Shown: piece after piece, positions 1 through 64,000 of the stretch | Position numbering within the stretch: the first letter of the stretch is position 1 | How the letters are laid out: every line of letters starts with the position of its first letter | DNA from: Prochlorococcus sp. AG-402-O16 | GTDB lineage: Bacteria > Cyanobacteriota > Cyanobacteriia > PCC-6307 > Cyanobiaceae | Direction: 5' to 3' | DNA length: 64,000 nucleotides | Assembly (NCBI GenBank): GCA_003216415.1 | Contig: QCIY01000001.1 | Location: 62,001 to 126,000, forward strand | Made by a program: the position numbers and the translations under genes | Notes under the pieces: model-generated | Seen by the model: the letters and a program-made list of their open reading frames with translations, nothing else | Databases searched by the model: none | Told to the model about the DNA's origin: nothing

Positions 1-49
1 ACAATTAGGTTCTAGATCCAATATTGATCTTAAAGAGCTAATAAAATAA
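1..49 (+). CDS. 3' end of an upstream gene (partial)
   Basis: An open frame enters from the left edge and ends at the TAA at 47-49. Only 15 residues are visible, ending in LKELIK. It converges on cutA with six bases between the stops. The ending is reminiscent of PfkB-type sugar or adenosine kinases, but 15 residues cannot support a family call; I leave the product unnamed. Confidence 0.5.
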   Translation, partial: QLGSRSNIDLKELIK

Positions 50-55
50 ATTTAA

Positions 56-361
56 TTAAATCATCTTATTCAACCATTCATAATATTTCATCTCAGAATT
101 ATATTTTTTATAAATAATTTGAGGAACATCATATGTGGAAATTTGATGCAAAAAATTAATTAAATCATCTTTAAATTCTGGTTTACTTTTTATCGTGATT
201 TCAAACTCTTTAGTTTCTTCAATTTGATCGTCCCACATATAAATTGAAAAAATTTGCTTAATCGAAACACAAGCTGCAATTTTTTTTTGTAAGAGTAACT
301 TAGCCAGTCGCAAAGCATTTGTTTTACTTGATTCAGTTGTGAGCATAATTAATACTTCCAT
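56..361 (-). CDS. cutA: CutA1-type divalent cation tolerance protein
   Basis: At 101 residues this is the usual size of CutA1, a small trimeric ferredoxin-like protein whose exact role (copper tolerance was the original proposal) is unsettled. Seen in the sequence: an early TTES segment followed by a helix with LAKLLLQKKIAACVSI, then YMWDDQIEETKEFEITIKS, and a C-terminal YDVPQIIY segment; these are the three hallmark stretches of the family. It lies just downstream of cobK on the same strand (13 bases), so the two may be co-transcribed. No signal peptide is visible, so a cytoplasmic location is inferred. Confidence 0.9.
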   Translation of the reverse strand: MEVLIMLTTESSKTNALRLAKLLLQKKIAACVSIKQIFSIYMWDDQIEETKEFEITIKSKPEFKDDLINFLHQISTYDVPQIIYKKYNSEMKYYEWLNKMI

Positions 362-374
362 AATTCATTAAAAA

Positions 375-1172
375 TCAAAATTTTCTAATTATGTGATCTA
401 TCAAATGGTCGTATTGATTGAAAGAGCAAGAATACTCGTTTTTAAATTTTGGCCTTTTAACCAAAAATAACTTCATTTTACTTCCAGAGATAATATTTTC
501 CCAGTTTTTCTGAGAATAACTTCCAGACTCTCTGCAAAGTACATAATCTATACCCCAAAAATCACAAAGTTTTTTTTCTAAAATGCTTTCTTCACTTTTA
601 CTTGGTTCAAGTATTGCTATATTTGAATTTTTCATACATGATCCAAACGCTTTGGTTATGCTTTCATGAGTCGGAAGTATTCTTGCATATACGTTTGCTC
701 CACAATTCATATAATAATTAGCAGTATTATTAAGAAATCTAGATCCTATTGCTAGAAGAATGTTCTTATTTTTTAAATCAGCTTCATTGATGGCCTTTAA
801 ATCATCAATATAATTAAAATTATTAGAGTTATTCTCAAGAGATTTTCTCTCAAATGTTAGAAGAGGTGTATTAATTTCTTGACATGCATCATTGAGATTT
901 TCAGAAATTATTACTGCAAAAGGATGAGTAGCATCTACAACCCATTTAATTTTATTTTTTTCTATGAAATTTATTATTTCACCTTTATTATTTAATTTGC
1001 CCGTAATGATATGTAACTTTGGATTTTTGATATAAGTTTGACCTGCCCTATAAGTTAAAACACTTGCAAAAACTGAAAATTTAAGTTCAAGAAGCCTATT
1101 CGCTATTACAGGTCCATCCGAAGTCCCTGATAGGATCCAAACATTTTCGTAGCAATTTTCTTGATTCTGCAT
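375..1172 (-). CDS. cobK: Precorrin-6A reductase (CobK/CbiJ)
   Basis: Catalyses the NAD(P)H-dependent reduction of precorrin-6A (or its cobalt form) in the corrin pathway. The 265-residue protein starts with a short lead and then WILSGTSDGP, the nucleotide-binding motif typical of CobK, followed by VVDATHPFA near residues 99-107, another family hallmark. Other B12 genes in this window are unlinked: cobM at 38.3 kb and a CobT-like gene at 57.8 kb. It diverges from ssb with only 28 bases between start codons, so the two promoters must overlap or lie inside the opposite gene. Picocyanobacteria make pseudocobalamin, which needs this step. Confidence 0.9.
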   Translation of the reverse strand: MQNQENCYENVWILSGTSDGPVIANRLLELKFSVFASVLTYRAGQTYIKNPKLHIITGKLNNKGEIINFIEKNKIKWVVDATHPFAVIISENLNDACQEINTPLLTFERKSLENNSNNFNYIDDLKAINEADLKNKNILLAIGSRFLNNTANYYMNCGANVYARILPTHESITKAFGSCMKNSNIAILEPSKSEESILEKKLCDFWGIDYVLCRESGSYSQKNWENIISGSKMKLFLVKRPKFKNEYSCSFNQYDHLIDHIIRKF

Positions 1173-1200
1173 CAGTATGTCATTAATTAAATAGATAGAA

Positions 1201-1626
1201 ATGAATCATTGTTTAATTCAAGCGGTAATTAATAGCGCTCCCGAAATGAGGTATACAAAAGAAAACCAAACTCCAATTGCAGAAATGCTTGTTAATTTTA
1301 AAGGATTACGTAGTGAAGATCCAACCAGAGAACTAAAAATTTTAGGATGGGGAAATATTGCACAAGCAATGATAGCCGAACTAAAGCAGGGGCAAAATAT
1401 TGTTATTGAGGGACGTCTTAGAATGAATACTATCACTAGAAAAGACGGTACAAAAGAAAAGCAACCAGAATTGACAGCTTCAAAGATTCATCAAATAGCA
1501 GCAATTGACGTTATTAAATCTGATCAGAAAGAAAATAAAGGGTCATTTGATAAAAAAGAAAATACCAAAAATTCCAATTGGGATAGCTCACCTTTAGTCC
1601 CAGAAGTTGACGAAATACCTTTTTAA
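1201..1626 (+). CDS. ssb: Single-stranded DNA-binding protein
   Basis: Binds and protects single-stranded DNA in replication, repair and recombination, and recruits partners through its acidic tail. Residues 1 to about 100 form the OB-fold, with ILGWGNIAQAM and the IEGRLRM strand visible. A charged linker follows, and the protein ends in EVDEIPF, the partner-binding tip. At 141 residues it is of normal cyanobacterial length. The gene diverges from cobK and converges on a 65-codon gene whose stop lies one base away. Confidence 0.95.
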   Translation: MNHCLIQAVINSAPEMRYTKENQTPIAEMLVNFKGLRSEDPTRELKILGWGNIAQAMIAELKQGQNIVIEGRLRMNTITRKDGTKEKQPELTASKIHQIAAIDVIKSDQKENKGSFDKKENTKNSNWDSSPLVPEVDEIPF

Positions 1627-1627
1627 A

Positions 1628-1825
1628 TCAAATATCAACATTATTTTCTTGAACACCTATAATTAATTTGCTTATTTTTCTTTCAAGCTCAGCAAGTTCG
1701 CTCCTAATTTCTGGCCATTTACCCTTATCAAGATTTTCTAAGAGCCATGCTCTATCTTGATCAAGCTTTAAAATTAAATCACCTTGATTTGCAATATTAG
1801 GGTCTTGCATAATACTTTTTAGCAC
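1628..1825 (-). CDS. Small conserved-looking protein, unknown function
   Basis: A 65-residue soluble protein that I cannot assign to a named family. It is charged and helix-prone, with DQDRAWLLENLDKGKWPEIR and a following leucine/lysine-rich helix that could be a coiled coil. An internal Met at residue 6 (codon at 1808-1810) is an alternative start. It is packed tightly between the ssb stop and the divergent start of the DUF2854 gene, leaving 27 bases upstream. The composition resembles real proteins of this genome rather than a shadow frame, and no longer frame competes for the interval. Confidence 0.6.
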   Translation of the reverse strand: MLKSIMQDPNIANQGDLILKLDQDRAWLLENLDKGKWPEIRSELAELERKISKLIIGVQENNVDI

Positions 1826-1852
1826 ATTTAAAAACCATTTTACTAAATCAAA

Positions 1853-2383
1853 ATGAAGAAATACTTATCACCTGGAAACTTAATCGTATCTATTGGAGGT
1901 ATATTAGCTTTTATTGGAATGACTGCTTATTTTACAGACTCAGTAAACTTAAGTGTGCCTACTTTTTTTTATGGAGTACCTATTTTTCTGATTGGATTAG
2001 GTTTAAAGACTTCAGAAATACCTCCTGCAGAATTATTTGACAAGACAAATTTTGCAACAAATAGATTTAATAGACCGAAAGAATTAACAGCACTCGTTAA
2101 AGATGTTACAAGATGGAGATATGGGATAAAAGCTCATCTTGAATCGTCATTAGAATCTTTAAATTTGTGGGACGAAGATAACCCACCTCAACTAAAAGAA
2201 ATAGAAGAAATTACGAAGGAAGAGAAAAATGGTCTCAGAATGCGTTTCGAATTAAATGCTGTTCCTCTAGAAAAATGGATAGAGAAACAAGAAAGATTAA
2301 ACCGATTTTTCGTTAAAGGTCTTGAATCAGAATTTATTATCGACGATAATAAAAAGGAATTTGATTTTATTCTCTTTTATTAA
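1853..2383 (+). CDS. DUF2854 family membrane-anchored protein
   Basis: A 176-residue protein with two N-terminal hydrophobic segments (about residues 8-27 and 34-50) followed by a hydrophilic domain. The pattern LSPGNLIVSIGGILAFIG, then a PTFFYGVPIFLIGLGLK segment and PPAEL, is that of DUF2854, a family shared by cyanobacteria and plastids with no firmly known role. A membrane location with a cytoplasmic C-terminal domain is inferred. It precedes argB by 64 bases on the same strand. Confidence 0.8.
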   Translation: MKKYLSPGNLIVSIGGILAFIGMTAYFTDSVNLSVPTFFYGVPIFLIGLGLKTSEIPPAELFDKTNFATNRFNRPKELTALVKDVTRWRYGIKAHLESSLESLNLWDEDNPPQLKEIEEITKEEKNGLRMRFELNAVPLEKWIEKQERLNRFFVKGLESEFIIDDNKKEFDFILFY

Positions 2384-2447
2384 ATATAATTATATATTTG
2401 TAAAAACCTAACTTCTTAATTCAATAAAGTTTTAATGATTTTTAGTA

Positions 2448-3299
2448 ATGAATGATTCTAAAAGAGTATCAATATTAAGTGAAGCACTTCCATATATACA
2501 AAGTTTCTCAGGTAGAAAAATTGTTATAAAGTATGGTGGTTCTATCATGGAAGAGAATAATTTAAAAAAGGCTTTTTTTAGAGATGTAGCTCTTTTATCA
2601 AGCGTAGGAGTATGCCCAATAGTAATTCATGGAGGTGGGCCCGAAATTAATAGTTGGTTAAAAAAATTAGAAATATCGCCTAAATTTGAAAATGGATTAA
2701 GAATTACTGATCAAAAAACAATGGAAATTGTCGAGATGGTTCTTATGGGGCGGGTCAATAAACAAATTGTGAAAGGGATTAATAAAACTGGATCCCTAGC
2801 TGTAGGTATATCGGGTCTTGATGGGAACTTAATTCAATCCAGAGAATTAGGAGATGGTAGCCATGGTTTGGTGGGGGAGGTCACAAAAATCAATCCGGAG
2901 ATATTAGAGCCTCTTATTTCTAAAGGTTATATACCTATTATTTCTAGTATTGGATCAACCATAGAGGGCATTTCACATAATATTAATGCAGATTTTGTCG
3001 CTGGAGAAATCGCTGCCGCAATAAATGCAGAAAAACTTATACTTCTTACTGACACTCAAGGAATTTTAAACGAAAAAGATAACAAAAATAGTCTTGTTGA
3101 AAAAATTAATCTTAAAGAAGCAAGAGATATTATTGATAAAAAAATTGTCACTGAAGGTATGATTCCAAAGACAGAATGCTGTATAAGAGCTTTGGCTCAA
3201 GGAGTCAAAGCAGCTCATATAATCGATGGACGAATAGAACATTCATTACTTCTTGAAATTTTCACAAATTCTGGAATTGGAACAATGATAGTTGCCTAA
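2448..3299 (+). CDS. argB: Acetylglutamate kinase
   Basis: Phosphorylates N-acetylglutamate with ATP, the second step of arginine biosynthesis and the PII-regulated step in cyanobacteria. At 283 residues the length is normal. The amino-acid-kinase landmarks are visible: KYGGSIM near the N-terminus (phosphate binding), [10 protein letters not shown] around residues 60-70 (substrate and catalysis), GISGLDGNL in the middle, and EGMIPK near residue 240. Three bases separate its stop from the next gene, so translation of the two may be coupled. No PII gene is present in the window. Confidence 0.97.
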
Positions 3300-3302
3300 C
3301 TT

Positions 3303-4412
3303 ATGAAAACTTATGAGCAGGTTTTAGAAACAGTAGAACTTGCTTTAGCTAAAGGCGAATATCATTATTGCATTGAATTTCTTTCACCTATAGTGAAATC
3401 ATTCCCTTTATCAAGTAAAGAGGGGGTAAATTTAAGAACAATTTTAATTACTGCTCTTTGTGGTATCAATAATAAAGAGGAGGCAAAAAGATTTTGTAAA
3501 GAACTTCTTAAATCTTACGATAATAAGACAAGAGAAAACGCAAAATATTTAATGGAGGTTATAGATTCTCCTGATATTAAAAAACCAGAAAATTGGAATG
3601 TCAAGTTTGAATGCGACCCATCACTAAATAAAAAATCTCTTAGTTCACTGCGCAAGAAAAAAAAAGTATTGGAGGTAAAGAAATTTATCAACGTTACTGA
3701 TACTCCAACTGGTGCTACAAGAACATTTCAGAAAGGCTTTTCACTGATAATTTTTTTAATACTATTGTTATTAATTCCACTGTTAAGTGGTTGCGTTAAA
3801 GTTGAAAATACCCTGGATATTAGTGAACTAGATTCTATAACTAATAATCTAGTTATAGAGAGTAAATACATTAAAAAATTCCCTTGGCAGATAAAATTTG
3901 AAGAGAAAATTAAAGATATTTTTCCTGATGCAGAAGTTGCGCAAGAAGAATCAACTTTTTCTCTGAAAAATAAAAATCTCAATCTAGAAAATACAAAGCA
4001 AGTTCTAAAAATAATCCAAAATACCGCAGGGGAGTTAGCGAGAGAATCAACCAATATAGAAATTAATACTACTCAAAAAAACTTCATTTTTTTTAAAAAA
4101 TATTTTTATAGAGTGGATCTAGATCTTAAGTCTATTCAAAGTGTTGATAATTTAGAACTTATTTTTAAAATCATTCACCCAAACAAAGTTACCCTTACTA
4201 GTAAAAATAAATCAAATATCGACATAGAAAGAAATCTAATAATTTGGAATTTAAATCTTGGTCAAATGAATAGTCTTGAATTTTCTTTCTGGAGCTGGAA
4301 CAAATTGTTGATTGGGATATCTATTATTTTAATAATAATAATATTAGCTTATTCATTAAGATTCAATAGATTTATGTTAGGTACAGATTTGCCTCAACTT
4401 CCAGCAGACTAA
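3303..4412 (+). CDS. TPR-like / DUF3153 membrane protein
   Basis: A 369-residue protein that joins two parts. Residues 1 to about 100 are helical with TPR-like spacing (ALAKGEYHYCIEFL and a second helix pair around residues 45-70). A basic linker follows, then a hydrophobic segment at about residues 146-162 ending in LLSGC, which looks like a lipobox although it is in mid-protein. The remaining part, with CVKVENTLDIS at its start and a C-terminal membrane segment near residues 335-354, matches DUF3153 of cyanobacteria. The C-terminal domain would face the periplasm or lumen and the N-terminal part the cytoplasm. Function unknown. It is the likely second gene of an argB unit and abuts the priA stop codon. 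Confidence 0.7.
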   Translation: MKTYEQVLETVELALAKGEYHYCIEFLSPIVKSFPLSSKEGVNLRTILITALCGINNKEEAKRFCKELLKSYDNKTRENAKYLMEVIDSPDIKKPENWNVKFECDPSLNKKSLSSLRKKKKVLEVKKFINVTDTPTGATRTFQKGFSLIIFLILLLLIPLLSGCVKVENTLDISELDSITNNLVIESKYIKKFPWQIKFEEKIKDIFPDAEVAQEESTFSLKNKNLNLENTKQVLKIIQNTAGELARESTNIEINTTQKNFIFFKKYFYRVDLDLKSIQSVDNLELIFKIIHPNKVTLTSKNKSNIDIERNLIIWNLNLGQMNSLEFSFWSWNKLLIGISIILIIIILAYSLRFNRFMLGTDLPQLPAD

Positions 4413-6689
4413 TCACAACTCTGCGGGATTAACATCAATGGTTAAAAAAACATTTTTTGGAATAAGTTTCCATATTAATGCCCTTTCTGGCAAAGGGATC
4501 TTTGAACCTTCAGGACCATGCATTAATATCTGCCATCTAAATTTTTTCCCAACTTTAGCAATTAAGCTAGGGGCAGGTCCAATTAATTTCCAGTTATTTT
4601 TTTCACAAAAATTTAGCAGATATTTTGCTACTTTAATTGCAACTAATTCTGTTAATTCAAAATTTTCGCCAGATAATTTTAGTAGGCAAACCTGACAGAA
4701 TGGGAATAAATTAGCATCTTTCCTCAATTTCGAAGTTTCAGTCAAAAATCTTTCGTAATTTCTTTTCTGAAGGTACGAAATTACAGGATGGTTAGGTTTA
4801 TATGTTTGAAAAATAACTTTTCCTTTTTTTTGAGCTCTGCCTGCTCTTCCAGCTAATTGTAAAAACAATTGTAATGATTTTTCTTCTGCTGAAATATCTG
4901 GACGATGAAGCAAACCATCTGCTGCGATAACTACTGAAAGAGTAATATTCGGGATGTCAATCCCTTTCGCTAACATTTGAGTCCCTACAAGAATATCAGC
5001 ATCACCTTTAGAAAACTTTGAAAGAATATCTCTATGACCATCCTTACTTGATGTTGTATCTCGATCAAATCGAAGAACTCTTAAGTCAGGAAATTCTTCA
5101 TTTAAAAACTCCATAACTCTTTGAGTTCCTATACCAAAAGGCTTGAAAGCAGTAGAATTACAATCTGGACAATGATTGATAAGTCTCGATTTATGCTCAC
5201 ACCAATGACAACTTAACCATTTTTTTCCTTGTGAACCGAGATGAACAGATAAAGGAATGTCGCAGTTTGGACAATTAATTAAGTAACCACAATTTCTACA
5301 ACTTAAAAAACCACTATGTCCCCTTCTAGGGATCAAAATTATTGCTTGTTCATTTTTTAAGCGTAGTTGGGGAAGCAATTTTAATAATTCATCGGAAAAA
5401 ATTTTCATATTTCCTTTCTTAAATTCATCACGCATATCAACAATTCTTATTTCAGGCATTTCATTCTTAGATATCCTTTGAATCATTCGTACTAATTTAA
5501 AATTCTTTTCATAAATACATTTTTTCCAAGTCTGCATTGATGGAGTTGCGCTTCCAAAAATTAGCTTTGCAGAATTCCTTTTTACTATTTCAATAGCAAC
5601 CTCTCTCGCGTCATAACAAGGCATAGGGCTATCTTGTTTATATGAAACATCATGTTCTTCATCCATTATTACTAATCCTAAATTTTTAATTGGAAGAAAT
5701 ACTGCTGACCTTGTTCCTATGACTATTAAGGGTTCATTAGTATTGGTGATTTTCTTCCAAACTAAAGTTCTATGACTTGAAGAGCAGTTACTATGATATT
5801 CATAAACAACATTATTAAATCGGCCACTAAATCTATCAATAAGTTGAGGAATCAGGCCAATTTCTGGGGCAAGTATTAAACAACTTTTTTTATTAAGCAA
5901 TTGTTCTTCAGACATTCTCATATAAACTTCTGTTTTACCAGAACCTGTTTCACCCCAAAGCATTAAAACATGTCCAGGTTTCATTGCTTGAAATTCTTGA
6001 AATGCAATTTTCTGCTCACTTGTAAGATTTGGTTTTTTTATTACCCCAAGATGATTTGAAAGGAAATTTAATTTAGGACCTATTGTTTTTTTTCTTTTCG
6101 ATTTAACAAGATAATTTTTACTAACCATTGAGTTAATTAGAGTGTAGTTAAAACCCGACTTAATTAATTCACTTTGCCAATTACCTTTTTTGGGCAAAGT
6201 ATTTATTAATAAAAATTCTTTCTTGGTAAATTTATTTTTCCTTATATCTAATTCTTTCTTGGTTCCAATCCAAATTTGATCTTTTAAACCCTGAGGAATT
6301 TTCTTATGTTTACCAATCCAACCTGGTGGGAATGCCGTTTTAAACATCTTTAAATTACTAACCATATAAAAAGAAGCTAAGGACTCTATAAATTCTCTCC
6401 AGCTATCATCTATTATTTTTTTCTGCAAAATACTTTCAACAGACAAATATTTTATACTTTTTCTTTCACTAATAATTTTTTCATCTTTATTAATTTTCGA
6501 AAAGTTTTCTTTGGAGATCACCAACCCATTTAATAACCTCCCTCTTAGTTTTACAGTTACGATATCACCAACTTCTACGCCAAGATCATTTCCATCTAAA
6601 TAGTAAAAGCCATCACTAACATTGCCTAAATCAAGCAAAACCTCAAATTTAAAAAAGATCTTTGATAACTGATTACTTGCCGGCTTCAA
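4413..6689 (-). CDS. priA: Primosomal protein N' (replication restart helicase PriA)
   Basis: A superfamily 2 DNA helicase that recognises stalled forks and reloads the replisome. The 758-residue protein has an N-terminal 3'-end-binding region, a Walker A motif GETGSGKTEVY near residue 245, a DEEH box, and the zinc-binding insertion with CRNCGYLINCPNC, CHWCEH and CPDC between about residues 463 and 520. The helicase C-terminal motif AGRAGRAQKKGKV is also present. The start used is TTG, because the frame reads MKPASNQ from there and no ATG lies upstream in frame. A 28-codon ORF just upstream ends in a TGA that overlaps this TTG. Confidence 0.96.
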   Translation of the reverse strand: MKPASNQLSKIFFKFEVLLDLGNVSDGFYYLDGNDLGVEVGDIVTVKLRGRLLNGLVISKENFSKINKDEKIISERKSIKYLSVESILQKKIIDDSWREFIESLASFYMVSNLKMFKTAFPPGWIGKHKKIPQGLKDQIWIGTKKELDIRKNKFTKKEFLLINTLPKKGNWQSELIKSGFNYTLINSMVSKNYLVKSKRKKTIGPKLNFLSNHLGVIKKPNLTSEQKIAFQEFQAMKPGHVLMLWGETGSGKTEVYMRMSEEQLLNKKSCLILAPEIGLIPQLIDRFSGRFNNVVYEYHSNCSSSHRTLVWKKITNTNEPLIVIGTRSAVFLPIKNLGLVIMDEEHDVSYKQDSPMPCYDAREVAIEIVKRNSAKLIFGSATPSMQTWKKCIYEKNFKLVRMIQRISKNEMPEIRIVDMRDEFKKGNMKIFSDELLKLLPQLRLKNEQAIILIPRRGHSGFLSCRNCGYLINCPNCDIPLSVHLGSQGKKWLSCHWCEHKSRLINHCPDCNSTAFKPFGIGTQRVMEFLNEEFPDLRVLRFDRDTTSSKDGHRDILSKFSKGDADILVGTQMLAKGIDIPNITLSVVIAADGLLHRPDISAEEKSLQLFLQLAGRAGRAQKKGKVIFQTYKPNHPVISYLQKRNYERFLTETSKLRKDANLFPFCQVCLLKLSGENFELTELVAIKVAKYLLNFCEKNNWKLIGPAPSLIAKVGKKFRWQILMHGPEGSKIPLPERALIWKLIPKNVFLTIDVNPAEL

Positions 6690-6772
6690 AACTTTTTCTT
6701 AGTATTGGATTGTTGAACATTCCACAAAGTGTTTTTTGCACATTGTAAGTATCCTGCTCTTAAGGAAGACAT
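6686..6772 (-). CDS. Candidate 28-codon small ORF overlapping the priA start
   Basis: An ATG at 6770-6772 opens a 28-residue frame beginning MSSLRAGYLQCAKNTLW and ending KKKF. Its TGA stop shares bases with the TTG start of priA (TTGA), the geometry of translational coupling. It has ordinary amino-acid composition, but nothing independent shows that it is translated. It could be a leader peptide or simply chance. Confidence 0.25.
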   Translation of the reverse strand: MSSLRAGYLQCAKNTLWNVQQSNTKKKF

Positions 6773-7012
6773 GAAGCTTGGATCATTGAGTTAAAATTCA
6801 AAAACTGATCTGCCTGTCTGAGAAATCCCAAGACTTTTTACTTTAGGTAATCTATAGCACTATTAAAATTTTTCAACAATTTAGAAAAACTTTTTTTATT
6901 CACATTTTGTGAAAAAGTTCTTTAAACATTAATTGGGTTTTACTACTAAATGTACAAATTAGCCCTAAATAAAATTTTATCTAGTTAAATTCACCGTAGA
7001 AAGGAGTCTATT
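6690..7012. other. Intergenic region between divergent priA and sigA
   Basis: At 323 bases this is the longest gene-free stretch of the window. It holds the candidate 28-codon ORF described above near its left end. At 6899-6913 it has a perfect inverted repeat (TTCACA, three T, TGTGAA) that can be extended by flanking T and A tracts into a longer hairpin about 100 bases before the sigA start. The right end carries a strong ribosome binding site. I could not place promoters with confidence; both the priA and sigA promoters are expected here. Confidence 0.6.
7000..7006 (+). promoter_or_regulatory. Strong ribosome binding site of sigA
   Basis: The run AAAGGAG ends six bases before the ATG at 7013. 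It is the clearest Shine-Dalgarno sequence in the window, and it fixes the sigA start in a genome where many genes lack such a site. Confidence 0.8.
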
Positions 7013-8194
7013 ATGTGTCCAGTCGCAGCAGAATCTAAGAATTCTCAACCTAGCTCAAAAAAAAAGATTAATAAAAAAATTAATACCGATTTAGAAACAG
7101 TAATTGAAGAGCAGAGTAAAAAAAATAGTCAAAATTTACAGTCATCTTCAAATTTAAACGCAAGTAATTTAGAAAATAATAATGAATTTAGTGAATCTGA
7201 GGAAGAAGATAAAGGACTTGGTAACATAAAGCTTGGGCCAAAAGGTATATATACTGAAGATTCAATAAGAGTTTACCTCCAAGAGATTGGAAGAATTAGA
7301 CTTTTAAGACCAGATGAAGAAATTGAACTTGCAAGAAAAATTGCTGATCTACTCCAATTAGAAGAACTAGCAACCCAATATGAATCAGAAAAAGGGCATT
7401 TCCCATCCGTTAGAGAATGGGCAGAATTAATAGATATGCCTCTTTCTAAATTCAGAAGAAGACTACTTTTAGGAAGAAGAGCTAAAGAAAAAATGGTTCA
7501 ATCAAATTTAAGATTGGTTGTTTCCATAGCAAAAAAATATATGAATAGAGGTTTATCATTTCAAGACCTAATTCAAGAAGGAAGTTTGGGTCTGATTAGG
7601 GCAGCTGAAAAATTTGACCACGAAAAAGGTTACAAATTTTCTACTTATGCTACCTGGTGGATTCGCCAAGCCATTACTAGAGCAATCGCAGATCAAAGTA
7701 GGACTATAAGATTACCAGTTCATTTATATGAGACAATATCCAGAATTAAAAAAACCACAAAAGTTCTTAGCCAAGAATTCGGAAGAAAGCCAAGTGAAGA
7801 AGAAATAGCCGAGAGTATGGAAATGACCATTGAAAAATTAAGATTTATTGCCAAAAGTGCTCAGCTACCTATTTCTCTAGAAACTCCTATAGGTAAAGAA
7901 GAAGACTCAAGACTTGGAGACTTTATAGAGGCAGATATAGAAAATCCCGAGCAAGATGTCTCTAAAACTCTTTTAAGAGAAGATTTAGAAGGAGTCTTAG
8001 CAACTCTAAGTCCGAGGGAAAGAGATGTACTTAGATTGAGATATGGAATTGATGATGGAAGAATGAAAACTCTTGAAGAAATTGGACAGATTTTTGATGT
8101 AACTAGAGAAAGAATTAGACAAATTGAAGCAAAAGCTCTTAGAAAACTTAGACATCCCAATCGAAATGGGGTTTTAAAAGAATATATAAAATAA
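7013..8194 (+). CDS. sigA: Principal RNA polymerase sigma factor (group 1, SigA/RpoD)
   Basis: Directs RNA polymerase to housekeeping promoters. The first 80 or so residues are a low-complexity Ser/Asn/Lys/Glu-rich extension. Region 1.2 follows ([17 protein letters not shown]), then region 2 with [17 protein letters not shown], the FQDLIQEG core-binding segment and [10 protein letters not shown] for -10 recognition, region 3, and region 4 with LRLRYGID and the helix-turn-helix [18 protein letters not shown]. At 393 residues it is normal for a cyanobacterial group 1 factor. The start is set by the AAAGGAG site. hemC follows on the same strand after 95 bases. Confidence 0.95.
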
Positions 8195-8289
8195 AAATAG
8201 TTAAATATAATTTTCAGCTTTAAAAAGTTGCAAAAGAATAGCTTAAAATATATTCGACTTATTTTAATCCAAACTCAAAATAATATTTA

Positions 8290-9246
8290 ATGACTAATTT
8301 TAAACTGAAAATAGCTAGTAGAAGAAGTAAGCTAGCCATGGTGCAAACTTTATGGGTCAAAGATCAACTAGAAAAAAATATTCCCAATTTAGAAGTTTCC
8401 ATAGAGGCCATGGCAACTCAAGGTGACAAAATTCTTGATGTGGCCTTAGCAAAAATAGGTGACAAAGGCCTATTTACAAAAGAACTTGAAGCGCAAATGC
8501 TTGTAGGCCAAGCAGATATAGCAGTACATTCTCTAAAAGATTTACCAACAAATTTGCCTAATGGACTTCAATTGGGATGTATCACAAAAAGAGAAGACCC
8601 TGCTGATGCTTTAGTAGTAAGCAAAAAAAATGATTGCTATAAACTAGAAACTTTACCTGCAGGTTCAATTGTCGGAACAAGCTCTCTTAGAAGACTTGCA
8701 CAATTAAGAAATAAGTACCCACATCTTAATTTCAAGGATATCAGAGGAAATGTTATTACAAGAATAGAAAAACTTGATGCAGGAGAATTTGATTGCATAA
8801 TTCTTGCTGCCGCTGGTTTAAAGAGATTAGGCTTTGAATCAAGAATTCATCAGATTATTCCTAATGAAATTTCCCTGCATGCCGTTGGACAAGGAGCACT
8901 AGGCATTGAATGTAAATCTGATGATAAAAAAGTTTTAGAAATCATAAATGTATTAGAAGATAAACCCACTAGTCAAAGATGTCTAGCAGAAAGGGCTTTT
9001 TTAAGAGAACTTGAAGGAGGATGCCAAGTTCCAATAGGTGTGAATAGTAGGATACAAAATGAACAACTTTATCTCACTGGAATGGTAGCCTCTCTTGATG
9101 GAGAGAGGCTTATAAAAGATCAAGTTAATGGTAATATTAATGACCCTGAACAATTAGGCATAGAATTAGCAGAAAAACTAAAGCTCCAAGGGGCGGACAA
9201 AATACTAAGCGAAATATTTGAAGAATTTAGAGAAAACAAAAATTAG
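8290..9246 (+). CDS. hemC: Porphobilinogen deaminase (hydroxymethylbilane synthase)
   Basis: Polymerises four porphobilinogens into hydroxymethylbilane, the linear precursor of heme, chlorophyll and corrins. The 318-residue protein begins [14 protein letters not shown], has [11 protein letters not shown] near residue 80, and carries [11 protein letters not shown] near residue 240, whose Cys holds the dipyrromethane cofactor. A second early tetrapyrrole gene, hemL, is 10 kb away. The stop codon lies inside an inverted repeat shared with the convergent ppa gene. Confidence 0.97.
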
Positions 9247-9262
9247 TTAATTTACTAATTTT
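9239..9262. terminator. Inverted repeat spanning the hemC and ppa stop codons
   Basis: AAAATTAGT at 9239-9247 is perfectly complementary to ACTAATTTT at 9254-9262, with a six-base loop. The left arm contains the hemC TAG, and the ppa TAA (complement) lies at the arm-loop boundary. The stem is nearly all A/T and each strand gives a U-rich arm, so a bidirectional terminator built from coding DNA is plausible; stem stability is weak. Confidence 0.5.
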
Positions 9263-9834
9263 GGATCAATTTCTTTTTTATATCTCTCTTCACAATCTTT
9301 AATCACTTTAACAGCTTCTTCTGACCCAAAAAAACCATTAACAGTACATGTTCCAGGTTTTTTTAGATCTTTGTAGTGTTCCCAATAATACTTTGTTTCT
9401 TTTAACCAATGCTCTCCAAGATCTTCAAAACTTGAGATATGATCCATTCTTTTATCATCTGCCAGAACCGCTATTACTTTATCATCGACCTCTCCACCAT
9501 CATCAAATTTCATCACCCCAATAATCCTTGCCTCCACAATAGATCCAGGTATCAATGGCTCGGTTACACTAACAATTTCCACATCAAGTGGATCCCCATC
9601 TTCATCCCATGTCCTAGGTATACAGCCATAAGCAAAAGGATAAGCAAGTGATGAATAACCCACCCTATCAAGTTTAAGGTGGCCCGTTTCTGTAATTAAT
9701 TCATATTTGTTAATAGTATTAGAATTCAATTCAACGATAGTATTAACTGTTGTATTTGAACTATCAGTGAAAGCATCTAGTATATGTAATAAATTTGGAG
9801 TAACCCTGCTTGGGGGTTGATTAAGGTTTGCCAT
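9247..9834 (-). CDS. ppa: Inorganic pyrophosphatase (family I)
   Basis: Hydrolyses pyrophosphate and so pulls biosynthetic reactions forward. The metal-binding signature DEDGDPLDVEIV sits near residues 77-88, and further Asp and Lys residues typical of the family follow (VIAVLADDKRMDH). I start at the second of two adjacent Met codons (MANLNQPPS, 195 residues); the first Met adds one residue. Soluble and cytoplasmic. Its stop is immediately next to the hemC stop. Confidence 0.95.
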   Translation of the reverse strand: MANLNQPPSRVTPNLLHILDAFTDSSNTTVNTIVELNSNTINKYELITETGHLKLDRVGYSSLAYPFAYGCIPRTWDEDGDPLDVEIVSVTEPLIPGSIVEARIIGVMKFDDGGEVDDKVIAVLADDKRMDHISSFEDLGEHWLKETKYYWEHYKDLKKPGTCTVNGFFGSEEAVKVIKDCEERYKKEIDPKLVN

Positions 9835-9897
9835 CAAAAAATAATTTTTGTTTTATCTTACATCCTCACACTCAATCAAATTCTTTAAAAGTAATTT

Positions 9898-11400
9898 TCA
9901 GCAAAAATCATTTATCTTAGACTTTAAATGATTAATAAAATAAGTTGGTGATAGTTCTTCGTTAGTGACAGTTCTTACCAATTCCATAGAATTAACTGAT
10001 CTGCCATGTTTATGAATATTATTTCTTAACCAAAAGATGATTCTTTGATATTCACCATTTTCGATTAAATCATCAATCAAACCAATCTCTTTTTCCATTT
10101 GAGTAGATATTTGTGCACTTATAAGATGACCTAACAAATATGAAGGGAAATACCCAAAGGCACCTTCACTCCAGTGAACATCTTGGAGACACCCTTCTGC
10201 ATCATTAGATGGTTTTATTCCTAAAAGTTGACCATATCTTTTATTCCATTCCGCCGGGATATCTTCAGCAGGTAACCCTCCTTCAATTAAATCTATTTCA
10301 AGTTCGGTTCTAATAAGAATGTGTAAACCATAGGTCAATTCATCTGCCTCAACCCTATTTAATCCTGCTTCCAAATGATTAATAGATTCCCAAAGTTCTA
10401 GATAATTGTTTAGCGTACATCCTGCTGAAACGAATTTATTAAAAAATCTTTTTGAAAAAGATTTTGATTTAACTATTCTATTTTCCCAAAATAAAGATTG
10501 ACTTTCATGAATACCCATGGAAGTCGCTTGACCTAAAGGCCAAGCAAACCATTGATGACTTTGAGATGGAAGCCCCTGCTCATAAATCGAATGCCCCCAC
10601 TCATGTGCAGTTGCTAAAAAACTTGATAATGGTTCACCTTCAACAATTCTTGTCGTAATTCTATAATCATTAGGTCCTAAAGTAATTGAAAAAGGATGTG
10701 GAGATTTACCGACAATAACGAGATCTTTATCTCTCCCAAACTCATCAAGTAATTTAGAACATAAATTTTGTTGAGATTCAGTACTTAAGTCCCAATGATA
10801 TTTCTTTGAATTATTAATTCCTCTAATCAAGGCCGGGATAGTTTCTTTTAATGGTTGAAACATTTTATTTAACCACTTCAAACTTAATTCAGGTTCAAAG
10901 GGTTGGGCTAGCGTCTCCCATGGTGAATATTGATCAGATATTTGTTTTGCCTCTTCAATCCGCAATTTAACTAATTCTTCAAAAAAAGGAAGGAAAATTT
11001 TAAAATCTGATTTTTTCTTAGCTTCTTGCCAGCTTCCATACCCTTTAGATTTTGCCTTTGCTAAAGATTCAACTAATTTGGGATCTAAATTTTTTTCTCT
11101 ATCAAATTCCTTAATTAAAAGATTAATATTTCTCTCTTTATCTTTAAAAGTTTGGTTATCGGAATTTTGTTCAGAATCTAATAATTCATTTTTAGCAGAT
11201 TGTATTAAATTTGAAAATTCTTCAGACGAATTTCTTTTATGCAAGACTTTTGCAATATAAGTAAGTTGTTCAGACCTCCAGGAAGCTCCCTTCTTTGGCA
11301 TCCCAGTATTCTGATCCCAATAGAGCGTATTTTGGATTGATCCTAATATTTGAGTTTCCTTAAGATAAGCCCCTAGCTTGTTCCATTGAATTTCAGCCAA
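9898..11400 (-). CDS. M32 family metallocarboxypeptidase (Taq type)
   Basis: A 500-residue zinc or cobalt carboxypeptidase that removes C-terminal residues from peptides in the cytoplasm. The zinc motif HEWGH is visible in ATAHEWGHSIYEQG near residues 265-278, followed by GIHESQSLFWENRIV, the second ligand region typical of M32. Length is normal for the family. It is a single gene between ppa (same strand) and the divergent yjbQ-like gene. In free-living bacteria M32 enzymes are thought to recycle peptides. Confidence 0.92.
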   Translation of the reverse strand: MAEIQWNKLGAYLKETQILGSIQNTLYWDQNTGMPKKGASWRSEQLTYIAKVLHKRNSSEEFSNLIQSAKNELLDSEQNSDNQTFKDKERNINLLIKEFDREKNLDPKLVESLAKAKSKGYGSWQEAKKKSDFKIFLPFFEELVKLRIEEAKQISDQYSPWETLAQPFEPELSLKWLNKMFQPLKETIPALIRGINNSKKYHWDLSTESQQNLCSKLLDEFGRDKDLVIVGKSPHPFSITLGPNDYRITTRIVEGEPLSSFLATAHEWGHSIYEQGLPSQSHQWFAWPLGQATSMGIHESQSLFWENRIVKSKSFSKRFFNKFVSAGCTLNNYLELWESINHLEAGLNRVEADELTYGLHILIRTELEIDLIEGGLPAEDIPAEWNKRYGQLLGIKPSNDAEGCLQDVHWSEGAFGYFPSYLLGHLISAQISTQMEKEIGLIDDLIENGEYQRIIFWLRNNIHKHGRSVNSMELVRTVTNEELSPTYFINHLKSKINDFC

Positions 11401-11509
11401 AAGTTAAGATTTTAATTGAATTTATTTTAAGATAAAAGTTTTAATGTATGCAGAAAAAAATACATTGTTTGTCCATAATAGAATATTAATTAATTGAGTT
11501 TTTACTTAT

Positions 11510-11980
11510 ATGGAACAAATATTTTCGAAATTAGAATTTTTAACACATGGTGAGGGTTTTATAGACATCACACACGATTTAAATTTATTTATTGAAAAAA
11601 ATAATTTTCATTCAGGAATTTTAAATTTAACTTTACTTCATACAAGTTGTAGCTTAACTATTAATGAGAACGCTGATCCGAATGTACTAGGGGATTTAAA
11701 AAAATATATGCAATCAATAGTTCCATATGATTCCTACTTAAGCTTGTCAAAAAATCAAGAAGAAATTCCCTATAAACACTATCAAGAAGGAGCAGACGAT
11801 ATGCCAGCACATATTAAAACATCCTTAACAAACACTTGTTTGTCTTTGAGTTTTCAAGAAGGTAAAATAATGCTCGGGACATGGCAGGCAGTTTATTTAT
11901 GGGAACATAGATTTGATCAAAAACAAAGACTTATAAATCTACATATAGTTGGTGAGAAAAAGCAAAATATTTATAATTAA
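11510..11980 (+). CDS. YjbQ/UPF0047 family protein
   Basis: A 156-residue protein with the UPF0047 hallmarks: LLHTSCSLTINENADPNV in the first third, HYQEGADDMPAHIK in the middle and LGTWQAVYLWEHR near the end. The conserved His and Asp residues suggest metal or phosphate chemistry; homologues have a weak thiamin-phosphate synthase activity, but the true role is unsettled. It heads a plus-strand run with a pterin dehydratase, a COG0523 GTPase and an iron permease, with gaps of 19, 40 and 17 bases. Confidence 0.88.
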   Translation: MEQIFSKLEFLTHGEGFIDITHDLNLFIEKNNFHSGILNLTLLHTSCSLTINENADPNVLGDLKKYMQSIVPYDSYLSLSKNQEEIPYKHYQEGADDMPAHIKTSLTNTCLSLSFQEGKIMLGTWQAVYLWEHRFDQKQRLINLHIVGEKKQNIYN

Positions 11981-11999
11981 ATAGAGTCTGATTACTTAT

Positions 12000-12293
12000 T
12001 TGATGGAACCTTACCTTTTACAAGATGGAGAATTGAAGGAACTAGTGTTCAAAATACCTGGATGGGACATTAAATCTGAAAAAATCCAAAGAGAATTTAA
12101 CTTCGCTAATTTTATTGAAGCTTTTTCTTTTATGACTAAAATTGCACTAATATGTGAGAAATACAACCATCATCCTAGTTGGGAAAATGTTTATTCAAAA
12201 GTAATAATTAGATTAAATACTCATGATTTGGGAGGCATTACAAATCTCGATCAAACATTAGCTTCAGAAATCAATAAAATTTTCGATCAATAA
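12000..12293 (+). CDS. Pterin-4a-carbinolamine dehydratase family protein
   Basis: A 97-residue protein with the family motif EKYNHHPSW near residues 53-61, where the paired His residues act in dehydration of pterin-4a-carbinolamine. Many cyanobacteria have this protein without an aromatic amino-acid hydroxylase, so its substrate may be another pterin, for example in molybdopterin or folate metabolism. Length is normal. It begins with two Met codons. The position directly before a COG0523 GTPase gene is notable. Confidence 0.88.
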   Translation: MMEPYLLQDGELKELVFKIPGWDIKSEKIQREFNFANFIEAFSFMTKIALICEKYNHHPSWENVYSKVIIRLNTHDLGGITNLDQTLASEINKIFDQ

Positions 12294-12333
12294 AAATTAC
12301 AAATTTTGAATTTACTTAAAATAAGTCTTAAAA

Positions 12334-13389
12334 ATGTCTAGAAAGTTATTACCAGTTACGATCATTAGTGGATTTTTAGGATCTGGCAAAACCACATTAT
12401 TAAATCATATTTTAAAAAATCAAGTTGGTATTAAAACAGCTGTTTTAGTTAATGAATTTGGAGAAATTGGAATAGATAATGACCTAATCATAGAAGGCTC
12501 AGAAGACATGATCGAATTAAATAATGGCTGTATATGTTGTTCTATTAATGGCGAATTATTAAATACAGTATCTAAAGTTCTAGAAAGATCTGAAAAACTA
12601 GACTATTTAATCGTTGAGACAACTGGACTTGCTGATCCATTACCAGTTGCTATGACTTTTGCGGCTGGTGATCTTAGAGAAAAAGTCAGATTAGATTCGA
12701 TCATCACTTTAATTGATGGAGAAAATTTTGATTTTGACATTAATAATAAAAGTGTCGCCTATTCTCAAATTTTATACGGAGACATCCTTCTTCTAAATAA
12801 ATGTGATTTAGTAAACGAAGAACAATTAAAGAAAGTAGAAAAGTTTATAAATAAAATAAAAAAAGAACCGAGGATCTTGAGATCAACCAATAGTGAAGTT
12901 GGATTACAAACAATAATGAGCGTTGGTCTTTTTGAGACAGACACTTTTAAATTCGAAAAAGACAGGAAAAATATAGAAGACAATTCACACGATCACTCTT
13001 CTAATTCACACGATCACTCTTCTCATTCTCACGATCACTCTTCTCATTCTCACGATCACTCTTCTCATTCACACGGTTTGCACAATAATATCGAGGGGTT
13101 TACTTCAATTTCTTATGAGACATTTGAACCATTTTCTTTGAGGAAGTTTCAATATTTCTTAGATAATCAAATATCACAAAATGTATTTAGAGCAAAAGGA
13201 ATATTATGGTTTATGGAAAGTGAAAGAAAGCACATTTTTCACCTATCTGGGAAAAGGTTTTCTCTAGATGATGAAGAATGGACAAAAGAAAAATCCAACA
13301 AGATAGTATTAATTGGGAAAGACTTAGATCATCAAACTATTAAGAATCAACTTTCATCATGTAGATTCAATTCAGATAAAACTACATAG
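12334..13389 (+). CDS. COG0523 (CobW/ZNG-like) GTPase with His-rich loop
   Basis: A P-loop GTPase of the metal-chaperone family. Seen: Walker A SGFLGSGKTTLLN at about residues 12-24, the metal-binding GCICCS motif near residue 67, a Walker B region (LIVETTGLADP), and NKCD for guanine recognition. After the GTPase domain there is a loop of four full SHDHSS units and a partial fifth (residues 218-248), then the CobW C-terminal domain with LRKFQYFLD. Such loops buffer zinc or other metals. It is followed after 17 bases by an iron permease gene. The metal handled cannot be read from the sequence; a zinc role is as likely as a cobalt one. Confidence 0.9.
   Translation: MSRKLLPVTIISGFLGSGKTTLLNHILKNQVGIKTAVLVNEFGEIGIDNDLIIEGSEDMIELNNGCICCSINGELLNTVSKVLERSEKLDYLIVETTGLADPLPVAMTFAAGDLREKVRLDSIITLIDGENFDFDINNKSVAYSQILYGDILLLNKCDLVNEEQLKKVEKFINKIKKEPRILRSTNSEVGLQTIMSVGLFETDTFKFEKDRKNIEDNSHDHSSNSHDHSSHSHDHSSHSHDHSSHSHGLHNNIEGFTSISYETFEPFSLRKFQYFLDNQISQNVFRAKGILWFMESERKHIFHLSGKRFSLDDEEWTKEKSNKIVLIGKDLDHQTIKNQLSSCRFNSDKTT
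12985..13077 (+). repeat. 21-bp in-frame tandem repeat encoding a His-rich loop
   Basis: The block CACGATCAC recurs at 12988, 13009, 13030 and 13051 with a truncated copy at 13072, a period of exactly 21 bases (seven residues). Copies 2-4 are nearly identical, which points to recent slippage or recombination, and copy number may vary among strains. Confidence 0.9.
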
Positions 13390-13406
13390 TAAGGTTTAAT
13401 TAATTT

Positions 13407-14954
13407 TTGAAAATACTTTTTAAAGGATTAAAAAAAGCAGTTAACGAATTAAAACTTTTTTATATTACTTCGTTTATTGTTGCACTCTTAGTAATCATTC
13501 CAATTTCCAATTTCCTTCTTGAAGGGGTTCAGTATGTTTTAGGTGGGAATTTTTCATTAGGTATTGCAGGAGGAGAGGAGGTACAAGGAACTTTGAAAGT
13601 TTTAACACTAACAAGTTTACTTGGAGGAGGCTTAGGAACCTTGAATGGATGGTTACTTTCAAATTGTGATTTCAAATACAGAAAAGTTCTTCGTATTTGT
13701 CAGCTAGTTCCACTAGCTGCACCAGCATATCTAATAACAGCTGTTTTACAGGATTTAGGAAGTATTTTTGGGTATCAAGTAACTGGCTTATGGTGGGGGG
13801 TTTTAATACTTTCAATTTCAACCTATCCATATGTATTCATTCTTGCTAACGAAAGTTTTAATAAATTTGGAGTTAATCAAATCAATGCTAGTAGAGGATT
13901 AGGAGTTGGGCCATGGAGGAGCTTCTTCAAGATCGCTTTACCAATGGCTTTACCAGCACTAATAACAGGAATAAGTTTAATGTGTATGGAAGTAATGAAT
14001 GAGTTAGGTACATTTGCATTATTAAATATTCCAAGTATTTCCACAGGAATAGCCGAAAATTGGATTATTGAAGGTAATCCAAAAAGTGCCATTGGATTAT
14101 CTTTGGTAGCCTTGTTAATAATTTTCACTTTAATTATTTTTGAAAAATTCTCGAGAAGAAAATCAAAGAGATGGAGTGAAAATCCTGCATCACAAGATTC
14201 TCAAGGATGGGAATTAAGAAAAGCTAGAGCTTTTTTGGCCATAACCATATCCTTATTTCCTCCAATTTTCTCTTTTGGAATTCCATGTTTTTGGGTTCTG
14301 CTGAATATCGATCAAATTAAACAAGGCTTATCTATAGAATTACTTACACTATCATTAAGAACTATTAGTCTAGGCCTTTTTACTGCATTTATAACGATGC
14401 TATTCTCTTTAATAATTTCCTTATCTAGACGCCCAAATAAAAGCATATTACTGGGACTAATTACAAACCTTGCGGGAATAGGTTACGCAATCCCAGGCAC
14501 GGTATTAGCTTTATCTTTAATAAGCATTTCTTCTTCAAAATTCAATTTTATTGCTATCTGCTTACTAATTTGGGGTTATCTTGTTCGATTTCTAACTATT
14601 TCTAAGGGTTCCATTGATTCAAGTCTTGAGAGAATTTCTCCAAGTCTTGATGAAGCTGCACTTGGACTAGGAGAGAACTGGCTGGGGATCATTAAAAGAA
14701 TTCATCTACCTCTACTCCAAGGACCAATATTTGTAGGATCACTTTTAGTTTTTGTAGATACTATAAAAGAATTACCCATAACTTTTATTTTAAGACCATT
14801 CGATTTCGATACATTATCTGTGAGAATATATCAATATGCTGGAGATGAAAGAATGGTTGAGGCAATTTTGCCAGCCATTCTTATTATGACTTTGGGTCTT
14901 ATTGCATCAATTACATTGATACCAAGTTTAGAGAAAAAAACTAAATTTCTTTAA
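13407..14954 (+). CDS. futB: ABC-type iron(III) transporter permease (FutB/AfuB type)
   Basis: A 515-residue inner-membrane protein with two homologous permease halves, as usual for Fe3+ permeases of the FbpB/FutB group. Each half has a binding-protein-dependent transport loop: AGRG-like ASRGLGVGPWRSFFKIALPMALPAL in pieces near residues 160-185, and LDEAALGLGENWLG with RIHLPLLQGP near residues 412-436. About twelve membrane segments can be counted. The start is TTG. The binding protein (FutA) and ATPase (FutC) genes are not in the window, so the system is split. The 3' end overlaps the convergent YbhN-like gene by 14 bases. I keep the iron call as inference from family resemblance. Confidence 0.85.
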   Translation: MKILFKGLKKAVNELKLFYITSFIVALLVIIPISNFLLEGVQYVLGGNFSLGIAGGEEVQGTLKVLTLTSLLGGGLGTLNGWLLSNCDFKYRKVLRICQLVPLAAPAYLITAVLQDLGSIFGYQVTGLWWGVLILSISTYPYVFILANESFNKFGVNQINASRGLGVGPWRSFFKIALPMALPALITGISLMCMEVMNELGTFALLNIPSISTGIAENWIIEGNPKSAIGLSLVALLIIFTLIIFEKFSRRKSKRWSENPASQDSQGWELRKARAFLAITISLFPPIFSFGIPCFWVLLNIDQIKQGLSIELLTLSLRTISLGLFTAFITMLFSLIISLSRRPNKSILLGLITNLAGIGYAIPGTVLALSLISISSSKFNFIAICLLIWGYLVRFLTISKGSIDSSLERISPSLDEAALGLGENWLGIIKRIHLPLLQGPIFVGSLLVFVDTIKELPITFILRPFDFDTLSVRIYQYAGDERMVEAILPAILIMTLGLIASITLIPSLEKKTKFL

Positions 14955-14962
14955 ACATTTTT
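14926..14962. terminator. Hairpin and T-run inside the overlap of futB and the YbhN-like gene
   Basis: GTTTAGAGAAA (14926-14936) pairs with TTTCTTTAAAC (14946-14956) across a nine-base loop, with one G-T wobble. A short T-run follows on the plus strand. The structure contains the stop codons of both convergent genes (14952-14954 and 14941-14943). It is a plausible factor-independent terminator for futB. Confidence 0.55.
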
Positions 14963-15897
14963 CTAATTAAAAAAGGAACGCTTAATAACAAGTCTGCCGA
15001 TGTAGATATAACTCTAAAGTAGATTAAGCTAACAAGAATTATATTTTGTGGAATATTTCTCCCTGCAAAAAAAAGGAAGCAGGCTTCAAAAACACCGACT
15101 CCCCCTGGAGCTGTTGGGACTACCAAACCTATAGACCATGATATAGAAAAAATTACCAATAAAAAAATAATGTTGATAGCATTACTATTATTAAAAGAAT
15201 TTAGGCAAATATAAAACCCAATAAATTTAGATAAAACAAACCCAATTTCAAGGAATAATGCTCTGGTAGGGAAAAAATTAATTATATTTATTTTCTTTTC
15301 AAATTGGTTCCTTGAATTTGTAAGTCTCAAAACCTCAAATACTTTCCCTTTAAGAGAACCTAATCTTTTTAGTACAAGATGAATTAATTTCCTATTTAAA
15401 AATATTACAGGCAAGATTAAAAAAAAGTAAAGTGGTGAAAAAATTACTCCTAGCGAAGCTAATAGAAAAGAGCCACTCAACATAAAGTAAGGTTCTATAA
15501 GTATCGAATACAAAGCAATCTGAGGATTACTTATTTTTTTTATAAAATTAAATCTTTCAACAAAATGCCAAATACCCCCTGGAACATATTTAAGAATATT
15601 GGTTAAAACATAAAAAGAAACAAGATTATTACTTTTAAATTCTTTCCCAAACCACTTGACTATATATTTCCAAGCGTAAGCGTTAAGAAAAATACTTAAA
15701 ACACAAAATAAAAAAGATAAAAAAAGATTAACTCCATTTTTTTCTAAATTGATATCAAAAGAAATTTTGTCAAAATTATTAAAAAAATAGATACAAAAAT
15801 ATAACAAGCTTGAAATAAAGAAAATATTCTTTAAAACACTAAAATTTACCTTCTTAAAGGATTTCCAATAAGATAAATCGCTTATATTAAATCTCAT
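14941..15897 (-). CDS. YbhN/UPF0104-like integral membrane protein
   Basis: A 318-residue protein with about eight hydrophobic segments. The segments NILKYVPGGIWHFVER (residues about 99-114) and VPTAPGGVGVFEA (about 258-270) are the conserved loops of the lysylphosphatidylglycerol synthase membrane domain / UPF0104 family. In MprF this domain flips lipids; here no soluble transferase domain is attached, so the substrate is unknown. The start codon overlaps the larC stop (ATGA), so the two genes are translationally coupled. Confidence 0.75.
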   Translation of the reverse strand: MRFNISDLSYWKSFKKVNFSVLKNIFFISSLLYFCIYFFNNFDKISFDINLEKNGVNLFLSFLFCVLSIFLNAYAWKYIVKWFGKEFKSNNLVSFYVLTNILKYVPGGIWHFVERFNFIKKISNPQIALYSILIEPYFMLSGSFLLASLGVIFSPLYFFLILPVIFLNRKLIHLVLKRLGSLKGKVFEVLRLTNSRNQFEKKINIINFFPTRALFLEIGFVLSKFIGFYICLNSFNNSNAINIIFLLVIFSISWSIGLVVPTAPGGVGVFEACFLFFAGRNIPQNIILVSLIYFRVISTSADLLLSVPFLIRKMFKEI

Positions 15898-17120
15898 TTC
15901 CAGTTTTCAAAAGGTTTGAAATTTTCACTGGATTCTTTTATGATTTTTCTTATTTCATCAGTTGATTTTTTATGATCTAATTTTAATCTCAAAACCTCGT
16001 CATTTTCTGGTTTCGTAGTGATTGATCCATCTGGTCTCAAAGTCTGTTTAACTTTTATATTTCCAAAAGTTGTTAAACATTCTCCTCTTCTTCTAAGTAA
16101 TATCCACCTAGATTGGATCCTTTCACGAACTCCAATAGTATTAGAATAATCAAACCATAATCGCCTGAAATATTCTCTTTTCTCAATTGGCAAGATTGCT
16201 TGAATAGAAAATCCAATTCTATTTTTTTTCATGTTAATAGATTGATAGGCAACGTCATAAGCGCCCTCAATTCTCAGTTTCTCCACAAAATTTGATATGT
16301 CTTCAGGTGTTTGGTCATCAATCCATGCTTCTTGTATGGATATCTCTTCGCACTTTGGATTAATTTGTTTATTGATAGAATCATCTTCAAATGAAGTTAT
16401 ATTATAAACTCTAACCAAATTGGGAAATGGAAATTTAAGGTTACCAATGCCTACTCCATAAGAGTTAATAGAATATTTTGCAGGAGGTTTTAGAAAATCA
16501 ACTAAATTAGAAAGTAAAGCAATGCCAGTTGGAGTAGATAGTTCAGCATCTATTGAGTCAAAACTGGATACAACTTTAATATTTTTTTTTCTTACTAGTT
16601 CGATTACAGCAGGAGGTGGAACAGATAGTTTTCCGTGTTCTGTTTGAACAAAACCTTTGCCCAGCATTGGTTCATTACTATAAACCTTCTTAGGATTTAA
16701 GTAATTCAATGAAGCACATACTCCTATGATATCCACTAATGAATCGATAGCCCCAATCTCATGAAAATGTACATCCTCAGGTTTGATGCCATGGACTTTT
16801 CCTTCCGCCCTTGCTAAAGATTCAAATACTTTATAAATAATTTTCTTTAATTTCTCTTCTAAGTTCCCATTTAAAATAAGTTCTCTAATACTTCTCCAAT
16901 TTCTTTTAGTTCGACTGCAATCAATACTCTCAACCTTTACATTGATCCCACGGATTGAACAGCTTTTAGATTCTTTAAACTCTAGATTGTATAGATCCGT
17001 TAATCCAAGATCAATAAGTGGTTGTTCAATTACTTTTTGAGGCACCCCTAAGTCAAAAAAAGCTCCTAACAGCATATCTCCAGAGATGCCTGGGGAACAT
17101 TCAATAAAAATATCTTCCAT
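15894..17120 (-). CDS. larC: LarC-type nickel insertion protein (DUF111)
   Basis: LarC inserts nickel into the pincer cofactor made by LarB and LarE. The 408-residue protein begins with IECSPGISGDMLLGAFFDLG, the family signature, and contains KPEDVHFHEIGAIDSLVDI with two His and Glu near residues 108-126, and ELSTPTGIALL. Neither larB nor larE, nor a lactate racemase gene, is in the window. It overlaps a YbhN-like gene by four bases. Either the other lar genes are elsewhere or this LarC homologue works with another nickel enzyme; that cannot be decided here. Confidence 0.88.
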   Translation of the reverse strand: MEDIFIECSPGISGDMLLGAFFDLGVPQKVIEQPLIDLGLTDLYNLEFKESKSCSIRGINVKVESIDCSRTKRNWRSIRELILNGNLEEKLKKIIYKVFESLARAEGKVHGIKPEDVHFHEIGAIDSLVDIIGVCASLNYLNPKKVYSNEPMLGKGFVQTEHGKLSVPPPAVIELVRKKNIKVVSSFDSIDAELSTPTGIALLSNLVDFLKPPAKYSINSYGVGIGNLKFPFPNLVRVYNITSFEDDSINKQINPKCEEISIQEAWIDDQTPEDISNFVEKLRIEGAYDVAYQSINMKKNRIGFSIQAILPIEKREYFRRLWFDYSNTIGVRERIQSRWILLRRRGECLTTFGNIKVKQTLRPDGSITTKPENDEVLRLKLDHKKSTDEIRKIIKESSENFKPFENWK

Positions 17121-17161
17121 AAACCTTAGATTCCTTTATGGTAAAAAATTTGCAATAACGA

Positions 17162-17767
17162 TCAACTTATAATTTTTTTTGGAAGATTTTTTTCAATAAC
17201 TTCGTAATTAAGTAATTTCAATGAATTTCCATCTCTTATTACATCTAAACTTACAAAACTATTCAGAAGTTCAAGGGAAAGCTCCCCTTTTATGACTAAT
17301 TTAAAATTTTTGTTTTTTAAATTCTGTAGCTTTGAAGCAGAACAGATTTTAATAACGACCTCTTTTTTTTGAGAGTTTACAAAAACTAATACTCCCCTGA
17401 CAGAAAAATAGTTATCTTTTAAATCTAATTCCTCTAATAATTTAGAGAAGTTTTTTTGTGAAGAGTTATTTGCAAAATCATTAAGCTGATAAGGGTCCCA
17501 GATGCCCGCAACCTGTAAATGCAAGTTTTGAGTATTTTTATTCTTAGGATAAACAATCCAAAAATAACTTTTCTTTAAATCAATATGCTTTTTTAGAAGA
17601 GATAATGCTTTCCCTAATATTACAGTTTCAATTTTTTCCCCTTTATTATCAGTTAAATAGCCTCTATTTAACTCCTCACTATCATGGGGGTTAAATTTAC
17701 CATTAACTATTCCAATTGCTCTGTACTGCAATTTATTTGTAACTTTTGGGATAGGATTTTTTAACAT
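17162..17767 (-). CDS. Conserved-looking protein of unknown function
   Basis: A 201-residue, basic and soluble protein that I do not recognise. Its first half has YRAIGIVNGKF and a WIVYPK strand; the second half contains YFSVRGVLVFVN and FKLVIKGEL, suggesting a beta-rich fold. No signal peptide or membrane segment is evident. It lies between larC and a 99-codon exported protein, all on the minus strand with gaps of about 40 bases. Confidence 0.7.
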   Translation of the reverse strand: MLKNPIPKVTNKLQYRAIGIVNGKFNPHDSEELNRGYLTDNKGEKIETVILGKALSLLKKHIDLKKSYFWIVYPKNKNTQNLHLQVAGIWDPYQLNDFANNSSQKNFSKLLEELDLKDNYFSVRGVLVFVNSQKKEVVIKICSASKLQNLKNKNFKLVIKGELSLELLNSFVSLDVIRDGNSLKLLNYEVIEKNLPKKIIS

Positions 17768-17806
17768 ATTAAAAAATTGAAAATAACATTTAACTTATTA
17801 AATTCC

Positions 17807-18106
17807 TTATTTTTCCTCCAAACTATTAAAAGACTTTAACGCATCGTCTATAGCATCAGAAGGTTTAGTCGCATCATTTAAACTATTAAATTTCCTAATC
17901 ATTTCTACAAGTTCAAATGGATTAGTAGGGATGACTGATTTATCCTCTTCACTTTTAGTAGAGTTATCAATTTGCAATTCCTCAAATAAAGTTTCAGCAT
18001 TTAGTAAATCGCCTTTTAAAGAAATTAAAGAAATTAGAAATATAATTAGATAAATTGGTTTTGAAAAATTTTTAGAAAAATAAATTTTCATTTTATTTAT
18101 TTTCAA
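17807..18106 (-). CDS. Small putative exported protein, unknown function
   Basis: A 99-residue protein with a basic N-terminus, one hydrophobic segment (about residues 17-31) and a possible signal peptidase site after LLNAE. The remainder is polar and helical, with FELVEMIRKFNSLNDA and DDALKSFNSLEEK. An internal Met at residue 6 is an alternative start. No family is recognised. It diverges from xthA with 56 bases between start codons. Confidence 0.6.
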   Translation of the reverse strand: MKINKMKIYFSKNFSKPIYLIIFLISLISLKGDLLNAETLFEELQIDNSTKSEEDKSVIPTNPFELVEMIRKFNSLNDATKPSDAIDDALKSFNSLEEK

Positions 18107-18162
18107 AATTCTTTAATGCCAAAATTTTTTGTTATTTTAATTTTACATATTTTAGTAGAAAT

Positions 18163-19008
18163 TTGTTAATAGCAACTTGGAATGTTAACTCTATAAGAAC
18201 AAGACTTTCCCAGGTAACAGATTGGATTAGTCAAGTCCATCCAGATATTCTATGTTTGCAGGAAACAAAAGTCGTAGATGATAGTTTCCCAGTTGAACCT
18301 TTCGAAAAATTAGGCTATTCAGTAGAGGCTTACGGACAAAAGTCATACAATGGTGTTGCTATTATTTCTAAAATTAAACCGAAAAATATTAAAAAAGGTT
18401 TCTCTGATTGTACATACTCTGATCAAAATATCGAGATTTTTAAAGATCAAAAAAGATTAATTTCTGCTGATATTAATGGTATTAAGATAATAAATGTCTA
18501 TGTACCTAATGGATCATCACTAGGATCCAATAAGTTCGAATATAAAATTAATTGGTTAAATTGTTTAGCTTCTTTTTTGGATGAGCAAGAAAAAAAAGGA
18601 GAATTAATTTGTCTTGTGGGTGATTTTAATGTTGCACCATCTAACTTAGATATTCATGATCCAAATAAATACGAAGGAGGAATAATGGCATCTTCGATAG
18701 AGAGAAATGCTCTAAATAATGTATTGAAAGCAAGATTAATAGATTCATTCAGGATTTTTGAAAAAAACACTGGTCATTGGAGTTGGTGGGATTACCGTAA
18801 TAACGCATATGAATTAAATAAAGGTTGGAGAATAGACCACATTTACATTAGTAAAGAATTGTCATCAAAACTTAAAAATTGTGTGATAGACAGCTCAACT
18901 AGAGCTAATTTTCGCCCAAGTGATCATGTCCCAGTAATGATTAATCTTAACTTGGATGACATAAACGTAGATTTTTTTGAGGATGAGGATGATTTTTTCG
19001 AAATATAA
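18163..19008 (+). CDS. xthA: Exodeoxyribonuclease III
   Basis: An AP endonuclease and 3'-5' exonuclease in base excision repair. The 281-residue protein begins LIATWNVNSIRTRL, then DILCLQETKV with the catalytic Glu near residue 34, VYVPNGSS, CLVGDFNVAPS in the middle with the catalytic Asp and Asn, and ends with RIDHIYIS and RPSDHVPVM, which hold the last catalytic Asp and His. The start is TTG, since the first ATG downstream lies well inside the domain. An acidic tail (DFFEDEDDFFE) follows the domain. Confidence 0.95.
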   Translation: MLIATWNVNSIRTRLSQVTDWISQVHPDILCLQETKVVDDSFPVEPFEKLGYSVEAYGQKSYNGVAIISKIKPKNIKKGFSDCTYSDQNIEIFKDQKRLISADINGIKIINVYVPNGSSLGSNKFEYKINWLNCLASFLDEQEKKGELICLVGDFNVAPSNLDIHDPNKYEGGIMASSIERNALNNVLKARLIDSFRIFEKNTGHWSWWDYRNNAYELNKGWRIDHIYISKELSSKLKNCVIDSSTRANFRPSDHVPVMINLNLDDINVDFFEDEDDFFEI

Positions 19009-19234
19009 ATAAAATAAATCGAAATTCTTTAATGCTTGAAAACGCCTATAAATAAAGAGTTATCTAGCATAATAATGATTTGTATTATGATTTCCTGAAA
19101 ATTAATAATTTACAATCCAGACTAACATGATAAAAATATCATAATGTAGAATTTCAATCTGATTGACAAAGTTTTTACTTATTTATAAGTTAGAACATGA
19201 CAAATTTTTTCTAAAAGCCTCCTTTATTTAAACT

Positions 19235-20536
19235 GTGACTGACATATTAAATTTCACCCAATCAGAAGAAGTTTTCTCCGCTGCCCAAGAATTAATGCCG
19301 GGGGGAGTTAGCTCTCCAGTGAGAGCTTTCAAATCCGTTGGTGGGCAGCCAATTGTTTTTGATAGAGTTAAAGGCCCCTTTGCTTGGGATATAGATGGAA
19401 ATAGATACATTGATTATATAGGCAGTTGGGGACCTGCTATTTGTGGACATGCCCACCCTGAAGTTACAACTGCACTTCAGGAGGCAATTGAGAAAGGTAC
19501 CAGCTTTGGAGCACCATGCGTTTTAGAGAATAAACTTGCTGATATGGTTATAGATGCTGTCCCATCTGTAGAAATGGTTAGATTTGTTAATAGTGGGACA
19601 GAAGCTTGTATGGCTGTTTTAAGGCTTATGAGAGCATTTACTGGAAGAGATAAAGTTATTAAATTTGACGGTTGCTATCACGGACATGCAGATATGTTTT
19701 TGGTGAAGGCAGGTTCAGGTGTAGCCACTTTGGGATTACCAGATTCTCCAGGAGTTCCGCGAACGACAACTGCTAATACACTTACTGCTCCTTACAATGA
19801 TCTTGAAGCAGTAAAAAAATTATTTTCCGAAAATCCTGACGCCATATCAGGGGTAATTCTTGAACCTATCGTTGGTAATGCAGGCTTTATTACTCCCGAA
19901 CCTGGCTTTCTAGAGGGCTTAAGAGAATTAACCACTGAAAATGGATCTTTATTAGTTTTTGATGAAGTAATGACTGGTTTTAGAATCAGTTATGGAGGTG
20001 CCCAAGAAAAATTTGGAGTTACTCCTGATTTAACTACACTAGGGAAAGTGATTGGTGGAGGCCTGCCTGTCGGAGCTTATGGCGGTAAAAAAGAAATAAT
20101 GTCAATGGTTGCTCCTTCAGGACCGGTCTATCAGGCAGGTACCTTAAGTGGAAATCCACTTGCAATGACAGCAGGGATAAAAACTCTAGAGTTACTCAAA
20201 CAAGAAGGTACCTACGAGAAATTAGATGCGATAACCTCAAGATTAATTGAAGGGATACTTCAGTCTGCAGAAAATAATGGCATCGCAATTCATGGTGGAA
20301 GTGTAAGCGCTATGTTTGGATTCTTCTTATGCGATGGGCCAGTTAGGAACTTTAATGAAGCAAAAATGAATAATGCTCAGCTATTCGGTAAGTTGCATAG
20401 AGAGATGCTTCAACGGGGAATTTACTTAGCACCAAGTCCTTTTGAAGCAGGATTTACTTCACTCGCTCATAGCGAAGAGGAAATTGATAAAACTATTGAG
20501 GCATTTGATCAATCATTTAATGAAATAAAAGGTTAA
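19235..20536 (+). CDS. hemL: Glutamate-1-semialdehyde 2,1-aminomutase
   Basis: Converts glutamate-1-semialdehyde to 5-aminolevulinate in the C5 route, the entry to chlorophyll, heme and B12. The 433-residue PLP enzyme has [13 protein letters not shown] at its start, CYHGHAD, VIFDEVMT-type [12 protein letters not shown], and [18 protein letters not shown] near residues 264-282, where the Lys binds PLP. The start is GTG. The codon use is more GC-rich than that of its neighbours, fitting high expression. The 226 bases upstream hold only a small inverted repeat (ATGATA, four A, TATCAT at 19127-19142) and no gene I can support. Confidence 0.97.
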
Positions 20537-20540
20537 TAAC

Positions 20541-20561
20541 TTTTTAATTTCTTATTAAAAA
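20541..20561. terminator. AT-only inverted repeat between hemL and the band-7 gene
   Basis: TTTTTAAT pairs perfectly with ATTAAAAA across a five-base loop, four bases after the hemL stop. The two genes converge here. The stem lacks G-C pairs, so terminator function is only plausible. Confidence 0.4.
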
Positions 20562-20597
20562 ATTAAAATTATAAAAGCAGAAAATCAATTCAATTGA

Positions 20598-21401
20598 TTA
20601 TCTTCTGCCTCCTACTATAACCGGAGGACTTCCTCCTTCTGAACCTGGTAGCCCTGGTACAACTTGGGTACTGCCATCCCATTTGTCTAGAAATAATTTG
20701 AAAAGGACTTGATCATCTAAACTTCTGTTTAATGTCTCATATCTAAGGGCTTCTTGTTCTGCAATTTCAACTTCAGTTTTTGCTCTTAATAATTGTTGTC
20801 CCGCTATTTGCTTTTGTTCAATAGCAGCTCTATATTCTTCTGCAATCTCTAATCCAGTCAAATCTAAGCTTTTAACATCTACATAATCGAATGAATTTAA
20901 TTCTTTAGCAACTGTATCTCCTACTTTTTCAGAAATAACTGCAAATTCCGTAGCGATTGTCTCTAGCTCATATTGAGAAAAGACAGATTTAAGAGCTTTT
21001 AGTAAAGATGGCTGAACAATTTTTTGATATACATCACTATTCCTACTGGCAATTGTAGCGAAAATTCTTCCTGCTTCATTAGGTTTGACTGAATATTTGA
21101 CAGTGGCTGTGGCCCTAATAACTTGAAGGTCTTTTGTTAAAGTTTCAAATTTTTCGGGTTGGACTTGAGTTTTGATATCAAAAGGATACACAGACTGAAC
21201 AAATGGAAGTTTAAAGTTTAAGCCAGCCCTCCTTGAAGGGCCACTTACTTTTCCTAATGTTGTGACTACTGCAACCTGTCCAGAGGGAACAACAAATAAA
21301 GCCTGAGTAAGTAATAAAAAGCCCGTAAAAGACAACACTATTAATAGTGTTGCAGTTCCACCAGGACCAGTTGGTGTGACATTTTTAAAGGATGTTGACA
21401 T
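20598..21401 (-). CDS. Prohibitin/band 7 (SPFH) family membrane protein
   Basis: A 267-residue protein with one N-terminal membrane segment (about residues 15-38) and an SPFH domain with VVTTLGKVSGPSRRAGLNFKLP in pieces, followed by a helical stretch (AAIEQKQIAGQQLLRAK) typical of prohibitins, and a Gly/Pro-rich tail. Prohibitin-like proteins form ring assemblies at membranes and are linked to protease control; in cyanobacteria they sit in the plasma or thylakoid membrane. It converges with hemL. Confidence 0.9.
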   Translation of the reverse strand: MSTSFKNVTPTGPGGTATLLIVLSFTGFLLLTQALFVVPSGQVAVVTTLGKVSGPSRRAGLNFKLPFVQSVYPFDIKTQVQPEKFETLTKDLQVIRATATVKYSVKPNEAGRIFATIASRNSDVYQKIVQPSLLKALKSVFSQYELETIATEFAVISEKVGDTVAKELNSFDYVDVKSLDLTGLEIAEEYRAAIEQKQIAGQQLLRAKTEVEIAEQEALRYETLNRSLDDQVLFKLFLDKWDGSTQVVPGLPGSEGGSPPVIVGGRR

Positions 21402-21512
21402 TAAAATTTTTCTTTAAGTTAATCATATTTAATCAAACTAATTAATGCATTAATAGGGTATTTAATTAAAATATTTTTTTAATAATTGTAAAAAGATTTA
21501 TAAATATAGTTT

Positions 21513-21722
21513 CTATTTAATATTTGATTTAAACACCTGCAAAAGTTTTAAATAAAGCTCTTCATCTATCTCTCTAATGTCATATTCAGAAGGTAAAACT
21601 CCATGCTTATACTCATGCACTGCCATCCAACAAAATTTCTCTATTTCTCCCTTTGAAAAGCGTGGATATTCTCTTACCCTTATAAGCAATTCCTTAATTA
21701 GAGAATCTGGATAATCTGCCAT
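21513..21722 (-). CDS. Small protein of unknown function
   Basis: A 69-residue, soluble, mixed-charge protein with LIKELLIRVREYPRFSKGEIEKF in pieces and a helical C-terminus. The composition and the lack of a competing frame support a real gene, but I recognise no family. It is 27 bases upstream of the point where the yajQ stop lies, not coupled to it; 111 bases separate it from the band-7 gene start side. Confidence 0.6.
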   Translation of the reverse strand: MADYPDSLIKELLIRVREYPRFSKGEIEKFCWMAVHEYKHGVLPSEYDIREIDEELYLKLLQVFKSNIK

Positions 21723-21749
21723 ATCTTAAAAAAAATCATATTTAAAATT

Positions 21750-22247
21750 TTATCTAAAGTTATTAGCCTTTAGAGGAATGTTCAAAGACTCTTCCAATTC
21801 ACTAACAAGCTTAATTGCTAATTGAAGTTCATTTTTGCTCTTGCTAGAGACTCTGAGTGTTTCTCCATTAATGCTCACATTAATTTTTTTAATTTGATCT
21901 CTAATATTTTTACTGATTTTTTTTGCTATTTCTTGTTTAATTCCTTGTTTTAATAAAATTGTCTGTTTTACTTTATTACCACTCACTATTTCAATTTCAC
22001 CATAATCGAAAATTTTCAAAGATAAGTTTCTTTTTATTGCCTTTTGTCTAATTATGTCGTTTATAGCATTTAAGGTTAGTTCGCTATTAGTGGTTATAAA
22101 AATATTTTCTTTATCTAAATCAATTGTCGAATCAGTTCCTTTCAAATCATAGCGCTGAGAGATTTCCCTTTTTACTTGATCTAAACTATTTACTAATTCC
22201 TGTCTCTCAAAATCAGAAACCACATCAAATGAAAAGCTTTCTGCCAT
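21750..22247 (-). CDS. yajQ: YajQ family nucleotide-binding protein (UPF0234)
   Basis: A 165-residue protein beginning MAESFSFDVVSDF, followed by QELVNSLDQVKREISQRYDLKG and DSTIDL, all standard for YajQ. In some pathogens YajQ proteins bind cyclic di-GMP and act as effectors; whether that holds in picocyanobacteria is unknown. The C-terminal KVRVSSKSKNELQ-type segment (LRVSSKSKNELQLAIKLV) is present. Soluble. Followed by the 69-codon unknown gene on the same strand. Confidence 0.92.
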   Translation of the reverse strand: MAESFSFDVVSDFERQELVNSLDQVKREISQRYDLKGTDSTIDLDKENIFITTNSELTLNAINDIIRQKAIKRNLSLKIFDYGEIEIVSGNKVKQTILLKQGIKQEIAKKISKNIRDQIKKINVSINGETLRVSSKSKNELQLAIKLVSELEESLNIPLKANNFR

Positions 22248-22314
22248 AGTAAATTTTTAAACGCAAGATTACTTTTAGCATAAATTATATTTAAATAAAG
22301 GAAAATGGATTTAT

Positions 22315-22827
22315 TTAATCAAAAAATAACAAACTAACCACTTTCCCCATCTCTTCTGCACATCTACAACTGTTAAGCAAGGTTTCACTATCATGAAAGG
22401 CAAAACATATTAATTGATCACACCTAGAAATTATTTCTTGATTGCAAAGGCTACTTGCGAGTGGCAAAGGCAATTCATCATTTTCACTTTTTTCAACCAA
22501 ATGCATAACCCTTTCAAGTTGATCCTTGATTTCAGGCATTTGTCTATCAAGACTTTGTGGTAATAAAACAGTCAATAATGATGGATTAATATCTAACACA
22601 GCTCGAATAACTGCAGCATTAACACCTTGTGATCCAGAGGTAAGTATATTATGTCCTTCCTCTGCTAGTGACCTTGCTATCAACTCGATCAAGTGGATGT
22701 CAACAACTGGTACATGTCTACTTCCCAAAAAAGCAATCCTCCTTTTCCCATCATTTTGGAGTTTTGCAAGTTCTTGTGCTAAGGCATCAACGCCTTCAGT
22801 TGCTGGTAAATCTAAAGAGCGACTCAA
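22315..22827 (-). CDS. DprA/SLOG-like Rossmann-fold protein
   Basis: A 170-residue protein with RRIAFLGSRHVP near residue 29 and ILTSGSQGVNAAVIRAVL, the nucleotide-binding pattern of the DprA/SLOG superfamily. It is much shorter than a full DprA, having only the Rossmann core. In cyanobacterial annotations such proteins are called DNA recombination-mediator protein A, but a competence role is not shown for this lineage. It begins 25 bases after the BioD-like gene ends, on the same strand, so co-transcription is likely. Confidence 0.65.
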   Translation of the reverse strand: MSRSLDLPATEGVDALAQELAKLQNDGKRRIAFLGSRHVPVVDIHLIELIARSLAEEGHNILTSGSQGVNAAVIRAVLDINPSLLTVLLPQSLDRQMPEIKDQLERVMHLVEKSENDELPLPLASSLCNQEIISRCDQLICFAFHDSETLLNSCRCAEEMGKVVSLLFFD

Positions 22828-22852
22828 AATAAAATGGTTCCTATATTTGAAA

Positions 22853-23962
22853 TTAGCATTTATCTGAAAAATTGCAGGGAAAATCTATTTTTTTGAGAAT
22901 TCTTTCTAGATTTACGTTCTCCTGAACTAATTGAACAGCATAAGAGGCTTTAATTGATTCATGTATCCTGACATGACCAAAAGCTTGTTCAATAATTTCT
23001 ACGGAGGAAAGAGTGTCTAATTCTACTTTCAAAATTGGCACCTCCAATTCCTCCGCTCTATGAATTAGTTGTGATAAAGGATCTCCCAAACCTGTTAAAA
23101 TAAGGCATTGAGTTGAAGCCTCTAAAGCAGCAAGTTGAATATCAGTTCTGTCCGCCCCAGTAACTACAGCCATATTTCGTCTTCTTCTGAAAAATTCCAT
23201 TGCAGAATTTACACCCATCGCACCAATACTTAATGTCTCAACAAGTAATTGATCTTTTTCAGGGCAACAAATTACTTGGGCATCTAATCTTCTTACAAGC
23301 TCTCCGACAGTGACGCTTCTGAGGAGTGGGGATTTAGGCATCACCCCAAACACTTCAATATTCATATCTTTAAGAGAAGGTATTATTTCATTTTTAACTT
23401 TTTCGACTTCTTTAGGCGGCACTGCATTTAATACCACTCCAGCTAAATGATCTCCTAATTGTTTTTTCGCATCAAGTAATGCATCTACGCTTTTACAATC
23501 TTCCCATAAATTCACAATTAAGACCTTTGCGTCTAAACTCTCCGCTAATTGAGGGAGACTTAAACCATAAATCATTCCCTCATGAAGACTTCCAGCCGCT
23601 TCTAAAATGTTTAATCCTTCAAAATCATCATTAACCAATCCTTTAATTTGATCAAATCCTTTTCCTGGAAGTAAATCTTTATTAGAGATTCTTTTTTCAG
23701 CTGATATATTATCCAATAATCCTACTGAAGAAATTAAATTCTGCTCTTCGATATTTAATGTAGATCCAATAAACTTAACATCATCATCTATTAATCCTTC
23801 ATAAGACATTGAAGGAAGATTAGTAAGTTCAATACATGTGGCTAGTGGTTTACCGATACGTACTTTTTTTTTCTCATGTAAAAGTTTTTTTGCTATACCA
23901 AGAACCAATGCAGACTTACCACTAAATGGCTCACATGAGCCAATTAATAATATATCGCTCAT
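22853..23962 (-). CDS. BioD-like/DRTGG-domain P-loop protein (phosphotransacetylase N-terminal type)
   Basis: A 369-residue protein. Residues 1-190 form a dethiobiotin-synthetase-like P-loop domain with IGSCEPFSGKSALVLG; residues about 210-320 form a DRTGG domain with VTGADRTDIQLAALE. This is the arrangement found at the N-terminus of some phosphotransacetylases, here without the catalytic acetyltransferase part. Family members are sometimes mislabelled as cobyrinic acid synthases. A regulatory or ligand-sensing role is inferred. Confidence 0.82.
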   Translation of the reverse strand: MSDILLIGSCEPFSGKSALVLGIAKKLLHEKKKVRIGKPLATCIELTNLPSMSYEGLIDDDVKFIGSTLNIEEQNLISSVGLLDNISAEKRISNKDLLPGKGFDQIKGLVNDDFEGLNILEAAGSLHEGMIYGLSLPQLAESLDAKVLIVNLWEDCKSVDALLDAKKQLGDHLAGVVLNAVPPKEVEKVKNEIIPSLKDMNIEVFGVMPKSPLLRSVTVGELVRRLDAQVICCPEKDQLLVETLSIGAMGVNSAMEFFRRRRNMAVVTGADRTDIQLAALEASTQCLILTGLGDPLSQLIHRAEELEVPILKVELDTLSSVEIIEQAFGHVRIHESIKASYAVQLVQENVNLERILKKIDFPCNFSDKC

Positions 23963-24118
23963 AATTTAGTAAGATTATTTATCAATAGGTTTAAGATAAT
24001 ATTTTTTCAAGAACTAAACAAACATTTATTTATGAGTTTTAATCAAATAAATAAATAAAAATTATTTTTTTAGGTAAATTTATTCTAGTTCTTTGATATT
24101 TAGTCAAAATCAAACAAA

Positions 24119-24838
24119 ATGATAAATTCAATTAAAAACAAAAAAACCATTGGTATTACTGGTGCTTCTGGCACGCTAGGGAAAGAACTAACAAAATTAT
24201 TTCGCCAGAAAGGATATAAAGTGATTGGATTTACTCATAGTAAAAAAGATTATGAAATAAATCTTGAATCTCCAAATGAGTGGGTTAAATGGGAATGTGG
24301 GCAAGAGTCTACACTAAAAAAGTATCTAAAAAAGATAGACATATTAATTCTGAACCATGGAATTTACAACTTGAGTAGAGAAAATTCCAATTATGAAAAC
24401 TCAATAGAAATAAATGCATTGAGCAAATTCAAATTTTTAAATTTATTTGAAGATATAGCTCTAACCAGTGAGTCACTAATAAAAAAAGAGATTTGGATAA
24501 ACACGTCTGAAGCAGAAATATTACCCGCCCTTAATCCATCATATGAGATTAGCAAATCCCTTATTGGTCAATTAGTGTCTTTTAAAAAAAATCTTCTGGA
24601 CAAAGATATTAAAGAAAGATTAATTATCAAAAAAATTATCTTAGGGCCTTTTAAATCAGAACTAAATCCTATAGGAATTATGAGTCCTAAATTTGTATCT
24701 AAAAAGATTTTTGATTCAACTAATTCAAAAAATTACTTAATAATAATTAGTCCAAACCCTTTAACCTACATAGTTTTCCCACTGAAAGAATTTTTTAATT
24801 TTTTGTATTGCCAAATTATTTATAAATATAAATCCTAG
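24119..24838 (+). CDS. Short-chain dehydrogenase/reductase family protein
   Basis: A 239-residue protein with the NAD(P)-binding motif GITGASGTLGKEL at about residues 12-24, ILILNHGIY in the position of the NAG motif, and YEISK (Tyr and Lys with usual SDR spacing) near residue 142. The C-terminal 40 residues are hydrophobic, so it may be membrane-associated. The region is more AT-rich and Lys-rich than neighbouring genes. Substrate unknown. It converges with map, with three bases between stop codons. Confidence 0.78.
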   Translation: MINSIKNKKTIGITGASGTLGKELTKLFRQKGYKVIGFTHSKKDYEINLESPNEWVKWECGQESTLKKYLKKIDILILNHGIYNLSRENSNYENSIEINALSKFKFLNLFEDIALTSESLIKKEIWINTSEAEILPALNPSYEISKSLIGQLVSFKKNLLDKDIKERLIIKKIILGPFKSELNPIGIMSPKFVSKKIFDSTNSKNYLIIISPNPLTYIVFPLKEFFNFLYCQIIYKYKS

Positions 24839-24841
24839 TGC

Positions 24842-25681
24842 CTAGAAATCTCTGTCTGTCAATATTTCAATACCATCTTTTAAAACAACTATTGTATGTT
24901 CCCATTGCGCAGATAATTTACCATCTTTTGTTATTACGGTCCATCTATCATTTAGTGTTTTACAAAATTTAGTCCCTTCATTAACAATAGGTTCCACAGC
25001 TAATGTCATTCCTTCACGAAGGACGACGTTGGGCAATTCTTTGGTTCGAAAATTAAATACCGATGGTTCTTCGTGAAGATTTCTTCCAACACCATGACCT
25101 GTATAATCTTCAACAACACTAAAGCCATTTTTGATAACAATATCTTCAATTTCTCCAGCAATATCAAGAAGTGTGTTTCCTGCCTTGATTTTTGAAAGCC
25201 CTGCATACAAAGCTTTTAGTGCTACATCACTGAGATTTTGGGCCTTTGAACTAACTTCTCCTACACAAATTGATATACAACTATCCCCATGGAAGCCATC
25301 TAAATAAGCTCCCGTATCAATTTTAACTAAATCACCATTTTTAATTATTTTATTTTTATTTGGTATTCCGTGGACAACTTCATTATTAATACTAGAACAA
25401 ATACTAGAAGGGAAACCGTGGTAGCCTTTAAAACTTGGCACAGCTCCAAAACTTTTTATCCTCTTTTCTGCGAAATCATCTAAATCTTTTGTACTCATTC
25501 CAGGTTTAATTAAGTCATTAATTTCCCTTAAAACTGTTGCTACTATCCTGCTAGATTTTTTCATCAAATTTATTTCTCGTGCAGACTTTATTTCAATTCC
25601 TCTTCTCCTCTGTATAAAAGGAACTTGATCATTAGTTTTGGAATTATTTTTATTTAATAAAAGATCTGCAAAATGTTTCAT
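24842..25681 (-). CDS. map: Methionine aminopeptidase type I
   Basis: Removes the initiator Met from nascent proteins. The 279-residue protein has an N-terminal extension of about 35 residues, then the catalytic core with [20 protein letters not shown] carrying two metal-binding Asp, [13 protein letters not shown] with the metal His, AVEPIV and QWEHT with the two metal-binding Glu. All five ligands are in place. Picocyanobacteria usually carry more than one map gene; this could be one of two. Confidence 0.95.
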
Positions 25682-25772
25682 TGGAATAAATAATAGTAAT
25701 AGCTAAATATCATCAAAATAGCCATTATGGTCTTGGCTATCTTAAATCTATCAATAACAATGGGAAACAGGA

Positions 25773-26081
25773 ATGAAATTTTTATCTAATTCTAGGCAAT
25801 TTCATAAGGCTTTGGCGCCTTGGGTTTTTCTTCCATTATTTATTTCTTCAATTACCGGACTTCTCTACAGGGTTTCAAAAGATTTATTAGGTTACTCTAG
25901 AGACCAAGTTCATTGGTTAATGTCGCTCCATGAGGGGGAATGGCTTGGGGATAATGGAGAATTAATTTATGTATTTTTGAATTCCCTTGGAGTTTTATGG
26001 ATGCTCATAACGGGATTACAAATGTTTTCAAAAACTATTTCATTAACCAAAAAGGTTACTAAAGGCGAGACAAAAGGTTAA
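25773..26081 (+). CDS. PepSY-associated membrane protein
   Basis: A 102-residue protein with two hydrophobic segments, about residues 14-33 and 65-83. The segment [23 protein letters not shown] in pieces, with a conserved His at the start, resembles the PepSY-associated TM family; the loop between the helices has [12 protein letters not shown]. Function unknown, possibly redox- or heme-linked at the membrane. It precedes rplS by 23 bases on the same strand and may share its transcript. Confidence 0.7.
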
Positions 26082-26104
26082 GATATAACACTTGTAGGAT
26101 AAAA

Positions 26105-26584
26105 ATGACCAAAATGGCCAAAGAGAAACAAGAAAATGAATTAGAAACCAGTAATAAAGCTGACAAATCAATTGATGTGGCAGTTGAAAAAGAAGAAAAA
26201 AACTTGGTTTCTGAAACTTCAAATAATATAAGCTTTTCCAACCTCATTAAGGAATTTGAGAATGAACAATTAAAAAAAGAATTACCTGAAATTTATGTCG
26301 GGGACACCGTTAAAGTTGGTGTTAAAATTACGGAAGGGAATAAAGAAAGAGTTCAACCTTATGAAGGTGTTGTAATAGCAAAAAGACATGGAGGCATTAA
26401 TCAGACTATTACAGTTAGAAGAATTTTTCAGGGCATAGGTGTTGAGAGAGTATTTATGCTACATAGTCCACAGGTTGCCTCTCTAAAAGTTGAACGTAGA
26501 GGTAAAGTAAGAAGAGCTAAGTTATTCTATCTAAGAGATAGAGTAGGAAAAGCTACTCGCGTAAAACAACGCTTTGATCGATAA
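26105..26584 (+). CDS. rplS: 50S ribosomal protein L19
   Basis: A large-subunit protein at the interface of the two subunits. The conserved domain begins about residue 42 with [19 protein letters not shown], then [30 protein letters not shown] and [14 protein letters not shown]. The first 40 residues form an acidic, low-complexity extension absent from most L19 proteins; an alternative start at the second Met (residue 4) hardly changes it. tRNA-Trp follows after 53 bases. Confidence 0.95.
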
Positions 26585-26637
26585 AGTTGTAAATTAATCA
26601 ACTTATTGGTCACAAAGGCGCTTATAATTATTTAGAT

Positions 26638-26710
26638 GCGTCGTTAGTTCAGTTGGTAGAACGCAGGTCTCCAAAACCTGATGTCGGGGGTTCAAGTCCT
26701 CCACGACGCG
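26638..26710 (+). tRNA. trnW: tRNA-Trp (anticodon CCA)
   Basis: The acceptor arms GCGTCGT and ACGACGC pair perfectly, a TTCAAGTCC T-arm is present, and the anticodon loop reads CTCCAAA with CCA at its centre. Discriminator base G is at 26710 and no CCA end is encoded. It lies between rplS and the PSHCP gene. Confidence 0.97.
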
Positions 26711-26746
26711 TTTGATCAACATTATGTAAATCATTTTTTTCATAAG

Positions 26747-26941
26747 ATGGAGTTAGATCTTCAACCTGGGGACGTAGTTAAAGTCCTCGAATCAGCAGCT
26801 TTAGGATGGGTACGTGCAAGAGTCATCAGAGTTAAATCTGGTGGGAGAGTAGTCGTACAAAGTGATCAAGGCAGAGAATTTACCGCCAGAGGTAACCAAG
26901 TGAGGTTGATAGAACCTGCAGGATTTAGACCTCAAAAATAA
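26747..26941 (+). CDS. Picocyanobacterial hyper-conserved protein PSHCP (Tudor-fold, tRNA-binding)
   Basis: A 64-residue basic protein starting MELDLQPGDVVKVLESAALG. I recognise it as PSHCP, described as nearly invariant across Prochlorococcus and marine Synechococcus, with a Tudor-like fold and affinity for tRNA around Lys30. In this sequence residue 30 is indeed Lys (end of WVRARVIRVK). The published form is 62 residues; this one appears to end with two more. A longer frame upstream would begin inside tRNA-Trp and is rejected. The gene starts 36 bases after tRNA-Trp and ends about 145 bases before tRNA-Asp. A role in translation or tRNA handling is supported by the neighbours but remains inference. 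Confidence 0.9.
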   Translation: MELDLQPGDVVKVLESAALGWVRARVIRVKSGGRVVVQSDQGREFTARGNQVRLIEPAGFRPQK

Positions 26942-27086
26942 TTTTTTTTTATTGAGGCAGCTCTAAAACAAACTATTTCTTTAAATCCTCAAATTAATAA
27001 ATTTTTTTTATTACAACAACATTAATTAAGTATTATGATCTGATAATTTTAAGAATAGCGTTCCAATTAAATTTGGACCAAACTCT

Positions 27087-27160
27087 GGGACCGTAGTTCA
27101 ACTGGTTAGAGCACCGCCCTGTCACGGCGGAAGTTGCGGGTTCGAATCCCGTCGGTCCCG
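27087..27160 (+). tRNA. trnD: tRNA-Asp (anticodon GTC)
   Basis: GGGACCG pairs with CGGTCCC to make the acceptor stem, and the anticodon stem-loop is CCGCC-CTGTCAC-GGCGG with GTC at the centre. The T-arm reads GCGGGTTCGAATCCCGT. Discriminator G at 27160. The gltX start lies 16 bases downstream. Confidence 0.97.
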
Positions 27161-27176
27161 TTTTTTATAAAAAAAT

Positions 27177-28607
27177 TTGGAAAAACGATTAAGATTAGCT
27201 CCAAGTCCAACAGGTTTATTTCATATTGGTACAGCACGGACAGCATTATTCAACTGGTTGTATGCAAAAAAAATAAACGGAAAATTTCTCATCAGAATAG
27301 AAGATACAGATTTTCTAAGATCTAAATCTGAATATACAAAAAATATACTCGAGGGCTTGCAATGGCTTGGACTTAAATGGGATGAAGAACCTGTAAAGCA
27401 AAGTGACCGAATTTCAATTCACAAAAAATACATCAAAAAGCTATTAGAATGTGGAGATGCTTATAGATGCTTTACTACTGAAGATGAGATTTCTGACTTA
27501 AGAGAAAAACAAAAAAAGAAAGGATTACCTCCAAAGCATGACAACAGACACAGAAATCTCTCAAAAGAAGAAATAGAATCATTTATTTCCCAAGGAAGAA
27601 CTTCAGTAATCAGGTTTAAGATTGATGAAAAAATTGAAATTAAATGGGTAGATCAGATAAGAGGCGAAATCAAATGGCAAGGTAAGGATCTGGGTGGTGA
27701 TTTAGTTTTGTCAAGAAGGGCTAAGGGATATGAGATTGGAAATCCTTTGTATAATCTTGCAGTTGTAGTTGATGATAATTTCATGAATATTACTCATGTT
27801 GTAAGGGGTGAAGACCATATCTCGAATACTGCAAAACAAATATTGATTTATAAAGCATTGAATTTTAATTTGCCAATTTTTTCGCATACACCCCTAATAC
27901 TAAATAGCGAAGGGAAAAAATTATCTAAAAGAGATTGCGTTACTTCAATCGACGAATTTAGAGAAATGGGATATTTACCTGAGGCCTTATCGAACTATAT
28001 GGCCTTTTTAGGTTGGTCTCCAAAATCTGCCGACAGAGAAATACTTTCACTTGGAGAGATATCTGAAATTTTTGACTTATCAGAAATAAATAAAGCTGGA
28101 GCCAAATTCAGTTGGGAAAAACTCAACTGGATTAATTCTCAATATATAAAAAATATGGAATCAATAAAGTTAAGTGAGTTTATGAGGAAATATTGGGACG
28201 ATAATGGTTGGGAGCCGCCATCTCAAGAATGGGCTTATAAATTAGCAATTTTAATTAGAGACTCTATGACTCTTTTAAAAGATTCAATTGATCAATCAAA
28301 ACCATTTTTCTTAATGCCTACAATTCAAAAAGAAGGTCAAGATTTTCTGGAAAACAGCGATAGCAAATTATCTCTAAAACTAATCTTAAATTATTTAATT
28401 GAGCAAAACACTATAAAACTAAATAAAGAGAAAGCCAAAGAAATAATAAACGAAATCTCAAAAAAGCATAATATTAAAAAAGGGATATTAATGAAATCAT
28501 TAAGAGTAGCCTTTTTTGGATCTCTCAGTGGGCCAGATTTAATTCAAAGTTGGGAGCTTTTCGCAGAGAGTAAAACTGATAGAACTCGAATTGAAAGATG
28601 TCTTTAA
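27177..28607 (+). CDS. gltX: Glutamyl-tRNA synthetase
   Basis: Charges tRNA-Glu; in cyanobacteria its product also feeds 5-aminolevulinate synthesis. The 476-residue class I enzyme has the HIGH-type motif in LAPSPTGLFHIGTART (residues about 7-22) and the KMSKS-type motif KLSKR near residue 247. The start is TTG at 27177, since the HIGH motif begins soon after and no ATG fits. Only 16 bases separate it from tRNA-Asp, so the mRNA leader would be formed by tRNA 3' processing. The stop abuts the stop of the convergent antiporter gene. Confidence 0.97.
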   Translation: MEKRLRLAPSPTGLFHIGTARTALFNWLYAKKINGKFLIRIEDTDFLRSKSEYTKNILEGLQWLGLKWDEEPVKQSDRISIHKKYIKKLLECGDAYRCFTTEDEISDLREKQKKKGLPPKHDNRHRNLSKEEIESFISQGRTSVIRFKIDEKIEIKWVDQIRGEIKWQGKDLGGDLVLSRRAKGYEIGNPLYNLAVVVDDNFMNITHVVRGEDHISNTAKQILIYKALNFNLPIFSHTPLILNSEGKKLSKRDCVTSIDEFREMGYLPEALSNYMAFLGWSPKSADREILSLGEISEIFDLSEINKAGAKFSWEKLNWINSQYIKNMESIKLSEFMRKYWDDNGWEPPSQEWAYKLAILIRDSMTLLKDSIDQSKPFFLMPTIQKEGQDFLENSDSKLSLKLILNYLIEQNTIKLNKEKAKEIINEISKKHNIKKGILMKSLRVAFFGSLSGPDLIQSWELFAESKTDRTRIERCL

Positions 28608-28626
28608 TCAATCAAAATTATTTTTT
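28590..28626. terminator. Hairpin with T-run across the gltX / antiporter stop codons
   Basis: ATTGAAAG and CTTT-AA-TCAAT form a nine-pair stem with a two-base bulge and an ATGT loop (28590-28612). A run of seven T follows at 28620-28626. The gltX and antiporter stop codons lie inside it. Weak stem, but position and T-run fit a terminator. Confidence 0.4.
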
Positions 28627-29813
28627 TGGCCTAATTCAAGTCTATTTGCCAAAGGTTTAGCTGAAAGTCCTTGTATTCCTACTGTCATCAAAATAGTAAG
28701 AAAAACTAAACCTTGGAGACGGCCAGCCCCAAGGATACCAGCCTGCTCTAATCTGATAGAAAAAAGAGAAGCTACTGCTGCAGTAACAATACCTCTTGGG
28801 GCTAACCAGGCTAAAAATATTTTTTCTTTTAAGTTCAAGTCTCTCCCAATTGTTGCTATCCAGATAGAAATAGGGCGAACAATTACCATTAACATAAAAA
28901 CGCAAACAACCCCTCCCCAGCCAAGCGGACTTAATTCACCCCAAGAAACGTCAGCGGCCAAAAGAGGGAAAAGAACAGTTATTGCTAATTGAGCTAATTC
29001 ACCTATTAGATTATCCAATCTCTCCTTATCTATAACTTCTCTTTTACCTACAATAAAACCCGCCGCGACTGACGCCGGCAAGCCTGATTCTGGTAAAAAA
29101 TATTCGCAAATTCCATAAACAAGGAAAATAAATCCAAGGGTTACTTGAAGCTCTATACCAAATGAGGCTTCATTTTTTATTTTTTTTAAAATTTCTGATA
29201 GTAACCATCCTGCACTTAATCCGATTAAAACTCCTCCCCCTAATCTTTGCATTAATGCTATGAATACATCGTTAATCCCACGAAGGTCCCCTAAAGTCAG
29301 TTCTAAAAGGAGTAATGCTAGTACTGCACCAATTGGTTCAAGCAACAACCCCTCAGCTTTTAAAACTTCCGAGAGTGGGGAAACTAATTTTATTTGTTCC
29401 ACTAATGGAGAGACAACTGTTGGTCCAGTAGCTAGAACTATGGCACTATATATACCTGCGACTTGCCATGAGAGGCCAGCCAGCCAATGAGCAATAAAAA
29501 TTCCAGCTGATAATGAAATAAAAAGTCTTACCAATGCAATTTTCAAAACAGTATTTCTTATATTCCCCTCAGGCAGTTTTAAATTTAATCCTCCTTCAAA
29601 AAGAACCAAACAGACCAAAAGCCCCACAATAGTTTCAAGCCCTTGCCCGAGATCTAAAGGCTCAACGAGTCCCAATCCTGATCTTCCAATGAATAATCCA
29701 GAAAGCAATAAAATAACAACACTTGGGAATCCTGTAAAAGAAGAAAATAATCGAGCGCAAGCACCTGCAAATACAGTTATCCCCCAAAGTAATCCGAGCC
29801 TTTCAGGCGTCAT
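28608..29813 (-). CDS. Cation:proton antiporter (monovalent CPA family)
   Basis: A 401-residue integral membrane protein with about eleven hydrophobic segments. The segment VCLVLFEGGLNLKL (residues about 71-84) and ATGPTVVSPLVEQ (about 129-141) match the conserved helices of NhaP-type Na+/H+ exchangers, although the usual Asp of the second motif is replaced by Gly. LLLEPIGAVLALLLLEL carries a further acidic residue. Probably exports Na+ against H+, which a marine cell needs. No regulatory C-terminal domain is present. Confidence 0.88.
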   Translation of the reverse strand: MTPERLGLLWGITVFAGACARLFSSFTGFPSVVILLLSGLFIGRSGLGLVEPLDLGQGLETIVGLLVCLVLFEGGLNLKLPEGNIRNTVLKIALVRLFISLSAGIFIAHWLAGLSWQVAGIYSAIVLATGPTVVSPLVEQIKLVSPLSEVLKAEGLLLEPIGAVLALLLLELTLGDLRGINDVFIALMQRLGGGVLIGLSAGWLLSEILKKIKNEASFGIELQVTLGFIFLVYGICEYFLPESGLPASVAAGFIVGKREVIDKERLDNLIGELAQLAITVLFPLLAADVSWGELSPLGWGGVVCVFMLMVIVRPISIWIATIGRDLNLKEKIFLAWLAPRGIVTAAVASLFSIRLEQAGILGAGRLQGLVFLTILMTVGIQGLSAKPLANRLELGQKNNFD

Positions 29814-29974
29814 ATAAAATTATAAATAATAAAATATTCATTATTTTGATTAAATCAATAATATTATCTCAAGTCCAATAAATACAATACTTTTTAATTT
29901 AATTCATCAGCTGAAAAAGAGTAATTGTAAAAATTCTTTCAAAACTACTTTTAAGAAAATTAATTTTATTTCTA

Positions 29975-30151
29975 TTAAGAAAACTGGCTTATTAAAGCAA
30001 TAACTATAAGAATAATTCCTATACCAATAGTTGCCATCCTTCCATTCCATATTTCAGCTTGAGGGGTGAAACCTCTTTTCCACAAATTCAGTTCCGTTTT
30101 ATCAACGAAGTTTTTTGTCTCTTTAATCTCTATTTTAGGTTGTTTGTTCAT
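29975..30151 (-). CDS. hli: High-light-inducible protein (Hli, CAB/ELIP type)
   Basis: A 58-residue thylakoid protein with a hydrophilic start, a FTPQAEIWNGRMATIGIGI segment and one membrane helix. The AEIWNGRM motif carries the chlorophyll-ligating Glu-Asn pair of the CAB/ELIP family. Hli proteins bind chlorophyll and carotenoids and protect photosystems during excess light. It starts five bases after the tsaD stop on the same strand, so it may be read from the tsaD transcript, or from a promoter inside tsaD. The 161 bases downstream to the antiporter hold only AT-rich sequence. Confidence 0.93.
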   Translation of the reverse strand: MNKQPKIEIKETKNFVDKTELNLWKRGFTPQAEIWNGRMATIGIGIILIVIALISQFS

Positions 30152-30156
30152 TGAAA

Positions 30157-31227
30157 TTAGAAAGGAGGGTTTTCTTCATAAAGGGTATTTGCTTGTTCAA
30201 TTGATAGTCTTCCTGCGACACCTAATTTAAGGGAACTTAAATGATCCTTAAATTTGATTCTGAACAACGCCGCCGCTCCAATCATTGCCGCATTATCTGT
30301 ACAAAGATCAAGAGGAGCTAAATGAACTTTAATAGATTTTTTACTAGCTTCACTAATCATCATTTTTCTTAATGTATTGTTAGCAGCCACTCCCCCAACC
30401 ACAACAACATTATCCAAGCTATGATCTTCTGCGCATTTTATTGTTCTCTCTACCAAAACCTCTGCCACTACTCTCTCAAAACTTGCAGCAATATCAGGAA
30501 TTGGAACGGTCTTCCCATCCAAATTTATTCTCTCAACTAATCTTAATACTGCAGTTTTTAAACCACTAAAAGAGAAATCATATTTAAGAAATCCACCTTT
30601 TTTATCAGAGATCTTGCATTTTGGTAAATTAAATTTCATTGGGTCCCCATTTTTAGCAATCTTTTCAATTGCCGGTCCTCCTGGATAACTAAGACCTAAT
30701 AGTCTGCCAACTTTATCAAAGGCTTCTCCAGCAGCATCATCAAAACTTTTCCCGAGTCTTTGCATCCCCCTTCTATCATCAACCTTTATCAATTCAGTAT
30801 GCCCGCCGCTAACAAGTAATGTAAGAAAAGATTTCTTTGGATAGTTTTCTGAAAATAGAATTGAAGATAAATGCCCCTCCAAATGATGAATTCCCAAAAA
30901 TGGTTTTGAATGTAACATGCAAAGTGATCTTGCAGTTATAGAGCCAACTCGTAAACAACCAACTAATCCAGGAGCTACAGTTGACGCAATATAATCGACT
31001 TCCTCAATTTTAATTTTTGATTCTTCTAAAGCCTTATCTAAAACAAAAGGTAATAACTCTAAATGCTTTCTAGCTGCAAGTTCAGGCACAACTCCTCCCC
31101 ATTTTGAATGATCTTCAATTTGAGAGGCAATTATATTTGAATGAATTCTGAAAGTATCGCCAATATTAGAAACTATTGAGACAGATGTCTCATCACAACT
31201 TGTTTCAATAGCTAAAACTTTATGCAT
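30157..31227 (-). CDS. tsaD: tRNA N6-adenosine threonylcarbamoyltransferase
   Basis: Transfers threonylcarbamoyl to A37 of ANN-decoding tRNAs, with TsaB and TsaE (not in the window). The 356-residue ASKHA-fold enzyme starts VLAIETSCDETSVSIV, has the metal motif in IHHLEGHLSS near residues 109-118, LLVSGGHTEL and a C-terminal DNAAMIGAAAL. All the usual motifs are intact. An hli gene follows after five bases. It diverges from psaF with 65 bases between the start codons. Confidence 0.96.
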   Translation of the reverse strand: MHKVLAIETSCDETSVSIVSNIGDTFRIHSNIIASQIEDHSKWGGVVPELAARKHLELLPFVLDKALEESKIKIEEVDYIASTVAPGLVGCLRVGSITARSLCMLHSKPFLGIHHLEGHLSSILFSENYPKKSFLTLLVSGGHTELIKVDDRRGMQRLGKSFDDAAGEAFDKVGRLLGLSYPGGPAIEKIAKNGDPMKFNLPKCKISDKKGGFLKYDFSFSGLKTAVLRLVERINLDGKTVPIPDIAASFERVVAEVLVERTIKCAEDHSLDNVVVVGGVAANNTLRKMMISEASKKSIKVHLAPLDLCTDNAAMIGAAALFRIKFKDHLSSLKLGVAGRLSIEQANTLYEENPPF

Positions 31228-31301
31228 TTTTGATTCAACTTGTTTTATTTTAATATTAATTTCTTACTTAACACATTATAAGGAATTAAAGATTGCAACT
31301 T

Positions 31302-31856
31302 ATGAAATTCTTTTTTTCAATCATAACCTCAGTTTTTCTGTTCCTCGGAATTACTCCAATTGCTCTAGCTGCAAATGGGCCTGTCTTAAACGCAGATAGA
31401 GCTAGCACAGAATATACTGCTTCAGCCCTTACAAAATGCTCTGAGAATCCCAAATTCATTGAAAGAGCAAATTCTGCAACTACTCAAAAAGACATCGCAA
31501 GATTTGAAAGATATGGTAAAGCATCATGCGGAGATGATGGCCTACCACATTTAATAATTGGACCTCCTCTTGAGCCATGGGGAGCCCTTTTAAATAGAGG
31601 TCATGAAGGAGATTTACTTATTCCCGGAGTATTGTTCATTTACATTGCTGGAATTATAGGTTGGTCAGGAAGAGAGTATCTTATTGAATCAAAAAAGACT
31701 AAGAATCCAGCAGATCTTGAGATCATTATTGACCTAGACTTAGCCAGAAGATGTCTTGTAAAAGGAGCGCAATGGCCTCTTCTTGCTAATAAGCAAGGTA
31801 GAAATGGGGATTTAAGAGAGAAAGATAACAATATTACGCTTAATGGTCCTCGCTAA
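31302..31856 (+). CDS. psaF: Photosystem I subunit III (PsaF)
   Basis: The plastocyanin/cytochrome c6 docking subunit of PSI. A signal peptide (MKFFFSIITSVFLFLGITP, cleavage near ALAAN) exports the N-terminal domain to the thylakoid lumen; the protein then has the CSENPKF and CGDDGLPHLI cysteines, one or two membrane segments (VLFIYIAGIIGWSG) and a short stromal tail. About 184 residues from this ATG. A TTG nine bases upstream (31293) is preceded by AAGGA at a good distance and could be the true start. psaJ follows after 28 bases. Confidence 0.95.
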   Translation: MKFFFSIITSVFLFLGITPIALAANGPVLNADRASTEYTASALTKCSENPKFIERANSATTQKDIARFERYGKASCGDDGLPHLIIGPPLEPWGALLNRGHEGDLLIPGVLFIYIAGIIGWSGREYLIESKKTKNPADLEIIIDLDLARRCLVKGAQWPLLANKQGRNGDLREKDNNITLNGPR

Positions 31857-31884
31857 ACATCCTTAAAAAACTTTCATAAAACAA

Positions 31885-32019
31885 ATGTTCAAAATTCTAA
31901 ACACAAAATTTGTCAGATCTGCTCCAGTGGTAGCAGCAATTTGGCTAAGCCTTACAGCTGGAATAATTATTGAATTTAATAGGTTTTTCCCAGATCTATT
32001 ATTCCATCCAATGAGTTGA
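31885..32019 (+). CDS. psaJ: Photosystem I subunit IX (PsaJ)
   Basis: A 44-residue single-helix PSI protein beside PsaF that helps hold it in place. The start [20 protein letters not shown], the membrane helix with [17 protein letters not shown] and the ending LLFHPMS are characteristic. It is 28 bases downstream of psaF in the usual psaFJ arrangement. A strong hairpin terminator begins ten bases after the stop. Confidence 0.96.
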
Positions 32020-32028
32020 TAAAGAGAA

Positions 32029-32064
32029 AATAATCAAGTTTTTATTAACTTGATTATTTTTTTT
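32029..32064. terminator. Strong hairpin terminator between psaJ and gmk
   Basis: AATAATCAAGTT pairs perfectly with AACTTGATTATT (12 bp, six-base loop) and is followed by a run of T. It is the best factor-independent terminator in the window for psaFJ. The last codons and stop of gmk (from 32034) lie inside the hairpin, and the other strand also has a T-rich flank, so it likely serves both genes. Confidence 0.88.
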
Positions 32065-32588
32065 GCTGTTTCATCAACATTGTGATTTGTTAATGCAAAA
32101 TCAAATTGATTTGATACTGAAATCTCATAATTAGCCCTTGAGAGTCTTTTTTTAATTGCCTCTTCTTTTTCTGTACCTCTATTTCTTATTCTTCTCTCTA
32201 ACTCTTCTTTATCCGGGGGAAGTAAAAATATTGACAGTGAATTAGGAAACTTATTTTTTATTTGCCTTGCACCCTCTACTTCAATTTCAAGTAGTACGGT
32301 AAATCCCTTTTTTATTTTCTCATTAACAGAAGACAAAAGCGTTCCATAGTAGTTTCCAGCGAATTGAGCCCATTCAAGGAACAAGTTTTGTTCAATCATT
32401 TCTTTAAACTTTTCTTGATTTAAGAAATAGTAATTTTCTCCATCCTTCTCTCCCTCTCTAGGTTCTCTAGTAGTTGCAGATATTGAAAGCCAAAAATTTT
32501 TTTCTTTACCTAATATTTCTTTGACTACTGTTCCTTTACCTACCCCGCTGGGTCCAGTAAGGATGATAAGTTTTTTTTGATTTTTCAT
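32034..32588 (-). CDS. gmk: Guanylate kinase
   Basis: Phosphorylates GMP to GDP. The 184-residue protein begins KLIILTGPSGVGKGTVV (P-loop), then TTREPREGEKDGENYYFL for GMP binding, EWAQFAGNYYG, and IEVEGARQIK. The final six codons form the terminator hairpin with psaJ. The gene diverges from rqcH with 49 bases between the start codons. Confidence 0.96.
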   Translation of the reverse strand: MKNQKKLIILTGPSGVGKGTVVKEILGKEKNFWLSISATTREPREGEKDGENYYFLNQEKFKEMIEQNLFLEWAQFAGNYYGTLLSSVNEKIKKGFTVLLEIEVEGARQIKNKFPNSLSIFLLPPDKEELERRIRNRGTEKEEAIKKRLSRANYEISVSNQFDFALTNHNVDETAKKIIKLIKT

Positions 32589-32637
32589 ATTAAATTTTTT
32601 ACAGTAAAATAAACATCTTGTGAATTAAAAAGGAATA

Positions 32638-34362
32638 ATGCAAAAAGGTGTTCCACAGATAATGGATATTACATCTATTAAATCTGTCTTGCATTATTTG
32701 ACAAAGAACATCTTACCTTCAAAGTTTGAGACTGCCCAACAACCAGAGCCTAATACAATTCAATTATGTTTCAGAGGAGTTGATTCTCAAACATGGTTAG
32801 AAGTTTCATGGAATGGAGACTCTCCAAGAATACTAAAGATAAATAAGCCAGAAAAGATTGGGAGAGAAAGCACACTTTCTAAACAAATAAGATATGGATT
32901 AAAGTATATGGCTTTAATTTCGATTGATCAAGATGATTTCGAGAGAGTTATAAAATTTAGTTTTGCGAAAAAACCTGGAGATGAAATTAATAAGTATTTA
33001 ATTTTTGAATTAATGGGAAAACACAGTAATATTTTTTATTTGGATAAAAAACATAAAATAATTGCTGTTGGCAAACAAATTAAATCAAGTCAATCTAGTT
33101 TTAGAACAATTTCAACAGGATCAATTTATTCTGGCCCTCCAGTCAATCTCAAAAAACAACCTAGAGAAGACCAGTCTTTTCAAGCATGGAAAGACTCAAT
33201 TTCAATATTACCTGAGTCTTTGAAATACTGTTTAATAAATACCTTTCAAGGAGTTAGCCCTATCCTCACAAAACAATTAGAGGTTGTTAGCGAAACTGTT
33301 AATTCAGAAATAATGGAAAAAAATATTGATTTCATTAGCGATTCGGACTTAAAGGAGATATTTAAAAATTGGAAGATTTGGATAAACAGGTTTAAAAACA
33401 ATAACTTTAACTTTTCTACATTTAACAAAGATTTTTATTGCGTTTGGTTTTCTGATAAGGAAATTAATTGCGAAAATAAAATAGATTTATGCACCAGTTT
33501 AGAGAATTATTATGATTATCATCTGAAACAAAAAAAACTTGAATTATTGGAAAAGAAAATTAAAGGGATTATTTTTAAACAGACCAATACTGAGAAAAAA
33601 AATCTAAATATTCAATATGATCTTCTAACAAAATCAGAAAACTACGAGATATATAAGGAAAAAGCTGATAATATATTCACTTCAAATGAAATTAAAAAAC
33701 AAGATATTATAAAAGGACAAAAACTATATAAAAAATCAAAAAAACTAAAGAGATCTAGAGAATTAATAAAAGAAAGATTAAATCTTTACAAAACAAATAT
33801 AGAGAGATTGGATGAATTCACTACGCTTCTAGAAAATTTAAATTCTTTAAATCATGAAAAACTTTTTATGAGAATCAAACTACGAGAAGAAATTATGGAA
33901 GAAATTTGTAACGAGTTTAATATCAATATCAAGAAGCAAAGAGAAGATCAGAAAAGTACATATGAGATAGAATCTTCACCAATTCAAGTTGACACTCCCA
34001 CAGGATTGAAGCTTCAAGTAGGGCGAAATATGAGGCAAAATGATTTAATAAGCTTTAAGTTCTCAAAAAAAGGAGATTTATGGTTTCATGCTCAGGAATC
34101 ACCAGGCAGTCATGTAGTTTTGAAGTCTTCATCTCAAGTAGCATCTGAACAAGATCTTCAAATAGCTGCAGATTTAGCTGCTTTATTTAGTAAGGCAAAA
34201 AGAAACATTAAAGTTCCAATTAATCTAGTAAAGATTAAAGATTTGCAAAAAATCAAAAGCGGAGGACCGGGTTGCGTTTCCTTTAAAAATGGAGAAATTA
34301 TTTGGGGAAATCCTACAAGAGGAGAAGATTACATTAAAAAAAATCTTAAAACAGTAATTTAG
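32638..34362 (+). CDS. rqcH: Rqc2/RqcH-type NFACT ribosome quality-control protein
   Basis: A 574-residue protein with an NFACT-N domain (LCFRGVDSQTWLEVSWNGD near residue 48 in pieces), a long coiled-coil region (about residues 290-430, rich in Lys, Leu and Asn) and a C-terminal NFACT-R domain with GDLWFHAQESPGSHVVL near residue 480, including the DLWFHA motif. RqcH binds stalled large subunits and adds alanine tails for degradation. Often annotated as fibronectin-binding protein; that label comes from homologues in pathogens. The M1 codon used is the first of two possible Met. Confidence 0.88.
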   Translation: MQKGVPQIMDITSIKSVLHYLTKNILPSKFETAQQPEPNTIQLCFRGVDSQTWLEVSWNGDSPRILKINKPEKIGRESTLSKQIRYGLKYMALISIDQDDFERVIKFSFAKKPGDEINKYLIFELMGKHSNIFYLDKKHKIIAVGKQIKSSQSSFRTISTGSIYSGPPVNLKKQPREDQSFQAWKDSISILPESLKYCLINTFQGVSPILTKQLEVVSETVNSEIMEKNIDFISDSDLKEIFKNWKIWINRFKNNNFNFSTFNKDFYCVWFSDKEINCENKIDLCTSLENYYDYHLKQKKLELLEKKIKGIIFKQTNTEKKNLNIQYDLLTKSENYEIYKEKADNIFTSNEIKKQDIIKGQKLYKKSKKLKRSRELIKERLNLYKTNIERLDEFTTLLENLNSLNHEKLFMRIKLREEIMEEICNEFNINIKKQREDQKSTYEIESSPIQVDTPTGLKLQVGRNMRQNDLISFKFSKKGDLWFHAQESPGSHVVLKSSSQVASEQDLQIAADLAALFSKAKRNIKVPINLVKIKDLQKIKSGGPGCVSFKNGEIIWGNPTRGEDYIKKNLKTVI

Positions 34363-34391
34363 TTTATAATAAAAAAAATTTTTAAATCTAA

Positions 34392-34652
34392 ATGTTTGAT
34401 TTTCTTTTGGGCACTCATGAATTTTTAGGAAATCATAGTTTTCCAGAGTTTATTGTTGGATATCTATTTGGTGCTGCATTAATAATTGGAGCTCCTACTG
34501 TTTTCTTATTACTTGCCTTCGTAAGCGCTTTAATGAAAACAAATGGGAAAATGGGTGGATATAGAGAATATGAAACTTATGGTGAATCATCTTTAAATGA
34601 TGCGCCTCCTTTCTTATTGCCAGATCCAACTAATCCTAAATTAAGTAAATAA
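34392..34652 (+). CDS. Small single-helix membrane protein, unknown
   Basis: An 86-residue protein with one clear hydrophobic helix (FIVGYLFGAALIIGAPTVFLLLAF in pieces, about residues 20-45) and a polar C-terminal tail rich in Gly, Tyr and Pro (GGYREYETYGES, PPFLLPDP). No family recognised. The composition is protein-like, and the position between rqcH and tatC on the same strand, with gaps of 29 and 80 bases, fits a real gene. Confidence 0.65.
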   Translation: MFDFLLGTHEFLGNHSFPEFIVGYLFGAALIIGAPTVFLLLAFVSALMKTNGKMGGYREYETYGESSLNDAPPFLLPDPTNPKLSK

Positions 34653-34732
34653 TTAAGTTTATTGAAAAATAAATTTGACTTTGACAATAGTAGTTTTAAA
34701 ACTTTTTCTTACACAATCTTTATCAAATAATA

Positions 34733-35491
34733 ATGAGAGTTACAGGTCAAAGTGAAAATAAATTATCAGATTCGATGACTTTTAGTGATCATTTAGAGGA
34801 GCTTCGTAAAAGGATACTAAACTCAATTTACTCAATACTTATTTCAATATTCTTTAGCTTTCTCATCATAAAGCCATTAATATCTTTTTTAGAAATCCCA
34901 GCTGGTGATATTCATTTACTACAACTTGCTCCAGGAGAGTTTTTATTTGTCGCTATTAAAGTGGCAGGTTATAGCGGATTGATAGTTTCTATGCCTTATA
35001 TTTTTTATCAGATAATATTATTCATTTCTCCTGGTTTAACGAAACAAGAAAAAAGCCTTATCTTGCCAGCAGTTTTTGGTTCAGGTCTTCTGTTTTTTTT
35101 AGGATTAATTTTTTCATGGTGGATATTAGTCCCTGCAGCAATAAATTTCTTCATTAGTTTCGGTGCTGATATTGTTGAACCAACTTGGTCTATAGAAAGA
35201 TATTTTGATTTTGTTCTTTTATTAATGTCCAGCACTGCATTAGCTTTTCAATTGCCAGTATTACAATTTATTCTTGGTTCTCTTGGAATAATCACAACAG
35301 AAAAAATGATTTCGAATTGGAAGATAGTTGTAATTTCCTCCGCAATATTATCTGCAGTTATTACCCCTTCAACAGACCCATTGACTATGTCATTGCTATC
35401 TATATCGATTGTGTTTTTATTTTTTGTGGGTACTGGATTAACTTACTTATCAGAAAATCTTAAGTCAAAAACTCTTTCATCTTCTCATTAA
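34733..35491 (+). CDS. tatC: Sec-independent protein translocase TatC
   Basis: The receptor for twin-arginine signal peptides, with six membrane segments. The 252-residue protein contains the TFSDHLEELRKRI motif at residues about 17-29, LAPGEFLFVAIKV, FYQIILFISPGL and VITPSTDPLTM near the C-terminus, all typical. Its last codons overlap the convergent DUF3067 gene by 32 bases. petC, whose product uses this route, begins about 430 bases downstream. Confidence 0.95.
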   Translation: MRVTGQSENKLSDSMTFSDHLEELRKRILNSIYSILISIFFSFLIIKPLISFLEIPAGDIHLLQLAPGEFLFVAIKVAGYSGLIVSMPYIFYQIILFISPGLTKQEKSLILPAVFGSGLLFFLGLIFSWWILVPAAINFFISFGADIVEPTWSIERYFDFVLLLMSSTALAFQLPVLQFILGSLGIITTEKMISNWKIVVISSAILSAVITPSTDPLTMSLLSISIVFLFFVGTGLTYLSENLKSKTLSSSH

Positions 35492-35777
35492 GATCTAATT
35501 GCAAGCTGACAGCTCTACCTAACCTTGGCTTAGCATTGACTTTCTTTAGCCATTCCCTTACTTCTTCTGAATATCCACATCTATTTAGAATCTCGATTTT
35601 ATCAGCTATCGATTTTTTATATTCATCTTCACTTAAAGGGAATGATTCCTGTCCAAGAAATCCCCACATCATTTGAAAATACACAAATTTTCCTCTTCTA
35701 AAGAGTCTAAAATCATATTTTTTTCCCCAGCGATGAATCAAATAATGTATAACTTCATCTACTAGTAATGGGTTCAT
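35460..35777 (-). CDS. DUF3067 family protein
   Basis: A 105-residue, soluble protein with RWGKKYDFRLFRRGKFVYFQMMWG in pieces and LGQESFPLSEDEY, matching DUF3067 of cyanobacteria and plants. Function not established. It overlaps the tatC end by 32 bases. Its start region has been duplicated in tandem, giving an upstream ATG that opens a six-codon ORF. Confidence 0.82.
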   Translation of the reverse strand: MNPLLVDEVIHYLIHRWGKKYDFRLFRRGKFVYFQMMWGFLGQESFPLSEDEYKKSIADKIEILNRCGYSEEVREWLKKVNAKPRLGRAVSLQLDLNEKMKEFLT

Positions 35778-35799
35778 TTAAATAATGGGTTCATTTAAA
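35766..35799. repeat. 17-bp tandem duplication over the DUF3067 start codon
   Basis: TAATGGGTTCATTTAAA occurs at 35766-35782 and again at 35783-35799. On the minus strand each copy contains ATGAACCCATTA, so the start codon and the next three codons are duplicated upstream of the gene. Confidence 0.9.
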
Positions 35800-35917
35800 T
35801 CAATTAATTAAGACTTCCTAAACTTTTACTTTAAATTATTAAAAGTCCTATCTATTTGCAACAGAAATTGAACAATTTGCTCCATAATAACTAATAAATA
35901 ACAGAACCAAGTAGCGA

Positions 35918-36454
35918 ATGACTCAATTAAGTTCCAATGATGTCCCTTCAATGGGTCGAAGGCAATTTATGAATCTTCTTACATTTGGTACTGCAACTGG
36001 TGTAGCTTTAGGAGCTCTTTACCCTGTAGCGAATTATTTCATGCCTTTAAGAGCAGGCGGTGGTGGAGGTGGAACTTCTGCTAAAGATGAATTAGGGAAT
36101 CCAATAACTAAGACAGGTTGGTTAGCTACCCATCAAGCAGGAGACAGAAGTCTAGTTCAGGGTCTAAAGGGAGATCCAACTTATTTAATAGTTAATGAGG
36201 GTGGGGAAATAGGAGAATTTGGTTTAAATGCAATTTGTACTCATTTAGGTTGCGTTGTCCCATGGGATAGTGGTGCTAATAAATTCATATGTCCATGTCA
36301 TGGCAGTCAGTACGATACTAACGGGAAGGTAGTAAGAGGGCCTGCGCCTTTATCTTTAGCTCTAGCTCATGTCGATATTGAAGATGATGCTGTACTCGTC
36401 AAACAATGGTCAGAAACTGACTTTAGAACTAATGAAAATCCATGGTGGGCATAA
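35918..36454 (+). CDS. petC: Cytochrome b6f Rieske iron-sulfur protein
   Basis: The Fe-S subunit that accepts electrons from plastoquinol in the b6f complex. It has a twin-arginine N-terminus ([13 protein letters not shown]), one membrane helix (about residues 22-40), a flexible Gly-rich hinge, and the cluster ligands CTHLGC and CPCHGSQ near residues 107-130. Length 178. Its stop region overlaps alternative starts of petA. Twin-arginine export is known for Rieske proteins and fits the nearby tatC. Confidence 0.96.
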
Positions 36455-36459
36455 AAAAA

Positions 36460-37413
36460 ATGAAAGATCTTAAAAATCAAATCATGAAAAAAACAAGTTT
36501 ATTTATCTGTACTCTGCTTTTCATTTCAAGCATTGTATTTTATCCAAAGATCAGTTTTGCTTATCCATTTTGGGCTCAGCAAAACTACGAATCCCCAAGA
36601 GAAGCAACAGGTAAGATAGTATGTGCAAATTGTCATCTAGCTCAGATGCCTACAATTGCAGAGGTTCCACAATCTGTTGGAGCAGACAGTGTTTTCAAAG
36701 CTGTAGTCAAAATACCCTACAAAAATGACTTAAAAGAGATCGGTGCTGATGGTTCTGAAGTCCCATTACAAGTTGGTGCAGTTGTAATGCTGCCTGATGG
36801 CTTTAAACTTGCTCCACAAGAAAGATGGACCGAAGAAATCAAAGAGGAGACAGAAGGAGTGTATTTCACTAATTACAGTGAAGAGAAAGATAATATAATC
36901 ATTGTAGGACCTTTACCTGGCGATACTAATAAAGAAATAGTTTTTCCTGTACTTTCCCCTGATCCATCCACTAATAAAGAATATCATTATGGAAAATACT
37001 CGTTACATATCGGAGGCAATAGAGGTAGAGGTCAGGTATACCCAACTGGAGACAAAAGCAATAATGTAGTTTTCACTTCTTCCACCTCAGGAACTATAAA
37101 TTCAATAGAAACAATTGAAGATGGTAGCTATAAGGTCAATATAGAAAACGAAAATGGAGAGATAACTACTGAAGCAGTGCCTGTTGGTCCACAACTTATC
37201 GTAAAAGCTCAAGACATAATTAATGCAGGTGACCCTCTTACGAATGATCCCAACGTTGGCGGCTTTGGGCAATTAGATGCTGAGGTTGTACTTCAGAGCC
37301 CTTATAGAGTAATTGGATTGATTGCATTCTTCATTGGTGTAGGCTTAACACAAATACTTTTAGTATTAAAGAAAAAACAAGTAGAAAAAGTGCAAGCAGC
37401 AGAGGGTATCTAA
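36460..37413 (+). CDS. petA: Cytochrome f
   Basis: The c-type heme subunit of the b6f complex. It has a signal peptide ending before AYPFWAQQ, whose Tyr is the axial heme ligand, then [10 protein letters not shown] (CxxCH heme site), the large and small domains, and one C-terminal membrane helix ([19 protein letters not shown]) with a short stromal tail. Three in-frame Met codons occur at 36442, 36460 and 36484; I use the second, which gives 317 residues, but the third is also reasonable. petC and petA almost touch, the usual order. Confidence 0.96.
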
Positions 37414-37423
37414 CTTTCTTTAA

Positions 37424-38317
37424 ATGCTTATACTGCAAGCTTTTATACAATCTCCAGGAGAAACTTTTTTAAATTTAGGATTTTTAACTATTAGATGGTA
37501 CGGAATGCTTATTTCGGTTTCAGTTTTAATAGGCCTATTTGTCTCTAAAAAACTAGCAAAGACAAGAAATATTAACCCAGAGTACATTAGTGAAATACTT
37601 CCATCATTAATAATCTCTTCAATAATTGGAGCTAGAGCTTATTACGTAATTTTTGAGTGGAGTCAATATAGCGGAGAGAACTTTTTTACTTCTTTTGAAC
37701 TATTCAATAACATCATTCAAATACCTTCTTTTCTTGCAGTTTGGGAAGGAGGCATAGCAATCCATGGAGGTCTAATTGGAGGATTAATATCTATTATCTA
37801 TTTCTGTAAGTCGAAAAAAATTAATTTAAAAACTTTTATAGATATATTAATACCCTCGATTATTCTTGGACAATCAATAGGGAGGTGGGGAAATTTTTTC
37901 AATAATGAAGCCTTTGGAGTTCCTACAAATTTGCCTTGGAAATTATTTATACCTATCCAAAATAGGCCTTTAGAATTTATTAATTATGAATTTTTTCATC
38001 CTACATTTCTCTATGAGTCATTGTGGAATCTTTTAATTTTCATCGTCCTTATTATTACCTTTAATAAACAAAATAAAACAGATTTTTTCAGGCCTGGCTT
38101 TATTAGCTGTCTTTATTTAATAAGTTATAGCTTTGGAAGATTCTGGATTGAAGGTTTAAGAACTGACCCACTATGCATTGGTGGACTTCCACCTTTCTGT
38201 GATGGCGGTATAAGAATGGCTCAATTTATAAGTATTTTTCTATTTTCTTCTGGATTAATTGGAATATTTTTTTTAAGATTGAGAACATATAGTGGGAAAA
38301 ATAGAAAGAATGGATAA
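37424..38317 (+). CDS. lgt: Prolipoprotein diacylglyceryl transferase
   Basis: Adds a diacylglyceryl group to the lipobox Cys of prolipoproteins in the plasma membrane. The 297-residue protein has about seven membrane segments, the [12 protein letters not shown] start, [16 protein letters not shown] in the middle and the signature [15 protein letters not shown] near residue 147. Likely substrates in this window are the lipoproteins at 57.8 and 60.2 kb. Its stop overlaps the cobM start by eight bases. Confidence 0.96.
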
Positions 38318-39071
38318 CAAAATATCCTTTATTGGTGTTGGTCCAGGCGATCCAGAATTATTAACTTTAAAAGCATTAAAAAAGATAAAAATTGCAGATG
38401 TCATTATTTGGACTGATTCTCTAATTCCTGAAAAGATTTTAGATTTTACTAAAGAAGGTTCTGAAAAAATAAAAACGAGTTCACTCAACTTAGAGCAAAT
38501 CACCTCAATCATGATAGAAAAATTTCAGGCAGGGAAAACTGTTGTAAGGTTGCATGATGGAGACCCTTGCCTTTTTGGAGCAATTAGAGAGCAAATCGAA
38601 ATTTTAAAAAACGAAAAAATTGAAATCGAGGTTGTTCCTGGAGTAAGTGCTTTTCAAGTTGCTGCAGCATATCATGAAGCTGAGTTAACCATCCCTGACG
38701 TAACGCAAACAATAATTTTAACTAGAGCAGGAGGGCGAACAGGGATGCCCGAAAAAGAATCTCTGAAAGATCTTGCGAAACACAATTCCTCTATATGTCT
38801 ATATCTAAGTGCTAGGCATGTGAAAAGGTCTCAAGAAACTTTACTAGAGTTTTACCCTCCAGAGACTAAAGTGATTGTTGGATTTAGAGTATCTTGGGAT
38901 GATGGTTGGACATCATTAATAGAATTAAAAGATATGGAAAATTTTTCTATTGAGAAAAAACTAATTAGAACAACCATTTACATAATTAGCCCAGCAATTA
39001 GTAATTCTCAAAAAAGATCTAATCTTTATAATCCATCTTATAGTCATCTCTTTAGGAATAAAAAATCCTAA
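38310..39071 (+). CDS. cobM: Precorrin-4 C11-methyltransferase
   Basis: Methylates C-11 of precorrin-4 with SAM in the corrin pathway. The start [19 protein letters not shown] and the [11 protein letters not shown] and [13 protein letters not shown] motifs are those of the CobM/CbiF group of SAM-dependent tetrapyrrole methylases. I start at the ATG at 38310, which overlaps the lgt stop by eight bases (ATGGATAA), and not at the one 18 bases upstream; this gives 253 residues. It is unlinked to cobK. Confidence 0.93.
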
Positions 39072-39111
39072 AGTTGATAGAAAAATATTAATCACTATAA
39101 TTAGTAAAAAT

Positions 39112-39612
39112 TTGTTTGCTTTGAAAGAAATAAAATCTAATCCAGAAGACAATACTAAAAAAGAACAATCCTCTTTAAAGAGAATTGGAAATTTTATTAA
39201 AGAGGCAAGGTTAAGTAGAGATCAATCTGTTGAAGAATTGGCTTCTGATTTAAAAATTGGATCTCATCAACTTAAAGCTATTGAAGAAGGCAATGAAGAA
39301 GAGTTACCTGAAAAAGTATTTGTCAAAGCAATGGTTCGTAGAATTTCACAGAAGCTGAAGCTTGATACAGAATTTATAATGAATGAATTCAAGACAGAGA
39401 AGAAAGAGATAAAGATAGAAGAAATAGTTGAAGAAGTTGCTAAAAAAACTAATAAAACTAAACAATCTAAGGATCAAAGTCTAGTAATATTCTGGATATT
39501 TATCTTAATTTCAGGCTTTCTCGGACTAATCGCCTCATCCTTAATTTTCAATTTATTTTCAGAGTCTTTTCAGAACCAAAATCCAAAACAAGAACTTATT
39601 AAAAAAAACTAG
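39112..39612 (+). CDS. RodZ-like helix-turn-helix membrane protein
   Basis: A 166-residue protein with an N-terminal HTH (IGNFIKEARLSRDQSVEELA and LKIGSHQLKAIEEGN, residues about 24-60), an acidic and basic middle section, and one membrane helix near residues 128-148. This is the cytoplasmic plus membrane layout of RodZ, which links MreB to the membrane, but the long periplasmic domain is missing: only about 17 residues follow the helix. The start appears to be TTG. It overlaps the end of the ppx-like gene by four bases. Confidence 0.72.
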   Translation: MFALKEIKSNPEDNTKKEQSSLKRIGNFIKEARLSRDQSVEELASDLKIGSHQLKAIEEGNEEELPEKVFVKAMVRRISQKLKLDTEFIMNEFKTEKKEIKIEEIVEEVAKKTNKTKQSKDQSLVIFWIFILISGFLGLIASSLIFNLFSESFQNQNPKQELIKKN

Positions 39613-41204
39613 ATAACTTTTAAATCCAAATTCTTTTGTTCTTTTAGTACATTACGGCATAGTCCTAAGTTCCATTTTTCAAGTAGAAGATCATGGTTTT
39701 TATTTAGAGGTAAAACTTCAAATATAAGAATATTTTCCTGAAATTTTATTTTAACTGAGGAGATTACCTTATTAGGTCTTTGATCAAGAGATGCGGCTAG
39801 TCTCAAAATTAATGACATTTCAAGAACTAATGTTTTATCTTCTTTAGATATTAAATTTTGCCAAGACTCATGTCTTTTCTTGGGTAGAGTCTTTCTATGG
39901 TATCTAGCGATAGAAGCAATAATATTTGTTTCTGCTTCAGAATATCCCAACAACTCACAATTTTTTATTAAGTACCAAGAGTGTTTGTGATATGAACCAA
40001 CATTTACGTATTTCCCACAATTATAAAGATTAGAAGCAGCCCAAAGAAGTTCTTTACCTTTAGAGTTATTATCGCTATGCAAGATATTTTTGGTCTGATC
40101 ATAGATTTGAAAGACTATATCGATAACTTTCTCAGCTCTTGTATTATCTACTCCAAACTTTCTGGACTGATGAACTATGGTTGTTTTTCTAATGTTACTT
40201 TGAATATTTAACTCGTTTTTTATTATCCCTTTACGAAGCATCCAATCAACAACTAAGCCCTCTCTAAGCGCCCTCTCACTTATAGTTAATTCATTAAAGT
40301 TCAACATCTCCATTGCGGTATTTAATATCAATGCGCCTGGAATAATTATTTCTGCTCTTCTCTCACTTAATGAAGGTATTTTCTTGATTTCCGAAAGTGG
40401 CATTTTAATTAGTTTTTCCAAAACATTCTGTAAATTATCTCTTTTAAATTTGTAACCATGCAACTTTTGTTTAGATTCTCCTAAATCATCTAAAATCAAA
40501 TTTCCTAATGAGGTTGCAGTGCCACTTGTTGCAATCATAGATAAAGACTTATCTCCCTTAGATCTACTATTTATTTTTCGAACTGATGGTTCTAAAGAAC
40601 CTTGAATAAAGGTTTTTAGAAACTTCGATCTTTCTGAATTTATAGGCTCTTTATTTAAAAAATCATTCTTAAGTCTTACCGCACCAACTCTCGAACTAGT
40701 AAGAGCTTTTGCATCTTTTTTATCTGCAAGTATTAATTCTGTAGATCCTCCTCCAATATCTATGATTACATAAGACTGATCTTCAAAAGCCATCCCAGAA
40801 AGAACACCAAGGTAAATTAATCTGGCTTCCTCAGAACCACTTATCATTTCTATTTGAATATCAGTTTCATCAAGAACTCTTTTAGTGAAATCTTGACCGT
40901 TTGGAGCTTCCCTAACTGCACTTGTTGCTGCTGTTACTATTTGTTTTACTCCATTACTTTTACAATATTCCTTAAATCGCTTAAGAGTAATTAATGCTCT
41001 TTGGATTGATTCTTCAGTAAGATTACCCTCCTCATCTCTTTCTCCAAGACGAGTGGTTGATTTATCAGTGAATTTTATTGAAAATGATTTTAATTCTAGA
41101 TTAATTTCTGCTACCAAGAGATGTGTAGAGTTAGTTCCAATATCTATCGAAGCTACTAAAATTTGCTTTTCTTGAAAATATTTTAAATCTTGTTTCTTCA
41201 TCAT
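39609..41204 (-). CDS. ppx: Ppx/GppA family exopolyphosphatase
   Basis: Hydrolyses terminal phosphates of polyphosphate (or pppGpp). The 531-residue protein has ASIDIGTNSTHLLVAE near the start and VIIDIGGGSTELILA near residue 145, both parts of the ASKHA fold, and a C-terminal HD-like helical domain with ASIARYHRKTLP. The length and two-domain form match bacterial Ppx more than short GppA. Polyphosphate storage makes sense in phosphate-poor water. Confidence 0.92.
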   Translation of the reverse strand: MMKKQDLKYFQEKQILVASIDIGTNSTHLLVAEINLELKSFSIKFTDKSTTRLGERDEEGNLTEESIQRALITLKRFKEYCKSNGVKQIVTAATSAVREAPNGQDFTKRVLDETDIQIEMISGSEEARLIYLGVLSGMAFEDQSYVIIDIGGGSTELILADKKDAKALTSSRVGAVRLKNDFLNKEPINSERSKFLKTFIQGSLEPSVRKINSRSKGDKSLSMIATSGTATSLGNLILDDLGESKQKLHGYKFKRDNLQNVLEKLIKMPLSEIKKIPSLSERRAEIIIPGALILNTAMEMLNFNELTISERALREGLVVDWMLRKGIIKNELNIQSNIRKTTIVHQSRKFGVDNTRAEKVIDIVFQIYDQTKNILHSDNNSKGKELLWAASNLYNCGKYVNVGSYHKHSWYLIKNCELLGYSEAETNIIASIARYHRKTLPKKRHESWQNLISKEDKTLVLEMSLILRLAASLDQRPNKVISSVKIKFQENILIFEVLPLNKNHDLLLEKWNLGLCRNVLKEQKNLDLKVI

Positions 41205-41308
41205 TTCTTTTTATAAGATGCAGATATCTTTTATCCATTAATAAATATACTCAAGATTGATTATTAAATAATAGAAATCACTTAGTCCTAGTAAGATTAT
41301 TTAAAGTT

Positions 41309-42217
41309 ATGAAATATACAATAGGTTATATGCAAAATAAAAATCGAAAAATTAAATTAAGTACTTTTTTTGAATTATTAAGATGGAATAAGCCGACTGG
41401 AAGAATGATCTTACTTATCCCTGCTGGATGGAGTTTATATTTAACGCCAGATGCTAATCCAACATTTTTAATGTTATTAAGAATAATCCTGGGAGGACTA
41501 TTAGTAAGTGGATTAGGCTGCGTGGCTAATGATATTTGGGATAAAAAAATTGATCAAAGAGTTTTTAGGACAAAAAACAGACCTCTAGCTGCAAATAAAA
41601 TTGGTCTTAAAACGGCTTATTCAGTTCTTTTCTTTTTAATTTTATGTAGTTTCTTTTTAACTTTGTCACTACCTCAACCTGGAAGGCTCCTTTCCATTTC
41701 ACTTGCTTTTTTAGCTTTACCTATTATTTTAATTTATCCTTCTGCCAAAAGATGGTTTAAATATCCTCAATTAATCTTATCCATATGCTGGGGTTTTGCT
41801 GTCTTAATTCCCTGGGCAGCAAATGAAGGCAATTTGAATAGTATTGTTTTATTGTTTTGTTGGCTAGCTACAATTTTTTGGACTTTTGGCTTTGACACAA
41901 TTTATGCTTTAGCAGATAAAAAATATGATATCAAAATTGGAATAAATAGTTCCGCTGTTAACCTCCAGAACAATACAAGAATAACTATTCAAATTTGTTA
42001 TTTTTTAACTTCTATTTTTCTCGCATTATGCGGATTTATTAATCAAATGGATTTTATTTTTTGGACAATTTGGGTTACAACGTCAATCCTAATGCAGAGA
42101 GATATACTAAAGGTATTTCCTGAGGAAAAGCAATCAATAAAAAATATTGGGAATCACTTCAAAAATCAATCAATTTATGGAGGACTTATTTTATTAGGAA
42201 TTATTATTGCCTCATAA
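41309..42217 (+). CDS. plqA: 4-hydroxybenzoate polyprenyltransferase (UbiA family), plastoquinone route
   Basis: A membrane prenyltransferase with about eight segments. The two prenyl-diphosphate motifs are clear: NDIWDKKIDQRV near residue 73 and DTIYALADKKYD near residue 196. In cyanobacteria this enzyme prenylates 4-hydroxybenzoate for plastoquinone. The Met at 41330 (seven residues later) is an alternative start. Convergence is with no gene; the next gene begins nine bases downstream on the same strand. Substrate is from family knowledge. Confidence 0.88.
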   Translation: MKYTIGYMQNKNRKIKLSTFFELLRWNKPTGRMILLIPAGWSLYLTPDANPTFLMLLRIILGGLLVSGLGCVANDIWDKKIDQRVFRTKNRPLAANKIGLKTAYSVLFFLILCSFFLTLSLPQPGRLLSISLAFLALPIILIYPSAKRWFKYPQLILSICWGFAVLIPWAANEGNLNSIVLLFCWLATIFWTFGFDTIYALADKKYDIKIGINSSAVNLQNNTRITIQICYFLTSIFLALCGFINQMDFIFWTIWVTTSILMQRDILKVFPEEKQSIKNIGNHFKNQSIYGGLILLGIIIAS

Positions 42218-42226
42218 ATTCTAAAT

Positions 42227-43096
42227 ATGGTTTTTAGTTTAAAAAAAGGTGATCTAATCGATATTTTGGCTCCAGGCTCCTTTATTGATGAAGATGAAAA
42301 TTTCCAAAAAGGCATAGAAATCTTAAAAAACTGGGGCTTAGAAATTAATGAAAATAATTCTCTATCAAAAAAATTTGGTTATTTTGCAGGTGATGATCTA
42401 ACTAGATTTGAAGAACTGGAAAAAGCACAAAATAGTAAGCTAATCATTTTTGCAAAAGGAGGCTGGGGTTCAGCAAGACTATTAGAAAAAGAACCTTCTT
42501 GGCAGCATGGTTTAATGCTTGGATTCTCAGATACATGTTCTTTATTACTATCTAAATATTCTCAAGGATTTATAGGTTCTATTCATGGGCCCATGGTTAC
42601 AAGCCTTTTCAAAGAGCCAAAGTGGAGTATTGAGAGATTAAGAAATTTACTTTTTGAGGGATATGTTGAGGATATAAGAGGAATTCCTTTAAAAGGTGGA
42701 AAAGCGGAAGGAGATATTATCGTTTCTAACTTAACTATTGCTACTTTTTTAATTGGTACTAATCACTTTCCAGATTGCAGAGGAAAAATAATAATTTTTG
42801 AAGATATTAACGAAGATATTTATAAAATTGATCGCATGTTAACTTACCTCAGGATGACTAAAATACTTTCTGAAATTGCGGGTATTGGATTCGGAAGTTT
42901 TTCTAATGATTCCTGCGGCCTTGAATGGAAAGATTTACTAAAAAACTGCATTATTGAAAGACTCCAAGAGTTTGATTTTCCTATTCTTTTTGAACTCCCC
43001 ATAGGCCACATATCAGGGAATGCATGCATCCCGTTAGGGTATAAAGCAACCTTAAATGGTGATGACGGCATTCTTAGTATCGAAAAACCTTTTTAA
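42227..43096 (+). CDS. S66 family LD-carboxypeptidase (MccF/LdcA type)
   Basis: A 289-residue serine peptidase of the LdcA/MccF fold. Visible: DILAPGSF near the start, AKGGWGSARLL, and MLGFSDTCSLLL near residue 100 with the nucleophile Ser; IIFEDINEDIYKIDRML includes the catalytic Glu region and GHISGN the final His. Either cleaves murein tetrapeptides or detoxifies peptide-nucleotide antibiotics; the family does not tell which. It abuts ispD. Confidence 0.86.
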   Translation: MVFSLKKGDLIDILAPGSFIDEDENFQKGIEILKNWGLEINENNSLSKKFGYFAGDDLTRFEELEKAQNSKLIIFAKGGWGSARLLEKEPSWQHGLMLGFSDTCSLLLSKYSQGFIGSIHGPMVTSLFKEPKWSIERLRNLLFEGYVEDIRGIPLKGGKAEGDIIVSNLTIATFLIGTNHFPDCRGKIIIFEDINEDIYKIDRMLTYLRMTKILSEIAGIGFGSFSNDSCGLEWKDLLKNCIIERLQEFDFPILFELPIGHISGNACIPLGYKATLNGDDGILSIEKPF

Positions 43097-43121
43097 CTAG
43101 GAGTTCTTCACAAAAAGTTTT
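43084..43121. terminator. Possible hairpin across the S66 peptidase and ispD stops
   Basis: CTTTTT at 43089-43094 pairs with AAAAAG at 43112-43117, and the flanking AAAA/TTTT extends the stem with a single-base bulge. The loop is large (17 bases) and includes both stop codons. Plausible but weak as a bidirectional terminator. Confidence 0.3.
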
Positions 43122-43768
43122 GCTATTTTTAAATCTATAGGGGATGTAATTTTTATATTTGAATAAGTTCCTTCAATAATCTTTACTTTCCAATTAAGCA
43201 GTTCGAATAGTGAGGCATCATCTGTGACTTTCCAGTTTTTATCAATTGCCATCATATGAGCTTTTTTTAATCTATCTACTAAAAATCCCTGAGGAGTTTG
43301 TGCTGCCCATAAATAATTTCTATCTGGTGTTTCTTTAATAAAACCTTCATTATCAACAATCTTTATTGTGTCAGTTATCTTAGTAGCCAAAATGACAGCT
43401 TCATTTTCATCTAATTGCTTGGCACATTGGTCTATCAATTCAGGATTAATTAGACATCTAGCACCATCATGTATTAAAACTTTTTCAGCATCTTTTGGCA
43501 GCGCATTTAAACCATTAAGAACTGACTCTTGTCTTGTGTCTCCACCATTTATCCAATGAACTTTATGGGCAAAATCCTTTACTGAATTTAATAATAAATT
43601 TTTATCTTTCGGTTGCCCAATTATTCCAACCCAGTTTGTGGAGCTTGCAGAAAATACAGATTTAAGTGTCCAATAAATCAAAGACTCTCCCTCTAAATCA
43701 ATAAGTAATTTATTTTTTCCAGCTTTCATTCTGCTACCGCTACCTGCAGCTGGTATTAAAAAGTGCAC
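43097..43768 (-). CDS. ispD: 2-C-methyl-D-erythritol 4-phosphate cytidylyltransferase
   Basis: Forms CDP-methylerythritol in the MEP route to isoprenoids, needed here for phytyl, carotenoid and quinone tails. The 223-residue protein starts [20 protein letters not shown] (nucleotidyltransferase P-loop), has GGDTRQESV near residue 76 and [11 protein letters not shown] near residue 96. Complete and normal length. The stop abuts that of the S66 gene. Confidence 0.96.
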
Positions 43769-43860
43769 GATAAAAGGTCTTAATATTATCTAGACAATTA
43801 TAAATAAAAGTAATATCTTTACACAAATAGTACTACGATTGAAAATTATAAAATTTCATA

Positions 43861-44610
43861 ATGTCCAATACAGATTCATTATCAGGCAAAGTTGCTTTAA
43901 TCACTGGAGCTAGCAGAGGAATTGGTAAAGAAATTGCTTTAGAACTAAGCCGCTTTGGAGCAGAAGTTTATATTAATTACTCTTCTTCTGATGAAAAAGC
44001 TGAAGAAGTTGTTAATTCAATAAAAAATTCCGGAGGTAAAGCTCATAAATTAAAATTTGATGTTTCAAAAGAGGATTCTGTCAGTTCAGCTTTTGAAGAA
44101 ATCATAAAAATTAATGGCTCCATTGATATCCTCATTAACAATGCTGGCATTACTAGAGATGGACTATTGATGAGAATGAAATCGGAACAATGGGATGACG
44201 TACTAAATACAAACTTAAAAGGGGTTTTTCTTTGTACAAAATATGCTTCAAAATTTATGATGAAAAAAAGGAGTGGAAGTATCGTAAATATTTCATCTGT
44301 TGTTGGAATAATTGGCAATCCCGGTCAAGCAAATTATTCTGCAGCCAAAGCTGGAGTAATTGGCTTCACCAAAACTTGCGCTAAAGAATTTGCTTCAAGA
44401 GGTATAAACGTAAATGCAATAGCTCCAGGCTTCATAGAAACAGAAATGACTGAGAAACTTAATACTGATGATATTCTTAAAGTTATTCCTTTGGGGAAAT
44501 TAGGAAGTTGTACACAAATTGCAAACTTGGTTTCATTCTTAGTTTCAAGTAATGCAGGGAGTTACATAACAGGACAAACAATTAGTATTGACGGGGGTAT
44601 GAGTATTTAA
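43861..44610 (+). CDS. fabG: 3-oxoacyl-[acyl-carrier-protein] reductase
   Basis: NADPH-dependent reductase of fatty-acid synthesis. The 249-residue SDR has ALITGASRGIGKEIAL, NNAGITRDGLLMRM, the Ser-Tyr-Lys triad in SSVVGIIGNPGQANYSAAK, and ends in TGQTISIDGGM. These are FabG-specific features, so I favour it over other SDRs. It diverges from ispD with 92 bases between the start codons. Confidence 0.95.
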   Translation: MSNTDSLSGKVALITGASRGIGKEIALELSRFGAEVYINYSSSDEKAEEVVNSIKNSGGKAHKLKFDVSKEDSVSSAFEEIIKINGSIDILINNAGITRDGLLMRMKSEQWDDVLNTNLKGVFLCTKYASKFMMKKRSGSIVNISSVVGIIGNPGQANYSAAKAGVIGFTKTCAKEFASRGINVNAIAPGFIETEMTEKLNTDDILKVIPLGKLGSCTQIANLVSFLVSSNAGSYITGQTISIDGGMSI

Positions 44611-44790
44611 TTATGTACTTTCGTAAGGTTGGCCCAATTCATCTCTTAACCTTCTAATTTTTTGTAATAGTTTTAGTCTTCGACTTCTAGCAGTTAATGT
44701 CAAGAAAAATCTTAGAGGAAAGTAAATTAGTGTCATAGCAATCGCTAGGATTGCAGTAAGAGTAAAAATAAGATTATTTGTTTCATCCAT
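44611..44790 (-). CDS. Small membrane protein (59 residues), unknown
   Basis: A 59-residue frame with an N-terminal hydrophobic helix (LIFTLTAILAIAMTLIYFPL, residues 7-26) followed by a strongly basic tail (ARSRRLKLLQKIRRLRDELG). The bitopic plan with a positive cytoplasmic side is protein-like. Its stop abuts the fabG stop exactly. I recognise no family. The ATG at 44788-44790 has no obvious ribosome binding site. Confidence 0.6.
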   Translation of the reverse strand: MDETNNLIFTLTAILAIAMTLIYFPLRFFLTLTARSRRLKLLQKIRRLRDELGQPYEST

Positions 44791-44921
44791 ATCTTAAAGA
44801 TACTCTTATTTGAATTAATTTGTATGTCTCATTAAAAGAAATTCGGCTTTCCCCACTTAATTAAATATCCCTTAAAAATGATTCTATGGGAGATTAGAAT
44901 AAGATAAAAGAACCAGTAAAC

Positions 44922-46676
44922 ATGGCAAAACAGTTAAGTTTTTCTAATGAATCAAGAGAAGCGCTAGAAAAAGGTGTAAATTTTGTAGCTAATGCAGTAA
45001 AGGTTACTATTGGACCAAAGGCAAAAAACGTAGTAATAGAGAGAAAATTTGGTTCGCCAGATATAGTAAGAGATGGGTCTACAGTTGCCAAAGAGATTGA
45101 GATTGAAAACCCTATTTCTAATTTAGGTGCGAAATTAATAGAACAAGTTGCATCCAAGACAAAAGAGAGTGCTGGTGATGGAACAACCACAGCAACCATT
45201 TTGACTCAAAAGATGGTTCAGGAGGGATTAAAAAATATTGCCTCTGGTGCTAGTCCTGTGGAGTTAAAAAAAGGTATGGAGGTAGGCCTAGCTTTTGTTT
45301 TAGAAAAATTAAGTTCCAAAAGTATTGAATTAAGTGGTTCTGATATCCAAAAAGTTGCGACAGTTAGTGCTGGAGGTGATGATGAAATTGGATCTATAAT
45401 TTCGAAGGCAATGGATATTGTTACTTCGGATGGTGTAATAACTGTTGAAGAATCTCAATCACTAGATACAGAATTAGATATAACTGAAGGTATGTCTTTT
45501 GATAGAGGCTATAGTTCTCCATATTTCGTAACAGACCAAGAAAGACAAGTTTGTGAACTTGAAAACCCTAAAATATTAATAACTGATCAAAAAATTTCAA
45601 CTTTAGTTGATCTGGTTCCAATACTTGAAGAAATTCAGAAATCAGGCTCACCTTTTCTAATTCTTGCTGAAGATATCGAAGGAGAGGCTTTAACCACCCT
45701 GGTTTTGAATAAGAATAGTGGGGTGTTAAATGTAGCTTCCGTAAGAGCTCCGTTATTTGGTGAAAGAAGAAAAGCTGCCCTTGAAGATATTGCTATTCTT
45801 ACTGGAGCTAAGTTAATTAGTGAGGATAAATCGATGACACTTGATAAAGTATCGATTAATGACTTAGGCAAAGCAAAAAAAATAACTATCACCAAGGATA
45901 AAACTACAATTGTTGCCTTCGAAGACACTAAAGATTTAGTTAAAGTGCGAGTAGAGAAGTTAAAGAGAGAAGTTGATATAACTGAATCAGAGTATGATCA
46001 GGATAAAATCAATGAAAGGATTGCCAAACTATCTGGAGGAGTAGCACTTATCAAAGTCGGAGCTGCTACAGAAACAGAGATGAAATATAAAAAGTTAAGA
46101 ATCGAAGATTCCCTTAATGCAACGAAAGCTGCTATTGATGAGGGTGTTGTTTCTGGAGGTGGACAAACATTAATTGAAATATCAGATGACCTTTTAAATT
46201 TAAGTCAAACATCTTCCGATGATTTAAGAACAGGGATAAATATAGTAAAAGAAGCCCTTTTGGAACCTACTAAACAAATAGCAAAAAATGCTGGTTTTAA
46301 TGGTGATGTAGTTGTAGCTGAAATTAAAAGACTTAACAAAGGCTTTAATGCTGATTCTGGGAAATATGAGAATTTAAAGGATTCAGGAATATTAGATCCA
46401 ACCAAAGTAATAAGATTAGCTCTTCAAGATTCAGTATCTATTGCAGCTATGCTCCTCACAACAGAAGTTGCGATGGCTGATATTCCTGAGCCGGAAGCCG
46501 CAGCTCCTGGAGGACCAGGTGGAGACCCAATGGGAGGAATGGGAGGAATGGGAGGAATGGGTATGCCAGGAATGGGAGGAATGGGTATGCCAGGAATGGG
46601 TGGTATGGGCATGCCAGGAATGGGTGGCATGGGTATGCCAGGAATGGGTGGCATGGGTATGCCAGGAATGATGTAA
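44922..46676 (+). CDS. groEL: Chaperonin GroEL (60 kDa), not linked to groES
   Basis: An ATP-dependent folding chaperonin. The 584-residue protein is collinear with Gro[19 protein letters not shown], the ATP motif [11 protein letters not shown] near residue 87, [14 protein letters not shown], and [10 protein letters not shown] in the equatorial domain. No groES precedes it, so this is the monocistronic chaperonin of the two that cyanobacteria usually have. The tail has five copies of MGMPGMGG-type repeats (from about residue 530), longer than the usual GGM tail. I looked for a CIRCE element in the 131 bases upstream and saw none. Confidence 0.95.
46557..46673 (+). repeat. 24-bp tandem repeats in the groEL tail
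   Basis: ATGCCAGG recurs at 46563, 46587, 46611, 46635 and 46659, an exact 24-base period encoding MGMPGMGG. Some units contain TGGCAT-GGGT-ATGCCA, an inverted repeat that could fold in the mRNA. The units differ at third positions, so part of the array is not brand new. Confidence 0.92.
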
Positions 46677-46680
46677 AAAT

Positions 46681-47292
46681 TTAACTAGCTTTTTTATCTT
46701 TATTAATCCACTTTCTTAAATTTTTAATATTAGGTAATGGCAATTTCTGGTTATTAGTAAATTGTTTTACTTTATTAGAATTTTGATTTTTGCTAGATAT
46801 TCCATTATTGATAGTAGTTTCTAGTCCATTTGATTCCCACTTTTTTTCTTCAATATTTTCAAAAGTTTTTGATAATTCAAGTTTAATTTGTTCTTGATTT
46901 TCTTCTTCATGCTCTTCATCAATTAAAGATATTTGTTCTTGATTTTCTTCTTCATGCTCTTCATCAATTAAAGATATTTGTTCTTGATTTTCTTCTTCAT
47001 GCTCTTCATCAATTAAAGATATTTGTTCTTGATTTTCTTCTTCATGCTCTTCATCAATTAAAGATATTTGTTCTTGATTTTCTTCTTCATGCTCTTCATC
47101 AATTAAAAATATTTGTTCTTGATTTTCTTCGTGCTGATTTCCCTTTTGCACTGGACTATGGATTAATAAATCATTTAAAGAATCAATCCCAAATCTATGG
47201 ACCCACTTGAGAACAACATTTTCTCTAAGCAAAAAATTACTTTCTGAAGAGGCTTTTTTAAAAACTTCTTTTAGATGATTTTTTAAAAGCAT
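46681..47292 (-). CDS. Acidic repeat protein of unknown function next to groEL
   Basis: A 203-residue protein with three parts: an N-terminal domain of about 50 residues (NVVLKWVHRFGIDSLNDLL), a central array of five 15-residue units of the ENQEQISLIDEEHEE type, and a C-terminal basic segment with LPLPNIKNLRKWINK. The array is strongly acidic and predicted to be helical or disordered. No family recognised. It is the last gene of a minus-strand run beginning at ctaA, seven bases after the ABC permease gene. The role is unknown. Confidence 0.7.
   Translation of the reverse strand: MLLKNHLKEVFKKASSESNFLLRENVVLKWVHRFGIDSLNDLLIHSPVQKGNQHEENQEQIFLIDEEHEEENQEQISLIDEEHEEENQEQISLIDEEHEEENQEQISLIDEEHEEENQEQISLIDEEHEEENQEQIKLELSKTFENIEEKKWESNGLETTINNGISSKNQNSNKVKQFTNNQKLPLPNIKNLRKWINKDKKAS
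46886..47130 (-). repeat. 45-bp in-frame tandem repeat, five copies and a partial
   Basis: The unit begins TTGTTCTTGATTTTCTTC on the plus strand and recurs with an exact 45-base period; block boundaries fall at 46890, 46935, 46980, 47025, 47070 and 47115. Internal copies are identical or differ by one base, which indicates recent amplification. It is not a CRISPR array because there are no unique spacers and the reading frame is kept. Confidence 0.93.
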
Positions 47293-47299
47293 AAATTAA

Positions 47300-48124
47300 T
47301 TAACTTAACTTTCTATTTAACAGAGGTCTTATAAAAATCAAGGAAAAAACTGTTAAAGAAAATAAAATTGATATACAACTCTTACAAGTTAAATCTCCAT
47401 ACGGGGCATGTAAAGCCACTAATTCTAAATTCATATTTTGTGTATAAGCAGACCTAATAGGTTCAATCGCAAAAGTTAATGGATTTAATGAAGCTAACCA
47501 CCCAAGCCAATTTGGCATAAAAGAGATTGGAGCTAAAGCAGTGCTTGCAAAAAGAAGAGGTAAGTTTATTACAAATATAAGAGCGATTAATTCAATATGT
47601 CCTGGCAAAACAAACGCTAAACATAAACTTATTGATGTCACAAAAAGAACTAATAGAATTAGTGTTGTAAAAACAATTCCTAAGCCATATAAGTTGGGCC
47701 ATCCATAACCCAAAATGTATGAAACAATCATTATTACAATACTCTGCACAAAACTCAAGATAGTTATGTAAAAGAAAGAAGATAAAATTATAGATAATCT
47801 ACTTGTTAAAGGAGCCACAAGTAACCTATTCAGGAATCCAAACTCTCTATCAAACATCAAAGGAAGCCCAGAGTTTAGGGCTCCGCTAAAAGCGGTAAAA
47901 ACAATAAGTCCTGCTCCTAAAAAATTCCCATAAGAATCAACTCCTGGCAAAAAACCTTCAGGAGCCTTAGAGAATAGTGCTCCAAATAAAAAAAGCCAAA
48001 TTATGGGTTGTAATATTCCAGCCAAAAGAGTTGATGGTCTTCTTTTTAATTGAATAAATAATCTCTTTGTTAAGGCAAATGTTTCTTGATATAAAAAAAA
48101 TAAATTATACTGTTGTAATTCCAT
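47300..48124 (-). CDS. ABC-2 type transporter permease
   Basis: A 274-residue membrane protein with six hydrophobic segments, beginning with the KRLFIQLKRRPSTLLAGILQPIIWLFLFG pattern in pieces and containing FDREFGFLNRLLVAPLTSR and SLNPLTFAIEPIR, characteristic of DrrB/ABC-2 permeases. It works with the ATPase encoded 49 bases upstream on the same strand. The substrate is unknown. The genes follow ctaA and ctaB, so a link to oxidase or heme handling is possible but not shown. Confidence 0.86.
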   Translation of the reverse strand: MELQQYNLFFLYQETFALTKRLFIQLKRRPSTLLAGILQPIIWLFLFGALFSKAPEGFLPGVDSYGNFLGAGLIVFTAFSGALNSGLPLMFDREFGFLNRLLVAPLTSRLSIILSSFFYITILSFVQSIVIMIVSYILGYGWPNLYGLGIVFTTLILLVLFVTSISLCLAFVLPGHIELIALIFVINLPLLFASTALAPISFMPNWLGWLASLNPLTFAIEPIRSAYTQNMNLELVALHAPYGDLTCKSCISILFSLTVFSLIFIRPLLNRKLS

Positions 48125-48173
48125 AATTAGCAGTGATTAGTATTCATTATAGTTAGTTAACCAAAAGTTTTTT

Positions 48174-49193
48174 TTATCGCATGGATTGCTTTGATTCTTT
48201 TTTTAGGTCTCTTTTCCCCGCCATAGAAATTTCAGCATCTAATAATGTTTTCCCAGTTGCTTGGAGATATACATCATCCAAGCTTGGCTGACTTTGAGTA
48301 AGAGAAAAAATTTCAAACTTTGAGAAGGCCAATTCCACTTTGAGCTTCGTAAGTAAATCTTTTTCCTTATCTGCTACGAAATTTATTGAGAAACCTTGAG
48401 CTTCATTTATGATAATCTGACTAATTCCATCTATTGAAGATAAAATTTGACATATATTTTTTGCTTCTTCCTGATTACTAAATTCTCTTACTTTCAAAGT
48501 TACTCTATCTCCTCCCAATTTATTTTTAAGCTCTGCAGGAGTCCCTTTTGCTATAACTCTTCCATCATCAATTATCACTAATCTGTCTGCCAATTTATCT
48601 ATTTCATCAAGATAGTGACTACTTAAAATAATGGTCATTCCATTATTTCTCAAATCTTTCAAAAGTTGCCATATAATATTTCTACTTTCAATATCTAAAC
48701 CAACTGTAGGTTCATCCAAAATTAATACTTGGGGCAAATGTAAAAGTCCAGCTGCCAGATCTATTCTTCTTTTCATTCCCCCTGAATAAGTTCCGCACTT
48801 ACGATCAATCCAATTATTCATTTCTAATTGATCTATTAATTTCTTTATCCTTTCAATTTTTTTGTTTTTGTTAATGTGATATAAATCTGATTGAAAATCC
48901 AAAAGCTCTCGTCCAGTTAATATTTTATCAAGTGCGATCTCTTGGGCAACATAACCAATTAATTCTCTAATTTTCCTTGAATTTTTTATTAGATTAATAT
49001 TATTTATAAAAACTTCTCCACTATCAGGCTCTATTAAAGTAGCGAGTATTTTTATTAGTGTTGATTTGCCAGCACCATTTGGACCTAGTATTCCGAATAA
49101 TGTGCCAGCTTCAATTTCCATCGATAAATTTTTTAATGCATTGATATCTGAATAAGATTTTGAAAGCCCTTTAACTTTTATATAATTCATCAA
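48174..49193 (-). CDS. ABC transporter ATP-binding protein (DrrA type)
   Basis: A 339-residue ATPase with Walker A GILGPNGAGKSTLIKIL near residue 38, signature YSGGMKRRIDLAAGLL, Walker B VLILDEPTVGLDIES, and a His switch SSHYLDE. The C-terminal 100 residues form the extra domain seen in DrrA-like exporters. It pairs with the ABC-2 permease gene downstream. Two Met codons open the frame; MNYIKVKGL is the likely start. Substrate unknown. Confidence 0.92.
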   Translation of the reverse strand: MMNYIKVKGLSKSYSDINALKNLSMEIEAGTLFGILGPNGAGKSTLIKILATLIEPDSGEVFINNINLIKNSRKIRELIGYVAQEIALDKILTGRELLDFQSDLYHINKNKKIERIKKLIDQLEMNNWIDRKCGTYSGGMKRRIDLAAGLLHLPQVLILDEPTVGLDIESRNIIWQLLKDLRNNGMTIILSSHYLDEIDKLADRLVIIDDGRVIAKGTPAELKNKLGGDRVTLKVREFSNQEEAKNICQILSSIDGISQIIINEAQGFSINFVADKEKDLLTKLKVELAFSKFEIFSLTQSQPSLDDVYLQATGKTLLDAEISMAGKRDLKKESKQSMR

Positions 49194-49229
49194 ACTTACT
49201 ATTTACTTAAAAAACATTTTACATCTAAT

Positions 49230-50231
49230 TTAATTACTAAGCAGGGATACTATAGATGAAAATATTTGTATAGATTGCTGCTCAAATTCTACGGATAGTT
49301 GGGTTCTGGAAATTAATAACAAAAGACAGATGCCAAACATATAGAGAATAGACCACCTAAAGAGAGACTTTGCTCTTGAAAGATCATCAGGAGATTTCTT
49401 TAATTCATTTATTAATTGCAAAAGTCTTCCATTAAATGGCAATAACATAATTCCGTATAAGAGACCCCCTTCAGGTAAAGCAAAGACTCCCATAATACTC
49501 ATTAAAACTGTTGCCCATCCGTAACGAGAAATCGCTTTAGCAGTAAAAACAGATCCTTTAACAGAAGGGAGCATAGGAATACCAACAGATGCGTAATCAT
49601 CCTTCAACAAAATTGCAAGTGCCCAAAAATGAGCTGGGGTCCATAACATTACTAAACCAAACAACCACCAACCACTAAGACCTACATGCCCTGTAGCAGC
49701 AGATGCTCCAACTAAGGGTGGTATCGCACCAGCAACTCCTCCGAAAACAATGTTTTTTGTTGTACGAGGTTTCAAAATAACTGTATATAAAATTACGTAG
49801 CTAAATAAACCAAGAAGAGTTAAACCAGCAGCCAAATAATTTACACCACTTACTAAAAGCATCGAAGCTGCCAAAGTGCATGATACGGCAGCTAAAAATA
49901 CAGTCTCAGATGACAACTTTCCTGATGGCAAAGCTCTTTTGCTAGTTCTTGTCATCCTCTTATCTAATTCCATTTCCCACAAGCAATTAAGAGCTCCTGC
50001 TGCTGCTGCTGCTAAAGCGCCTCCTCCTAAAGTACAGATAAGTTTCGGTGAAGACAAAGGCCATTCTTCTGTTAAAGCCATTCCTCCCAAAGTTGTTGCC
50101 AATAAAAGTGGGATTAATCTAGGTTTTGCTACTTCAAGCCAAGGCGGCAAAGTTAATCTTTTTCTTGAAGGTACAACTTCATCCCTAATTGGAGATTTAT
50201 AATTCAAGTTTTCTAAGTTACTACTGTTCAT
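49230..50231 (-). CDS. ctaB: Heme O synthase (protoheme IX farnesyltransferase)
   Basis: Adds a farnesyl group to heme b to make heme o, the precursor of heme a for the oxidase. The 333-residue UbiA-type enzyme has [21 protein letters not shown] in pieces with the prenyl-binding Asp residues, GAIPPLVG and [12 protein letters not shown]. About nine membrane segments. The start overlaps the ctaA stop by four bases. It diverges, with ctaA, from ctaCDE. Confidence 0.95.
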
Positions 50232-51154
50232 GAATTGATACCAACCATTTGAGAATTTAGGGAGTGGTTTAGACCTTTTTTGGTAAAAGGATTTCTAAAA
50301 ATTAATGTTGTTAATATCGCAATAAATAAAGAGGCGTTAAGTTGATGACCGATAATAAAAATAGGTTCATTCAAATTTGTTTTAAGACTTAAAAAACCCA
50401 AAGCAATTTGGGAAAACAAGAGAAAAAAAAGTGCTGAGAGATATTTCCAATTTTGATTAAGCAAACTTCTCTTATAAATTGCAGTAGAAATAATCAATAA
50501 AATAGAAAAAGCAATTGGAAAAGCAAATAATTTATGAGTATTTAGAATTAGACATTGTTTATTAAAAGATAAGCAAATATGTGCTGACCAGGTTGATGAA
50601 AGCCTTACTCCAATAAAAGATTGAATCAGAGTAAGTAAAAGAGGAACAAACAATAATAATCTCCACCAAATTAATGGCTCTTCTATGTCGTGATTTTCTA
50701 AATTTTGATTTACTGAAATTGTTGTGATGAGAAGTAGAAAAGCTATTAAAAGATGGCCAGTAACAGTATATGAATCAAGCAGGTTTATTACTGTTAAAGC
50801 TCCAAAAGATCCCTGGACAATAACGAGAAAAAGTAATAATGAATAAGTTTTAGGTAACCAATTTGGAATTTCATTTTTCCAAATAATTGAAAGGGCAAAT
50901 TTAAAAAGAATTAATATTCCAACCAGAAAAGCATCTAGACGATGAAACCACTCTAGAAATACTCTTAGGTTCATATGATTAAAAGGCAAAAAAGATCCAT
51001 AACATAATGGCCAATCTGGACAGGCGAGTCCCGCCTCCATTACTCTCGTAGCGCCTCCAATTACGATTAGCGTTATGAGTGCGAGTACACTATGACTTCC
51101 CAACCTTTTAAAAATTGTCAGATATTTTGATTTATATAATTGGTTATTAATCAA
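50228..51154 (-). CDS. ctaA: Heme A synthase (COX15/CtaA)
   Basis: Oxidises the methyl group of heme o to a formyl group to make heme a. The 308-residue protein has eight membrane segments, [19 protein letters not shown] near residue 40, [11 protein letters not shown] with heme His, and a second Cys pair in CLSFNKQC. The Cys pairs are typical of one CtaA type. It overlaps ctaB by four bases. The start is an ATG at the right end, and the divergent ctaC begins 263 bases away. Confidence 0.93.
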
Positions 51155-51417
51155 ATGTATAAAACCTATGTATTTTGCATAATAAATTAGATTTAAAAAC
51201 CAAACATTAATTAAAAATTAATATGTTTAATTTAAAAATAATTTACTAATTTAATCTTTTTTCCCTGACAATTAACTCTAAAAAGTTATTAATAATACGC
51301 CTTTTATTTTATAAATCTTAAGAAGTTGTGAATTTAAATGTTTTTCTTTTAACAAAGGATGCAGGATTAAAAAAATTGAATATCTTGAGGATATAAATAC
51401 AAATTTTTAGAAATCAA

Positions 51418-52221
51418 TTGTTAAATAAAAACTTTTATTTAATACTAATTATTTCCCTCGTTTTTGCTATATCTTTTTGGATTGGTTTTAATGTAAATTT
51501 GCTCCCAGCTCAAGCAAGTATTAATGCACCAATTTACGATGAACTTTTTAAAATTCTTTTCATTATTGGATTAATTATTTTTATAGGAATGACAATAGCA
51601 GTTATTTATAGCTTATTTAAGTTTAGGAAAAGAAATGATCAGATAGGCGATGGTATAGCTTTAGAGGGAAATTTAAGCTTAGAAATTGTATGGACAATTA
51701 TCCCTTCAATAATTGTTTTATTAATAGGTTTATATAGCTACAACATCTACGATCGAATGGGAGGGATGAAAGAACTAAATCATAACCACAAAATGATGAG
51801 TTCTAACACTGAAAAAATATGGGCTGGAATAAGTCAAACTTCAGATAATGAAGTAGCAATAAATAATTTATCAATTGAAGTTTCAGCTATGCAATTTGCA
51901 TTTCTATTCAATTATCCCAAGGGCAATTTCATATCAGGAGAACTACACGTTCCTGTTGATCAAAAAGTATCAATGAAAATGGAATCCAAAGATGTAATTC
52001 ATGCTTTTTGGGTGCCAGAGTTCAGAATTAAACAGGATATTATTCCTGGACAACCAACTATTCTAAATTTCACTCCTACAAAAGTAGGAAAATATCCGAT
52101 AATTTGCGCAGAATTATGTGGCCCATATCATGGAGGAATGAGAGCCTCCATAATTGTTGAAGAAGAATCTGATTACAACGAATGGTTTAACAACAATAAA
52201 AAACCAGAGGTGAATTTATGA
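51418..52221 (+). CDS. ctaC: Cytochrome c oxidase subunit II
   Basis: Carries the CuA centre and receives electrons from cytochrome c or plastocyanin. The 267-residue protein has two N-terminal membrane segments, then a periplasmic or lumenal domain with VIHAFWVPEF and CAELCGPYHGGM, which supply the CuA Cys, His and Met ligands. The start is TTG. The 263 bases upstream, shared with ctaA, hold only AT-rich sequence in which I could not place a promoter. The stop overlaps the ctaD start (ATGA). Confidence 0.96.
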   Translation: MLNKNFYLILIISLVFAISFWIGFNVNLLPAQASINAPIYDELFKILFIIGLIIFIGMTIAVIYSLFKFRKRNDQIGDGIALEGNLSLEIVWTIIPSIIVLLIGLYSYNIYDRMGGMKELNHNHKMMSSNTEKIWAGISQTSDNEVAINNLSIEVSAMQFAFLFNYPKGNFISGELHVPVDQKVSMKMESKDVIHAFWVPEFRIKQDIIPGQPTILNFTPTKVGKYPIICAELCGPYHGGMRASIIVEEESDYNEWFNNNKKPEVNL

Positions 52222-53843
52222 CAATATCAATAGATCCACAAAAAACTAATAATGAAAGCCTTCAACCTAAAGGCTGGCTTAGATACTTTAGTTTTAGCCT
52301 TGATCATAAAGTAATTGGGATACAATACTTAGTTTGCGGTTTTCTTTTTTATTTAATAGGAGGGACCTTAGCGAGCGCTATAAGAATTGAACTAGCTAGT
52401 CCAATGTCTGATTTTATGCCAAGAGATGTTTATAACCAAGTTTTAACCCTGCATGGAACAATAATGATATTCCTTTGGATAGTGCCTGTAGTAAATGGTG
52501 CTTTTGGAAATTATTTAATTCCATTTTATGTAGGTGCGAGAGATATGGCATTCCCAAGATTAAATGCCGTAGCTTTTTGGTTAATTCCTCCTTCAGGTTT
52601 GATGCTGGTAGCGAGCTATTTTGTGGAGGGTGCTGCTCAGGCTGGATGGACGGCTTATCCTCCTTTGAGTATAACTACTCCTCAATCGGGACAAATTATT
52701 TGGATTCTTAGCGTTCTATTACTTGGAGGCAGTTCTATATTTGGTGGAATAAACTTTATCGCGACCATTATCAAATTAAGAAGGCCAGGATTAAAACTTA
52801 TGCAATTGCCAATGTATTGTTGGGCAATGCTTGGGACAAGTCTATTAGTTGTTTTGTCAACCCCTGTTTTAGCAGGCACTTTGATTCTACTTAGCTTCGA
52901 TATCATCGCTAATACAGGTTTTTTCAATCCTGTTTTAGGTGGCAATGTCGTAGTTTATCAGCATTTATTTTGGTTTTATTCTCATCCAGCTGTTTACATT
53001 ATGGTACTTCCTGCCTTTGGTTTAGTAAGTGAAATACTTCCTGTACATGCTAGAAAACCACTTTTTGGATATACAACAATGGTTTTTTCAATAATGGGGA
53101 TAGTTGTTTTAGGTTTAGTTGTTTGGGCTCATCACATGTTTACTAGTGGAACGCCCCCTTGGATGAGATTGTTCTTTACTATCGCGACAGCATTTATTGC
53201 TGTTCCCACAGGGATAAAATTTTTTAATTGGGTTGCAACATTATGGGGAGGTAAAATTTCAATCAATAGTGCAATGTTATTCTCTTGCGGATTTATTATA
53301 AATTTTGTTTTTGGAGGTATTACAGGAGTTGCTTTGGCTCAGGTCCCTTTTGATATTCACGTACATGATACCTATTTCGTTGTAGCCCATTTTCATTACA
53401 TAGTTTATGGAGGGACAGTTTTTATTATTTTCTCATCGATTTATCATTGGTTCCCCAAAGTAACTGGGAAAATGCTAAATGAAAAATTGGGAATTTTACA
53501 TTTTATCATTACCTTTATTGGATTTAACTTGTGCTTTGCTCCTCAACATTGGCTCGGTTTAAATGGAATGCCGAGAAGAGTCGCTGAATATGATCCTCAA
53601 TTCCAGTTCGTTAATCAAATTAGTAGCCTTGGGGCTCTTTTGATGGCTATAAGCACAATTCCTTTTTTAATTAATGTTTTCCTTAGTGTGAAAAATGGAA
53701 AAGATGCTGGAGATAACCCTTGGAATGCTCTTACACCTGAATGGTTAACATCTTCTCCACCTCCAGTTGAAAATTGGGAAGGAGAAGCTCCATTAGTTGA
53801 AGAACCTTATGGTTATGGTAAAGAAATTTCTGAACAAAACTAA
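52218..53843 (+). CDS. ctaD: Cytochrome c oxidase subunit I
   Basis: The catalytic subunit with heme a and the heme a3/CuB centre. Twelve membrane segments are visible in 541 residues. LTLHGTIMIF supplies a heme a His, YSHPAVYIMVLP the cross-linked His-Tyr pair, WAHHMF the CuB His residues, and VVAHFHYIVYGG the remaining heme His. These make it an aa3-type heme-copper oxidase. It lies between ctaC (4-base overlap) and ctaE (6 bases). Confidence 0.97.
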   Translation: MTISIDPQKTNNESLQPKGWLRYFSFSLDHKVIGIQYLVCGFLFYLIGGTLASAIRIELASPMSDFMPRDVYNQVLTLHGTIMIFLWIVPVVNGAFGNYLIPFYVGARDMAFPRLNAVAFWLIPPSGLMLVASYFVEGAAQAGWTAYPPLSITTPQSGQIIWILSVLLLGGSSIFGGINFIATIIKLRRPGLKLMQLPMYCWAMLGTSLLVVLSTPVLAGTLILLSFDIIANTGFFNPVLGGNVVVYQHLFWFYSHPAVYIMVLPAFGLVSEILPVHARKPLFGYTTMVFSIMGIVVLGLVVWAHHMFTSGTPPWMRLFFTIATAFIAVPTGIKFFNWVATLWGGKISINSAMLFSCGFIINFVFGGITGVALAQVPFDIHVHDTYFVVAHFHYIVYGGTVFIIFSSIYHWFPKVTGKMLNEKLGILHFIITFIGFNLCFAPQHWLGLNGMPRRVAEYDPQFQFVNQISSLGALLMAISTIPFLINVFLSVKNGKDAGDNPWNALTPEWLTSSPPPVENWEGEAPLVEEPYGYGKEISEQN

Positions 53844-53849
53844 AAAAAT

Positions 53850-54452
53850 ATGACAACTCTAGATAGCTCAAAAGAAATTCAAAAAAATAATTCTGAAGTT
53901 AATGAAACACATGAAGACTTCAGAATGTTTGGTTTTATAACTTTCCTAATTGCGGACGGAATGACTTTTGCTGGATTCTTTGCTGCTTATTTAACTTATA
54001 AAGCAGTAAATCCATTACCTGATGGTGCTATTTATGAATTAGAACTACCAATACCTACACTCAATACAATTTTATTACTTGTTAGTAGTGCAACTTTCCA
54101 TAAAGCAGGTAAAGCACTTTTAAAAGATAAAAACTCTGATTCCCAAAAATGGTTGTTTTTTACTGCTTTTCTTGGAATTATATTTTTAATATGTCAATTA
54201 TTTGAATATTTTCATTTACCTTTTGGGTTAACCGATAATTTATTTGCAAGTACTTTTTATGCTCTTACTGGTTTTCATGGATTACATGTCACTTTAGGCA
54301 CTTTAATGATTTTAATTATTGCTTGGCAATCGAGAATCGATGGTGGAAGATTAACTAGTCAAAATATGTTCCCATTGGAAGCTGTTGAATTATACTGGCA
54401 TTTTGTAGATGGAATATGGGTTGTTTTATTTATTATTTTGTATCTTTTATAA
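53850..54452 (+). CDS. ctaE: Cytochrome c oxidase subunit III
   Basis: A 200-residue protein with five membrane segments, the short bacterial form of subunit III. FGFITFLIADGMTFAGFFAAY and FYALTGFHGLHVTLG, and the end VELYWHFVDGIWVVLFIILYL (given in pieces), are characteristic, including the conserved GLHVTLG and WHFVD. It follows ctaD by six bases, and an AbrB-type regulator follows after about 100 bases. Confidence 0.95.
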   Translation: MTTLDSSKEIQKNNSEVNETHEDFRMFGFITFLIADGMTFAGFFAAYLTYKAVNPLPDGAIYELELPIPTLNTILLLVSSATFHKAGKALLKDKNSDSQKWLFFTAFLGIIFLICQLFEYFHLPFGLTDNLFASTFYALTGFHGLHVTLGTLMILIIAWQSRIDGGRLTSQNMFPLEAVELYWHFVDGIWVVLFIILYLL

Positions 54453-54548
54453 AAACTTAATTTTAAAAATTAAATATATTTTTTATTAATTTATATTGCC
54501 ACAGTTCTCCTTTTTAGTAAGAATATATAGTTAGAAATTTGTCGGATA

Positions 54549-54902
54549 ATGCTAGAAGGAAAAGAACTTCTTGAAAAAGCAAAATTATTAAGTAAAAAAT
54601 CTGAGGATGAGATAGCAAAAGGTTGTGGTTACGTAGGTCCTAGCGGAAGAATCTTAAGAAAAAGTTTTTACAGGGCGCTTATAGAAGCTAAGGGTTACAA
54701 AATAGGAAATGGTCGTCAGGGTAAAAAAGGTAATAGAGCTTCAAGAGGCAGACAGACAGAATTCAAAACTAAAGTTCATGGCAATGGGAACCTATTAATT
54801 GGTAATGCCTACACCAAAAAATTAGGTCTAGAACCTGGTCAGGAATTTAAAATCGATCTTAAAAAAGAGTCAAAAACAATTTATCTGATTCCATTAAATT
54901 AA
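54549..54902 (+). CDS. cyAbrB-type transcriptional regulator
   Basis: A 117-residue protein with SEDEIAKGCGYVGPSGRILRK near residues 18-38 in pieces and a C-terminal AbrB-like DNA-binding beta region (GNLLIGNAYTKKLGLEPGQEFKI). cyAbrB proteins are specific to cyanobacteria and affect carbon and nitrogen gene expression. Basic, suiting DNA binding. It converges with ribE, with eleven bases between stops. Confidence 0.9.
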   Translation: MLEGKELLEKAKLLSKKSEDEIAKGCGYVGPSGRILRKSFYRALIEAKGYKIGNGRQGKKGNRASRGRQTEFKTKVHGNGNLLIGNAYTKKLGLEPGQEFKIDLKKESKTIYLIPLN

Positions 54903-54913
54903 AAAAATATATT

Positions 54914-55567
54914 TTACCAACCGTTTTCTTTAAGCCACTCCGAAGAAATATTATTTGAAGATAAATCTTGATTACTATTTTTATTAAATAAAAGTAATTT
55001 CTCTACATATTTAATTAGTGCATCTGCCTCAAGGTTTACGCTGTCACCGACATTTAATTTATTCAGATTTGTGTTATGCCAAGTATGAGGAATTATCGCA
55101 ATAGTAAATATTTCTCCTTCCTGCTCATATTTTGCAATCGTAAGACTTATACCATTTACACAAATACTGCCTTTATTAACTACATATTTCGAAAAATTAT
55201 TATTTTTCCACTTTATTGATAAGAGCCAAGATTTCTCTAATTTTTCTATATTCTCAACTGTTCCAAGGCCATCAACATGTCCACTGACTATATGCCCTCC
55301 TAGACGGTCAGACACCCTAAGAGCAGGCTCCAAATTAACAATCTGATTCAGGTTCAACTTTACTCCTAAAGTTGTTTTTTTTAATGTCTCCTCACTAACA
55401 TCAACAGTGAATTTATTTTGAAAAATCTCTTTAACTGTCAAACAAATTCCATCAACAGCTATGCTGTCACCGATTGCCATATCAAATAAATTGTCTAGAA
55501 TTTCAATTTCTAAAATATTTTTTTCTTGCTTTAGTTTTCCAATTGATTGAATTATTCCTGTGAACAT
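54914..55567 (-). CDS. ribE: Riboflavin synthase alpha chain
   Basis: Dismutates two lumazines to give riboflavin. The 217-residue protein starts MFTGIIQSIG, has two similar lumazine-binding halves (SIAVDGICLTV and SICVNGISLTIA), and SGHVDGLGTV between them. The internal duplication is the hallmark of the trimeric enzyme. Convergent with the cyAbrB gene. Confidence 0.95.
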   Translation of the reverse strand: MFTGIIQSIGKLKQEKNILEIEILDNLFDMAIGDSIAVDGICLTVKEIFQNKFTVDVSEETLKKTTLGVKLNLNQIVNLEPALRVSDRLGGHIVSGHVDGLGTVENIEKLEKSWLLSIKWKNNNFSKYVVNKGSICVNGISLTIAKYEQEGEIFTIAIIPHTWHNTNLNKLNVGDSVNLEADALIKYVEKLLLFNKNSNQDLSSNNISSEWLKENGW

Positions 55568-55679
55568 AGATTTAAGAAAAATATTTTTGCAAAATTTTGT
55601 ATTTACTTTAATTTACTTTAAATGATTTTCAACTATAAATAAATTAAAGAGTACATAAAAAGAAATTGATCATATTTAG

Positions 55680-56822
55680 ATGATTATTAATTCACAAAAA
55701 AGATCATTTGGTAGAGGGGCGAAAGTGAGCTTATTCACTTTAGGAACAATGCGAGCAACTGAAAGTCTCGAAAAAATGTATAGCATAATAAAAAATGCAT
55801 ATTTTGTAGGAATTAACCACATAGAAACAGCACCTTCTTATGGTGATGCTGAATCACTTATTGGAAATTCAATAAAAAAACTAGCAATAAAAGAGAATAT
55901 AAAAGAAAAAAGTTGGGTGATTACTTCCAAAGTTTTACCAAAGGGTGATTTTGACTTTTTAAAAAATAATTTTAAAAAGTCTCTTAAAAATTTAAATCGC
56001 GAGAAAATTAATAATCTTGCAATTCATGGACTCAACTTAAAACAACATCTAGATTGGGTTCTTACTGGAGAGGGTAAGAAATTCATATCTTGGATACTTG
56101 AGAAGGAACTAGTTGATCAAGTCGGTTTTAGTTCTCACGGAAGTTATTCACTAATTAAAGATGCAATTAACTGTGAAGTTTTTAGTTTTTGTAGTCTTCA
56201 TTTACATTATTTAGATCAATCTAAGATTGCTTTAGCAGAGGATGCTATAAAAAAAGGTATGGGAGTTTTAGCAATATCACCTGCTGATAAAGGCGGTAGA
56301 TTATATTCTCCTAGTGATATTTTGTTAGAGGCCTCTAAGCCTTTTCATCCATTAGAGTTAGCGTATCGATTTCTGCTGGCAAAAGGCATTACAACTTTGT
56401 CCTTGGGGGCGACAAACAAAAAAGATTTTGAATTTGCGCATAAACTTAGAAACTCATTCGAAAAGCTTACAAAACTTGAAAAAAGCGCCCTGAATAAAAT
56501 TGAGGAAGTTGCTAATGAAAGATTAAACTCAACAAAATGTGAGCAATGTAGATCTTGTCTTCCATGTCCAAATGAAGTGCCTATTCCAGAAATACTTCGT
56601 TTAAGAAATATATCTATTGGTTATGGCCAATTAGAATTTTCAAAAGAAAGATACAATTTAATAGGAAAAGCTGGCCACTGGTGGGAAGAAAAAAATTCCT
56701 CATTTTGTCAAGAATGTAATGAATGTGTTCCTAAATGTCCTAGTAAATTAGATATACCAAATTTATTAAAGGAAACTCATAACTTATTAATCGAAAATCC
56801 TACAAAAAGATTATGGGGATAA
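55680..56822 (+). CDS. Aldo/keto reductase with C-terminal 4Fe-4S cluster region
   Basis: A 380-residue protein. Residues 1 to about 270 form an aldo/keto reductase barrel (HIETAPSYGDAESLIG, with the catalytic Tyr; KGITTLSLGATN near the end). The C-terminal 100 residues contain CEQCRSCLPCP and CQECNECVPKCP, two Cys-rich motifs that fit Fe-S clusters. Such oxidoreductases are thought to take electrons from NADPH or ferredoxin, substrate unknown. Its end overlaps the convergent lipoprotein gene by 12 bases. Confidence 0.85.
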   Translation: MIINSQKRSFGRGAKVSLFTLGTMRATESLEKMYSIIKNAYFVGINHIETAPSYGDAESLIGNSIKKLAIKENIKEKSWVITSKVLPKGDFDFLKNNFKKSLKNLNREKINNLAIHGLNLKQHLDWVLTGEGKKFISWILEKELVDQVGFSSHGSYSLIKDAINCEVFSFCSLHLHYLDQSKIALAEDAIKKGMGVLAISPADKGGRLYSPSDILLEASKPFHPLELAYRFLLAKGITTLSLGATNKKDFEFAHKLRNSFEKLTKLEKSALNKIEEVANERLNSTKCEQCRSCLPCPNEVPIPEILRLRNISIGYGQLEFSKERYNLIGKAGHWWEEKNSSFCQECNECVPKCPSKLDIPNLLKETHNLLIENPTKRLWG

Positions 56823-57809
56823 GGACTCATTCCAGAAATTTTTAAGATTAATTTTTTGTTCATTTGTTAGTACAGGGAAAGACCAACTATTTTCCCAACA
56901 TATCTCAGAAGGTCCTGAGATGGGGGACATTTCAGATTTATATTTACTTTGTAAATAATCACTATTGAATGGTAGATACCAACCCTGGCTTACTAATTTA
57001 TCTACTATTGATTTATTTTCTAAAGATTTAATCCATTTAATTAATATTGCATTATTTAGATTTGATCGACTAAGTAAAAAATGCCACATCAAAGGTACGC
57101 CTTGGCTTGGGAAAACTAAAGAAAGCCTTGGATCTATTTTTAAATATTTTGAACAGAGACTATAAGGAACTATTGCAACGCTAGCATCAGAATTAATCAA
57201 CCAATTGAGCATATTTTTATCATCAAATAACATTGCTTGGCTTTTTAGTTTTTTCAAAGAATTAGATGTATTAATTTTTTTAGCAATTGACAATATTATT
57301 CTGGGACTTTGTGGGAAAACAATTTTTCCAGTTAATTTTTTAGAAAGAAGGAAATCCCAAGAAGTTCTGGCTAAATTTATTAATTCTTTATTATTTTTAA
57401 TGATAATTGTATATGGTACTACGCCAATAGGAAATAATTTACTTCTTTGATTTTGATTAAAACTTCCTAAAAAATCTATCGATCTCTTATCCAAATTTTC
57501 GATCAGTGCATAGTCATTTATTTTTTCAAATTCTGCAAAATCTAAATTAGTAATCCATCCATCGTTTATTAAAGTAAAGTCAGAATTGAAAATTGTGTTT
57601 CTATTTTTTTGTAGCCGAATATTTTCAAAATTAATTTTTTCCTGCTTCCAATCTTTTGGAATCATATCTTTAAAAGATTCTGGATAAAAAGAATTTTGTA
57701 GTGCAATTTTTACTTTATTAGGAACATTACTGCAAGAGTTTAAGAAAAATAAAAGCGAAAGCTTACCACAATTTAAAAATTCTCTTCTGGTTACAAATTT
57801 TGACAACAT
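56811..57809 (-). CDS. Putative Tat-exported solute-binding lipoprotein
   Basis: A 332-residue protein with a twin-arginine signal (TRREFLNCGKLSLLFF) and a lipobox LNSC at residues 23-26, so it may be exported by Tat and lipidated. The rest looks like a periplasmic binding protein of the type II fold (SDASVAIVPYSLCSKYL and VFPSQGVPLMWHFLLSRS), reminiscent of polyamine or iron-binding proteins, but I cannot name the ligand. No ABC transporter genes adjoin it. It overlaps the akr gene end by 12 bases. Confidence 0.6.
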   Translation of the reverse strand: MLSKFVTRREFLNCGKLSLLFFLNSCSNVPNKVKIALQNSFYPESFKDMIPKDWKQEKINFENIRLQKNRNTIFNSDFTLINDGWITNLDFAEFEKINDYALIENLDKRSIDFLGSFNQNQRSKLFPIGVVPYTIIIKNNKELINLARTSWDFLLSKKLTGKIVFPQSPRIILSIAKKINTSNSLKKLKSQAMLFDDKNMLNWLINSDASVAIVPYSLCSKYLKIDPRLSLVFPSQGVPLMWHFLLSRSNLNNAILIKWIKSLENKSIVDKLVSQGWYLPFNSDYLQSKYKSEMSPISGPSEICWENSWSFPVLTNEQKINLKNFWNESLSP

Positions 57810-57824
57810 TCAGCAATCCTTCTA

Positions 57825-58982
57825 TTAAGAAATTTGACCTAGGCCTTTCATCATTTCCAGATTTTGTTGACACAATGAAACTATTTCTTCATTTTTAAAT
57901 CCATCTAAGAAAGCGAGCAATGATATTCCACCAGCACCTACACCTTCTTTTACATGACCTAATTCATAATCATTCAATTCTTTGTATTTTGAAGATTTAA
58001 AATTCAAAGGACTTGCTAAACCTAATAATTTGACATCATATTTTTCATTAATTAGATTTACTAAATCATTTAGAGAATTATCTTTCACAAGCCAACCAGT
58101 TGTCGCAATAAAGACATCTTCAATAAAGTCATCTTTATTTTTTTCATCTAAGAATTCTAATACAAGCAAAATGACCGCTAACATCTGACTTCCCCCAGAC
58201 AATATGGCAAGTTGTTTTGATAACCTGGCACCAATTAATAGACCCATTGAGAAAGCTTGGAAAGGATCACCTACCGCCGCGACAACATCAAAAGAGTCGA
58301 AATTAGCCTTGAAATTTGCATTGAAAAGTCCTCTTTTAACTACTTGCCTTCTCAGTTCTCTTGGAGCTTTAAATAAACTACTCCCTACTAAATTAGACAC
58401 CTGCAAACCAAAAGCTTCCATTACTGCCTGAGCCGTTGTGGTGCCCCCCGGTACAGATTCAGAAATTAAAACTGGTTGTTTTAAGGATTTTCCTATCGCA
58501 AGACCTTTTTTATAGAGATTTAAAACTCTCTCTTTATTCATCGATTTACCAGTGGTAAGACAATGTGATGGGCCCAAATCTCTATCTTCTACAACCAAAT
58601 GATTAAAATAAGGCTTTGCTCCTATTCCTAGAGGAACAATTTCTGGACAAATATTTATAAGCTTTGAACAAACATGACTTATTAGAGCTGGAGTTACTCC
58701 TGCATTGAGAACAGGCAATTTATATTTATGATATTTTGAAGCACCCTCAAGCAAAAATTCGGCATCTGCGAGCGCAGTTGTTCTCCTTGCTTTTGCATTA
58801 ATACCTGCAGCGGAAATCCCTGGGATTTGAGATGTATTGGTGCCTGCAATTACAAGAAATATTTTGAAATTATTAATATTCTTTTTCAGTATTTCTATCT
58901 TATTAAGTTGTCTTTTTTTATTGGATTCATTACCAAAAAAATTTATCCCTAATTCTGTACTATACATTTTTACTTTTTTCAA
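57825..58982 (-). CDS. UPF0284 / CobT-like nicotinate-nucleotide phosphoribosyltransferase family protein
   Basis: A 385-residue protein with VIAGTNTSQIPGISAAG, PVLNAGVTPALISH, ISESVPGGTTTAQAVMEAFG and VKEGVGAGGISLLAF, the conserved blocks of UPF0284, a family related to CobT, which attaches the lower base of B12. CobT proper uses dimethylbenzimidazole; picocyanobacteria make pseudocobalamin with adenine, so this homologue may use adenine as its base, an inference. The gene overlaps the DUF2232 gene stop by four bases, suggesting coupled translation. Confidence 0.88.
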   Translation of the reverse strand: MKKVKMYSTELGINFFGNESNKKRQLNKIEILKKNINNFKIFLVIAGTNTSQIPGISAAGINAKARRTTALADAEFLLEGASKYHKYKLPVLNAGVTPALISHVCSKLINICPEIVPLGIGAKPYFNHLVVEDRDLGPSHCLTTGKSMNKERVLNLYKKGLAIGKSLKQPVLISESVPGGTTTAQAVMEAFGLQVSNLVGSSLFKAPRELRRQVVKRGLFNANFKANFDSFDVVAAVGDPFQAFSMGLLIGARLSKQLAILSGGSQMLAVILLVLEFLDEKNKDDFIEDVFIATTGWLVKDNSLNDLVNLINEKYDVKLLGLASPLNFKSSKYKELNDYELGHVKEGVGAGGISLLAFLDGFKNEEIVSLCQQNLEMMKGLGQIS

Positions 58983-59617
58983 TTATTTAAATCGACTAAA
59001 CTATTTAATAATCTTGGAGGATCTGGGATAGTTAATTTAAATCTTGGAAACAGAGAATATGCAACTACATGTACCGTTAAAACATAAACTATTTCTTGAA
59101 AAATTATTAATAAAATCGCACCTAATTGGATAGTTAAAATTGAGGGAGAAAAAGGCAAATTTAATAATCCAATGAACTTTTCTAGTAGACCATAACTTGC
59201 TCTAGTAATTAACACCCAAAGATTATCACCAACCAATGTAGATAATGCTATTACACGTAGGAAAAAGCCAAGGGTTCCAATAATAACTCCTAAAGTTAAA
59301 CTCAATCTCCAACTTTTTTCTCTAAGCCAACACCAGCCCAACCAAAAAGCCAAGATCCCATAAGGAAATAAAAATAAAGTTCCTCTTACAGGACCCATAA
59401 TTATGAATAAAAGTAGAAATTGTATTAGGAGTCCTTCCAATGCAGTTTTAGTTCCTCTTCTCAAGTGCAAGACGATCATTGGGAGGGGTAAAATCAACCT
59501 TAATAAAGCTCCCCCAATTGGCAAATAATATAATGCCAACCATAATAAAGACGAAAAAGATGCTAAATATGAGGTCTCTACAATATTTAATGCTTCAGTT
59601 TTTGTTGTTATTTTCAT
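58979..59617 (-). CDS. DUF2232 family membrane protein
   Basis: A 212-residue protein with about six hydrophobic segments. PIGGALLRLILPLPMIVLHLRRG and GPVRGTLFLFPYGILAFWLGW (in pieces) match DUF2232 of cyanobacteria and Firmicutes. Role unknown. Its stop overlaps the CobT-like gene start by four bases, and it follows the lipoprotein gene at about 20 bases, so the three form one minus-strand set with topA. Confidence 0.82.
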   Translation of the reverse strand: MKITTKTEALNIVETSYLASFSSLLWLALYYLPIGGALLRLILPLPMIVLHLRRGTKTALEGLLIQFLLLFIIMGPVRGTLFLFPYGILAFWLGWCWLREKSWRLSLTLGVIIGTLGFFLRVIALSTLVGDNLWVLITRASYGLLEKFIGLLNLPFSPSILTIQLGAILLIIFQEIVYVLTVHVVAYSLFPRFKLTIPDPPRLLNSLVDLNN

Positions 59618-59637
59618 TTTTTGTTGAATATTTTTAA

Positions 59638-60210
59638 TTAATTTTTATTCATACTTTTATTTTTTGAATCTAAGATACGTTCAATCTTTTCTATTTCAAA
59701 ATTTACCTCAGAATTACTTAATATGGAACTTAACTCTTCAGTAGGGTCTTTTGGATCTACATCTTTTAAGATGAATATTATTTTGTAAGATTGAAGATCA
59801 ATATTTCTTTTTTTTGTAGATTTCTTAATTTTGTTATTTTTTTGTTTTGGTATTTTTTCTGAATTTAGATCCTTTGTTTTTTCGATATAATTTTCAGGAT
59901 TTTCTACTTTCTTTATTTTTTTATTTTTTTGTTTTGGTATTTTTTCTGAATTTAGATCCTTTGTTTTTTCGATATAATTTTCAGGATTTTCTACTTTCTT
60001 TATTTTTTTATTTTTTTTATCATTAATCTCTTTGATTTCTTTTACTAATATTTTTTTATTTACTAAATTATTTTGTAAATCTTCATTTTTGCTTGTTTTT
60101 TCTAAATCATTAAAACTACTTTCAAGAAAATTCCCAATCCTCCCTCCAGAGCATGATTGCAAGAAAATTAAAAAAATTAATAAAAAAAATTCTTTTTTTT
60201 TAAAAATCAT
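59638..60210 (-). CDS. Small lipoprotein with internal tandem repeat, unknown
   Basis: A 190-residue protein with a hydrophobic signal and a lipobox LQSC (Cys20), then a Lys/Asn-rich region holding two tandem 29-residue units (about residues 67-124: KKIKKVENPENYIEKTKDL and so on), and a C-terminal KIIFILKDVDPKDPTEELSS segment that looks like a small folded domain. The last part is the only one likely to be under strong constraint. Function unknown. It begins seven bases after the topA stop. Confidence 0.7.
   Translation of the reverse strand: MIFKKKEFFLLIFLIFLQSCSGGRIGNFLESSFNDLEKTSKNEDLQNNLVNKKILVKEIKEINDKKNKKIKKVENPENYIEKTKDLNSEKIPKQKNKKIKKVENPENYIEKTKDLNSEKIPKQKNNKIKKSTKKRNIDLQSYKIIFILKDVDPKDPTEELSSILSNSEVNFEIEKIERILDSKNKSMNKN
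59844..60017 (-). repeat. 87-bp in-frame tandem duplication
   Basis: The block starting GTTTTGGTATTTTTTCTGAA occurs at 59844 and 59931, an exact 87-base period with no visible mismatch between the two copies, encoding 29 residues each. The lack of divergence implies a recent duplication. Confidence 0.93.
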
Positions 60211-60217
60211 ATTTTTT

Positions 60218-62824
60218 CTAACTTTTCTTTATCCTTGTAGTTTTTTTATGACTAATCTTTGTTTTTTTTAAAATAGAGCCTTTTTTATCTTTTAGTTTTT
60301 CTTCTAAAAGAGATACTGCGTCATCTATAGTAATTTTTTCAATGTCAGTATCTTTAGCAATCGAAACATTAGTTTTGCCACATTTTAAATAGACGCCATA
60401 TCTTCCATTTAATATTTGAATTTTTTCTTTAAATTCTTTAGGTTTTCCAAAGTCTTTAAGTACCTCTTGACCACCTCTACCCATTTTTGGCATCGCAAGA
60501 ATTTCTAATGCTCGTTCTATATCAACTGTAAAAACATCATCCTCTTTCTTTAAAGATCTGTTTTCAGATTCATTTTCATTTTTAATCCATTTGATATAAG
60601 GGCCAAATCTTCCTCTATCAGCCTCAACAACTCCTCCTTCAGGATGAACTCCTAACAATCTAGGCAAACTTAAAAGTACAAGAGCCTCATCTAGAGTTAG
60701 ATCATCAGTTTTCAACTCTTTGGGTAATGAAGCTCTTCTTGGTTTAGCTTTATCTTGATCATTATTTCCCAATTGTACGTAAGGTCCATAAGGGCCAAAT
60801 CTTAAAAAGACTTTTTCCCCAGTTTTTGGATCAGTTCCAAGATCTGATGGACCACTTAAGATTTGATCAACTTGCTTTATGTTTAAATCTCCAGGAGTAA
60901 TATCCATTGGAAGATTACCTTTCGCCTGAATTTCATTACCAGATTCATCAATTTTTGTACCCTCTAGCCAAGGTCCATTTGAGCCTATTCTGACTACGCA
61001 AGGAAGGTCTTCGAAATCAACTTGTCTATATGCTTTACCATCAATATCACCCTCTGTTTTCTGAACTTTTACCTCCAAACCATTTTTACCTTTGTAGAAA
61101 GTTTCAAGGTATGGTAGCCACTCAAGATTGCCTGAAGATATTTCATCCAATGAAGATTCCATTTTTGCAGTAAAAGTAGTATCAACCAGATCAGGAAAAT
61201 GTTCCTCTAATAGAGCAGTAACAGCAAAAGCTGTAAACGTTGGAGCCAAAGTATTGGAAGATATATTCGCATAACCTCTATCCACTATGGTCCCAATAAT
61301 GCTGGCATAGGTAGAAGGTCTTCCAATTCCTTCTTTTTCAAGAACTTTAACTAATGCAGCCTCTGTATATCTTGCAGGAGGTTTAGTTTCATGAAAAGTA
61401 GATTCCTTATTAGTAACTTTAAGACATATTCCATTTATTAAGTTTGGGAGAATAATTTCTTGTTGTTCAAGGGATGAACTTGGGTCATCACTTCCCTCGA
61501 CATAAGCTCTGAAGAATCCTGCGAAATCAATACTTTTCCCGCTCGATTTAAATAATCCGTCTCCCACGCTAATTTCAGCATTAATCATTGTTAGTCTAGC
61601 TTCCGCCATTTGACTAGCTACAGTTCTTTTCCAAATTAAATCGTAAAGTGATAAGTCTCTACCAGTTAGATTAGTTTCCTTTGGTGTTTTAAATACCTCA
61701 CCTGCCGGCCTAATAGCTTCGTGTGCTTCTTGAGCATTTCTTGCAGTTGAATTAAATTGTCTTGGTGAGTTAGATAAATATTCTTTCCCATACATAGAAC
61801 TGACACATTCTCTAGCAGCTCTTGTGGCTTGTTCGGAAAGATGAACTGAATCAGTTCTCATATATGTTATGAAACCTCTCTCATATAACCCTTGTGCACA
61901 TCTCATAGTTTCTCTTGCAGACAAACGAAGCTTCCTATTTGCTTCTTGTTGTAATGTGCTAGTTGTAAATGGAGGAACTGGCTTACGAGTGGATGGTTTT
62001 TTTTCGATTTTTGAGACTAACCAATCCTCTGAGGAAAAAGTCTTCAATAAATCATTTACTTTTTCTTCTCCAATTATTAAAGATTTGTTTCCTTGTTTTA
62101 ATTTACCGGTTTGTTCGTCGAAATCGGAGCCGTTAGAAACTCTTTGACCGTTTAAACTGAATAATTTAGTCTCGAAAGTAATATTATCTTTTACTAGGGA
62201 AGCTTTAATCCCCCAGTAACTAGCTTTTTTAAAGGATCTTCTTTCTCTCTCTCTCCTAACAAGAAGTCTTACAGAAACTGATTGAACACGGCCAGCAGAT
62301 AGTCGGGGGGCTACCTTCTTCCACAGTAGAGGAGATAATTCATATCCAAAAAGCCTGTCCAAGATTCTTCTTGTTTCTTGAGCCTGAACAAGTTCCATAT
62401 CAATTTCTCTTGTTTGGTCTAAAGCTTTATTAATTGCCTTTTTTGTAATTTCATGAAAAACCATTCTCTTAGTTGGTATTTTAGGCTTAAGTATTTGCAT
62501 GAGATGCCAGCTAATGCTCTCTCCCTCTCTATCTTCATCAGTTGCCAGTAATAGCTGGGTCGCACCTTTCATTGCATCTTTCAACTCTTTAACAACTTTT
62601 TTCTTATCTTTTGGAACTATATAAAGTGGTTCAAAATCTTCTGTTGTATTAACTCCTATCCTTGACCATTTTTCCTTTTTAACTGCAGCAGGGATTTCGG
62701 CAGCTCCTTTTGGAAGATCTCTTACGTGCCCCATTGAAGCAAGAACTTCATAGTTAGAAGGCAAAAACTTTCTTATAGTTTTTGCTTTGGTGGGACTTTC
62801 AACAATAACAAGTGTGTGATCCAA
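60218..62824 (-). CDS. topA: DNA topoisomerase I
   Basis: Relaxes negative supercoils by cutting one strand. The 868-residue protein starts with the Toprim segment TLVIVESPTKAKTI and DEDREGESI (metal Asp residues), the active-site Tyr lies in GFITYMRTDSVHLS near residue 324, and RPSTYASIIGTIVDRGY is typical. The C-terminus has several repeats of the Topo_C type (RFGPYGPYVQLG, GRFGPYIKWI, NGRYGVYLKCG) but no zinc fingers, and a Lys-rich tail. A 175-base gap separates it from the divergent ndhB. Confidence 0.97.
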   Translation of the reverse strand: MDHTLVIVESPTKAKTIRKFLPSNYEVLASMGHVRDLPKGAAEIPAAVKKEKWSRIGVNTTEDFEPLYIVPKDKKKVVKELKDAMKGATQLLLATDEDREGESISWHLMQILKPKIPTKRMVFHEITKKAINKALDQTREIDMELVQAQETRRILDRLFGYELSPLLWKKVAPRLSAGRVQSVSVRLLVRRERERRSFKKASYWGIKASLVKDNITFETKLFSLNGQRVSNGSDFDEQTGKLKQGNKSLIIGEEKVNDLLKTFSSEDWLVSKIEKKPSTRKPVPPFTTSTLQQEANRKLRLSARETMRCAQGLYERGFITYMRTDSVHLSEQATRAARECVSSMYGKEYLSNSPRQFNSTARNAQEAHEAIRPAGEVFKTPKETNLTGRDLSLYDLIWKRTVASQMAEARLTMINAEISVGDGLFKSSGKSIDFAGFFRAYVEGSDDPSSSLEQQEIILPNLINGICLKVTNKESTFHETKPPARYTEAALVKVLEKEGIGRPSTYASIIGTIVDRGYANISSNTLAPTFTAFAVTALLEEHFPDLVDTTFTAKMESSLDEISSGNLEWLPYLETFYKGKNGLEVKVQKTEGDIDGKAYRQVDFEDLPCVVRIGSNGPWLEGTKIDESGNEIQAKGNLPMDITPGDLNIKQVDQILSGPSDLGTDPKTGEKVFLRFGPYGPYVQLGNNDQDKAKPRRASLPKELKTDDLTLDEALVLLSLPRLLGVHPEGGVVEADRGRFGPYIKWIKNENESENRSLKKEDDVFTVDIERALEILAMPKMGRGGQEVLKDFGKPKEFKEKIQILNGRYGVYLKCGKTNVSIAKDTDIEKITIDDAVSLLEEKLKDKKGSILKKTKISHKKTTRIKKS

Positions 62825-62999
62825 GGTTTATTTCAAAAATTGGTGTTTTTGTTCAGTTAGGGCATATTATGACTATTTGAAGCTTTTTCAAGTAATTTCT
62901 TCTGAAAATTTCAAAAATCATACCCACAAATTATAATCAAGTTAAGATTAACTCTTAGACTCTTAGAATCAAACATCAAATTTAATCCAATTTAATAAA

Positions 63000-64000
63000 G
63001 TGCCTAACGAAATCTTTACAATTAACTTAAATGCTCAAGCCATTATTCCAGAGGCTTTTATCTTACTAGGTATTGTTGGGACACTTCTTGTAGATTTAGC
63101 AGGAGAAAAAACTGCATCAAAATGGGCGCCAATAATTTGCTATTTATCAATTGGAAGCTCTCTTTTTAGTTTAGCCTTGCAATGGAGTAATCCAGTAGAT
63201 AGTTCATTTCTTGGATCATTCAATTCAGATAATTTATCAATCGCATTTAGATCAATAATATCTTTATCAACTTTAATTTCTTTACTTATAAGTTGGCGAT
63301 ATACAGAACAAAGTGGTAGCCCTATTGGCGAATTTGCAGCGATAGTTCTTTCGGCAACTCTTGGAGCAATGCTTTTGTGTGGATCTACTGACCTTATTAG
63401 TGTATTCATATCTCTTGAGACTTTATCAGTGGCAAGCTATTTACTCTCTGGTTACCTCAAGAGAGATCCGCGAAGTTCAGAGGCAGCTTTAAAATATTTA
63501 CTTGTTGGGTCAGCTGCTGCTGCAGTCTATTTGTATGGCTCCTCTTTTCTTTATGGATTAAGTGGTTCAACAAACTTAGCAATAATTGGTTCAGAAATTA
63601 TCAACAAACCCTCATTCATTACTTCTTTAGCTCTAGTCTTTGTTTTATCAACTGTTGCTTTTAAAATCGCGGCAGTTCCCTTTCATCAATGGACTCCTGA
63701 TGTGTATGAGGGATCACCTACACCCGTAGTAGCTTTTTTATCTGTGGGGTCAAAGACAGCAGGGTTTGCATTTGCGATAAGAATATTGAGTACTACTTTC
63801 TCCTCTTTCGATGAAGAATGGAAACTTTTATTTACTATATTAGCCATATTGAGCATGGCTCTTGGAAATGTTGTAGCCCTTGCTCAAACCTCAATGAAAA
63901 GGATGTTAGCTTACAGTTCTATTGGACAAGCTGGATTTGTAATGATTGGAATAGTATCTGGGACTCAAGATGGTTTATCAGCGGCTGTTTTATATTTAGC
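63000..64000 (+). CDS. ndhB: NAD(P)H-quinone oxidoreductase subunit 2 (NdhB), N-terminal part
   Basis: The frame opens at GTG (63000) and runs off the right edge after about 333 codons. It is a hydrophobic protein with repeated membrane segments and [39 protein letters not shown], and [20 protein letters not shown], the conserved core of the NuoN/NdhB antiporter-like subunit. NDH-1 in cyanobacteria serves respiration, cyclic electron flow and CO2 uptake. The start codon is not an ATG, and no ribosome binding site is obvious. Confidence 0.95.

Follow-up and report, generated by a model that had tools for sequence, protein, structure and literature searches.

PSHCP, which ranks among the most conserved proteins of the ocean's most abundant phototrophs, is encoded in a five-gene series, close behind tRNA-Trp. 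One way to understand this arrangement, and the one that we think probable, is that PSHCP is freed by the tRNA-Trp 3' cut from a transcript that runs through tRNA-Trp and PSHCP, with or without rplS ahead of them, and that tRNA-Asp and gltX form a second unit. The same protein in the same order is described for Prochlorococcus and for marine and freshwater Synechococcus (PMC4215834 and its refs 18 and 20), and partial co-transcription was already known as well (Whidden et al. 2014, PMC4215834). New here are a helix round tRNA-Trp in related genera and a separate promoter for tRNA-Asp–gltX; neither these nor the fixed leader length nor the outgroup order is mentioned in the portion of that article available to us.

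The five-gene locus and its protein

The stretch of Prochlorococcus DNA analysed (the window) is 64,000 nt long. By ORF, Rfam and ARAGORN calls, it carries rplS, tRNA-Trp, PSHCP, tRNA-Asp and gltX in series on the + strand:

26105..26584, + strand: rplS (50S ribosomal protein L19); Ribosomal_L19, 157.8 bits; Pfam/NCBIfam matches
26623..26628, + strand: TATAAT, -10-like box of tRNA-Trp, 9 nt 5' of the tRNA, without a matching -35
26638..26710, + strand: tRNA-Trp (CCA), CCA end not encoded; Rfam 68.8 bits; ARAGORN 26637-26711
26711..26746, + strand: PSHCP leader, 36 nt, from tRNA-Trp to the ATG (from sequence)
26747..26941, + strand: PSHCP, ATG to stop codon, 64 aa, Tudor fold; ORF, PDB 6NNB, AlphaFold, Foldseek
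27010..27039, + strand: tRNA-Asp promoter, ATTACA - 18 nt - TATGAT, conserved in the TATAAT group
27087..27160, + strand: tRNA-Asp (GTC); Rfam, ARAGORN
27161..27176, + strand: tRNA-Asp–gltX spacer, 16 nt, with no room for a separate promoter (from sequence)
27177..28607, + strand: gltX (glutamate--tRNA ligase), TTG start; TIGR00464, 529.7 bits

The order, on a single strand as the original prediction had it, is complete in the window and in 221 of 229 PSHCP loci, and is therefore not due to chance. It is the order of the known PSHCP locus. The remaining eight (L027, L092, L134, L219, L225, L241, L247 and L251) end at a contig edge and agree within what is present; across all 229, no case was seen in which PSHCP was kept and the order lost. 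The 229 include duplicates: 196 are distinct over the region, six loci having been set aside beforehand.

The protein of the window is one of the near-identical 62-64 aa sequences, and two forms, differing only by a terminal QK, account for 212/229 loci. Over residues 1-56 it is identical to the Tudor domain of PDB 6NNB, ‘Prochlorococcus/Synechococcus Hyper Conserved Protein’, which bears out the Tudor-like fold claimed for it earlier. An AlphaFold model (pLDDT 84.8) has 6NNB as its top Foldseek match (E 1.3e-6), and VIA-align comparison with Tudor domains and 6NNB gives Z 8.0-9.4. Lys30, likewise predicted, is present in 229/229 loci; a 2019 structure paper on PSHCP reportedly places tRNA binding near this residue.

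Within the family, PSHCP was found in 376/399 genomes, and in 265/269 of the high-quality ones; 23 gave no match. Among the 13 of these 23 that were examined for gltX, one gave a full-length match (G283, where it starts 322 bases from a contig end), five gave partial matches or matches at 32-40%, and seven gave none; the locus therefore seems to be missing from these assemblies.

Transcript units and the 5' end of the PSHCP messenger

The ATG of PSHCP was predicted to lie 36 nt past tRNA-Trp, and does so when the Rfam end of the tRNA is used. The gap is 34-37 nt in 205/223 loci, a count that leaves out six of the 229: L219, L220, L198, L253 and L251, whose tRNA ends were unmatched, and one locus without tRNA-Trp. 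The spacer between rplS and tRNA-Trp varies rather little too (median 63, 32/47 genera within 2 nt), with a length coefficient of variation of 0.14 against 0.15 for the leader, the latter raised by a few long leaders; the PSHCP–tRNA-Asp spacer spans 112-666 nt across 44 genera. Leader sequences are alike as well: mean pairwise identity over 47 genera is 0.64, versus 0.41 when shuffled and 0.38-0.50 for neighbouring spacers. The tRNA itself gave a single match per genome in 15/15 genomes.

The PSHCP ORF thus sits close 3' of a tRNA on the same strand with neither room nor signal for a promoter between them, the caveat being a TANNNT box in some leaders. A scan of tRNA-Trp and leader for a -35/-10 pair found none in 195 distinct loci, and none of 178 distinct tRNA-Trp genes contains a TANNNT box; slightly wider bounds, reaching into the tRNA or the ORF, give four hits in the leader and seven between rplS and tRNA-Trp over the 195 loci. 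From this we infer that the 5' end of PSHCP mRNA is best ascribed to 3' processing of tRNA-Trp. The release suggested in the original prediction stands as regards the gap and the promoter scans; the cleavage itself is deduced from them. What this tRNA-led reading of the messenger predicts is a PSHCP mRNA whose processed 5' end coincides with the 3' end of tRNA-Trp.

The published reading, which we hold to be unlikely, gives PSHCP promoters of its own, one within the tRNA-Trp gene, ~37 bases in, and a second 12-14 bases 5' of the ATG. Whidden et al. (PMC4215834) take their RT-qPCR to mean promoters in tRNA-Trp and leader, with processing for part of the MED4 transcripts only; in support stand the RT-qPCR steps seen in three strains and the conservation that WebLogo shows across 18 genomes. 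The leader TANNNT box, present in 27/33 ‘other’ loci, is in favour of this, and since some leaders do have the box, an almost leaderless promoter is possible. However, the tRNA sequence would be conserved anyway for tRNA function, the -35/-10 scan of tRNA-Trp and leader and the TANNNT scan of the tRNA gene both came out empty, and just 6/42 helix-genus leaders carry the box (20/103 in TATAAT loci). Moreover, the finding that 74.9% (MIT 9313) and 81.1% (WH 8102) of PSHCP transcripts hold the spacer without the tRNA (PMC4215834) is compatible with tRNA 3' processing as the source of the 5' end.

Downstream, ATTACA-18-TATGAT is exact before tRNA-Asp in 110/120 distinct loci of the TATAAT group, that is, loci with TATAAT shortly upstream of tRNA-Trp, among them the window and L224, from another genus. 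Elsewhere its counterpart is TTGACN-18-GATACT, exact in 66/75 distinct loci outside that group and in 42/46 genera outside the window's genus. Matches at 9 of 12 positions occur in 41/42, 30/32 and 118/121 loci, versus 0.07, 0.33 and 0.43 in shuffles. The spacer from tRNA-Asp to gltX measures 17-70 nt in 43 genera (median 30, counted to the start of the tblastn match). Because tRNA-Asp has its own conserved promoter, the five genes are read as two units, (rplS-)tRNA-Trp–PSHCP and tRNA-Asp–gltX, not as one simple operon.

The original prediction had allowed that the whole set is one transcript, and a single operon driven by an rplS promoter does have points in its favour: the + strand of the window has no terminator-like site from rplS to gltX, and RT-PCR links rpl19, trp-tRNA, PSHCP and asp-tRNA (PMC4215834). 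Such an operon would have no internal promoter or terminator, yet the series holds the tRNA-Asp promoter and, in the window, the TATAAT before tRNA-Trp; terminator-like hairpins lie between PSHCP and tRNA-Asp in 14/42 helix-genus and 3/32 other loci (raw counts, with no chance control); and in the same study PSHCP was not joined to gltX and rpl19-to-PSHCP transcripts came to <2%. This makes one transcript for all five genes very improbable, and in that form the prediction finds no support. Read-through from PSHCP into tRNA-Asp is nevertheless likely in the window, because 0/121 window-like loci have such a hairpin and PSHCP was found joined to asp-tRNA by RT-PCR (PMC4215834).

In the processing model preferred here, PSHCP would be the last cistron of a (rplS-)tRNA-Trp–PSHCP transcript, and the cut at the tRNA-Trp 3' end would leave an mRNA with a leader of ~36 nt; tRNA-Asp–gltX would be a second unit under its own promoter, the gltX 5' end likewise coming from tRNA-Asp 3' processing, 16 nt before the start codon. 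In the window's lineage, the TATAAT box (≤20 nt from tRNA-Trp in 103/103 distinct loci of the group that it defines) would allow transcription of tRNA-Trp–PSHCP independently of rplS. The remaining genera would have to rely on read-through from rplS, since no promoter was found before tRNA-Trp there.

Bacterial tRNA-mRNA dicistrons of the thrT-tufB type are known. In these and in mitochondrial tRNA punctuation, the mRNA lies directly 3' of a tRNA and is freed by processing; the arrangement here is the same, and release would follow in the same manner. The PSHCP locus differs from them in that the ORF codes for a lineage-specific protein reportedly able to bind tRNA, its leader is almost constant in length, and the tRNA of many PSHCP genera is enclosed by a helix.

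A helix enclosing tRNA-Trp

About half of the genera tested have a covarying helix of ~10 bp that surrounds tRNA-Trp and includes the opening third of the PSHCP leader; it is absent from the window. Over an unchosen set of 47 genera, the z of flank pairing falls below -2 in 21 (mean z -2.2). The counts of swapped arms, both-side changes and pair types rest on 23 ‘helix genera’ selected after those z results. Changes on both sides number 32 versus 13.3 (sd 2.8) in shuffles, a value reached by 0/500 shuffles (42 loci, single fixed register). Arms pair at 8.9/10 positions with their own partner versus 7.8/10 when swapped between genera, with the register picked for best pairing; swapped arms still pair well because the arms are alike across genera. 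‘Further pair types’ in the helix are not above shuffles, either in the fixed register (268/500) or in the one picked for best pairing (233/500). In the 24 other genera, the flanks pair no better than swapped ones.

The pairing is stronger round tRNA-Trp than round tRNA-Asp in 70/71 loci, and in one genome tRNA-Trp ranks second by flank pairing among 30 of its 41 tRNAs (L288 being stronger). Strongly paired tRNA-Trp flanks of different sequence also occur in 6/61 outgroup loci.

The precursor in these genera would be a cloverleaf set on a ~10-bp stem that contains the leader's first third, and the helix probably influences in what order, or how fast, the tRNA is processed. In E. coli, pairing of 5' leader and 3' flank extends the acceptor stem of some pre-tRNAs and slows RNase P (PMC9433436). 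Those pairings touch the acceptor stem, whereas in the PSHCP locus the helix is spaced off, 5' by 4-6 nt and 3' by the discriminator and 2 nt. It is conceivable, at long odds, that PSHCP binds the tRNA-Trp precursor at the head of its own mRNA and slows or speeds the cut releasing tRNA-Trp and that mRNA alike, which would tie tRNA-Trp supply to the PSHCP level; the helix is a defined RNA to offer the purified protein. RNase III was considered as the reason for the helix and set aside: a match was found in 20/20 genomes, 10 of each kind (15 over the cut-off), and the groups were not separated.

Origin of the locus

In the outgroups, rplS lies directly 5' of tRNA-Trp in 61/63 loci, and secE-nusG follows the tRNA in 41/63. 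The comparison shows that PSHCP entered the slot after tRNA-Trp that secE-nusG occupies in most other cyanobacteria. In family f11 (2/2 genomes), rplS, tRNA-Trp and tRNA-Asp adjoin, with a terminator and a promoter between, and PSHCP is absent.

When 289 genomes of the class were searched (E<=0.05), just three weak matches (E 0.006-0.03) turned up beyond 62 genomes of the family. All were taken as chance: two, in G499 and G087, run antisense to ORFs of 266 and 241 aa, which we take to be dienelactone-hydrolase-like, and the third has two internal stops. There was no relative among 34 pattern matches in IMG/VR and no match in phage records; PHROGs gave a single match at E 0.26.

A further perspective treats the locus as a frozen accident, with PSHCP born in, or inserted into, the spacer between tRNA-Trp and tRNA-Asp and kept there because the essential tRNAs and L19 on either side make rearrangement costly; the tight spacing would then be no more than a short 5' UTR. 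The f11 order and the lack of a homologue in the search outside the family suit it, but it explains neither the likeness of the leaders, which exceeds that of neighbouring spacers, nor the helix. As a full explanation it has little probability; taken as an account of how the locus came about, it does not conflict with the processing model.

Also considered was an origin of PSHCP in the KOW domain of NusG or in L19, each of which once stood at or close to the locus; two-sequence comparisons gave nothing useful. When PSHCP was compared by BLASTP with the C-terminal domain of one cyanobacterial NusG, no match appeared at E<=100; with L19, 10 residues aligned (E 0.31). By fold comparison, PSHCP and Spt5 (3p8b) align over 57 residues at 32% identity (Z 8.3). 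Archaeal Spt5 KOW domains appear in that comparison among many Tudor domains, and likeness of fold is not descent.

The PSHCP locus and its protein

The order of the genes around PSHCP (Prochlorococcus/Synechococcus Hyper Conserved Protein) is already known: according to Whidden et al. 2014 (PMC4215834), rpl19, trp-tRNA, PSHCP, asp-tRNA and gltX keep it in every picocyanobacterium examined. As far as searches of open-licence papers go, what is new below is the outgroup order, the helix around tRNA-Trp, the promoter of tRNA-Asp and the fixed length of the leader. In the window (62001-126000 of the first contig of a 1.49 Mb genome), the originally predicted arrangement, its coordinates and the 36-nt gap between tRNA-Trp and PSHCP were all confirmed.

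Features of the PSHCP locus in the window
26105-26584, +, rplS
26623-26628, TATAAT just upstream of tRNA-Trp, as in the window's group
26638-26710, +, tRNA-Trp
26747-26941, +, PSHCP
27087-27160, +, tRNA-Asp
27177-28607, +, gltX, start codon TTG

Directly upstream of rplS lies an ORF of 102 aa (25773-26081) that matches PepSY_TM weakly, at 30.2 bits against a cut-off of 28.8.

Residues 1-56 of the window's PSHCP are identical to PDB 6NNB, which is also the top Foldseek match (E 1.3e-6) of a single-sequence model (pLDDT 84.8); in fold comparison, Tudor domains match the model at Z up to 9.4. The protein takes one of two forms, differing solely in a final QK, in 212 of 229 loci; compared with five other genera, the window's gene has 30-47 synonymous differences in 62 codons and 0-2 amino acid changes. 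A 2019 structure paper reportedly found that PSHCP binds tRNA near Lys30, a residue present in 229/229 loci.

PSHCP was detected in 376 of the 399 genomes available for the family Cyanobiaceae (265 of the 269 with completeness of 90% or more and contamination of 5% or less) and in 49 of its 50 genera. The 229 loci examined include 80 named records, the best 80 of 363 relatives. Five-gene order is complete, on a single strand, in 221, and the remaining 8 stop at a contig edge; 46 genera have it in full and in 3 it is truncated.

Proposed transcription units and the PSHCP leader

The reading we favour, with moderate confidence, is that polymerase would transcribe rplS, tRNA-Trp and PSHCP together, in the window's lineage also initiating at the TATAAT upstream of tRNA-Trp; that cutting at the tRNA 3' end would release a PSHCP mRNA whose leader is about 36 nt long; and that tRNA-Asp and gltX, to judge from the tRNA-Asp promoter, would be transcribed separately. 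PSHCP output would therefore track tRNA-Trp, not the entire cluster. The original prediction, that tRNA 3' processing may free the mRNA and that the whole set may be one transcript, is supported in part.

The leader, between the tRNA-Trp 3' end and the PSHCP ATG, measures 34-37 nt in 205/223 loci. Compared by genus (one locus each, 47 genera), it has a median of 36 and quartiles of 36 and 37, and lies at most 2 nt off the median in 42/47; the same is true of 18/43 genera for tRNA-Asp to gltX and 0/44 for PSHCP to tRNA-Asp. The rplS to tRNA-Trp distance is also fairly constant (32/47), and because a few leaders are long, the leader's coefficient of variation (0.15) is no lower than that of this interval (0.14). 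Among five stretches compared, the leader is the most similar: mean pairwise identity is 0.64 (shuffled, 0.41), and the others reach 0.38-0.50. The TTG of gltX stands 16 nt past tRNA-Asp (27161-27177), so its mRNA 5' end would likewise derive from tRNA processing.

Published transcript data have been read otherwise. According to PMC4215834, PSHCP is partially co-transcribed with its neighbours, as far as asp-tRNA and not gltX in an earlier report cited there; by RT-qPCR, 74.9% (MIT 9313) and 81.1% (WH 8102) of PSHCP transcripts have the spacer without the tRNA, and 42.8% in MED4 have neither. Its authors infer promoters within the tRNA and the leader, where TANNNT is taken as a second promoter, and raise processing for MED4 alone. 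For MIT 9313 and WH 8102, tRNA 3'-end cleavage fits the data at least as well, since the tRNA holds no recognisable promoter: TANNNT occurs in 0 of 178 distinct tRNA-Trp genes, and no -35/-10 pair (at least 9/12 matches) was found within tRNA-Trp and the leader in 195 distinct loci. A scan with bounds some bases wider gave 4 hits in the leader and 7 between rplS and tRNA-Trp. We divided loci into 23 chosen helix genera, the window's group (defined by TATAAT just before tRNA-Trp) and others; bare TANNNT is present in the leader in 6/42, 20/103 and 27/33 loci, respectively. A folded tRNA may also bias reverse transcription, and hence the published figures.

Upstream of tRNA-Asp, 66 of 75 distinct loci outside the window's group (42/46 genera) match TTGACN-18-GATACT exactly; inside the group the exact string is ATTACA-18-TATGAT, present in 110 of 120 loci. 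At 9 of 12 matches, a promoter is found in 41/42 loci of helix genera, 30/32 others and 118/121 of the window's group (shuffles 0.07, 0.33 and 0.43), although in the last, AT-rich group the match count alone is weak and the stronger argument is that the exact string recurs at a single position. Terminator-like hairpins in the PSHCP to tRNA-Asp interval, counted without a chance control, number 14/42, 3/32 and 0/121.

Two other hairpins were seen in the window. AAGTTG...CAACTT (26584-26604), between rplS and tRNA-Trp, is without a T-run, and its arms co-vary by eye in relatives (loci L039, L032); other genera have a different hairpin there. The arms of GTTCC...GGACC (27060-27079), directly upstream of tRNA-Asp, co-vary in the window's relatives, again by eye.

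A helix enclosing tRNA-Trp

Outside the window's group, the flanks of tRNA-Trp are complementary (typical 5' flank GGGGNCATCG, typical 3' flank CGATGNCCCC). With one locus per genus, duplex z is below -2 in 21/47 genera (mean -2.2); in outgroups the mean is -0.22, with 6/61 loci below -2. Over 71 loci, mean duplex energy is -16.0 kcal/mol for tRNA-Trp, -6.5 for tRNA-Asp and -9.2 for shuffled flanks, and tRNA-Trp flanks outpair those of tRNA-Asp in the same locus in 70.

In the 23 chosen genera, 8.9 of 10 positions pair (G-U counted as 0.5), compared with 7.8 when arms are swapped between genera and 5.0 when shuffled; the remaining 24 genera reach 6.0, not above swapped arms. The sixth pair is G-C in 8, T-A in 5, A-T in 4 and C-G in 3. 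In one fixed register, all 42 loci of the chosen genera show both-side changes in 32 cells vs 13.3 (sd 2.8), and when the count is limited to the 25 loci that have this register, it is 27 vs 7.1 (sd 2.3); in each case 0/500 shuffles were as high. The best fold of three of the four loci folded (L153, L232, L246) is a cloverleaf atop an 11-16 bp stem; L250 has the stem with a partly different tRNA fold. The window's tRNA-Trp region folds best without stem or cloverleaf, and Rfam searches at the helix site of six loci returned nothing besides tRNA. Helix genera mostly have larger genomes, and we take them to be Synechococcus/Cyanobium types.

Where present, the helix takes in both flanks of the tRNA, including the leader's 5' third. 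It may plausibly brake or order tRNA processing, since pairing of flanks adjoining the acceptor stem slows RNase P in E. coli (PMC9433436).

A few outgroup cyanobacteria with ordinary rplS-tRNA-Trp order (L322, L193, L173) also have tRNA-Trp flanks that pair strongly but are unrelated in sequence; in genome G139 the flanks of another tRNA, L288, pair at -24.3 kcal/mol, above tRNA-Trp at -23.6.

Outgroup arrangements

In outgroups, tRNA-Trp directly follows rplS in 61/63 loci, with secE-nusG next in 41. Eight family genomes were searched; in 6/6 tried, nusG and secE adjoin, without rplS or tRNA-Trp in the stretch examined, and nusG of the window's genome is on a different contig.

In both genomes of one outgroup family, f11 (L295, L339), rplS and tRNA-Trp are followed by a terminator-like hairpin, then a TTGACA promoter, then tRNA-Asp; PSHCP is absent between the tRNAs, and neither genome search gave a hit for it. 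We suspect f11 to be the Synechococcus elongatus group. If it is close to picocyanobacteria, PSHCP would have arisen between two already neighbouring tRNAs, and the f11 arrangement is possibly the state that preceded it.
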